Assembly (NCBI RefSeq): GCF_002775205.1
Contig: NC_036453.1
Coordinates: 30,915,213-30,979,212, forward strand
DNA: 64,000 bases
Direction of reading: 5' to 3'
DNA from: Xiphophorus maculatus
Taxonomy: Eukaryota > Chordata > Actinopteri > Cyprinodontiformes > Poeciliidae
In this document: piece by piece, positions 1 to 64,000 of the stretch
Layout: each line of letters starts with the position of its first letter
Numbering within the stretch: the first letter of the stretch is position 1
Notes under the pieces: model-generated
The model's database searches: none
Told to the model about the DNA's origin: nothing
The model's input: only the letters and a program-made list of their open reading frames with translations
Made by a program: the position numbers and the translations under genes

Positions 1-99
1 CAACCTCGCTATAAATAAAAAAAGACATTTCCAGCAAAACACATCCATCCCCTCTGTTTTTTAGTTGGCTTTCTTTCATTGTATTTTCCTTTTTTGCAG

Positions 100-1931
100 G
101 TGAGAGTCCCATTGACTTTCTTTTCAAATTTATTAAGGAGTCAGACAGCCCATTTGGAGGGTTTGATGTGATTGACAATCGCCCCACAGCTGGTAAAAAA
201 ACCCACAATTTTGTGACATGCAAAAATTATTCACTTTTAAGGGTAACTGAGCACTTTTTTCTTATTTTTGAAGGAGGAAATGCCAGTCTGCTGGTGACAC
301 TGATTGGAAGCGATGTCGCCACAGTGTCAGAGGTCGCACTGGTTGAATCGTCGGGTTCAGGTCAGGTTAACGGCACCGTAGAGGCCCAGGGTGGAGGAGA
401 ATATATCGTCCACTTCGACAGGATCCCATCGGTTGAGTTTGTTGTGCTTGTGAAGGGCCAAATCAACGACAGCGTTTCCAGAGCTTCTTCAAGGATCTTC
501 CAAAGACAGTCGGCCACCAGCATAAAAGCCTCTGTTCTCACTGTCACTATTGTAAGCAAATTTAAGCATAACCAAAATATTTGTCATTATTTCATTGCAC
601 TGTTATTGTTGTAAGCAAATGAAGCAATCCAGAATCCCTCAAACTTTTCATAGATTAGTTTCACTGTACTTGTCTCTTTTACATTTTGGTTTCCATTGTT
701 GTTTCAGAATGACTTGGACACGGTGTTGGAGCCAGGAACACCTCGATCTGTTTCTTTCTCTGTGATGACAACCGGTGAAGGAGGAAGCTTCACCATTCAA
801 GCCACCAATGACCAACGCTTTGCTGCATCTTTTCCATCCAGTTTACTGCTGGATCCTGGAGTTAGTGCTAATGGCACAGTAAACATCACAGCTCCTGCCG
901 GCACTCCATCTGGTACTGGTGTCACCTTGACCATTGAGGCTGTGGCTCCTGGAGGTGCAGACACCAACTATGATGTCCTGCGTCTAACCGTCCTTTCAAA
1001 AGTAATGTCTCATTTCGTTTTGTATGCATTCTGACACATCATGGAGGGTAAGTATAGATCATATTTTCCTGTCACTCTCTCACAGGTGACTGATTTCACT
1101 CCACCAGTGTGCCAGCTGCTCAGCCTGCAGTCCAACTGCTCTGACAACTGCAGCCAGTCAACATGGGAGGTCTCTGTCCAGGTCACTGACGCAGCGAATG
1201 GGACGGGTGTGGACAGCGTCAGTTTCAGAGAAGGCAGCGGTACGATGAACACCAGCACAGCAGCTGATAATACAACTCTAGTGTCTTATGTGGCTTCCTG
1301 CTGCTCACCTGATGTGCAGCTGGTGGCTGTGGATAAAGTAGGCAATGTGAAAATCTGTAGTTACTCTGTTCGCGCAAATGTCACTGAAGCTGTAACAACC
1401 AGCCCTGTAACAACGAGCAACGCAACAACGAGCAACGTAACAACCAGCCCTGTAACAACGAGCAACGTAAAAATGAGCAACGTAACAACCAGCCCTGTAA
1501 CAACGAGCAACGTAACAACCAGCCCTGTAACAACGAGCAACATAACAACCAGCCCTGTAACAACGAGCAACGTAACAACGAGCAACGTAACAACCAGCCC
1601 TGTAACAACGAGCAACGTAACAACGAGCAACGTAACAACCAGCCCTGTAACGACGAGCAACGTAACAACGAGCAACGTAACAACGAGCAACGTAACAACG
1701 AGCAACGTAACAATGAGCAACGTAACAACCAGCCCTGTAACAACGAGCAACGTAACAACGAGCAACGTAACAACCAGCCCTGTAACAACGAGCAAAGTAA
1801 CAACGAGCAAAGTAACAACGAGCAACGTAACAACAGCTGTCACAGCTTCCTCTACAAGAGCTGATTTCTCCGTGTCTCTTTGCTTTGGTTTCTCAGTCCT
1901 GAGCTTCTTGCTACAGTCTCTGAAACTGTGA
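100..1931 (+). CDS. VWA7-like protein, copy 1 (3' part only, cut by window edge)
   Basis: Last four coding exons of a VWA7-like gene: 100-192, 274-551, 708-1001 and 1086-1931 (TGA stop), all with AG/GT borders and phases identical to the last four exons of the two downstream paralogues. Upstream exons, including the VWA domain, lie off the window. The first three exons encode the beta-rich C-terminal domains shared by all copies (for example PFGGFDVIDNRPTAG). The last exon encodes a Cys-rich segment (PPVCQLLSLQSNCSDNC), then about 30 pentapeptide units of the VTTS-N/P type, then a hydrophobic tail with no basic residues after it, compatible with GPI attachment. The function of VWA7 is poorly known; a secreted or cell-surface adhesion role is inferred from the VWA family. 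Exon 274-551 is nearly identical to 14763-15040 of copy 2, while the introns differ. Confidence 0.85.
1392..1838 (+). repeat. In-frame 15-bp coding minisatellite (mucin-like stalk of copy 1)
   Basis: About 30 tandem 15-bp units, consensus gtaacaacgagcaac or gtaacaaccagccct, encode alternating VTTSN and VTTSP pentapeptides. The N-V-T order creates an N-glycosylation sequon at most N units; I count about 17 N-X-T sites in the array plus one just before it. The Thr and Ser residues are candidate O-glycosylation sites. Units differ by only a few substitutions (NAT, NIT, NVKMS, KVTTS), suggesting recent expansion and likely length polymorphism. The corresponding last exons of copies 2 and 3 lack the array. 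Confidence 0.92.
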
Positions 1932-4057
1932 TCCCAAATTTTACACAACAGATTACTGGTGATGGAAATCCGGTAAATATTATGTTCATCCCGGTGGTAG
2001 GTTTCATATCTAATCCTAATCCATACATAATCAAATATTTAGACACTTTTTGAAGCTAAATTCAACTTAAGCGCCGTAGTTGCACTATAGAGTTTTAAGA
2101 GGAGTTTGCTATTTTCTTTTGTTGAAGGTTTAGCTCTGTAAGCAAAGTTTGGTGACAAATGAATATCTTTGAAATCAATTGTTCTAATCTTTATGTATTC
2201 TTCATTGATTATCCTATAAAATCAAGTTTTAAGAAAGCATGTAATCCCTGACAATAATTAAAATATGAAAACCAAGTTTTTACTCAAAAGTTTTTTTCTA
2301 CACGAGCTCAGAAATGCTTCTACATAAAATAACTCAAAAACCTCAAAGGTGAATCCCAATGTGATCAGAGTTAGCTGAGAGGTGAGACTGAATGTAAGAT
2401 AAGGAGATAAAGTTACAAAAAATTGAAAAGTAAAAAAAAACTTAAGATCAAATTTTAGTTTGCTTTTGAGGTCTACTGTTATAAGTTATGGAAATCCCCT
2501 GCTCTGAATCTGCTGCTTTTTGTGTGACTGGTTAGTCTAATAAGAGTTTAAATTTTTACTTTTTATGTCTGATAAACTAGAAATTTTACTTCTGAAAATA
2601 CCAAAGTGCAAACTTCATATCAAAGCACAAACATCTCAGATTAGGGAATAGTAAGTAATTGTTGCTCTTAATTAGCACATGTTCAGAGCTTATCCCCAAT
2701 GGCACCAAACATGTGGAGCCACATAAACCTTCAAGTTTATGACATCAAAGAAGATATTTATATTTTATTTAAACAGACAAGAGCTTAAAGAATAATTTAT
2801 TGTGGATACAACAGATGCACACTTATGTACACTGCTAATTGTTGTGTGTGTATCTTTTTCAAGGACATCAGGGTTTTTGAGATCAGGTCTTTGAAAATTT
2901 CACAATATTTCTGGTCAAAATCAAGTCTGTCTCAGAAAATGCTGTCTAGTTGGTGTTTCTGTCAAAGATGTTATTATGAGCTCTAAATATTAAGCAGTTT
3001 ATAAGTAAAACCTTCTAACTTTCAGGCTTTTACATTTCTAGTAAGAATGGTTTGTTTTGATTCACAACACAATACAAACATTTATATATAAAAATAAAAA
3101 TATATACTCATGGAAATCTGCTCTTTTCACTCCTGAATTGAATCATATAAAATGATATTCTTAATGTTTCTGGGCAGAACAAATGTTGGTGTCAAGTTTA
3201 TCTGAGCTGCTGTTTCTCTCTGGAGCCACTTGGTGGCACCACTGCATCTGATTTTGATTTTAAGCAAGTTTGCATGAGCACAGGTTTCTAAATTAATAAT
3301 GTGATTAGTTATTTATTAGGGGTTGTTTTCCTCTAAGTGTTATATTTTTATGTTGTTTATGTTACACAGTGTATTTATGAACAAACCCCTGACTAGCCAT
3401 AACAATCAGCCACCAATTAAAATAATTACACAAGAAATTAAAATTAACAAAGAATGCTTCTAATTTCTGCATATGACATCAACTTTATTCATAAATGTAT
3501 CCAATAATATAACTAATCTTTGCAACGTTTTCTTCCATGTTGCTCAGAATATAAAAGATTTTACTGCTTTGCAGCAAAGGGTTAACATCACTAAGAGTCT
3601 TGCTTGAGGAAGTGTTGGGATCAAAAGTTCAAATTACATTTCCTGTTGTCTCAGCAAAATGTCACAGCATGAGAGAGAAATTAAACCAACTGAGTCTTTG
3701 AGAAAGAGACCATTCAGGTGTTTGCATGCAGCTGGAATGTCAGAAGAAATCTGAGGTGTTTGCTTCAGAAAACAAGCAGCTGAGAACTTTTTATGAATTT
3801 ACCAGAGAGAACAATAAAATCAGGAAAATCTTAGTCTGTGCACATGAAAATAAAATAGTTTGTGCTGTTCTAGTCGATAATACCAGGAAGGAAACTGCAA
3901 TTAATATTTAGCAAGATCTACATATATCCTCTGCTGATATGTATAAAGAAGCTAATATTTATTTATGGTTAATATGTTGCTGTAAAAAAATAATACAGCA
4001 CTGTGTGATTTAGAACAAACATGACTCATTTTCTCTTATGACATATCACCGATATGC

Positions 4058-4570
4058 AGTGTTGAAAAAGTATTAACTCCCTCTTAAATTTGTTCTTCTT
4101 GTCATCCTACATTTACTTAAATATTTCAAATAACACTCAGACAAAGATAACCTAAGTAAATATAAAAAAACTGATTTCATAGCTTCCCAGACTAACCACT
4201 TCCTATTTGGAAAATAATTATCCTTTTATTAAATTTTGAATTTACTCTGTTACCCATTTTCTGGGTAAAATGAGTTCAGTTTCTTAAGCTACACCCAGAA
4301 CTGATACCAGAACTATATTATAGGAAAAATCACTTAACAGCATGAAGTAGACAAAAAGGATCAAGATTCAGTTTTCTTTAGATCTAAGGAAAACTAAGGC
4401 GAGATAAGAACCAAAGTCATTAATATCCATAAATGTGGAAAACACTCCAGTGAATCACAGTGAGAGCTCCGTCCACAAACAGAGAAAACACTGAAAGCTT
4501 CTCAGGTCAGCCAACCCAAATTACGGCACACTGTGAAACATTTAAAGGTGGTTTAACTTGAAAATGAAAG
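4058..4570 (+). mobile_element. Degenerate Tc1/mariner-type DNA transposon relic
   Basis: The left part resembles the common teleost terminal phrase of the type 'aaagtatt-aactccct'. About 4410-4530 resembles the transposase stretch around 'cactccagtgaatcacagtgagagc' that recurs in fish Tc1-like elements. There is no open reading frame and no clear terminal repeats. Recognition is by remembered similarity, so the borders are approximate. Confidence 0.45.
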
Positions 4571-6229
4571 TCCATGTGCTGCAATTAAAGTAAACAAGAA
4601 AATTGTTTTGATTTTAACTCAGAAATTTAAGTTCACAAAGTTGATTTAGCAACAGGAGACAAGTTGTCTAAACATTGTTTTAAGTTAATTTAACTAGGAT
4701 TCTGAGTTTTAACACAAAATAATTATCTCATCATGTGCAAGAAAAACTGTCCTCACATGAAGAGCACAAATGTCTTTTATTTTTACTCACAAAATCAAGT
4801 TAAAATAAATATTTATTTTACTTTAGAATAATTTAAATTCTTGTTACAAATTGCATGAACAAAACTTCTGATCTGATAATGAATTTTATTAAATTCTGCT
4901 CAAAAACATTTAGCATTAACAGGACATTATCTTCAAGCTTTGAAAGCTTTGAGAATTAGTAGTTTCTCAGTAGCTTAAATCTGTAAGTTGATTTCCTGCT
5001 AAGCAACAGCAATCACGTTATCACTTGACTGTTGCTGGAGTTGCTTGCTGCCTCACCTTCATGCCAGGTACAAGGTGTGGATTTGTGTCAGTCGAGGAAA
5101 TGATTAAGCCTGATGAACAGGAACACGACTGAATGTTTCTTACTGTCCTGAGTTTTTTTTTTTGCCTGACCTCAAATCCCTGATGTTCTAGAAAACATGA
5201 CGTCATGCAGTTTGCACTCTTAATTCCCTGGGAAATCTTGGACTCTTGCAACACTTGATGTCTCAATGCCACATGATAATTTCATAATTCTGTTATATTG
5301 GTACACATTTTATATGGCCTTTAAGATCATTGCCAAAATCAAAACTCATTTAACTACAACTTCTTTCTTTTACTATTTTTGTCAGGTTCATAGTTGCTCA
5401 CTTCTGAAATTAGACCATGTTAATGTCTATTAACCAAAGTAATTAGACTTTGTTTTAAAATGATTTTATGTGTGGAAATAAGAAATGATTACACATACTT
5501 TTAGTTATTTGCTGTCTAGAAACTGAACTTGCTTCCTTATTTTACGATCTGTAGTTTCTCATTTGTGGTTTTGTGATCTTTTTGCTGTTTGCCTCTTTGC
5601 ATCACACTAAAATTACTGTGCACATCATTGCAACATCTCACTATTGCCTTCCTTTTGTGCCATAACCACATCTTATTTTTATGACTAGATGAATAAAGAA
5701 AATAACTAAAACAATGTTTACATAAGCACAACTTAATAGGTTGCACTGAAGTCTTATTTTATTGTTAGTTACAGATGTTTCTTTGTGTTATTAATTTCAA
5801 ATGTTGACTTCTAAAAGTCTAATTAGAGACTGGTTCTTGTTGTGGCGTTCTTTTGCTGCAGATGGAAAATAGACGACATCATAAAGATGGCGCAATATAT
5901 GCGTGACATCTTAAGAGACATTTTAAGATATTATTCAGGAAGTTAAAACTGGAACAGAAACTCCAAATGGACAACTCAAATCATTTTTTTACAATATTTA
6001 GCTGAAAATGTGTGTGTCTGATCAAAACTATATTCAAATCAGATCTAGTTAAAGCATTTCTACCAAGAGAAATGAGGCAACATTTCAGCAAACTGTTGAG
6101 AAAGCTGTGGGAATGTTCGACACAAAGTCATGCAGTTCAAAAAGTAATTATTCTAACACTACAGACCAGATAGATGTTGTAAACATGAACTAGTTTATCT
6201 AATCTAGTTAGATTACATTAATGAAAATA

Positions 6230-6500
6230 GATTAGGTTAGATTAGATAGCATTTATTGTCATTGAACAGAATTCAACGAAATTTCCATTGCAGCTCCCCT
6301 GCAAAAGGTCAAATATATACAGTAAAAATAAGCAAACACACAATAATAATAACAATATATGCAATTAAATTAACTAAAGGCACTCAACCATCCAAAGACG
6401 TAGCAGCAGGTCCAATTATGGCAAAGTGCAGATAATGTGACAGTACAAAATGCAGAACAAATAGGGAATATTGATGTATATAAACTACTGACTGATGAAA
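6230..6500. mobile_element. Dispersed repeat fragment, teleost non-LTR or SINE-like
   Basis: The phrase around 6249-6300 (atttattgtcattgaaca ... caacgaaatttcc) is a recurring teleost interspersed repeat, followed by A-rich sequence with many small CA/TAA runs. I cannot name the family from sequence alone. Confidence 0.4.
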
Positions 6501-6785
6501 ATAGTCCAACAGCAAAAGTTTAGTTTGACTTGATATCAAACTGTGAAAAAAAGTTTAGTTTTTCAATTGACTGAATAAAAGTATAACATTTTAACTGTAC
6601 ATTTTATAGATATTTTTTAAATGTTCACTAATTTTTTTGTGAACATAACTTGAAACTTAAACATATGAAAGAGATTTTTCTGGTGTTTTCTTGTGAAACT
6701 TCCATGGAAATAAATCTGAAGGTTACAATTTAACAATGTTTTTTATTGACCTTCAGGAGTTTTTTTTTTTTTCATTCTTTGTTTG

Positions 6786-6938
6786 CATAAAAAGGCCACT
6801 CATCACAGCTTTGTGCTGACCAAACAATGTGTCACCTTCCCTATCTGAAAGACTCCACCCTTCTACAGAAAAAAACATAAAAAATGTAGACATTAACGCT
6901 TCAGAAACATTGATCTCAGGACATCTGCCACATCGCAG
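6786..6938 (+). promoter_or_regulatory. Candidate promoter and non-coding first exon of VWA7-like copy 2
   Basis: A TATA-like cataaaaagg at 6786-6795 is followed by sequence ending in a good donor (catcgcag|gtaaaa, exon end 6938). The next acceptor is at 9126, just before the coding start at 9138. Copy 3 has a similar arrangement (TATA-like box, short leader, donor) at 18708-18761. No transcript evidence is available. Confidence 0.4.
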
Positions 6939-7129
6939 GTAAAAACTATTTTTTCCCTACTTCTCTTTACACGCTTATTGATAAAAATAAAATAAAAAAA
7001 TCACAATTTAAGAATAATGTTTGAACTTAAGCTAAAATAAAAAGTTTTAATTCATCCTGCTGTTAAATAAAATCAAGCGACAGTGAAGAGAAACACAGAT
7101 GAGAAAGATACTTTAAGGGCAGCACGGAG

Positions 7130-7605
7130 TTTTGCATTTCGCCCTCAACTCAATTCAATCTGGAGAGACTCACACAGAGAAGAAAATAGCAGTTAAAAAG
7201 ATTTAATGGTACAATTTCTTTGGCGCTCGGACCCGGCAGAAGACCGTGAGCCGAGGATCGCCGTGAGCAGGCGGTCTGCTCGGCGAGCTCGGGATAGTCT
7301 TCCCCCCGGGACCGAAACTGGTGGTGGAGCGGAGCTTGGAGAGGAAGAGCACAAGGGATCCTGGAGGACGACCCTCATGGTGAAGGTGGAGAAGGGGAGG
7401 AGGTGGGTCGAAGCACGGCTGACGAGCAGGAAGACCCCAGGGTAGCTTGGACTTTTGAAGGTGTCTTTGGACGACGATTGGCTGGAGCGGCGTGAAGCTC
7501 CGGTCCGGATTGGCTGCGGTCGGGCGTAGTGATTAGATGATGTGGTGAAGCTGGTCGAGTCTCCCAGTTTGAATTTTCGCCAAGGCTCCATATGTTAAAA
7601 TCTGC
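7130..7605 (-). other. GC-rich island of unknown origin, possible solo LTR
   Basis: About 400 bp of GC-rich sequence abruptly embedded in AT-rich DNA inside the presumed first intron of copy 2. Read on the minus strand it has two CCAAT boxes (agccaatccgg near 7510, agccaatcgtc near 7480), a GC-rich body, then an ATTAAA at the AT-rich end (about 7203). A promoter, body and poly(A) order of this kind suits a solo LTR, but no target duplication or partner LTR was established. The 132-residue open frame on this strand has no recognised motif. Confidence 0.3.
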
Positions 7606-7946
7606 AGTCCTAACAAAAAAACATCTGTTTTTTTCACTAATTTAAATACATTTAAGAAATCGTTAATATTCACAGTGTTAAGACTAATTCATCAAAAGTT
7701 ACAATTCTACGAGAAAGGATAACGTTACCTGTTTTATGTCAATTTTGTACTGAAATTTACTGTATTTTTAGATGTAGAAAAAAATAAAGGAAGAAAGACC
7801 CAAAGAAAGAAAGACGCAACACAGTTCTTCCAGTCTCCTGTATTTTTTTAGCTACTTGCATCTTTAAAATCACGTAAAACAAACGGGTTTTCATTTTGAT
7901 GGGTATATGAGTAAATAGGAAAAAAACGGTGCTGAATATTGTTTAA

Positions 7947-8175
7947 AAAGTCTGACCACAATGATGAAAGATCATTGTGGTCAGACTTTCTTCTATATTT
8001 AGAAGAAAGTCTATATTTCTTCTAATAACAGACCTTGTTTATATGTAATATTAACAAGGTCATATAAATACATATACATATTTATATGTATTTATATTTA
8101 CATATAAATATTACCTTGTTTATATGTAATATAAACAAGGTCTATATGATATTTCTTCTAAAAACAGACCTTGAA
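7947..8175. repeat. Cluster of consecutive palindromes (hairpin-forming)
   Basis: Successive inverted repeats: 7947-7989 has a 19-bp perfect stem (aaagtctgaccacaatgat) around a 5-nt loop; 7987-8008 has a 9-bp stem; next comes a gaccttgtt/aacaaggtc pair; then a 14-bp tataaatacatata stem; then another accttgttta/taaacaaggt pair. A near-repeated phrase (ttcttctaataacagacc and ttcttctaaaaacagacc) brackets the later hairpins. This looks like a foldback element or a recombination-generated palindrome. Confidence 0.7.
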
Positions 8176-8340
8176 TCTTGATCACAGTTCAGAATTTTTA
8201 AAAAAGAGTATAAAGCACCAAAACCAGATCAAATATTACATATTTGATATAAATTGTGTCAGGTTTCCTTTGCAGGTTTACTTGTTGTCACCTAATATAA
8301 AAATAATTAGAATGTTGCTTTTGGAGAAGGTCAATGTCAA

Positions 8341-9075
8341 TGTCAATGTCAAATTTATTTATATAGCACCTTACAGCAGACAAGACTGCACCAAAGTGCT
8401 GCACAAAATAACAACACAAAAACAACAACACAATGACAAAACAGAACACACATCATTTAAATGCCAAAGAGTAAAAATGAGTTTTAAGAAGCGATTTAAA
8501 ATGGTCCAGGCTGTGGGCAGATCTAATCTGGAAAGGTAAGTTATTCCATAAAACGGGAGCAGCAACAGAAAAAGCTCGATCTCCTTTCCTCTTAAGTCGA
8601 GTTCGAGGAACTGTAAGTAATAACTGATTATTTGATCGTAGCGTTCTGGACACAGACTGGAAATTTAAAAGGTCCCGAAGATAAGGGGGGGCTAACCCAT
8701 TTAAAACTTTAAAAGTTAACAAAAGAATCTTAAAATCTATTCGATAAAAAACAGGCAGCCAGTGTAAAGATGCCAGAGTTGGCCTTATGTGGTCATGCTT
8801 CCTGGTTCCTGTGAGAAGCCGTGCTGCTGCGTTATGGATCATTTGAAGTCGCTGAATCTGTGATTTTTCCATCCCTCTATATAAAGAGTTGCAGTAATCC
8901 AGTCGAGTTGTTATGAAGGCATGGATAAGTCTTTCAAAGTCCTTAAAACCGAAATAAGATTTAACTTTTGCTAAAAGCCGAAGGTGATAAAAACTCGATT
9001 TAACGACAGAACTAACTTGTTTATGTAGCTTTAGAGAGCTGTCAAAAGTGAAACCAAGATTCCTAGCAGAGGTCT
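8341..9075 (-). mobile_element. 5'-truncated non-LTR retrotransposon (L2/CR1 clade)
   Basis: Read on the minus strand, an uninterrupted frame of roughly 206 codons runs from about 9072 to the stop at 8453. It has the C-terminal signature of fish L2/CR1-clade reverse transcriptases: RLDYCNSLYRG, IQRLQMIHNAAARLLTGT, HIRPTLASLHWLPV, FKILLLTFKVLNGLAPPYL and NNLPFQIR. The 3' end at about 8341-8375 has the usual tail (gtgctatataaataaattt, then a short TTGACA-type repeat). The lack of stops suggests a fairly recent insertion. It lies in the presumed first intron of VWA7-like copy 2, about 50 bp upstream of the first coding exon. Confidence 0.85.
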
Positions 9076-9137
9076 GATAAGATAAGATAAGAGGTGATAA
9101 ACTTCAGACTTTCTGTTTTCTTGCAGATTTTGCTGTG

Positions 9138-12100
9138 ATGACTGTCTTGGCTGTGCTGTGTTTGCTGCTTCTGCAGACTGGAGCTCATGGTTTTGGTATA
9201 TTTAATGGAAAGTCTCTGAGCCACCAAGCCATCACAGAGAGAGCCGCCCTAAATGTCACAGTGCAGGTGTGCCGCAGCCTGGCTCTGTCTGAGGGCAGGG
9301 ATTTCACTTTTCCTGTAAGAATCGAACAAATTCACCACGTCTTTTTTTAATCCCATTTTCAACCCAATCAGGTTCTGTTTTAATAAAACACAGTGTGTAT
9401 GTCCATGCAGCGTCAGCCTTTTACTGCTTCATCTGTTGCTGCTGCCTGCGGAGCATCAAAATCCTTAAAAAGTTTCATCAAAACCATTCAGCGGATTCAG
9501 AGGAAGAATTTGCAAACGGACATTAAATATGCCCTGAGCGCTCGTCGTCACTGTGACAACGAGGAGCTGGATGCAGGGAAGAAGATAATCACAGACGGTT
9601 TATCGGTCATCAAGGCCTCCAATAAGCAGCAGAACTTTGTTTCAGCAACATCGAGCCTCGGAAGGATTTTCCACACTTTACAGGTATTTCTGGATGGTTT
9701 CCAACTAAAATTCACAGCAACTAATTCTGCTGGTTTGAACAAAAGTTTTTACTTTTAAACTTGTCCGTCTGCTGTTGTACAAGTTACACTGACTAGTAGA
9801 GGTTTTACTTTGAACAATTCAAAATATTCAGCGGTGTTGCGCTATATTTGGTTCTGCTGCCCACTTGTGGAAGAAAGCAGAATAAGGGGTTTCACATTAT
9901 TATTATTAGTAAAGCTGCAATTTTGTTTTTTGTTTCTTTGAAAATCTGCCTGCATCCCATCTAAAAATCATAGCAATTAATTCTGCTGTTTTTGGACGTT
10001 TTTACTTTTAAATTTGTCCGTTTGCTGTGGTAAAAAGGTAAACAGTCTGCAAATTACACTGACTATTGGGAGTTTTTACTTGGAATAATTTCAAATTTTC
10101 ACAGGTTTTGTGCAACATTTTGTTCTGCTGCCCACTTGTGGAAGAAAGCGTCACAAAATGAAAGTTTTAAAGTGCTTTTAATAAGTGGTTTGTGAATCAA
10201 TTCTGTATTTCTGAATTTAATTCAACATCAAAGATGAAAGCTGTAATTTTGTCTCTTGTTTCTTTGAAAATGAAGGATTTCTACAGTCACAGTAACTGGG
10301 TGGAAATAGGCCACAAATTCCCAAATACCAATTTGATCAAAGCGAACGCCCGTGTTGGAAACATAGCAGGTAAAACATGATGATACTGGCTGTAAGGTGT
10401 GTTTGGTAACAAACAAAAGGCAGAGATTTTGTTTTGCAGTAATTTCTGCTCATATTGATCCATTATTTCTGCTCCAATCTGAATCTGCAGCTAAAACCAG
10501 AGCAACCTGTCAGAGGTGTGCTGGAAATGACTGCAGAAACAACATTCGGAGCGACATTCTGAAAAACAACATACTTACTTCAGGATATTTCAGTGTGAAT
10601 TCTTTTTCCAAGCCCTCAGGTAAAAAATATTTTCATGGGTTGATTTTTTTAATTGACACTTTCTGTCATTTCTCTGACTTTACATTGTGATGGTGCTGCA
10701 CTTTATTTGGTCTGATCTGATTTTTTACCAGGTCTTAAAATTGTTTTCATCCAACTTTGAGAAAACACAGAAAATTCTTCATTTATTAAACTTAGAAGAT
10801 GAAGAAAAATATTTAGTTGCCATAATTACTTGGTGCCTTTTTAAAAAACCCTCTAATTTAACCAAATAATCATTACTGCATTTGATTAATCTGATAATAC
10901 TACCAGCTGCATTATTGCTCCAAAAATAACATATGACCATTTCGTAATTTTTAGTGAACTATGTGTGATTTTTCTTTATTACGGTAATTAGCATTTATTT
11001 AAAAAAGCAAGCTTAGTTTTCTCATAGCAACAAGATCTAACATTGCATGAAAATTCAAATACTACATATAACATTGAAAGAGCATTTCTCAAAACTATGA
11101 GAATATTTTTTAGGAGCTTTTGCTGCCTGATGTGTCATTGGACTTTCTTTGGCCCCATGTTTGTGCTTTTTTGGGTACCTGTACATTTCTAAAACCAGCA
11201 GTTATACAAGTTCAAACTGGTTAAATCATTTGTGCTCTTTCTATGATGACAAACAGGAAAATGCAGCCATGGCGGTGTACTGGATAGTACAAGTTTAATG
11301 GAACCAAAAGGTGGAATCAACAAAGATACGCTGGACTCCAGCCATGGACACCTTCACTCTCAAGCAGCCAACATGGCGATAGCAGCAACCAGTGAGCTGC
11401 TGGAGGACGTTCGCATTGCAGCTGGGGACAAAGCATTCCTTGAGTAATAAATTCAGTATTTCTTGCTGAAGTTATGCCATTGTATAATTTATAAAAGTGA
11501 TTTTTGTCTATCTCTGTTTGTCATTCCTTAGGATGATGGGGCTGTTCAAAGGGAAACCGTTGTGTTTTGTGGTCGACACAACAGGAAGCATGGGGGATGA
11601 CATCGCTGCAGTGAAAGAGGTCACAGCCTCAATAATAGACAGCAAGCTGGGAACACCGGATGAGCCGTCGGTTTATGTTCTGGTTCCTTTCAGTGATCCA
11701 GGTCAGTGGTTCTCAAATGGGGGTACGTGGAGGCACTGCAGGGGGTACGTGAAGCTTTTCAAAATATCTTTAAAAAATCAGTAGGCTCCTCATAATAGGT
11801 CTTGGGAAAAATTATTTTGTAAAAAGTTCGATAAAATATAAATGTGTGTTCATACACTGAATTTTATATTCAGTATTTACAGGGTATTTACAGCACTGTA
11901 CCTCTTTTTTATTCCAAAAATGTTTTGCCCGTGTCAGGGGGTACTTGACTAAAATTATATTTTTAAGGGGGTACATCACTGAAAAAAGTTTGAGAACCAC
12001 TGATCCAGGTAAATCTTAACCAGTGTTTCTCAAACCGTTTCAGGCTGACGACCAATTAACTTGAAATTGCCCAACAATGTGCTAATAGTCTCTTGCATTA

Positions 12101-15100
12101 ATAGTCTCTTAACACACGTAGCTGTTTCTTTGTTCATCCATGCTGTTTGGTAAATGTGACTAGCCTCGACAAAGCAGTGAACAAGTTTATTCAGGTTATT
12201 TTGAGTTATTTACAGATTCTGAAAGTGTGGATTTTCAATTATGTTGTTCTTTACTACCAAGTTTTGTGTCCTAGAAACAAAAATTCTCTTCCGCACCATT
12301 ACATTTAAAATAATCCAACAATTTTTATCAATAGTATTTAGTCTATTGAATTATTTTTATTCAAATTAAAATAACAATAGCTGTGAGCAGAGCACTATAA
12401 GCAACCAAAGTCCTAAAAAACAAAGAAAGTTTTCACCAATTGAGACTGACGGTATAAACACGTTCAAAAGAATCGAACGACAAATCAAAACTTTCAGCAG
12501 GTGTAACTTGGCTTTCTGTGATCATAGAAGTATTCCTATACTTTTCTTTTCACCGGTATCTTCAGTTTTTTGTGAGTGACCCGGTTTTAAGCCATTTATC
12601 CAGCGTTATTTTTAAACACAATCCTTTGGTTAGCTAGCTGGTCTATGCATAACACTTTCATATCACATAACATCACGGCAAATAAATGGCCGTTTACATG
12701 CAGTACAGAAAGTCTGTTCTGCACCCTCTGTCATTTGGCTGTAAGAGTTAAGAGGGATAACAGAAAATGTTTTTGTTTTTCATCAAATGTGCAGATTTTG
12801 GGCCACTGATACGGACAACAGACCCGGAAATTTTTAAGGCCTACATCAACTCACTGAGAGCAGCTGGAGGTGGAGATATTCCAGAACTGAGTCTTTCTGG
12901 ACTTCAGGTGCTTTGTTTGATGCTGCAAAATTGATAATATATGAAAAGCAAACACTAAAGCATTCCTTTGTTTCTTCATACAGCTAGCTCTGACTGGCGC
13001 GCCTCCCAATTCTGAGATCTTTATTTTTACCGATGCTCCGGCCAAAGACAAACACCTGAGAAACCCGGTGATTGCACTCATTGAGCAGACCAAATCTGTG
13101 GTGAGTAATTCTGCAGAAGCAATGTAAATTCTGTTGATCCAGTCAAAAATAATCAATGTGAAAGATATAAAAAGAAGATGGCAATGGCCCAATAGTTATC
13201 ACTGTTACCAAACAGATTCAGTGTCTCATAAACATCTTTGTGACACTTCAGTAAAGGGCAATTTCACCTAATTTTTCACTACCTCTTTTATCTACTCTAC
13301 TTAAAAAACCACAACACCTGGACTAGATCATTCTACTATAATAGCAGAATATTTAAAACCAAGTTTGTGATTTGTGAAACCTTTATTTGATTTGTGAAAC
13401 TTCAGTAAAGGGCAATTTCACCAAATTTTTCACTACCTTCAGCATCTTTTATGAGAGAAAGCAAAAAGCTAAAACTGGATACAACAGCAAAATAATGGAC
13501 ATTTCAGAGAAGGAGGAGTTCAGTACTTATCTGGTCCAGATGCAAAAAGAGAACTGAAATCGACCTTTATTGAAGTTTCACAATTCAAATACAGGTTTCA
13601 CAAATCACAAGCTGGGTTTTAAATATTCTGCTATTAGTTGAGAGTAATCTAGTCCAGGTTTGAAGAATCTAGGTGTTGTAGTTTATTAACTAGAGTAGAT
13701 AAAAGATGCCAAATGTAGCAAAAAATTTGGTGGCCATTTCCTGAATCGGAAGCTGCAATTGGAAACCAACTTCAGCTTCGTTACATTTTGGATGGTAAAA
13801 CGTCTCAATATTTCCAGGTTTATTGGTTCCCTCATTTTGTTTCAGGTGAACTTCATGATAACTAATGTTCTTGGGATCCGTCAACAAACACCAGGAAAGG
13901 GCAACCAGCAACAAAGCTATCGGATGGCCAGAGCAGACGGTCAGCTGTACAGAGACCTGGCTCAGACCTCAGGAGGTCAGGCTGTCGAAGTCTCCAAACG
14001 TAATCTGCTGGAGGCCATCAACATCCTAACTGAATCCACCAGCTCCTCTCTGGTATGAAAACAAATCAAGATGAACTGGTTTTATTTTCACGTTTAAAGA
14101 TTTCACCTGCTGAGTTATCTTCAATTTTTCAGGTAACCCTTCTGCAAGCTTCCAGGAATCCTGGAAAAACTGAAATCTTTCCCTTTTCAGTTGATGAGTC
14201 AGTGAGAAATTTGACAATTTACACGACTGGAAGTAATGTTGAGTTTACGCTCATCGATCCCTCAGGTCAGCGTCTACACATTTCATAAGTTGTGCCAACT
14301 TCAATTGCTTTTTTTAACCAGTTTCCATAATTTCTTTGTTTAGGTGTGGTTCAAAATTATGTTAATACAGCAGGATCTTCAATAATTTCATCCCAGACGG
14401 TTGGAAACCTCCACACTGTCAAGTTGCTGACGCTAGCAGGAGTTTGGGAAATAGGAATAGTGTCAAACAATCCCTACAGTCTGAAAGTTGTAGGTAAGAC
14501 TCTGATTTCAACTGTTAAATGTTACAGAATTGTTGAAAAAGTGGTTAAATAAAAAGGTTAGATAACTGAATTCATTGTATTTTTCTGCGTTTACAGGAGA
14601 GAGCTCCATCGACTTCCTGTTTGACTTCATTGTGGAGTCCGACGGTCCGTTTGGAGGATTTGATGTAATCGACAATCGACCCACAGCTGGTAATGAAAAC
14701 ACAGTTTGGATGTATTGAAAATTAACCGGCTTTGGATCAAGAAACGTTTCTTTTCTTCGAAGGAGAAAATGCCAGTCTGCTGGTGACTCTGTTTGGAAGC
14801 GACTCTGCCACGGTGACAGAGGTCACGCTGGTTGAATCGTCGGGTTCTGGTCAGGTTAACGGCACCGTGGAGGCCCAGGGTGGAGGAGAATATATCGTCC
14901 ACTTTGACAGGATCCCATCGGTTGAGTTTGTTGTGCTTGTGAAGGGCCAGAACAACGACGGCGTTTCCAGAGCTTCTTCAAGGTTCTTCCAAAGACAGTC
15001 GGCCACCAGCCTGAGAGCCTCTGTTCTCACTGTCACTGCTGTAAGTGATGCAAGTAAAAGGCAAAACCTTTAAATATTTAAAATAAATCAGTATTTCTGT

Positions 15101-16545
15101 TCTTGTGTCTTAACTGCACTCTTTGTATTATATTTTTAGGATGAGTTAGACATCGTGTTGGAGCCAGGATCACTAAAATCAGTTCTTTTCTCTGTGACGA
15201 CAACCGGCGAAGGAGGACGCTTCACCATTCAAGCCACCAATGACCAAGACCTTCCGCTGTTTTACCCAACTAATTTACTACTGAGTGCTGGAGGTAGTGC
15301 TAACGGGACAGTGAACGTCACAGCTCCTGCCCACACGCCGTCCGGTACCGTCGTCACTCTGACCGTTGGGGCCGTGGCTCCTGGAGGTGCAGACACCAAC
15401 TATGCTGTGCTGCATCTCACCGTCCTGCCAAAAGTAACGTCTCATTTGTTTTTCATACATTTAAGACATCATTGTATGATGGAGAATTAGGGCCATGCTA
15501 ATAAAAAATGAATAAAAATTACGACAATAAAATGATAAAATTACGAGAATAAACTCGTACAAGAAAAACGTCAATGTTTTGAGAATTAGGTTATTCTAAT
15601 ACGAGAATAAAGGCACAATAGTATGAGAATAAAGTTATAGTATTATTAGCATAAAGTCGTAGTACAATTTGAATAAAGTTGTACAAGAATAAAGTCTAAA
15701 TAATACAATAATAACATATTTATAGAATAAAGTCATAGTATAATGAGAATAGAGTACTATTACAAGAACAGAGTCATAATATGAGAATAAAGTTAATATT
15801 GCAAGAATAAAGTCATAATACTATTAGAATAACGTTGTACAAGAATAAAGTCAAAATAATGCAAGAAAAACATCATATTTAAAAAATAAAGTCATACTAT
15901 TACTAGAATAAAGTCATAATGTTATGAGAATCAAGTTATGCAAGAATAAAGTCGGAGTATTTTGAGAATAAAGTTGTAATATTATTAATATTACATTATC
16001 CAAACTCTGATCATTATTTTCTTAATATCCTGTTTGTTTCTGCTATATTTATTATATTCATTTAAATATTCTTATTATTTATTTTCACTGCCTTGTGGGG
16101 TTGCTACTTTTTCCTAGCCGGGCCCTAATACTCTGCTACATTATTGAGAGTAAATATTGATATTTTTGCTGTCGCTCTTGTACAGGTGACTGATTTCACT
16201 CCACCAGTGTGTAAACGACTCAGCCTGCAGAACAGATGCTCTAAAAACTGCAACCAGTTGATGTGGGAGGTCTCCATCCAGGTGAGCGATGGCGTTAACG
16301 GGACGGGTGTGGACAGCGTCAGTCTGAGAGAAGGCAGCGGCACGATGAACATCAGCACAGCAGCTGATAATACGACGACAGTGACGTATGTGGCTTCCTG
16401 CTGCTCGTCTAAAATGCAGCTGGTGGTTGTGGATAAAGTCGGCAACGTGGAAATCTGTAGTTTCTCTGCTGCATCTTGGACCTCGAGAGTGGATTACTCA
16501 GTTTTACTTTTCTTTGTCTTCACATTCCTGAAAGTTTGCTTGTAG
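9138..16545 (+). CDS. VWA7-like protein, copy 2 (complete, 924 aa)
   Basis: Fifteen coding exons: 9138-9314, 9411-9683, 10276-10369, 10491-10619, 11257-11443, 11532-11701, 12795-12907, 12984-13100, 13846-14052, 14133-14265, 14344-14493, 14597-14689, 14763-15040, 15140-15433, 16186-16545. All phases join to one frame. Residues 1-19 are a signal peptide (MTVLAVLCLLLLQTGAHG). Residues 20-290 form an N-terminal domain with HQAITE, DFYSHSNW and a Cys pair (CQRC). A VWA domain covers about 290-490, with MIDAS DTTGS (a Thr variant of DxSxS) and IFTDAPAKD. Beta-rich domains follow, including a probable hemicentin/VWA7-type galactose-binding-like fold, then a Cys-rich exon and a hydrophobic C-terminus. 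The start is the first ATG after the acceptor at 9126; the GTG one codon earlier is not used. The exon 6 donor is remade by a hAT insertion. The molecular role of VWA7 is not established. Confidence 0.9.
9700..10275 (+). repeat. Tandem duplication inside intron 2 of copy 2
   Basis: Two diverged units of about 260-320 bp. Shared phrases include ttctgctgcccacttgtgg (near 9852 and 10120) and ttgtttctttgaaaat (near 9930 and 10255). The second unit ends at the real acceptor (tgaag|gatttc, 10275); the first has a non-functional counterpart (gaaaatctgcc). Confidence 0.7.
11704..12002. mobile_element. Non-autonomous hAT element inserted on the exon 6 splice donor
   Basis: A 299-bp element has perfect 14-bp terminal inverted repeats, cagtggttctcaaa at the left and tttgagaaccactg at the right, typical of Charlie/MER5-like hAT elements. 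It has several internal gggggtac motifs and no transposase. It is flanked by a perfect 8-bp duplication, atccaggt, at 11696-11703 and 12003-12010, the size expected for hAT. That 8-mer contains the end of exon 6 and the GT of its donor, so the donor is now present twice. Confidence 0.93.
13246..13745. repeat. Foldback (long imperfect inverted repeat) in intron 8 of copy 2
   Basis: The left arm, about 13246-13415, pairs with the reverse complement of about 13560-13745. Shared blocks include cttttatctactct, acaacacct, ctggactaga, tagcagaatatttaaaacc and tgatttgtgaaacc. A loop of about 150 bp separates the arms. Within the left arm a 45-bp phrase (cttcagtaaagggcaatttcacc...) recurs directly at about 13400. 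The sequence is non-coding, and is probably a MITE or foldback DNA element. Confidence 0.7.
15490..15990. repeat. Degenerate AATAAAGT minisatellite in intron 14 of copy 2
   Basis: About 500 bp are built from loose repeats of 'gagaataaagtcataatatta' variants. This AT-rich minisatellite type is seen elsewhere in fish genomes. The units are irregular and carry no coding potential. Confidence 0.75.
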
Positions 16546-18700
16546 CCCCGGACGGTGGTCATCAGAATTTTCCAATTTATGAACCATGTTGGAAGATCGG
16601 ATCCTAACTAAATGTCAGCTTTTCTTGGCCTTTTCACAGAATTGAACAGAAAATGTAATTTTTGATTTCTAAACCAATTTCTCTTACACAAAACAACAAC
16701 TATGTCATGTCTGAAGGTGGCACCAATATGGAAATCGTCTGAAGTTGAGTGTTACACGTTTTTTTTTTTTGTTTTTTAATTCTTACGTACTAAAACAATT
16801 CAACTAAAACAATTAGAAGACCTTCTGTAAAAATGGAATAAACTTTATGTATAAGAAACACTGCACACACTTTAAAAAGTCAGGGTTTCCCCCAGTATAT
16901 TATAAGTCTGGCGGCCACCGCCAGACTTGTGCCCCCAACACATTATTTATTTAAGTCTTTTTAAAATGTTTGCAACTTTATAGTTGGTGTTCAGGTATTA
17001 ATCTTCCAATCTTTCAAAAACACATAATTATCAAGTGATTTTTTCAAATTTCCTGTCAACTTTAAACATTTTTAACTCAAAAACACGGCGGGCCGCTGGA
17101 TGAATGACTGCTGTAGCACCCAACCACCAGGCTGAGCAAGTTTTCTGGAGGAAACCTTGAAAAAGTGTTCACAGTAATAAACTTTGCATTGAGAATATCT
17201 CAGGCTATTTTAGCTCAAAGTATTTTCATGACAGATTTCTTACATGGAGGTTTTTATAAGCTTTATATCATTTTGTAGTTTTATTTCCTCATCAAAAACA
17301 ATGCTGCTTTGATTCTTTCATGCATGTTTGAGGAATCCTTGAATCTCCTGTGGCAGCCAATAGGGGATGCTTTAACTCCAGCTCATACAATACTTCGCGC
17401 CTTTTCCATATAGTTGAGCTTCCACCTCACAAAGCATCCCTCTCCTGCAATTTCCCACTCTGCTCCTCTAGACAAATGGCAGCAACGATTAGTTAACGCC
17501 TGGCTGAACTCTGAATCTGCTTAGGTCATCACAGCATCTACTTCTCAGAGTGGAAAACAATCACCCGGCTTCTTGTCAACCAACCGATCTGGTCCATGTT
17601 CACGACCAGATGGATTCCTAGATGATCAGATAAGTTGAAGCAGAAAGTTTCAACACGCCAAGCAGGAGAAATGTGATCTTGTCTCTAATATCAGATATGA
17701 AAGAAACACTGAATTTCCGTGATCCTGCTTTCCAATTCAGAAAAAGACTGTAATTTATAATAAAATAATCAGTTAATATTTTTATTAAAGCTGAAAAAAC
17801 TATACAAGTAGATTTAGTTCTGGAGAAGTCGGATGTGGAGGTGAACGGTTCAGTAATTTCAAGTTTTTCTTGCTTCATGACAAATAGATTCGTCTTTTTA
17901 AAAGATGATAAAATTTAATATTTAGTTACCAAAGAGTTTTAACTTCTGTCACTCTAATGCATAATGTTTTTCTGTCATATATTGTGGATAAAACACCAGG
18001 TGGACTGAACATGTGCATCATATTGCAAATGCAATTCAAATATCGCTGCAATGATCCTACTTATCCTTATGCTACACTTCCATTTTTTGGTTTTAATTTA
18101 ATTAATACAAATTAAATGTTTTTAATTTAATGTGTTTTATTAAACCTTCTTAAAACCACATTTCTAAACCTCTCATTTCCTTATTTACAGCAGCAGCAGA
18201 GGGGGGGCTTTTCTTTGAGTAATTGGTTAAGCTTCCATTAACTTATTTTTCCAACATCTGAATTATGTAATAAAGTAAACTTTCGTCTCTTAAGAAACCA
18301 AAAGTGAACATGCAGGAATCCTGCTCAGTGGCTTTTGCATCCTGTAACTGAAGGGAGTGTTTATTAAACTTTACACCTGCCTGCAAAAAGAAAGTATTTG
18401 GTATCTACCCTACTATCAATTATCTATAGAAATACGAGAAGTATGCAAATAATCACGCTGTGGTTTGAATAATGATTAAAAACGAAAGTAAAGAACGCTG
18501 TTGCAATTTTTCCCCCTCTCCTCCTTAGCAGAACCTAAATCAAAAACCTTTGTCTGAATAAGTTTTATTCACTATAGCAGCAAATTTTACGCCAACACTT
18601 AATGTCCATGTGGGTATAAAGTGGTAATCCCAAGGTGCAGACATGACGTTTGCATAATGGTGTGATTAGAAGGTCAAGTCCAGCGTGACTCCGCCCTGAA
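16546..18700. other. Intergenic region between VWA7-like copies 2 and 3
   Basis: It starts with the 3' UTR of copy 2, with a candidate AATAAA at 16837-16842, about 290 bp past the stop. A hAT-like element follows at 16881-17159. The rest, 17160-18700, is AT-rich with no gene or clear repeat that I can support. Confidence 0.6.
16881..17159. mobile_element. Non-autonomous hAT-like element with terminal hairpin
   Basis: The left end cagggtttcccccag and right end ctggaggaaaccttg are imperfect inverted repeats (13 of 15 positions). The flanks share aaaaagt, a 7-bp match consistent with a decayed 8-bp duplication. Near the left end, 16904-16928 is an 11-bp perfect stem (aagtctggcgg) with a 3-nt loop. 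There is no open reading frame. Confidence 0.6.
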
Positions 18701-18707
18701 GCTGACC

Positions 18708-19014
18708 CTTATAAGGTCTGTGTTGACAAATTCACCACAAAGTTTGTTGAACAGCAGCAAGGTGAGTAGGTTTTTCCTTTAACGCCTCTGAAAGGGATCC
18801 GACATGAAGGCGACTCTTATCATGGAAAGCTAGAATTGGGATGCATTTCTGACTTTCCAAGATTAATATTTTATGGTTTGGTAAAGCTTTTAATCATCAC
18901 ATCCAATAAATACTTTAACGGTTTCAAAACGGTGATTTAAACTGTTTTGTTTAGGTTTTTAAAGCTGAGCTTGATGGTACCAAAGGAATTGAATCGAAAG
19001 TGTTCATAATTCTG
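18708..19014 (+). promoter_or_regulatory. Candidate promoter and non-coding exons of VWA7-like copy 3
   Basis: A TATA-like cttataagg at 18708-18716 is followed about 45 bp on by the donor cagcaag|gtgagt (exon end 18761). A further candidate non-coding exon at 18955-19014 has an acceptor (gtttag) and a strong donor (tctg|gtaagt). The coding exon acceptor is at 19895. These are inferred from splice signals only. Confidence 0.45.
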
Positions 19015-19678
19015 GTAAGTACTGTGTGTTGCTGCTTAAAGGTTTTAAATTTGGAGCAGGAGACTCTATGTTGGGTCTTTCTCTTCATGATATGAGTTTA
19101 GTCTTAAAGGTTCTTCAGTTATTAAGATCAATACCCATTTTATTTCATCTGAGAGGGACAGTTTACCCTTAAATTATATTTGTGGACACAGTTTGGTGTT
19201 TTAACAGGACAAACAGATTTTGTACTGAATAAAACAGTCCAACATTCTGCTTTTTTAAAAACAGCTTAGACTTCAACTTTAGTGAAAATTAAAACTCAAG
19301 TCTCTGAATGAGAAACCATTCCTGGTTTGCATCCTTTGCAAGTATTCAGCAGACATGTTGAAGGATTTCCACAGCCCCTGGGTGGAGCTTTGAAACAGGC
19401 TCCCAAACTCTAATCTGATTAATGGGTGTAAGGGTTGAGACAAATTTATCCTAAAAATTTACGTAATGACAAAACATTTCAACTTGCTTAGGTGCATTTA
19501 ACTAAATGGCATTGAAAATATATTGATATGAGCCAGGATAAATTGAAAAAGATGCACCAATTTTTTATTAAAAGTTTGAATTTGTAGTTTCGCTGAACTA
19601 TCGTTGAGCTTTTCAAAAGATGCATTAAAACTGACTAGAATAATATTTGTATTATCAAAAGTGACTGAAGATCTAAAT

Positions 19679-19864
19679 CAGGGGTGCCCAAAGTCGCATC
19701 CTGCATGTTTTAGTTCTCTCCCTTGTGGTACCAACAACCTTCTCAGCAGGTCAATGTTCTACTTAGGCCTCTAACAGCCATCATTTGATCCAGGTGCGTT
19801 AAACCAGGGAGAGAACTAAAACATGCAGGATGATGGCCTCGAGGACTGACTTTGGGCACCGCTG
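19679..19864. mobile_element. Short non-autonomous hAT element
   Basis: 186 bp with ends caggggtgcccaaagtc and gactttgggcaccgctg, nearly perfect inverted repeats. The flanks atctaaat and gtctaaat match at 7 of 8 positions, as expected for a hAT target duplication. It also has a large internal inverted repeat (ttttagttctctccc near 19708 with ggagagaactaaaaca near 19810). It lies just upstream of the first coding exon of copy 3. Confidence 0.8.
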
Positions 19865-19907
19865 GTCTAAATTGTAGATATTTGTTTCCTTTCAGAATAT
19901 TGGAGCT

Positions 19908-22900
19908 ATGATGCGCTCAGTGTTTGCTGTGCTTTGTTTCCTCCTCCTGCACATCGGAGCGCAGGCATTTGAAATATTGCCTGGGGGTTCTTTAAATCAC
20001 CAGGAAATTACAGAGCAAGCGATTCTCAATGCAACTGTGCAGGCATGCCGCTCTCTAGCCCTGACTGAAGGAACAAACTTCAACTACCCAGTAGGAATAC
20101 ACTCCTGTTACATTATTCTTTCTAGAAACGGATCTCTCTCAGTCCTGGTGACGTTGTGCGTTTTCAGGCTCAGCCTTTCACTGCAGAAGGCGTTGCTGCT
20201 GCCTGCGGCGCCTCGCAGTCGTCGAAGGCTTTCCGTCAAGCCATCACATCCATCAAGCTGAGGAATATCAGAGTGGACATCCGCTACGCCTTCAAACCGA
20301 GCTTCCACTTTGACGAGGAGGAGTTTGTTCAGGGAAGGAGGATCATCACAGAGGGAATGGTTGCTGTCAAAGCCGACAACAGGATGGGGAATTATGAGAC
20401 CGCAAAGGAGAAACTGGGAGAGATTATGCATCCTTTGCAAGTATTCAACATAATTTTTACTTTTTTTTAAAAAGATTGAAATCTTTGTGGATTGACTGGT
20501 AATTCTTCTTCTCTTATCAATGTTGAAGGATTTCTACAGTCACAGCAACTGGGTGGAGCTGGGAAACACATTCCCAAACTCTAATCTGATTAAAGCAGAA
20601 ACTAGCATCGGCAACATCGCAGGTAAAGAGATGGCATGAGCTGATGACCCTGCAGAATGCTGTTTGGATGGAATGGAGTAGAACCATATCATCTGATGCG
20701 GTTTTACTCCATGTCAGATGAAAGCAGAGCCACCTGTCGCAACTGTGTCGGTGACGACTGCACCAACAACATTCTGGAGGACATCATCGCTGGACAGATC
20801 CTGACGTCTGGCTACTTTGGGCTCCTACCTTTTGTCTCAACCAAGCCACCTGGTACATTCACATGCATTTCTCTTACAATTACCTTTGGAAAATTTATTT
20901 TTCTTCTCGAATGCAATACTTGGGTCATTGTCCAGCTTTGTCAGTCACAGATTACAGATATTTATCCTTTTCAACTTGACGAGTAACTATTTCCTTGCAG
21001 CAGTTCTCTGACTCAAAAGTCTAGCTGTTTAAAATAGCAAGGGCTAAGAGGAAAAATAACTAGTTGAGTTTGGTCAAATACAGGTCAAATAATAGCCTAT
21101 ATAGCCTAATCATTTTTTTTTTTTTGTGGAAATCGGTTTCTTGTGTGAATTCAAGCGTTCTTGAAAGGACCCTGCTGGCTTTAAGGGATACAACCGGCAA
21201 TTACTAGACTTTTGTTGTTTTTCTGCTTTGGTTTTTTCCCCATTCATGTTTTCCTGAAGCGATCTGCTCACCACAGCCTGAGGGAAAAGTGTCAGTCCTC
21301 TGCTGCTCTGGGTTCAGCAATGACTTATATCTGAACGATGAGATCAGCTGACTTGCCAAACAAACTCAAAGATGGGTTTTCCAACACCAACCGGTCGTGT
21401 TTTTAGCCATGCGACATTTTTCACCCGCTCCTTTGCCTGGTCTGGTTGGTTCAGGACGAGTTCAGAATAGAAATGCCTTTATTAATCAAAGTTTATTTTG
21501 TACAGCAGATTTCAGCAACGAAACAGTTCAAGGTGCTTTACATCATAACAATACAAAGTCATAGAACACAGTCAACAATTGAAACACATCAAAATGTTTC
21601 ATTTATTACGTTTCAAATGCAACTATAAACAGGTGTTTTTTAGTCTAGATTTAAAGGCACTCGGTGTTTCGGCTGTTTTGCAGTCTATGCCTTCTATTTT
21701 CTGACACGATGCTTAAATCACCCATTTTATTTGCGATATACATTAAAAGATACAATCTCCAGTGGATTTTAAAAACTCTTAATTTCACCAACATGTTTCT
21801 TCTGACAGAAAGTTGTTTTTAGCTAAAGATTAGGGTTAGAGGGCAGGAGACCTTCTGACAAAGACTCAAGATAGTCAGAATACCAGTGGAAACATGCAAA
21901 AACAAATGAGTTTTGATACTGTAATGCTAAAAAGCATCTTTACACTGATGCAAACGTTCAAATAATTGATTTATTTTTTGCGGTGCCTGTAAAACAAACC
22001 CAACTGTGTAAAAGCACTCAAACTTTTGTTTAATCAAAGGAAAGTGCAGTCATGGAGGATCAGCCGATCAAACTGGTAAGATCGAGCCAACCGGTGGGAT
22101 TAACAAGGATTCCTTCCAATCCAGCCACGGACATCTCCACACGCGAGCTGCAAACCTGGCAGTAGCTGCAACCAGCCAGCTTCTGGAGGACATTCGGCTG
22201 GCAGCCGGAGACCTCCCCTTCCTACAGTACGTTTGGTTAAATTATACAGCAATGGGTTTTTATTTATTTTGCTTCATTTTGTTCCATCTCTTTGGAAACT
22301 TTTAGGATGGTGGGGATCTCTAGAGGATCCAGCAAAGCTCTTTGTTTTGTCACTGACACCTCAAAGAGCATGAGCGACGACATCGCCGTGGTGAAGACCG
22401 TCACATCCACCATCATCGACATCCAGGTGGGAACAGAGAACGAACCGTCCGTTTACATCCTCATCCCATTCAGCGATCCAGGTACGGCTTCGCTTCTCCA
22501 CATTTAAACACATTTTCTGTCTGAGGAAGAAAACTACAAACTGATTTGTTTTGTTTGCCAAGGATTTGGGCCAATAATTCGTACAACGGATGCAACACTT
22601 TTCAAGGATATTGTGAACCATCTAACAACTAATGGTGGAGGAGATGATGAGGAAATGAGTCTTTCAGGGCTGCAGGTATGCTCTCGCTGTTCGACTGTCT
22701 TTAAAACCTCAGTTTTTACTGAAGCTGATCTTTACTATATGCATGCATCATCTTACAGCTGGCGTTAACTAGTGCTCCGTTCAACTCCGAGATATTTCTC
22801 TTCACGGATGCTCCTGCTAAAGACAAAGATTTGAAGAACACGGTGATTGCTCTCATAGAGCGAACCCAAACTGTGGTAAGTGTTTGCATGCTAATTACAG

Positions 22901-25900
22901 CGCATATTTTTATAGGGCCTTGCACAGAGGATATATCCCAAACTTTTTTACATTTTGTCACAGAAACTTTAAGTTTTACTGGAATTCTGTGTTTGTGTTC
23001 ACCCCCTTTCCTCTGATGCATCAAAATGAAATCAAATGCAATTGGTAGACCAGTGTAGTTGAAATCTGGCGATTCTGTGAAAATCTTTGATGTTTTTCAG
23101 AGAACTGAAAGTGTCTTGATGACAAAAGGACACACCGGTCAGGTCAATAGTTAAAAATGTTAAAGTAGGTTTGTTTGAAAACAATTTTGACAAGTCAAAT
23201 TACTTATAGGAAAAAGTGTCAAGAATAAATTTACAGTTTGTTGCAAGCCATACAGTGAACATGTGGAATATATATCTAAAACCTGATTGGAGGAAAATTA
23301 ATGTAAATGGTCATGCATGGTTGTGGCACCATCATGCTGTGGGAGAGGCTCAGTTCAATCCCCAGAGGTGCAACAGCAACCTACATGCAGCTGTAACTGC
23401 AGTGAAAAGTGGTTCATTCTGGGTTTTCTGAATTACAGACTAGTCCGGTTACAGTTTTTGAAAAACATGTTTTTCTTTCTTTTCAGTTGCGCACAACTTT
23501 GTTTTGATCTATCACACAAAATACGCCGCGTTTAGTAGCTCAAAAAGTGCAAAAAAAGATAAAATAGTCAAAGGTCCATGAATAGATGATCCATGTGCAG
23601 ATCATTTTTCCATCTCTTGTGTGGAATAATTTTTTTTTTCTTCCCTAGGGTAAACTCTCAGTTTAATTTAAATAGTTGTTTTCTTATTTCAGGTCAACTT
23701 TATGATTACAGACTCGGTCGTTACTAATCGCCGCAGGAGAAGAAACAGCAACCAATTGCAGACGAGAGCGATCTCAGAGTCTGACGCTCAGCTGTACAGA
23801 GACCTGGCTCAGGCGTCGGGCGGTCAGGCCATCGAAGTGACGAAGGCCGAACTTCCTGTCGCCGCAGCAACCATAGTCCAGTCAGTCAGCTCTTCAATGG
23901 TAATGTCAGCCCAGATTTAAATGTGTTTTTGTACATTTAAATCTGGGCCTCCTGGTCTAACCTCTTACTGCGATCTGATAGGTGACCCTTCTGCAGGCGT
24001 CCAGGAACCCGGGAAAAACCGACAGTTTCACCTTTATTGTTGACGAAACTGTTATAAACCCGACAGTTTACATCACCGGCAGGTCCCTCGCTTTCACACT
24101 CGTAAGCCCGACAGGTAATACCACCGCCTGCTAAATTTGAGCCAACACAACGTTTTGTTTCGGTTTTCAAAATATACAGTTTGCAAAAAAAATCTTTACA
24201 GCTTTTTTGTGAAAGCAAAGTCACTTAGTACTGAAAGCCAAATTTATTAATTTCAAAATGCAATAATTAGGATTAGAAAGGTAACTTGTGTTGCAACAGT
24301 ATGCTGATTACTCCCCCCCCCCCTGTCCCCTCCAGGTGTAACTCAGCAAAGCACCGACTCTACCGGCTCATTGATCACTTCTTCAGAGACTGTGGGAAAC
24401 TTCATAACGGTGCGGTTACAAAAGCACGTTGGACAATGGGCAATAAGAATTGTGTCAAACAATCCCTACACCCTGAGAGTTGTTGGTAAGATTTCCACGT
24501 TAGCAACCACTTCAGCATTTACGCTAACTAGCATCTGCTCTTATTTAGGGCAGTTATAATGAAAGTAACTTATTTATAATAGCCCCTTTTTTCCCCTTAA
24601 AAAATAAACTTCTGTACTTGGGTACAACAGAAGAAAACCCAAATATTAGTTTTGTTCTCAGCCACTTTATAACACACTATTGTCTTAAGTATTTTTCTTT
24701 TCTGCAATGAATATCCACAATTCTGATGCTGTAACAAATGCAATGTGTGGAACCTCCATTTACAGAAATGCACCAGGGGTTTCTTGGTCAATACAGTATT
24801 TGTCATTTTAGAGCCTTTATTGTCTCGTAGGAGGAAAATTCAGGAGATTTACATGCACCATCAAAACAAGAGTGCATTTTTACTGATGTACAGAAGTGAC
24901 AGGACTGTGTTTTACATGTTTCACTAAAAAAAATATTTATTTTAAAAAATGCACCAAAATGTAAAGAAAAAATCAGAAACAACAGTCTTGGTCTGAAATT
25001 TGCATTGTTATACTTGTGCATCACAGTCTAACTTTAACTTTGCTGTAAATTTACAAAAAAGGTGATAATAAGGCAAAACTATCATTGAGTTTTTTCTTTT
25101 TCTAATAAAATTATTTATTGCTACAGCAATTTCAAAATGTATTTAACTCAGCAGTTTCTGCTTATACAATGACACCTGTGATTGTATATTCTCTCGACAT
25201 TTTTAAAACATTTACTATTTCTTTCACTGCTTGCAATTTTTCTTTTGTTCCTTCACTTAAATTGTTCTGCGACTTCAACATTAGTCTGTTTCAGCAGAAG
25301 AAATTGACCAAAACTGACAAACACTTTTAATCACACTTATTACATAACATCAGTCTGCATTTACACACTCATGTTTAGCAACATAAGCAATAAACCAAAC
25401 TGTCATGTTTTACCTCATCTATTAGTTCTGCTAATTTTTAAATTATTTGAAAGCAATAAAATACTTTAGATTTTTGTATTTGTAGGTGAGAGCTCTGTCG
25501 ACTTCCTGTTTGACTTTGTCGAGCCGTCTCAGGGTCCTTTCGGTGGATTCGATGCTCTCGACTCGCGTCCCAGAGCAGGTAAACACCTGCTAATCTAAAC
25601 TTTAACCGTGATTAGGTCAGCAGTAATCATTCGGTTTTGTTCTTTCAAGGCTTCAGTGGCAGTTTGTTGGTGACTATATCAGGAAGTGACGCTGCTACTG
25701 TGACAGAAGTTGCTCTGGTGGAATCGACGAAGGGGTCGGAGGAGACGTTGGGAGTTGTTGTGTCGCAGGGTGGCGGGAACTTTTTAGTCCAGGTTGATGT
25801 GATGCCGACGGTGGAGTTTGTAGTGAGAGTAAAGGGGAGAGTTCAAGGTTCTACTGCTGACTTTCAGAGACAGTCGCCCACCAACTTCAGAGCTTCTAAT

Positions 25901-27692
25901 CTGACTCTTACAGTGAGTAAAAGTGTGGCATAAAAATCAAGACCAAAAACCTGATAAATAATGAAAAGTTAACATTTAAACTCTTTTATTCAGGCTGACT
26001 CAGACAGCATCTTGATTGCAGGAGCCATGACCTCTGTGCCCTTCACTGTGGCTTCAAGTAGATCCGATGAAAACATAACCATCCGAGCCACCAACTCGAG
26101 AAGTCTTGACTTGACATTTCCGACCGTTTTATTGGTGGAAAGTGGGAACAGCACTAATGGCACGGTGACCCTGCTGGCTCCGCTGAGCATCCCGTCTGGT
26201 TCCGACGTCATCCTGACCATCGTGGCCGAGACGCCGGATGGAAGTGACACCAACTACATTGTGCTGCGATTCTCTGTAGTAAACTCGGTAATAATGCCAC
26301 AATTAAGTCTTTCAAGTTTACCTTAAGAATTAGGCAATAAGACAGTTCTTTAAGATATTCATACCTATTTTTGCACCAACGCTGGTTCTATCACAGCTCA
26401 ACAAATAAACATTGTGTTGCTTTTCTCAACGCATTTAATGCAACTAATGTTCAAAATTGTAGCCAATGCCAATGAAACATAGTTCCTAACGGAGGAAAAA
26501 GTAAATATATTCAGCAAGTCAAAAGTTTACAGGTTCTCTGGTAATAACTAGATTTAAACTTTCTGCAGATTGAGTTGGTCTGAAATGGGAATTTTCATTA
26601 CAGTTCTCAAGAATAGTGGAAACTTTGCATACAATGGTTGCATTGGTGTTTTTAAAAAGAAAAACTTTCTCCAGTCTGTGTGGTCTGAGTTTTTATCCCA
26701 TAAACCCTCTGAAAGATTTTCATCATTTCACATTTTTCTTAAGACATTTGATGGCAAGAAAAGTTTTCACTTTTCAATTTGGCCTTGTGTGATATGGGCC
26801 AAAGATTTTTGCAACATTTATTGTATTGTTTATTGTAATATTATAAATATTATTATACTAAAAATATAAATGATGTTTGGGTATCTAACTCATGATCAGG
26901 ACTGGGTAAAATGGATGTAAAACTTCAGCACAGTATTCTATGGTTCTTTTTGACTGTTTGAATTTTCATCCGTTTTAATTTGCATTTTCAAATAGGCTTA
27001 TTTGGGTTCATTAAATAGTGCAATAGTAACACTGAAGAGTACACAATAATGGTATTCAATGTTATTCAGATGAATAAATGCTCTTGAAATCAACAGAAAA
27101 GTTAAAGATGACAATCTCAACCATTCTGTCAATGTTGAGGTTTCCAAAAATGATCAAATGATGTTTACTGAAAATTAGACATTACCGCAAATATTAATAC
27201 AATAGTTACCCATCCCTACTCATGTACAGACTAAACCCTTTTTGCAGTTATTAGCTCATATATAATCAAAAATGTAATTAAACTATCTTTTTTTTCTCCC
27301 CACAGTTAAATGATTTCACCCAACCAGAGTGTCAGCTTCTCAGCATGCAGTCCAGCTGTGTTGAAAACTGCAGCCTGTCTGCTTGGGTCGTCTCCATCAG
27401 AGTGACCGACGGCGACAGCGGGGCGGGCGTCGAACGCGTCAGCCTCATACAGGGCACCGGCGTCTTCAACACCAACCTGGAGGCCGGAAACGAGAACGTA
27501 ACGCTGGTGTCCTACGTCGCCTCCTGCTGTGCGCCAGTAATGCAGCTGCTGGTTGTGGACCGGGTCGGCAACGTTGGCACGTGTGGGTTCACTGCCAGGG
27601 TCTCCGGGTCCAGCATGGCCTCGCTGTCTTTCTTTCTGTGTCTCATCATGATGGGGTTTGGACAACTTTTACTGAGTGAATTCATGAACTGA
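19908..27692 (+). CDS. VWA7-like protein, copy 3 (complete, 934 aa)
   Basis: Fifteen coding exons: 19908-20090, 20168-20440, 20529-20622, 20718-20852, 22040-22226, 22306-22481, 22563-22675, 22759-22875, 23693-23899, 23982-24114, 24336-24485, 25486-25578, 25650-25912, 25994-26287, 27306-27692. Exon lengths and phases match copy 2 almost exactly. Residues 1-20 are a signal peptide (MMRSVFAVLCFLLLHIGAQA). HQEITE and DFYSHSNWVELG mark the N-terminal domain. The VWA domain, about 295-495, has a canonical MIDAS DTSKS and LFTDAPAKD, with an Arg-rich insert (NRRRRRN) near its end. The C-terminal Cys-rich exon ends in a hydrophobic stretch, compatible with GPI or membrane attachment. It is more diverged from copies 1 and 2 than they are from each other. 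Its function is inferred to be adhesion or ligand binding at the cell surface. Confidence 0.9.
21468..21720 (-). mobile_element. LINE (L2-like) 3'-end fragment in intron 4 of copy 3
   Basis: Sequence around tttattttgtacagcagatttcagc ... aaggtgctttacat resembles the 3' tail of the element at 8341-9075, read on the minus strand. The adjacent phrase near 21640 (tttaaaggcactcggtgtttcggctgttttgcag) fits the 3' coding end of fish L2-type elements. It is degenerate with no open frame. Confidence 0.5.
22915..23545. mobile_element. Degenerate Tc1-like transposon in intron 8 of copy 3
   Basis: The left end has 'tttttacattttgtcaca ... gttcacccccttt'. The middle has 'ggttgtggcaccatcatgctgtggg', a decayed Tc1-like transposase stretch. 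The right end has 'tttgttttgatctatcacacaaaat', the usual Tc1-like terminal region. Stops and indels throughout rule out an active transposase. Confidence 0.6.
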
Positions 27693-27839
27693 ATGATTCT
27701 AATACTTTATATCTTGTTGTATAACTTATGAATACTTTATCAACCACTCTGACAAATCTAAACCATCTGGAAAGAGATTCAGGAATTTAAAATGCAATTG
27801 CTTTTGTTTTTTTATTGAAATTTGCACTGATGTTTTTAT

Positions 27840-28060
27840 TAGGGATGCACTGATAGAAAAATTTGGATAATCGATGTCCAATAATAATATTTACCAATAT
27901 TATATATATTTCACTCCAGTTTCGACATCTTTGGTAAAAAAAACCAACCAGAAACAGGAAAAAAAAAAAGAAATCGGCAGGTTTTTTTATCGTACCGATA
28001 CCAATATGTTAAAAATGGCTAATGGCACCGATGTTGGTGCCGATATTTCGTGCATCCCTA
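27840..28060. mobile_element. hAT-like MITE with tagggatgcac termini
   Basis: A 221-bp element whose ends are perfect inverted repeats (attagggatgcac at the left, gtgcatccctaat at the right). Ends of this kind are widespread in fish non-autonomous hAT elements. It is AT-rich inside with no open frame. A clean target duplication could not be fixed because the flanks are T-rich. Confidence 0.75.
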
Positions 28061-28921
28061 ATTTTATAGTTGTATAATTTTCTGTAGACATGCATTTATT
28101 TTATTAAAATTATGTTGAAAGAGCACACTTCAAACACACATTCTTATTTTTGCTAGTCTGTAAGAAGCAAACTTCTTGGTTGAATGAAATCAACTTTGAC
28201 TTTGACAGGGTCATGAATAATTTTAACTAATAACTAAATTACTGTTTTATACTCAGTGTGGTGCTAAATACATACTTTTTTTGTTTGTATTAGAAAGCAA
28301 ATTAAGTTGTAAATAGGATAAAAATTAAAAGGTGTATTGTGTAGAGCAACAGCTCAAGATGGATGATGTTACTTGAATTGTGACCTTGTTGTTCCACAGT
28401 AAATTATCCAAGATATTTGTCTTTTTTATAGTAGAGATGAATGAATGCACTATTAGTAAATGTCACAGTGTTTACACCATGTACAGTACTTCAGAAGCAA
28501 AAAAGCAACAAAACATAGCTGAGGCTTTTTTGTATCCAAGGTGAAATCCATTGTGAAATTTAGATGATAAAAGGTGCAACACTGAAAAAAATGAAGGATC
28601 CCATTAAAAAAAAACAGATTTTATTGTGATTATGTGTCTATTTTTACTCTTTTACAGAACACAAACATGTTTTTCTTTTGACATTATAAGTTTGATATTT
28701 TATCACTTGTTTTCTTTAGTCACTATTTACATTTTGAAATATATTCAGAGAGGTCTGGTAACATCTGACCATCTGGTACATGTGTTTGCTCTTTTCTATT
28801 CCTTTTGCTCTCTTTACTTATTTTTATTTTTGGGGGGAAGAATGAAAGAATGAAAAGCTAAGAGCCCCCGAGCCGCTGCGTACCCATGCGCTGCCATCTT
28901 TTTCTGTTAAACTCTGTAAAC

Positions 28922-29147
28922 TACGGGTGTCAAACTCCAGTCCTGAAGGGCCACAGTCCTGCAGCGTTTAGATGTGCCTCTGCTGCACCACATCTGAATA
29001 GAATAATTAGGTCATTAGCAAGACTCTGGAGAACTGATCTACACAAAAAGGAGGTAATTGAGCCATTTCATTCCAGCGTTTTGTACCTGTGGCACATCTA
29101 GAAACTGCAGGACAGCGGCCCTTGAGGACTGGAGTTTGACACCTGTG
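28922..29147. mobile_element. Non-autonomous hAT element, older copy of the 60985 family
   Basis: Ends gggtgtcaaactccagtcct and ggactggagtttgacacc are inverted repeats. The interior (gtcctgcagcgtttagatgtgcctctgctgcacc ... ttccagcgttttgtacctgtggcacatct) closely parallels 60985-61207. The terminal bases and target duplication have decayed. Confidence 0.8.
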
Positions 29148-29523
29148 CTTTACACATTGCTAACTTTTTTTCCTCACATCTGACTTGCCTATGTCCTTCA
29201 ATTGCACAGTCCCACAGCTCCACAGTTTTCAGTCCATTCAAATCAATAAAGCTATGACTTCACAAATGCAATGCCTTTGCCATTACGGTACATTCTTTTC
29301 AAACTCGGATTAGAAAGTTTGCAGAAATGGCCACAAAGCCTCTGAGTTTGACTGGAATTTGATTAACAAATTATTTGCATTATTTAACAATATGTTCAAG
29401 GAGGCAAAATGGCTGAAGTTCTCAGAAGGGTGATTTCTTGCCAGTGCAGTGAAAATGCATTTCTATAATAACAGTGATTCTGAAATTCAGACCAGTTCTT
29501 TAACTGATGTGTTCCCATGCACA

Positions 29524-39071
<9,548 letters not shown>

Positions 39072-42000
39072 TCAAAGTCTGGTCTGACTTGTGAAGGAAA
39101 TTACTATGCTACAAATATGAAGGCGAAGGCTATAAGTTTAACATTACATTGTGTTCATAATTGGGACTCTTATTACTATGTCAAATATCTTTTAATGCAT
39201 GTTTGATATAAAACAACAACTCAAGGTGATACCTGCTTGATTGTGCTATAAAATGGCACAATGTGCCTGGAAAGTATGTAACACTGCTCCTTCAAAGTCC
39301 TGAGCTTCTACTCGGTCCAGGAATGTCCATTTCTTAGTTTCGACAAGTCGTTAGTGGATTTCAACATTGTTGTGTCTACCACTAGGTGGTGTACGAGAAT
39401 AGGATAGAGAGAAGAGAGGAGAAGAAGAAGATATAAGATGGAGGAAAGGAATACTTGATGTTACTGTACTGCTGAGCGAGTTATGAATAAAAGCTGTTAA
39501 GGGTTCTTTGTCTACTTGAGCTTCTACCTCGTCCTAGCTTCCAAACATAACAAACATGAAATGTTAAAAGGTCCAGTTCTACTTCAGCCTAATTTTCTGA
39601 TATCTCAACTTGTGATACACAATAAAATTATATTTAATTTTTAATTAATTAAATATTTTGATCGATAAAGAATTTTTAAATTGAATTTGAATTTAAATTC
39701 ATGGTGGATTCCTTGATGGTAAAATAGTCAGGTCCTAAAGCTTCCCTAAGCCATGACTCTTCCAGGTCCGTGCTTCACAATTTGTGTGAATCGTTTTCTT
39801 TTAAGTCAAAAGTGACCTCTGTTTTGCTATTGAATAATACAGAAGATCTGGTCTTTGTCTATAATCTTTCTACGAAAATGTTTGTCCTTCAGGCAACTTG
39901 TTTTTCTTGCAGATCAGATGAACATAAACTGCAGCTGGTAAATAACCAGTTGTGTAGTTTTCATTGGAACTAGATAAACCTACAAACTGTTTCATGGTTA
40001 TTAAATCCTTCAAATTCTCATGCCACAAAAAAGGAATAAGAAAATCATACTTTTTTTTAAAAGAAGTTTCAAAATATAAATTCTAATCAAAATTTATTCC
40101 AATGTATTCAAGTCTTAGTAAAGTAAGAAATGTGTATGGTAAAAACATAAATTAACCATTTTTTTTCTTGTAACCAACAAAAAAGTACTTTGTAATAATA
40201 TGTGAATATTACTTCTTAAAGGATGAACTACCTTTGGATAAACTGGCATTGGTCACCTGTAATAATTAGATCCACCCACTAGAGGGCAGAATACAAGAGT
40301 ATGATTTTAGACAACAAGTTTGTGAGACACATTTTGTTAAATAGTTTAAGGTCTTAGAAATATGCATAGGAAGATTCTAGGGTTAAGGAATCTAGACTGA
40401 AATCTTCAATATAATTGTGATTCTAATCAAACCTGAGCAAGATTGTTCTACTTTAACCAAAACTAAATAACAAAAACACTCAGTTTTAAAGATGGAAACT
40501 CTCCTACTTGTTTGCATTTAAGGTTGTTTTTGTATTATTCTGCACTGATTACAAATTCTTCAAAACACTTTAGTTTGATTCTTTTCTAAGAAGAGATTTT
40601 AGTTTCTCCACAAATATTAAAAGCTACTGCCGTTTTCGTGAAATTAAATCTAAAGTTTCAATTAAATAATTTATTTTTACATACTCTGTGTAGACCTTAA
40701 AGAAAAAAAGGTAAGTTATTTTAAAAGTATTTTTTTTAGTATTTTCATTTTGTTGCCTGTTAGTTCAGAAACATCTTCTGCGTTTGCCATTGTTTAACAG
40801 AAGCAGCTTTAAATAATCCTGAGTGTGTGTTAGTTACATGAAATAACAGCCCATCTGCATGTTTTAGCTCCGTTTGTTGACTGACAAGTAGCTGTCCTGT
40901 GGCCACGGCAGACAGCAGATCTCTAATCCTCCAAAACACAGGGGATATTGTATAACAGAGAAGATATTAATAGTTGATTGTCCCAGCAAACACTATGTGC
41001 TATCAAAACATCAAAAGCAAACACACATAATATGGATAGAGAAGATAAAAGTTGGCAGAGGCCTCAGAATATAAAAATCTACATCTGTTTGGATGTTTTC
41101 CTGATGACAGTATGACAATATGTTATGGCTGCACAAAGGTCAAAGGTTAAAATTAAATCTAAAATAAAGAAGATGACTATTTTAGATGCTCCTTATTGCT
41201 CTTTACTCTAATTTTTTAAAGTGTCAATATTTTTTTATTTTTAAAGGTCTTTGTAGATTTACTTTGGCTAAAGAACTCTGGTTTTTCGCCCCAGATTATT
41301 TTGAGAGGACAGATTTTTGCTTGTCAAGCCACTTTAATCCCAGACCTTTTAAACGTTTTGGTAGAAAGTAGCTCCAAAACTCAAACACCCAAGCAGCATT
41401 ATTTTACAAACCATGCAACTAACACTATTTAATCACTAATTGCTGTCAGCCTGTCTCAATAACAGTTTGATCCAATTACTTTGGCTGGATAAAACACAAA
41501 ATAAATTTCATCACCACTGACTTGAAGTAACGCACTTATAGAAAAGAACAGAACTGCAAAGTGGTTGTAAAATTGTTTTAAATAACATTTTGATTATGAA
41601 GTACAAATCTTTTTCTCAGTGATCATATTGGGCCTACTCCTGTTTATTCTGAATTACTAATTGGGGAATATTCTGTGACATGGACTGGAAAATAGGTCAA
41701 CAAGCAGTCAATGTCCAAAAAATAAAGACACTTTAGGAGAATGTACAGCACAAATGTGTTTCTTATAATAAAGCCTTGAAGAGAGTCGACTGAAACTGAG
41801 ATGTTGGTTGACTTCACAGTAGAACATAATCCAGAAATGACCTCAGAGAGGAGGGGAGACATGACTGGACAGGAGTGATGAGAGGACAGAAAGCTCTAGC
41901 TGCTTTCCTAGAAGTTCTACTTTATCTAGAGATTTACATTCCAGACTGCCAACTGTGGGGCGTTCAGGGCCCCCAGAGCCGCCCCTTCAAACTGTGTTTG

Positions 42001-43299
42001 CGTTTATGTTTTTTCTATATTTTAACAATGTTATAGCTGGACTGTTGAAAAAAGGGATTTTTGGAGTGTAATAAATATAAGACATTACAATCATTTCATT
42101 TTTTATAGAGCATATAACTTTCTGGACTGCTGGTTATAGTGGTTCAGAAAATTATAAACATTCAATGCCTAATTTATTTGGATTAAAATAATCCTAGGCT
42201 AATGTGTTCATATTGGGTGACATATGAATGAATATATCAATAATGTACAAGTCACAACAAATCTCTGATTTGGAGCAAGAACCTAAGTTTGTATTTAGCT
42301 TGAAGTAGCTTAGCAACAGCTAAGCTAATGTCAAACTAGCCAACTAGCTTCGCTGCTTAACTCTGAGGCAGTATTAACCAATGAACTACATGTCAGCTCT
42401 AATGTTAGTAAATGTAATTTTAAAAAGTTTGTTACTATTTCAGTAAATCAATTCTTTTTAATTTTTTTCTACCATGTTTGGTTTCATGAGGTTAGCTAGG
42501 TGCGTTTGTGATTCTACTGCCAACAACGGAAGCAGCAGAAGCTCCCAAATAAATGTTTGTAGATTAAAGAGTGCAGCCATGAAATGTCTCTTTTACAAGG
42601 ATTGGGATTGAGCTGTTGGTTTAAAATACATGTGAAGGCAGAGAAATTTGAATTAATGCACGTTATTATCCTGTTGTTTGCAAACTATTAATGGTGCTGG
42701 TATTTTGCATGTCCATTTCATAAAATAAAAATAAAATTTCAAACGCTGCCTGTCAAGCTTGTACCGGTTACACTCCAACAGTTTGTTTTAAAAGTGCGCT
42801 GTTTTGGCCTTTTCAGTCATTATGTGTGAATGACATATACATAAGTGGGGGAGAAAAACTCAGAAAACTGTCTACTATCTTGTGCAGGTTAATGAGATAG
42901 CCCTGTTCCCGGGTGTGTGAGTGCTGCGCATGGCACAGAGCGAAAGAATGACACGGCCACTTTCCTAATATAGACATGACAAACTGATGCGTCCCACCCG
43001 GAGGCCCCGCTCCTCCCACCTGCCTGCAACGTCCCAAATAGTCCCAGAAAGCAGGCGGCGGCCCCTGTGGCGCTCTGCCGCTAATGAACAGGCAGTAAAT
43101 TTAAACAGCCGCTGCCTACAGCCTGCGCAAACACGCATAAACACCGACACATAATTCTTAGAGGTGAAGGGCGTCAGAGGTCGGTTGATCTACCTGCAAA
43201 ACGCACTAAAGAAATGGCAGCAGTGCAGAGTCTGAGTGCCTAGTCCTTTCTGTCTCCATGCGTCAGGACGCACAGCAATAAATAACCCGACGCACCTCT

Positions 43300-43680
43300 A
43301 ACGCCAATGCAGCAAACACCGACACGCAGCTCACCTCAGGTTTTGGGGAGTCCCCTCTTCCCTCGAGAACTTCTTCTGCGGTGTTGCCTCCTTCTTCTCC
43401 TTCTCCTCTTCCTCTTGATGGCTTATGAGTTATATGAAGTCCCGCGGTCCGCTGTCCTGAAGTGCGGAGTCCTGGCGAGGGGACGCACTGGGTGACTGCG
43501 CGACGCTCCTCGGCAGGGGGAGAGAAAGAGGGGAGACAGCGCCGGGGCAGAGCAGGCAGGACAGGACGGTGGGAGGACGGTGGGAGGGTGGGCTACCGTC
43601 TATTTTAGAACAGGCTCCGTCAGTACGGGAAAACGCGAACATAGGGGCGGGGAGGATGTGCGTTCACGGCGGACACTACC
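43300..43680 (-). promoter_or_regulatory. GC-rich promoter region and candidate 5' UTR exon of coro6
   Basis: A GC- and CpG-rich block stands out from AT-rich surroundings. On the minus strand a good donor (cctgag|gtgagc) lies at 43335/43334. The acceptor of the first coding exon (ttgtccag) lies at 38924, two bases before the ATG at 38921. This suits a non-coding first exon of about 150-200 bp ending at 43335 with a 4.4-kb intron. The start site cannot be fixed by eye. Confidence 0.5.
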
Positions 43681-45998
43681 GACCAGAGGTCAATCACTGA
43701 TGCCCCCTGGCTATTAGGGGCTGAATAAGTGATACACTGTTAAAACCAACTGTTAGAATTACATGAATAAAACTGATGCAACAACTTTTCATGCCATTGA
43801 ATGTGTGTGGAAAAGTTAAAGTATGCTACATTTATTTAACTCAATTTAAATAAAGAATAATCCGTTTTATATTTTTATATCATATATTTATATATGATGT
43901 AGACAATTATATGCAAATTTGGGTATTTTTTTAAAAAATGAGTTAAAATAAATAGGATCTTCACAAAAAAGTTATAAACGAACTAGTTTATCTGTTGAAC
44001 ACTTTTGAAACAGATATACCATTAGAAAAACCTAACTGGTGTTTACAAGCAATCCGATTCTTTGAACATCTCTTACTTTAGGACTCTATTGTGAAAGCTG
44101 TTTGTTGCAACTTGGCTTGCTTACAATGCTCTATTATTTATATTTAATTTATAATTATTTAATTTTCAAATCATTTCACTGAACAGAGAAGGATTTTTGT
44201 CTCTCCTATCCATTCACTTTTTCTTCCATTTGTTACATTTCCCATTTATGTTTCTATTTTACCAGTAGGCCTTTATCAAAGAACATTAGTCTTTTAAAAT
44301 GTTAAGGAATTATATACATAATCAAAACATATTATCGTTCTATTGTGCAACTTTTGAGTGATATTATGCTGGTTGGAAAGTTGAGGGGTGGCAGAGGATG
44401 TTATCTGGAAACATTAAAGCAACATCTGAATAAATCCATCAGGAATTGGACTGAAATCAGACTTTTAAATCCAGAATCAGTGTAATTTTGTGTAAGTGAC
44501 TGAAATACAGAGTCAATGTTTTAGAGTGACCATCAAAGACAGGCCATTAATGGGCAGAGCTGATAAGGTTTGCCTAACCACGATGGCCAACCTTCCTGAC
44601 CGAGTAACACTAGTTCTACCCAGGAGGTAAAGGCCGAAATTACTTTGTAGTTTAAAGCTAACATAATCAAAAGCAAACTTTTCTCTGGTCGTTTTACCAA
44701 CAGACTTTAAGTCTCTTTAACAAACTCAGAGAAAACATGACTTTTAATAATCTTCATTTTTATGATCACATTTGAAGCACAATATAAAATATTTACATCA
44801 ACAAATTAAAATAAAATCCAAAATGTGGTTGACATTAGATACACACACAAAGGCGCACACACACATACCTGACACCTACTACCGCCTAAGCATGCTCCCC
44901 CAAAAGTAGCAAACCTACGTAAAAATAAAGTCACAATCAAAAGTAAAAAAGGGAGTAAAGTGCATGTATGACAGACGTCCCTGTACAGATATTTCTGATT
45001 GCAGAGAAGCTTCACTTGCCAGTCACAGGCACACTCCTAAAAGCTGTACTAAAGAGATCCATTCAAAATAAACCTAACTCAGTCACCGACACATTGCAGA
45101 TGTTTATTTTAAAAAAAAACACACACGTAGGTTCTAAACACTCAGAATATAGACTTACATCCAAAAGAGATCACAGCAGAAAACTCATAAATATACACTC
45201 TGCCATTATGCTCCAAGCCCCCAAAACTACCCTTCCTCCCTCACAGCTAAACACATGAGGAATCAGTTCTGAGTGGCTTCAGAGCTGAGAGAACAACGAA
45301 AGATACCAGTTTTTTTTTTCCAGTTTATCAAGTGTAGTTCAAATTGTTTCAGACTGAGGAGGACATTCTAGAAAACCAGAGCCTGACGACTGCGCAGGTC
45401 AGATTTGGTTGAGGTATTGATATTGTGGTACGAAAAATAAAAAAACACATTCTTCCACTCTTTCCATTTAAAAATCCAAAATTTGGGTTTCTACTTCCTG
45501 ATTAAGAAGTGTTGGGAACAGATTTCTAATCTGCATTCAAGAGACGGTTGGCGGTTATGATTTCTGCCTGATTTTGACAGTTGCGCAAAAATATTGGCAC
45601 AAAATGAATAAAACTCTCCAGAAAATATGTTTTGAGAAACATTAGCAAGAGGCAGAAACAACAGAGGCAACATTCCACCTTCCTGCGATATACGAGAACG
45701 ATCAAGAAAACCAGCAATGACGGGCACAGGGAGTATGTACAGGCTCAGGAACAAGTTTGGGTTTTGATTATGCTTCGGATCAGACGACGGTTCTTATTGT
45801 TTAACTGATGGTGTCGCTGATGTCACAGAGGCTCTTGGTGGATCTGTAGGGAAAAAATGTACAAAAAAAGACAACTAAAAACTATCCTTTAAGGCAAGAG
45901 GCTTCGGTTTGCTGAATAAATCCAACATGTGCACTTGATTTCCACTTAAGAGGTGAACGCACACAAACACACACACACGCATACACACACAGTGAGGG
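43681..45998. other. Space between the coro6 promoter and the ssh2 stop codon
   Basis: AT-rich to about 44.8 kb with no gene seen. The part nearest 45998 should be the ssh2 3' UTR, with a possible AATAAA on the minus strand at 45108-45103 and a CA repeat at 45961-45991. The short open frames here show no recognised motif. Confidence 0.55.
45955..45991. repeat. CA microsatellite in the ssh2 3' UTR
   Basis: acacacac run with small interruptions, beginning about 10 bp past the ssh2 stop codon in gene orientation. Confidence 0.85.
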
Positions 45999-48900
45999 TC
46001 ACATGGTGTTGTACAGGGTGCCAACAATTCTTTTCTGAAGCTGCCTCAGCGGATGAGTCTTCCCATACTGCTGCCTGTTGGTCAGAAGAGTCAGCCCAGG
46101 AGAATGTAGAGAGTCTTGATCAGCGTTTGGAAGTTTTTTTGACGATAGAAAGCCTTCTCCAGAAGTACAAACGTTCTTAGCTTGTGGATGTTTGCTGCTT
46201 GATAGAGAAGAACTGTGCACTCGCTGCTTTTTGGATTCATCACCAGCGGCGTGGAGAGGAGCTTGAGAAGAGGGCGGAGCTGCAGCGGAGCAGCTACGCT
46301 CCAGCTCATTCAGATCGTTGGCTAGGAGCTCCAGGCAGCCCAGTTTGGCCAGCGACGCCGAGCGCTTCATCAGAGACGGCGGGGTCAGGCCCGCCTGCCG
46401 GATTCTGGCTTCCACCTCTCTGACCCTTTTCTGCAAGCTGTTGCCTTGCTTCCGAGCGCTTCCTGAGCTCTGGCCGAAGAAGGCTCCCGCTGAGCCGACC
46501 TGTTGAAGGAAGGCACCCAGCTCGCACAGGGTCTCCCACGTCTCCCTCCAGGTGATGTCAGCGTGGAGTCCCTTGGCGAAACAGTCCCAGTCCACGCACG
46601 ACTCGAGCTCCGTCACACCTTCCAAACACAGGAAGTTCACCGACGCAAAGGGAGATGGTGCAGCGTGTTGGAAAGGAGAAGAGGTAGACAGGAATCTGGT
46701 ATCAGCAGGCTGGAGTTTGAGTCCCTTTGTGCTTTTCTCAACATTTCCCAGAACCCTCCACGTGTTCCCCCTTCCAACCAGTCTAAACATGCCATCTCCC
46801 TCCTGTGCTCCCTCCACAGACACCTGCGGGGAAACTGATGTGCCCTGTGGCACTGACGTCGTCATGGAGTGGATGCTGTTTGGACGCCGCTGGGAGCCGC
46901 AGGTGCTGCCAGCGGACGAGGATAACGGCGTCTCGTGTTCCTGTTTCATCCGCTGCTCTAGCTGTAGCGTAGCTTGCCGCACAGACCCCCTGGTCCAGTC
47001 GTTGTAGAGGCGAGGGGGGGCGGCCTCCTCGTCCTCTTTCTGTTTGGATTCCTCTCTTACACTCTTGGCCTCCTTCTGAGGGACAGCGTCTAGATTCTCC
47101 ATTTCCTGCTTCGACCTCGTCCCGTCTTGGTCGTGTGAGCTTTGTGGTTCGGGTGGGGTGAGGGTCTCTGTGGGGTTCACTCCTGCGACCTGCGCAGGAA
47201 CTGGCATTTCCTACAGAGCAGAGATCATTCAGAAGCAAAAGTATTAATAAAGTGAAACCAATAAAAACATGTGTGAACTTTTCTACATACAACCACTAGA
47301 GGGCACACTTGAATCATGAGAATCTAAATGCTTATTTGGAATAATTTGAATTATATACTGGTACGTAAATACAAAATTCAAATATACTTGAACACACAAA
47401 ACAATCATTGAGACGTTAATTTCAATAATCCAATTCAAAAAGTCAAACTTATACTATTCATTATACAAAAAATTATGCATCAGGGAGTGTCTAAGTACCT
47501 AAGGTAAGGTTAGGTGGAAGAAAAAAAGGTATGTTAGGAAAAATGAATTCATGCTACAAGGATAACTGGAGCCTTGAGAAGCCTATTCAAGAGCAGGGAG
47601 AGATGTACAGCTGTTGCATTCTTCATCTTAACCTGAACCAGAGACATCATCAAAGAACTTGATTGCTTATTGGTCCAAAGGCGTCTTAATTCTAAATATT
47701 TTCTACATTTCATTTAGAGATCACAGGTCTTGGTGTCTGGATGTAGAGCAGAAATGTTTCTTCTGTGGATGAGCTTTAGGAAGATGGTGATTTCACACTG
47801 CCAACAGTACCAATGCCAGGACTAATGATCATGGTGTCACTATTATATCAGTGCCAGAAAATTGATTTGAATTTAAACACAGAGGAACTATGGCCGACTG
47901 TCAAGAAATTAAGAAATGTATCACCTGTGCTTAATGAGTTCATCTGAGTTGGACTTTTTGAATCGAATTACTGAAAAATAACTTGTTTTCAATGATATTT
48001 AAAGTTAAAGATATGTAGATACTGTAGGATTTCTAAGACAGTTATAGCTTAACTTCTCAGAAAATTCACACACTCACTCATTCACACTAAGGACAAAGAC
48101 TGAAAGAAGGTATAGAGGAAAACTTACAAGCAATGGTTACCTTTCTGTTCTCCTCCTCCTGACCCCCACTGTTTTCATCCTCCTGTGGTAGATGGTCTTT
48201 GCCACAGCTCTTCAGCTGCACAGCAGCACTCTGAGTTTTGCCATCGTGACTCATTCCCTTGAATTTTTCCCTGGCACTAAAAAAGTTTATGTGATCTGCA
48301 CTATGGCCGAACAGCAGTACATTGTCCTGCGGAACCGCGGTGGGTGAGCTGCTGATGTCATTGGAGGAGGGCAGATCTGAGCCACATATCTGATGATCAT
48401 TTGTTTCTTTAATAGGCACTGGTGCAGATAAACAGTGGGGTCCAGGCTGGTGTGTGTTTGGTGGCTCAGGTTCCAACACCAGGAGGGTCGAGGAGGAAAC
48501 CTGCGGTTTGGTGGCTTCATTCGTGGTTGATTGGGCTGGAGAGGGGAGGAGGTGGTGAACAGAGGGAGGTGGGTGAGGCTGGCCCACCAAAACGCTTTGT
48601 GCAACAGTCACCATGTCTGTCCGTTCCGGTTTAGGGACCACTGTAGCAGCCCTTGGCTGGGAGGGGGGGGGCGACGATGGCTGCTCCTCTGAGTCACACA
48701 GACCATTGGAGAGGGTCGGAGATAACACAGAACCAGCTGTGGAGTTGGGGTGGGGGTGGGTGAGCTGCCTACTGGCGGCTGTATCAGCCTGAAGGGATTC
48801 CTCCAGGCTTTTAGCTTTAGCACCATCTGATAAAGACGGCGCATCATCAAAGGCAGAGGAGCCAAGCCGACTGGACTGGGTGCCGGTGTCAGGCTGGCTC

Positions 48901-51900
48901 GTGGAGTATGTTGTTTTTCCAGCGCTCTGCGACGTTCCCAGTGAGTCCAGCAGATCTCTCACAGAGGGGCCCAGATTGCTGCTGGCCTGGTTATGGGGGT
49001 CTGCGCGACCCAGACTGCTGGGTTGGGCGAGGGACTTGGACAGGGGCTCATGGTGTTCAGAAAGATCGCTATCAGAGTGAGAACGCCATAACTTGTTGTG
49101 CCTTTGCTTGCTACAAAATAAATGACAGATGTATAGACAAAATTAACAAAATGTAGCAAAATTAGTTGATTAACATAATTTATGTCAAAGTTATGTCCTA
49201 TTGTGCAAGCTTATCATCTCAATGATGGTTAAATTATGAAAATGATTTTTATTATTTGAATTTTCTGTCATCAATATTTTCCCTTTAATAGGCCACGATT
49301 GGTGAATGGCAAATTAAATTAAGGAAAGAAATAGGCATTCATCTAAAAAAAATGTCTGATTTAATGAAGCTCTGTTGTATGTTGGATAAGCAGAAACACA
49401 TCTTCCATAAAAACCTTAAGATATTATTATGTTTAGGTGTATATTTAAATTCAAAACTGACAAAATTACTAAAGCAGTAAAAATTCATCACAGCACAGAC
49501 ATTAATACACCAAATAAGACGATAGGTTCAATCACATATTCCATTAAATTGCTAAAGCAATGACGTTTTGTATTTTTTGTTCCAAATATCCAGTGGTTAA
49601 AATGTTATATGCGTGTGTGTACCTAGCTAGCAGTATGCCCTGGTACTCCTCCAGCTGCCTCATAAAGGACGGGTTTGGTTTGGTCACAGTCCGACGCTCC
49701 TTTACGTAATCGAAGGCATTTTTCAAATCCCAGCCATACTCCTTCATGGCGTACGCAATCACCGTGGCTGCAGAGCGGCTTATTCCCATTTTACAGTGGA
49801 CCAGGCACTTTGAGCCAGATTTCCTGGTCCAGACAAGAACAATTCAGTTATTCATTGTCATTTTGTGTTTAAAACCGGCATGTAGAACAAATGAGCTGAT
49901 TCAGAAGCAAAATCTTAAGGAAAAGAAAAAGTATACCTTTGGAACAGTGAAAAAAATTAGCTGATGGTTTATGTTTAAGTAAAAAAAAGTCCTTCTCTTG
50001 TAAACATTTTTTGCCAAAGGTTTTAGTTTAAAGTGAAACTATAGTTGTGTTGATTAATTTGGGATAGAGTTTTTCTGCAGGCTCAAATCTTTGTAAATTA
50101 GCAACATTCCCCAATGTAGATTATGTAAACAACATCTGGAAGTAAATGAGAGCAATACTAACAACTATACAAAATAATCACAGTTACCTGATTAAATGTA
50201 ACAAAATCACTAAAACATAAATTATCACTAACCCTGACAAAACATTTGTCTGTTGGGATTTATTCACTGCAAGTTCCAAAAATCATCGAACGTGAGAAAA
50301 ACTTTTTTTTGTTTCCCCTTTATCCTATTTTTTTGCTTATAAACCACCTCAAACCAGCTGAAGTTTTAAATTTATATCAGTCATATGTGTTAAAACTGTA
50401 CTGGATTAATCTCCATCTTAAATATATTTGCTGAAGCACAGCTTACCTTTTATACATTTGTCTGTAAAAAGCCCAGGTTGTGATGTTGTAAATCAAAGAT
50501 AGTTCAAAAATAATCCAATTAAAAAGAACTTTTGTTCTTTATTTCTCTTTCAGAAATTTAGATTTTTATCTTCTAACAGGGAAAATGAATTAAGACTGGA
50601 AACACCGTTCTGGTTACACATATTTTAAAAAACAGTCTTCATACTTTTCCAGATTGCACAGGAATCCAACAAAACTCACTTTGCTCTAGATATGAACTTA
50701 TAGGTGTCGTTCCAGTAAGCAAGCAGGTCGGTGGCTTCCTCGTCATAGACGCGGATGTTGTGGTACTCAAACACACCGGGGAAGAAATTATCAATTTCCC
50801 TCGTTACATTCAGGATGTACTGAACGCTGGACAGGAAATAAACAGAGGTTAGGTGAAAATAAGAGACTGCTTGTCTGCTGCAGTTTAACTCAAAACACAC
50901 CAAGCTACAATGTTCTCATTTTAAGCATATTTATTCTTTACTGTTTCTATTGCTATCCCTGCTATTGATGTTTCATTGAATGTGTTTTGTTGCATTTTGC
51001 TTTTCCTTACCCACTCTTCTGCAGCTCTTCCAAATTAGATGCATTCCACTCAGATCCCTGTAGGAAACAAAAGCAATCCTCAGTGTTGTTCTAGGCCTTC
51101 CTCAGAGCTTTTCATCAGTCCTAAATCCCATGGCAAGTTATGCCTCATGTGCAGTATGTCTTTACAAACCAAACAAGCCCCAAGTACCTTAAAATTGCAA
51201 GCAATTTATTACACAAGACTGAATCAGATTGCTCTGGTTTAATACACAAAGTGAAGCTAAACAGTTCTAAGCTTTTTCTGTTTAGAGTAACACCCAAAAG
51301 AAGTGTTTAAATGTTTGCTGCCAAAATACCAAGAAGACGTGGTCAAAGATCTCAGTAGGACTGTCCATCTGGCCCAGAATAACAATCATCTCTTTGTCGA
51401 TGAACTCCTTGAACTCTCGCAGGTTGCATGTCATGTGCATTTCCAGCTCTGTCCGGATCTGTGGGACACAATCAGTCAGAGAACAGGCTGTTCAGTTTAA
51501 CCTAATTTGGAGCAACATCTAAATAAATGACTGCTTCTGCTTGACAGATCTTTACACCAAGCATCTGAAGCAACTCACTTCTTTACAGGTGACATTCTCG
51601 AGATCTTTCTGCATCATGATCTCCCTCAAACTGGTTTTTATTTGTCGCTCTGTGAGCTCTCTCTCTGTGGGGCTGGAGAAACATAAAAAGTTAGACAAAA
51701 AAGCACTTTAAAAAAGTATTCATAACAAATGTCTTTAAAGGCACAAACTTCAATGTATTTTATTAGGATTTTACATAATATTCCAACATAAATTAGATTG
51801 CATTTGTGACTGGAACGTGGCATCTGTGGCAAGACTTAAAATCATTTTCTCCAGATGCTTTTAATGCTCAGCTATTTTGCAAAAAACTAATAGTTCTACA

Positions 51901-54900
51901 AATTTCTGAGTGATGTGGGTTCAGCACAAACACCTTCAGAACTTTGTAAGGTAGAGAAAGGTTGAAAATATTAATAAAAATTAATACTTTTGCATGGTAG
52001 TGTAAATTAGGAGTATGCCAACTAATATAAGATTTGAATATTTACACATCAGAGAAAAGGACGGGTGAGTCGGCGCGGTGTGACTGCACATCCTGCATGG
52101 CGTTCCACTCGTTGATGCGGGTCTGGTCGGAGGACACCCTGCTCTGATAATAGCTGACCCAGGTGAGGAACAAGCTGCCTGGGAAGTAGTTGTGGCAACG
52201 AGCCACTTCGCAGGCCTTGTGAAGCGACTGCAAAGACGACCTGTCAATATGAGTTGGAAAGTGTCACAATTCTGACACTGAAAAGGTTTTTGAGAATGGA
52301 ATAAAGACGATGGCAGGAAAAATGCTTTTAAAACAATAAAAAGATCAATTTCTTTTCTTTAGACTCACCACATGGCTTGCACAGAAACAGGCTTGAATAC
52401 ATGCACTTTGTTGTCTGTTGATACACTGAATCCCCTGAGAGCAAACAAAGAACAGCAAACTTTCAGTCATTTTGCCATCTTTTGCTTGGACTGTGCTCAG
52501 TTTCATCATGTTTAGAAATGTCTCACCCATCTCCATCCAGGTGTATTAAGGTGTCACTCCATAAAGGCAAAACCATACCAACTGAACATGAGCTGTAAGG
52601 AGAAGAAAAACCCACCATTTTACAACTTTATGACATCATCAAAGCTGCAAACATGAACTTGGGTGCTTCATTTTCTCACCTATCTATGGGACTAAAATCC
52701 ATGCCTAAAACCACGCTCTCCTCCGTGTCCTGGCGCCCAATGGTTGAGACCACCACCATGTAGCGTGTGGCCTGAGTGCTGGCGCTCTCCAAACGAACCG
52801 CCTGGAGGAGGAATGATTAAAGTCAGAAGCAATTTAAACACCAGCGCTGAAGGCAGACTGTGCTTTGAGCAGCATTGTGCACCCACCAGCTTGATGTTGT
52901 CCTCTGGTCTGAGGAGAGTGAACATGGTCTGTAGATGCTGCTGGATGTCTCCTGTTAGGATTCAAGAAACAAGTCTGATCAGACTGAATTAATGCTACAT
53001 CATCCAGCTAAAAGAAGAAACTACAGAAAGAGGTAGTTAATTTAAACAGAACCTTTCGCCTCACCTGCATGTTTACTCCGCAGCTGTGTGAAGCGAGAGG
53101 CTGAAGTTGGAGACGAGCCATTTCCTCGGGGCAGGAAGAGAGCAGCTCCCTTGACCGTCAGGAAACTTTCACTGATGCTGCACAGACACAAAAAAGAAAT
53201 TGGTTGAAAAAAATTTAATTAAAAAAGAAACACATCAACACCTTTTTGGGACGTTAGATTTCAGGGAATTTACACAACAAACATTCAGATCAAGAAAAAT
53301 CTTACACTGGAGGGTATGTTCATTAGCATCCCTGGTGTAGATTGATAAAAAGCCTAAGAAATGAAATCATTGTTGCAGCATAGTCAAGCTAAAAATGCTG
53401 AAAAATCCCCGATTTAATATATTCATTGGTTTATGCCAGGGGTGGGCACTCCTGGTCCTCGAGGGCCGGTGTCCTGCAACTTTTAGATGCATCTCTACTT
53501 CAACACACCTGAGTCAAATAATGAGGTCGTTAACAGGACTCTGGAGAACTTGACTGCATTTAGGAGGAGATTCAGCTGTTGGATTCAGGTGTGTTGGACC
53601 AGGGAGACATCTAAGAGTTGCAGGACACCGGCCCTCGAGGACCAGGAGTGCCCACCCCTGGTTTATGCTAAGGTTTACTGGGATGTTAGATGAAACTTTT
53701 TACTTTGGTCAAATGAGAGACCAAGGATTCAGCTTTTTGGCAATAAAACACTGCAGGCGAGCAGAGCATGAAAATGTAGCAAAGCACCTCATCCCCCACT
53801 GTTAGGAATAGGTGGACGATCTTTGATGATATCGGCTTGTGTTTCTTTCAAAAGGTCCTGGGAATCTTGGAGTGTGTGGCATCATTAGCCCTTTGAAATG
53901 TGGAAAGATTTTTATTAAAAATTAGGCTGCTTTTGCTCAGCCCAGGATGTAGGATAGGAATAATGGCACTATTAGTGATTTTCTTTACATGTGAATAAAT
54001 GCATCAGAATTAAAAGGTTATTTATTTTATTATTTGCAGTGAGGTAAATCTATAGTAATAAAATGTTTTATCATATATACACATCTTTAAATGTTGCCAG
54101 CACTGGAGCTGTTTGTTGCAACTTGCCACCTTAATTTTCACTGAAAGTTCAGATTCTTTTGTGGCACTTCATTCCCCAGCCATATCAAGCAACCATAAAA
54201 ATGTTTGTTCAACAGTATCTGGTAAATGCCTGAAATCAAAGCTTGCCTGAAAGGGGGATTGCACTTCAAAAGTTCTGCTTTGATTTCAAGTTTCTTCTGT
54301 GCTCTACTAAAACAAACAAATAATCTTGTGCACAACCATTACAGGCAAGATTTATGAGCTTCAGACAGTTGAGATTGCTATGTGAAACAAAACCCAGCTA
54401 CATATAGCTGTGTTTGCTGCGTTGGATTTTATGTGTTCCTAAAATGACAGAGGCACGACAAAAATGAACTGGTTTGCAAAATAAATAAAAGCAACTTGCA
54501 CTTTGACATAAACAATTTCTTCTTTCTTTTGAATTTCCTCAATTTTTCTGGGATATCACTACTTGCTCACACAAACTTGAACAACTATCTGCCACAAACT
54601 TGGCACCTCTCACTAAGCCACTTAAACTGAGAACACTTTGGATAATTGAATTATGTAATGGACTTAAGGTACCCAACTCAATAATCTGATTGCGACGTTC
54701 TCAGGTGTTTTTATTGCCGATTGTTACCGAAATTCAGTGTAGTGGTGATTACATGTTTTGCTTAGTAAATTGTTGGCATTCTCAGGATTAATCCAATGCT
54801 GGAACTCAAGTCTGTTTGTATTTTATGACGACGGTGAAGGCAGATCCTGTCAGCACTGATGACTGAATGTCCATATCCGTCACTCATTTCAAAGCCAGAA

Positions 54901-55933
54901 TATAAACATAGGGCAAGGCTGAGGTGGAGAGACAGAAAGTCTGGAAATATAACCACCTGTCATCAAGTGGTGGAGTCATTACAAAACAAAAGTGACAAAA
55001 AAAAGAGACAAATGTTGGCTTTAGTCAAGCACTTTTACGCTACAAAATTCCACTGTAAAAATGTTGTATATTCTAATGAAACAAACTACATTTTTTAAGA
55101 GAAACTTTGGTTTTTCTGTGAAGGATTTAGAGAATCAACAAGGATTAGACACAGGCAACACTCAGAAATGACAGCACTGACAGTGTGATGACAATATCCA
55201 CATGAAACTCTTCAAACCAAAAAATAAACATGCACGTTTGCACAATGCCGTTAGCATGCCTTCAGGATCTTCATACCAAGATCTTGTGAAAGAGCTGAGT
55301 TTGCACACAGACCCACACAGCATGTCTTATGGAAGTGTTAATAATGAATAGGTGCAGGAAAATATTTCTTGCTTTGTTGATCAAACACATAAATCACCAA
55401 TAAATGCCAGCATGATCCAGAGTGTTCACCTCCAGAGATGACAGATTAATTATAAGCTATGAAAGTGTCTGGGGTACATAGTGTGCTTGCTGCCCTGTGC
55501 TCCCTTCAGATGCATGGAAACGGAGGTGGGTGGAGGGGAAGAGCATGTGAGGAGGTGAAGAATCTGCAGGGAAGTTTGAAAGGAGGCAAATGCAAGAAAA
55601 ACCATTTCATCCAGGCTGAAACTGGCATACTTTCTATAAAGTACAGAAAGTATACTTTATGGCTTTAATGACTGCAAGTCATTTTAATCCAAGCCTACTT
55701 GGAGCATGACAAAGACTTAAGAAAGTGGGGTAAATAAAACAACTTAAAGTTGAGTACAAAATGTTACAGCAGCTCACATTCTGATGATTTCCAATCAGAA
55801 CTTACAGCTGATAGGTTTCTCCCTGGGAGACCACGGAGTTCTCGGTGAAATAGGGTCTCATCCTGACCCCGCAGCAGGCGCAGAAGCAGCCGGCAGACGA
55901 GCTGCGAGGGGCGGTCACCACTCCGGGAGGCAT
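45999..55933 (-). CDS. ssh2: Slingshot protein phosphatase 2 (cofilin phosphatase), proximal isoform, 1184 aa
   Basis: Fourteen coding exons from 55933 down: 55933-55806, 53177-53065, 52951-52887, 52801-52680, 52592-52527, 52434-52369, 52240-52046, 51672-51579, 51458-51330, 51057-51011, 50826-50680, 49823-49623, 49110-48141, 47210-45999. Slingshot phosphatases remove the inhibitory phosphate from ADF/cofilin and so reactivate actin severing. The SSH-N domain covers about 45-250 (MWSSLQSLHKACEVARCHNY), a DEK-C-like domain 255-312, and the dual-specificity phosphatase 320-457, with active site HCKMGISRS (Cys401, Arg407). The low-complexity Ser/Pro tail keeps SSH2-specific islands: DHINFFSAREKF, GSVRQATLQLEQR, RSASLAKLG and the C-terminus ending YNTM. 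Human SSH2 is longer (about 1420 aa); the difference lies in the tail. No in-frame ATG precedes 55933 in this exon. Confidence 0.93.
47640..48010. mobile_element. Degenerate Tc1/mariner-type relic in the last ssh2 intron
   Basis: The phrases cacactgccaacagtaccaatgcc, aatgatcatggtgtcact and gtcaagaaattaagaaatg resemble the 3' half of a fish Tc1/mariner transposase gene. The terminal 'gttggactttttgaatcgaattactgaaa' is a common end of that family. There is no open frame. Confidence 0.5.
51690..52020. mobile_element. Tc1-like fragment in ssh2 intron 7
   Basis: The left side carries 'acaaacttcaatgtattttattaggattttacataatattcc', the reverse of the usual Tc1-like terminal region. The right side has 'aatacttttgcatggtagtgta'. 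Both ends are recognisable, but the interior is degenerate. Confidence 0.5.
53437..53660. mobile_element. Non-autonomous hAT element with perfect 8-bp duplication
   Basis: 224 bp with ends caggggtgggcactcctggt and accaggagtgcccacccctg, perfect inverted repeats. The flanks are gtttatgc at 53429-53436 and 53661-53668. It sits in ssh2 intron 1, between the proximal first exon and the exon at 53177. Confidence 0.95.
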
Positions 55934-56250
55934 CGCTGCTCCGGCGGCGGGGACGGGACGCGCTAAATCGGGGTTAGCTATCGATAACCGCCAACTAGAA
56001 TGCGTGAATCCCACAAAGATTAGCTCAAACGTAAAAACTACGCTAATTCACACTTTGTCGGTTTTTTATTATTGCTCATGGCACCGCAACAAACGAGTCT
56101 CCGGTTGCTGCTCACACCTGCGCGGTATTACGGTGAGCACAAGAAGAAAAAATCCCGCAAAGACGCCGACACGTTTATTAACAGAAACAGTGACGAAGCA
56201 GGTGCATCACCATCTGCTTAGCGGCTACTTTCTCATGTGTCTGCGGCAAG
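55934..56250 (-). promoter_or_regulatory. Candidate proximal promoter of ssh2
   Basis: GC- and CpG-enriched sequence directly upstream of the proximal first coding exon, extending into it. No TATA box is evident, and a CCAAT-type motif (gtccaatcgg) lies nearby at about 56295. A promoter here is inferred because the exon at 55933-55806 opens with an ATG and has a donor but no upstream acceptor that I can identify. Confidence 0.5.
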
Positions 56251-56479
56251 CTGCGGTAAATCCTCCCGCTGAAGGGGAGGAGACACTGGCGTGGTCCAAT
56301 CGGAGGAAACAGCAGGATGTGAAGGTCTGGATGACGGATTATCGGGGGGGAGAAATGTTAGAGAGGGGCTCTTGAGTAAGAGACCTAGATTAAGAAATAT
56401 TTTTTCAAGCCTATATTACAACATACTGAAAAAGGTTGCATTGCCATTGGTCATTTTTCTTCTGTGAAGGATATCTGGC

Positions 56480-57115
56480 AAAACATTGCGACCTCTGACA
56501 GGTTATGTAAATGACTATTTTCATCATGGCCCCTGAAGGTGGTCGGACATATTAGGCAGGGAGTGAACATTTTGCCCTCGAAGTTGGCATTTTAAGCAGG
56601 AAAATGGACAAGAGTAAGGATTTGAAGGACAAAACTGCTGTTTTTGTGGGATGCCCCGTTCTCCTTAAAACAGTTTCTGTTCAAGACAGAAACTGTGGTA
56701 AACATGTGACAGGGTCACCTGCAGAGTGAAGGTTTGTGATCAGACCTAAAAAACAAGCCACTATAGCTCAAATCATAAAATCTCAGAATATACAGAGCAT
56801 CACAGATTTTGTGAATGGGGTTGAATAGTCAGATTTGTCCTGTCACCAAAAAATGCCAAACATTGGGAATATAAGCATTACATTTGGACCAAAGAGCAAT
56901 AAAAAGCCATGTAGAAACACGCTTTTCTAAGGAACACTATGGAAACAAAATGCTTTGCAAATCTAAAATGTGTTGTCAGATTGTAGTTTGTCAGACACCA
57001 CAGCACACCTTCAGAGGCCTAGTGGAGTCCAGGTCTCGACAGGTCATGGTTGTTGTGGAAGAGAAACAAACTTTTAAGTAAGTTGTCATAATATTATGCC
57101 GTTTGGTGTCACATG
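56480..57115 (+). mobile_element. Degenerate full-length Tc1-like transposon upstream of ssh2 proximal promoter
   Basis: The phrases ggcagggagtgaacattttgcc, gttgaatagtcagatttgtcc, cacagcacaccttcagaggcctagtggagtccaggtctcgacaggtca and gtcataatattatgccgtttgg follow the order of a widespread fish Tc1-like transposase gene and its right end. Several stops and frameshifts are present, so it is inactive. Confidence 0.65.
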
Positions 57116-60100
57116 ATGCAGTAAAAGCCAGCTGACATAATCAGGAAGTAGGAAATCTGACAGGCACAATTATGATAAAACCCCTCAACATAAAACATAA
57201 GCTGGTTTGGATAATTGGATCAATGGATATTCAGATTTATCTTCTTTAACCAGCTTGTTGCAACTTTTCAGCTTCTTCAACTTTAACTTTCTAAAATTTG
57301 CCAAAGATGTTTCTCATGTTTTCAATCCTGGTAAGACAAAATCCCATTCTTGTGACTCTTGTTTAAGGAGTAATAATCTTCCCTCAGCATGAAGCATCCT
57401 GTGAATAGAGTGACCTACATATTGATCATGTTTGTGTTTTCTGATCACTTCTGCTGGGAGAATAACATAACATATAGCAGGTCTGCGTTTGAGCCAGCTA
57501 AACCTGATACCGTGGGCGTTTCCAGAACAACAAACAACAAAAACAACAACGGAAAAAGACGATTGAGAAATCAAAACTGACAGTCCAGCCTTCCCATGTG
57601 TGTAGTAGAAACCTGACCATGGACTTGGGTCACGCTACCCGATGATCACACATGGTTTCAGTTTTTAGGCTACGTTACATGCTGAGGGAAACTGCTTGGT
57701 CACCACCTGACAGCAAAACACTCCCCAGGATAAACAACAACTGCAGTGGTCTGCTATGTGCTGTGGCTCATGTATTACTTATTGGGTCTGTGGCATTTAT
57801 TTTTGGGTATTCAAAGGTCATCTCTGGCCTTCTTTGATCAAGGAGGAGATAGCTCAGACCAAAATACTTGCAGCAATCTTTAATCACCTTCATAATCTGA
57901 TAGTTAGCAAAACATGTAAACACACTGTTTACCTGGCCAACAATACTTACCTTTTTCCCTAAACAAGGACCTTTACGTAGTTCTCTGATTCTTTGTTACC
58001 AACCTTTTCAAGTGATAAGGGAGTGTTAATGCCATTATTCGTACCACACATCACAGGTCGAGCTAGAAAAGGTCAGAGGCCACCAGCGGGATTATGTTTG
58101 TGTTGTTGAAGCCATTTCTCAAGTTCCACCTGACTGCTCGGTTTGTCTGCTGAAACTCACAGCATCCAATGACACGTGACAAAGGCAAGGATGTGGTTTT
58201 TGCAAGCAGACACCAGACACTCCACTGTTACTCAACTGTTGCCAGATGTATAAACACATACAGTGGCCTTACTGATCACAGAAGAGCGTTAAGTATTTAA
58301 TTTAAGACACTTGCTATTCAGCAGGAATATCACATGAGCTGTTAAATTAGATTACCAACAGTCTCATCAATGATGCAAAATACTTTCTGCGCACCAAGTT
58401 ACAACAGGGTTGAATTGAAATGCTAAATTAAACCCTCATTCTATTTTGTTCTCCGTCTAGAGTGTGAGATTGTAAGGGATCAGGAATACTGATTAAAACT
58501 ATGAGAGAATCATGTTTAAATCCTCAGTCTCTTTGTAATGTCCCCTCTGTGGGTCAGCCAGTGAATGCTGCTGCTTTAGCTACCGCCATAAAGTGCTGAT
58601 GTCACAAGGTTTAATCAGCAGCGCTGCAGTGGGCCTCGCTTACGTAGGCACAACCGCTGCATCACCACATCTGAGTCTGAATGAACGTCTGCTGCAGAAA
58701 ACACACACACACATTTAACAACGTCAAGAGGAATAAACTCGCTCAGATCCCTGCATAGTGGAAAAATTCATTCAGAATGCCGACTGACTCAGGATCCATC
58801 TGAGAGCATTATGATGCAGATTTAAAAGACAAAGAGAATAAAAAAAAAACACAATTAAAAGTTTCTATTAGTATTTAGGGAAAACATAGAGCTGGAACCA
58901 CACTAGCCTCTGACAAGGGTTTTGTTTCTGCTCTGGTAATATTGGATTTATGTGTTACTTTCAACATCGTAACATTATTGTACCAAGACTTTAAGATATA
59001 GTTGGGATTAGATTTTATAGACTTACATTTGTGTATGAACACAATGAACCCATTGTTCATACCAAAATAATGCGCAATGTTGTGCAACCTATTCTGATCA
59101 TTTTTTAAATATGCTTCCCCTGGGACATATTTTTTAAAAAACATGATAAACAGTTATACTCTACAGATGATGATATCATGCTCTATTTATTAATAAAATT
59201 AATTCCTACTTAAATTAAAAGTCTTCTTAAAGACATTAACTCTTTGATACCCTGCAGCTTTTTTAAGATGGATGTTGGATGGATGTTTTGGATGTTACAA
59301 ATTTCATCCTGTGGCATCCTAACAAAAAAAAGAAAGTAATGTTACTCTTTCAACAAGTCTATCCACCTCCTAGGAATTATCAGGGAGAAAAATGCAACAC
59401 GTGTATAAGAAATCATGCTTATCTTTATCTGAATAAACAATATTATACAAAACTACTCTTACACAGAAAAAAAGAAGAACTTCAGGTTAAAAATCCTGCA
59501 CTGCATGGGCACACATGTGGAAACGTTGACTTTTGTCCCACTAAATGACTATAATTACTATAATTCCACTATTTTGGTGACAGCTGGAGAATTTTATATT
59601 GACATTGTTCAGCTTTGGGTAGAGGATAATACTCAGCTTCTCCACCAGCAGTAACTTCTGGTTACAGTGGCTCTCCAAATCAAAACAAAAGTCCCAGGGA
59701 GGAAACAAAGGTTTCTATTGTGAGCTGTAAACGAAGACTGTAGAAAAGTTGGGACAGCACTTTAATTATAATACCAGCTGTCAGGGATTCTTGACCATCA
59801 AAACAGCAACCTGGCCAGTTTACAAAACCCAGAGCAGGACAAGTTGGGCAAAGTTAGTTTATCAAGATGCAAAGACTGATTAAAATGGGTAAGTATACAC
59901 CTGCATGCAGGCACTCAAAATACTCCATTAAATTCAAAGACTTTCATTCAACGAACGGCAAACAGAGAAAACCGTGTCAGATCACCAGTGGATGTGATCA
60001 TCACAGCCCTTGAGAATTCGATTTTTTTTCCCGCTTTGATCAATTTATACTTGATTTTTTTTCCAGTATGAAAAGGAGTTGTCTTCCTGGGGATGTTTTG

Positions 60101-60984
60101 GTTCAGCCATGATGTGCCACTTAATTTCCATGTTGAATTGCTGTGATTTACAACAATTTTCTATAATCTGATCAATACTGTTAATCAGCAGGAGGTGGCT
60201 TAGCGTTACTTTGTTGAGATCACGGTTCATATCTGATATGAGCCTATTCACACAATCAGTGGAAACATGGTGTAATACAAATTTTTCATTAAGATTGTTC
60301 ATTTATTGATTATTTATTTGTTATAATATATTTCCACAATGCTTACCAAAAGTTTAACTACCAAGAAAGATCAACTGATCTAAAATGGTTCAGTAACTGA
60401 GTAGAAAATTTGGAGAAATTGTAACCTTTGGTTATAAAAATCCTAGTTTGACAGCAAATTAGTATGTAAGTATAGCATTTCTTATACAGTACAGTTCTTT
60501 TTACAGAAATAAAATATATAACCATCAGATTATTCAATAAACAAACTTAATTTTACAGTTTTATGTTTTTATTTTAGTAGCCAAGACATAAACACATAAA
60601 AGTATCTTCAAAACAACTAGAGGCATTTGAAATGTATGAGTGACAGATACTCAAGCCTGATATCAGAAGTACATTATACTGGAAAAATAGTATGATGAAA
60701 ATTTTGATTGTTTCAACAGACACAAAAAATTGGATTTCAGATAACCTTCAGCTATTAGCTTCTGCAGCATCACCCTTAAACAAGTACAAGAAATTTTATC
60801 TCCTGCTTCTCTAAACTAAAAGCTTTTTTACTGAACGCATGTTGCTGTTCAGAAACAGGAAAAGTAAACATAACAGAAGGTCTGAGGTAATTTTTAAGTC
60901 AAGAAAAGGGCCAAGTCTTCAAACTGAACGTTGTATAATTGAATGAAATTAAATTTTTAAAAAAAGATAATAGATCCTCTATAT

Positions 60985-61207
60985 CAGGGGTCTCAAACTC
61001 CAGTCCTCGACGGCCGCAGTCCTGCAACTTTTAGATGTGCCTCTGCTGCATCACACCTGAACAGAATAATTAGGTCATTAAGGCTCTGGAAAACTGATCT
61101 ACACAAGGAGGAGGTCATTAAGTCATTTCATTCCAGTGTTTTGTACCTGTGGCACATCTAAAAACTGCAGGACTGCGGCCCTCGAGGCCTGGAGTTTGAG
61201 ACCCCTG
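60985..61207. mobile_element. Non-autonomous hAT element with perfect 8-bp duplication
   Basis: 223 bp with ends caggggtctcaaactccag and ctggagtttgagacccctg, perfect inverted repeats. The flanks are ctctatat at 60977-60984 and 61208-61215. It is the same family as 28922-29147 and less decayed. Confidence 0.95.
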
Positions 61208-61981
61208 CTCTATATAAAACTCGAATACCATGAGGCAAAAATAATAATCTGCCAGATGCTGCCTTACTTTTACTACAAATCTCCACATTTTTAGAAACTG
61301 ATTTGCTTTCAGAGCAGATGACATAAATGTCCCATCAGTCTTTAGTAGGATTTGAAAGTAAAATTTATTAAACTATTCAAAGTTAATATGACATCTGAAC
61401 CTGTACCTTTAACTATGTAAACACATACATAATCAACCCCTATATGCCAGCTGCACAAATACAGTCATTTCTCTCAGAGGGAGGCGCAGAGTTCTGATGA
61501 CCAGACAGACACACAAATGCTCTGAATTTGGGAGTGGTTACCAATCCTGTCCCTAGATCAGCAGGGCAGCTTCCCTGACCCACATACTGACATCAGCCCA
61601 ACACAGGCGCTGCTGCCCTCTAAAGGACAGACAGAAAATAACCATTAATTATCACCAAAGGATTTCAGGCTTTCACTTGTGATTAAAATGCCGAATCTAA
61701 CAAAGGAGTAAGAGTGCTCAACATTTAAACACATTTGGCAACGGATGTGATTACTGATCACTGTTGGTTCAAAAGCAGTTACAGCTGTGTTTGAGTGAAA
61801 GCGGGTCAACCAACTCTCCAGCTCCGCAGCAGCGAGGGGCAACCATGGACTGAGACGTGACAACAGCAGCAACAGCTCTTAGTCACATCAGATTTACAGA
61901 GAAAGACTTTCTGACGCAACATACAAGCACAAGTTTAACCTGGTAAAACAACATTGGATTTAGGACATAGTAATCATAGTC

Positions 61982-62007
61982 TACACACACACACACACAC
62001 ACACACA
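61982..62007. repeat. CA microsatellite
   Basis: A pure acacac run of 13 dinucleotides, about 60 bp from the distal ssh2 exon, in the intron that follows it. Confidence 0.95.
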
Positions 62008-62065
62008 TAAAAATTATAATGAGTTTCAACTGAGACAAAAAAAAACATGGGGCTAAAACTATTAC

Positions 62066-62109
62066 CTCCTCGGCTGAGAGCGGCGATCATCCTCCCCACT
62101 ACCGGACTC
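62066..62109 (-). CDS. ssh2: Distal alternative coding exon of ssh2
   Basis: A 44-nt exon on the minus strand has an acceptor (ttgttcccag) and donor (ag|gtaata). It encodes ESGSGEDDRRSQPR plus two bases of a Ser codon. Its end phase equals that of the proximal first exon, so it joins the exon at 53177 to give SQPRSISESF. Human SSH2 has SGEEECRSQPRSISESF at this place. The start is in phase 0 after an intron, so a further upstream exon carrying the ATG must lie beyond or near the right edge; I did not find it in 62110-64000. This exon defines a long isoform from a distal promoter. Confidence 0.85.
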
Positions 62110-64000
62110 CTGGGAACAAATAAATAATATATCAGATTAAAAAATATAATGTACACTCTTCATTAAACATAATGACATCTAAGGTGAGCCTTGGCATCAT
62201 TGTGAAAATGGAAAGAGTGAGGTATGTTGGTTTAATCTGATTTTACATTTCTATTGCAAAATGCAACAAAGATATTGGAATTTCACATTTTCCTAACATT
62301 GCAAAGCCAAAGTTTAAGGTAAATATGGTTACTATTACTGTCCTAAACTGAATGCTTTTTCAAATTCAAACGTCAGATTTTTGGCCTTCAATTCAACAGT
62401 GGATAAAAGGAAACTATTTCACAGTTTTCTGGCATCTGTTCATTTTTAAAATGTGTAACACTATTCTCAAATCTGGAGTGTATTATCCTAAACTAAAAAC
62501 AGCCTTTGTAAGGCACAGTTTGTGATCTATAATACATTTTAGTTGTTCGGAAAACATCAAAAATAAAAAAATAGTTTCAAAGTTGTCAATGGCATTCAGA
62601 CCAGATCCAAATGAGGAACCACTGGTTCTGTTTTAAAGGTGGAAACAGAAAAACAATTACTATTGGAACTGCTGTCACAAAATTGAACTGTCGAGCTGAT
62701 ATTGTAATGAATTAAAAAAGAATTTAAACAAATAAAACCATACAAGATGTCATGTATCAAATTAGTTTGAAAAGAGACAGAATCCCAAACAATTTATAGT
62801 CAAACATAAAAAAATAACCTGTTATGATGCGTGAAAGAACAGTAACTTTAACATTTACACACACAGGTGTCACACAAAGAGAATAAAAGTACAAGTGGCA
62901 TCTGTAGAGTACTGCCCGGCAGAGCCATGCGAAGGGGGCAGAGTTCAGCTCCAACTCAATTTACACACTCTGCAGGAAAATGATCTCATTCTGTTTTTAA
63001 GGTGTGGCTGGGCAGAGAATAAAATTTTCACACACACACAAACACCAACAAGCAGGGAGCTGGGGAAAGCCAAAGTGTAAATAAACGTAATATGAAACCT
63101 CGTTAAATGAAAAAGCCGAGGCTTGGCAGCAGATGAACACTTGGTACTTATCTTGTAATGCCCGGTACTTATCTTGTTTATTCTAACGTGCCTTAACAAC
63201 ATTACTAAAACATCAGCAGATTTACAAAAGGTAAGGGTGAATAGTAGGTTGATGGTGGGCAACAATGAGCACAGACAAAAGATGACTGAAGCAAGGAAGA
63301 AAGCTATAATGGAGTATTATTTGCTGATTCATTCATGCAAATTGCAAACATGACCTTGGCATATTTTGTATGCAAGAGTAGAAAGAGGATAGGAAGATTT
63401 TGACCAAGCCGTCTTTGGAAAAAAAGATGAAAATTGCGTTAAACTATCATTGGCAGTTCTGACAACACTGCTGTGGCTGTAGCTTAATATAATAACCGCA
63501 ACGGGTGGCGCTCATCCGCTTTCAGCCAACGTATCCGCAGGTTTCCATTGTCGGCTGTCAGACAGAACAGCCCAGGAGACAGTTCAAATAAATCCTAAGC
63601 ACAGATGAATGTCTGAGGTAAACTATGAGCAGCTGGAAACATGAGTCCAATAACGAGACTGCTCTGTTCATGGCTTATGACTGCACAAATGTAAAGAACT
63701 TTATCTTATGGTAGGTTTTGATTTTGCGTCAGAAGATTGATGTCTGCTTTTTTATGCAGGCGTGTCACATGCTGCTACCACCTGAACCTTGTTTGGATAA
63801 GAAAACAAAAATTTTGCATACATGAAAATGTGAGAATTTTCCAAGGTGAATGGAAATGTGAGGCCTGAGCAAAAGGGGCAACAGAAACTGGGCACAAGTT
63901 TCTGCTCATGTACAACACCCTGTATTATCTGCCTTCATTAAAAAAATACTAAAAAGATTGTAATCTAGAGGCCAACGGATGGCTTCAGCATGTGTGCAGC
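62110..64000. other. Upstream intron of the distal ssh2 isoform (to window end)
   Basis: No coding exon could be supported here. A CA run lies near 63030. The sequence is otherwise unique and AT-rich, without a recognised repeat or RNA gene. Confidence 0.45.

Follow-up and report, generated by a model that had tools for sequence, protein, structure and literature searches.

Several described systems come close to what is seen at exon 6 of a VWA7-like gene, here called copy 2, of Xiphophorus maculatus. In maize, insertions of the hAT element Ds reportedly affect splicing, and one de novo intron is said to have been made by Ds; the likeness to the present case lies in a hAT element whose duplicated target gives splice signals. 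In the AGGT protosplice-site model of intron gain, AGGT at both ends of an insertion serves as a potential donor and a potential acceptor, and the coding sequence is left unchanged (PMC3443670). Introners derived from DNA transposons are likewise described as taking their splice sites from the target site duplication (TSD), from an end of the element or from the place of insertion (PMC9860276). Recursive splicing points carry a juxtaposed AG/GT (PMC8605326; the slash marks the splice point throughout), as do stwintrons (PMC12403724). An intron gained through a retrotransposon in Drosophila has a different geometry (PMC3296678).

The insertion at exon 6 of copy 2 is a clean, apparently singular example of this known kind of event. 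It differs from the protosplice-site model in that an intron already began at the AGGT, so that the first effect is duplication of and competition between donors rather than intron gain. Unlike introners, the element family gives no sign of repeated intron creation among its 12 exact AGGT copies, and unlike recursive points and stwintrons, the acceptor in question is very weak by score. No vertebrate hAT target duplication copying a splice donor was found among titles and abstract openings of the open-licence literature on transposon splice-site duplications, intron gain and recursive splicing, and no first report is claimed. The explanation preferred for the whole, which is held to be probable though well short of settled, is a young hAT insertion at a donor that left two candidate donors and a normal protein at a normal or reduced level.

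The insertion and its empty sites

The window is the whole 64,000-nucleotide stretch of DNA that was analysed. The gene and the insertion occupy the following positions within it.

9138..16545, + strand: VWA7-like copy 2 from start to stop codon; unbroken frame of 924 aa in 15 coding exons (sequence-based model)
11532..11701, + strand: exon 6 of copy 2, first part of the VWA domain (gene model; Pfam VWA_4)
11702..12794, + strand: intron 6 if donor 1 is used, 1093 nt (gene model)
12795..12907, + strand: exon 7 of copy 2 (gene model)
11696..11703, + strand: 5' TSD ATCCAGGT, covering the end of exon 6 and intron positions +1 and +2
11704..12002, + strand: 299-bp MITE (non-autonomous hAT) in the shorter length class, 297-299 bp, recognized by terminal repeats, TSD and near-identical genomic copies
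12003..12010, + strand: 3' TSD ATCCAGGT, carrying the ancestral donor; a single copy stands in three paralogues

The model of copy 2 has GT-AG borders, and its 2775 bases contain one stop and encode 924 residues. Pfam returned PF25107 (1.5e-84), PF25106 (6e-64), PF23560 (3.1e-28) and PF23619 (2.2e-21). The domains found, VWA7_N, VWA_4, a Hemicentin galactose-binding-like domain and Ig_VWA7, are those of the VWA7 family. VWA_4 covers residues 297-471 and the exon 6/7 junction falls after residue 343, where the gene model joins the two exons in frame as ...FSDP-D-FGPL....

An 8-bp duplication across the exon 6/intron junction of copy 2 had been claimed from the sequence alone, together with an insertion of hAT type. 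The duplication lies exactly, to the base, where it had been placed: ATCCAGGT brackets the element with 8/8 positions matching. The terminal inverted repeats, CAGTGGTTCTCAAA, are identical at 14/14 positions and lie inside the 299-bp element at both ends; a 15-bp inverted pair at the ends consists of this repeat plus one flanking base per side. In the hAT superfamily the terminal inverted repeats are short and of CAG...CTG type, and the element has both these and the 8-bp TSD, so that with the family copies described below the assignment to hAT holds. At 299 bp the element is too short to leave room for a transposase. Staggered cutting and repair, the established mechanism of hAT insertion, would have duplicated the whole target and thus placed CAG/GT at both ends of the element; the duplication itself is seen in the sequence.

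The ancestral state of the border can be read from paralogues. A DNA search of the genome, with a query that began inside exon 5 and ended at the target site, matched three places: the gene in the window and two paralogues upstream of it in its cluster, copy 0 (L050; 73% identity) and copy 1 (L051; 72%). The window itself contains one more paralogue, copy 3 (aligned from 19917 to 27647, with its exon 6 border at 22481/22482). In all three paralogues examined the exon 6 border reads GATCCAG/gta, with ATCCAGGT present once, and the element was absent from the stretches searched around that border in each of them. Since the same border stands without the element in 3/3 paralogues, the donor and the intron predate the insertion, as the original prediction had it in stating that the TSD copied a pre-existing donor. 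The predicted empty site, with one copy of the target at the exon border, was thus found at all three paralogous junctions, the comparison being one of paralogues alone; an empty allele of copy 2 should read ...GTGATCCAGGTAAATC.... The corresponding introns are approximately 240, 240 and 81 nt long in copies 0, 1 and 3 versus 1093 nt in copy 2, where 786 nt are left once the insertion is subtracted.

No stop codon occurs in any aligned stretch of copy 2 against copies 0, 1 and 3. For copy 2 paired with copy 0 (411 codons, exons 1-8 only) dN/dS is 0.24; with copy 1 (868 codons) it is 0.33, and with copy 3 (891 codons, where dS of 1.4 is near saturation) it is 0.23. These values measure mostly the time before the insertion. 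By these ratios the VWA7-like cluster is under purifying selection.

The element family

The 704-Mb assembly was searched for further copies, and 40 of 518 first-look candidates were scored, which gave 40 long and 3 short matches. The family sample consists of 39 of the 40 long matches, including the copy in the window; these are the family's best-scoring copies, with a bias towards young ones. Perfect 8-bp TSDs flank 32 of the 39, four have 7/8 matching positions, two have 6/8 and one has 3/8. A random 8-bp match has a probability of 4^-8, and perfect duplications around 32 of 39 copies mean that the TSD at exon 6 is not a matter of chance. The lengths form two classes, one of 317/318 bp (30/39; 26 copies of 317 bp and four of 318) and one of 297-299 bp (9/39; seven copies of 299 bp, one of 298 and one of 297), and the copy in the window belongs to the second with 299 bp. 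Short, uniform in length and present as many near-identical copies, these elements have the properties of MITEs.

The same copies bear on whether the insertion could be an assembly artefact, a reading that is barely credible. Only a single assembly was seen, which is what can be said for it; against it, the ends of the element and its TSD are perfect, the coding frame is unchanged on both sides, and the same element stands at many other genomic places with its own TSDs.

Positions 4-5 are TA in 31 of the 32 perfect TSDs, giving a family target of nnnTAnnn. The sole exception is the insertion studied here, where ATCCAGGT has CA. An nnnTAnnn consensus is that of the TSDs of Buster-group hAT elements (PMC3517528, PMC3499496), and by its target consensus the family would be of Buster type. 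Buster-group hAT MITEs, such as Mar of Drosophila, and the active relative TcBuster resemble it in their 8-bp nnnTAnnn TSDs and short terminal inverted repeats (PMC3517528, PMC3499496); the copy in the window differs from them in its own off-consensus target. A full-text literature search for the 14-base terminal repeat returned no paper, and a pattern scan of viral contigs for the start of the element gave 0 matches.

Divergence of the fetched copies from the family majority ranges from 0 to 1.67%, in a sample that favours young copies. The copy in the window differs from the majority at 2/299 positions, and one of these two differences is shared with one other copy (L018). Because only two differences have accumulated, the insertion at the exon 6 border is taken to be young. 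From its youth it may still be polymorphic; the allele in the assembly may be rare or heterozygous, which a single assembly cannot reveal.

Two candidate donors and their use

A recently active non-autonomous hAT element landed in ATCCAGGT where exon 6 meets intron 6, as the sequence, the paralogues and the family copies show, and the pre-mRNA carries two candidate donors 307 nt apart.

11699..11707, + strand: donor 1, CAG/gtcagt, with +3 to +6 from the terminal CAGT of the element; 7.7 bits, above 12/28 local donors
12006..12014, + strand: donor 2, CAG/gtaaat, ancestral, and also an AG/GT acceptor-donor point; 9.2 bits, above 18/28 local donors
11782..11784, + strand: in-frame TAG met when donor 2 joins exon 6 (translation of the gene model)

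The splice points are CCAG/gtcagt at 11701/11702 and CCAG/gtaaat at 12008/12009, and both donors match CAGGTAAGT (CAG/GTAAGT) at 8/9 positions. Scores were taken from local matrices built on 28 donors and 30 acceptors of copies 1-3, small sets whose borders were modelled from sequence; the donors of copy 3 exons 4 and 13, whose ends are unclear, and intron 6 of copy 2 were left out of the training set. On the same footing the acceptor of copy 2 intron 6 scores 7.1 bits. A second donor matrix gave 4.7 for donor 2 versus 3.9 for donor 1. C at +3, as in donor 1, occurs in only 1/28 local donors, namely in intron 10 of copy 2 itself (CAG/gtcagc).

With donor 1, completed by the CAGT of the element, the element would fall inside intron 6 and the protein would be unchanged. 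With donor 2, part of the transcripts would carry a 307-nt exon extension with a premature stop. Both consequences for the frame had been foreseen: the gene model confirms that donor 1 keeps the frame into exon 7, and that donor 2 leads to a stop about 28 codons in, inside the VWA domain. Reading through into the element adds 27 residues, GQWFSNGGTWRHCRGYVKLFKISLKNQ, before TAG as the 28th codon, and the stop lies inside VWA_4.

Nonsense-mediated decay (NMD) is generally elicited by a stop more than approximately 50-55 nt before the end of an exon. In the donor-2 transcript 224 nt separate the stop from the end of the extended exon, far more than this rule requires, which makes the transcript a predicted NMD target that should be degraded. 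The alternative truncated isoform that had been thought possible is therefore unlikely as a stable product and is the less likely outcome of donor 2. The net effect expected is a normal protein at a normal or reduced level, with no new protein isoform.

How the transcripts divide between the donors decides between the preferred reading and one in which the insertion is mostly a loss of function. According to the latter, which is judged rather unlikely, RNA structure hides donor 1, donor 2 wins, most transcripts carry the premature stop, and the intact frame reflects only youth or low allele frequency. Donor 2 is indeed the stronger by score, and folding points the same way. Across 11 RNA folding runs of varied extent, donor 1 had a mean openness of 0.04-0.43 and donor 2 one of 0.60-0.70, and donor 1 was the less open in 11/11. 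The two ends of the element pair over donor 1 in 5/11 runs (mean pairing 0.80-0.97). In the other six, the 3' end of the element pairs more with a hAT-like end at 12021 (0.46-0.68); donor 1 is still less open, and donor 2 sits in the 18-nt stretch between the arms, within which there are a few pairs. These are static folds that disregard proteins and co-transcriptional splicing, which weakens their bearing on the loss of function. A 73-nt hairpin has -23.1 kcal/mol and a z of -3.99, reached by 1/200 shuffles, and the whole 371-nt region only a z of -1.89, reached by 3/100 shuffles.

12021..12040, + strand: start of another, probably older hAT-like element, resembling a terminal repeat and able to base-pair with the 3' end of the first

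This second start lies 10 bp past the TSD of the first element, with ATCTTAAC as its candidate TSD, and its head faces the tail of the first at a distance of 18 nt. No convincing 3' end for it was found in 12001-14500 with up to two mismatches allowed in the TSD ATCTTAAC and up to three in the terminal repeat.

The age of the insertion also leaves room for a loss of function. Since the insertion, approximately 18 substitutions would be expected in a freely drifting coding sequence of the length of copy 2, and the probability of an intact frame without selection is approximately 0.12, rising to 0.77 at the lower 95% age bound and falling to approximately 0 at the upper, under assumed indel rates that dominate the outcome. 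At so young an age an unbroken frame says little in favour of working splicing. On the other side, donor 2 makes exon 6 477 nt long, compared with 170 nt for donor 1, and exon definition usually favours short exons; moreover, donor 1 lies within the range of the cluster's donors. Use of donor 1, as the preferred reading has it, is likely but not secure on these sequence grounds. The original prediction had gone further, ascribing tolerance of the insertion to a splice site rebuilt by the duplication. Of this, the frame-keeping duplicated donor stands; the claim of tolerance is not supported, given an insertion too young to bear it and a second donor that scores higher and is more open.

Either outcome would be informative. 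The element, its target, the ancestral border and three element-free paralogues can all be read and the event is young, which makes this a natural test of donor competition, and one to which two donors differing by few bases and in structure are well suited. If donor 1 is used, hAT elements with CAGTG ends can hide an insertion from the protein when the target ends in GT. If it is not, a splicing-disrupting allele has been caught before decay.

Candidate splice signals in the element and further features of the cluster

The duplication also creates AG/GT at 12008/12009, a potential acceptor-donor point that had been missed before. The element could in principle be spliced out as a 307-nt intron of its own, from GT at 11702 to AG at 12008, restoring the ancestral CAG/gtaaat, after which the remainder of intron 6 would be removed from donor 2. 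Such nested, or recursive, splicing is very unlikely. The AG/GT is a necessary product of the duplication, the AGGT model of transposon-made introns predicts this geometry (PMC3443670), and introners with both splice sites from the insertion site exist (PMC9860276). The acceptor itself speaks against it: at 1.8 bits it scores below 30/30 local acceptors, no pyrimidine tract precedes the AG, and it is outscored by four other AGs of the element, at 5.8 (11882), 5.2 (11937), 4.5 and 3.5 bits. Where a recursive splice site has a good acceptor abutting a donor, this junction has the AG/GT with an acceptor of 1.8 bits. The introner survey also found no pattern of gain in vertebrates (PMC9860276).

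The genome offers little precedent within the family. Exact AGGT+CAGTGGTTCTCAAA sites number 12, the copy in the window included. The other 11 are all TAGGT, and a perfect duplication was found for 5/11 in a simple end search, which takes the best-matching end within 2.5 kb and can mislead for individual copies. The open frame upstream of the site is 71 codons plus a modelled exon for the copy in the window, compared with at most 52 codons for the other 11, which are unannotated and might include a short coding exon; this too counts against nested splicing. Among the 12 copies with exact ends and AGGT directly before them, only the one in the window is known to have a coding exon ahead of it. 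These sites lend no support to introner-like behaviour of the family, and the exon 6 case looks like one unlikely hit rather than a programme, as far as 12 exact sites go.

The mRNA from nested splicing would be identical to that from donor 1. A stronger version, in which a single transposition made an ordinary intron nested, is highly improbable: an AG/GT ratchet would have the element removed first and the ancestral donor regenerated, and the choice of donor could switch according to whether the 3' end of the element pairs with its 5' end or with the older hAT end, 18 nt downstream. If true, this would be a fresh and possibly still polymorphic vertebrate recursive intron.

A second possibility overlooked before is that part of the element serves as an exon.

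11883..12008, + strand: candidate 126-nt cryptic exon, open and in frame, from the in-element acceptor at 11882 to donor 2

This exon would add 42 residues inside the VWA domain, and its inclusion is extremely unlikely. The segment is open, keeps the frame into exon 7 and is bounded by the best-scoring in-element acceptor and donor 2. That acceptor, at 5.8 bits, is nevertheless above only 1/30 local acceptors; by our own estimate, it is not very unusual for chance to yield a 42-codon open frame whose length is a multiple of three; and the added residues would interrupt the VWA domain. A 71-nt cryptic exon at 11938-12008 was rejected for a frame shift and stops.

Other features of copies 1 and 2 were observed along the way. 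Stretches at 7000-7153, 7589-8331 and 9092-9262 are 97-99% identical to the region upstream of copy 1 (L029, 1793-2843), and the last of them takes in the first approximately 42 codons of copy 2 exon 1; the remaining matches along the two genes are approximately 74-88% identical. This pattern points to a recent event, either a duplication or a gene conversion, with its breakpoint within exon 1. Between copies 1 and 2, exons 12 and 13 (102-548; 14597-15040) share 87 and 90% protein identity, where exons 2-11, 14 and 15 share 61-79%; the difference suggests gene conversion at this place. An inverted repeat at 13244-13668, in intron 8 of copy 2, has arms of 68-88% translated identity and is possibly another small transposon. 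A 15-bp tandem repeat, GTAACAACGAGCAAC, is present in 29.5 copies at 1392-1834 within an open frame at 1035-1931. It starts just past 1367, where the alignment of the last exon of copy 1 with copy 2 ends; copy 1 may have a long repetitive C-terminal tail.
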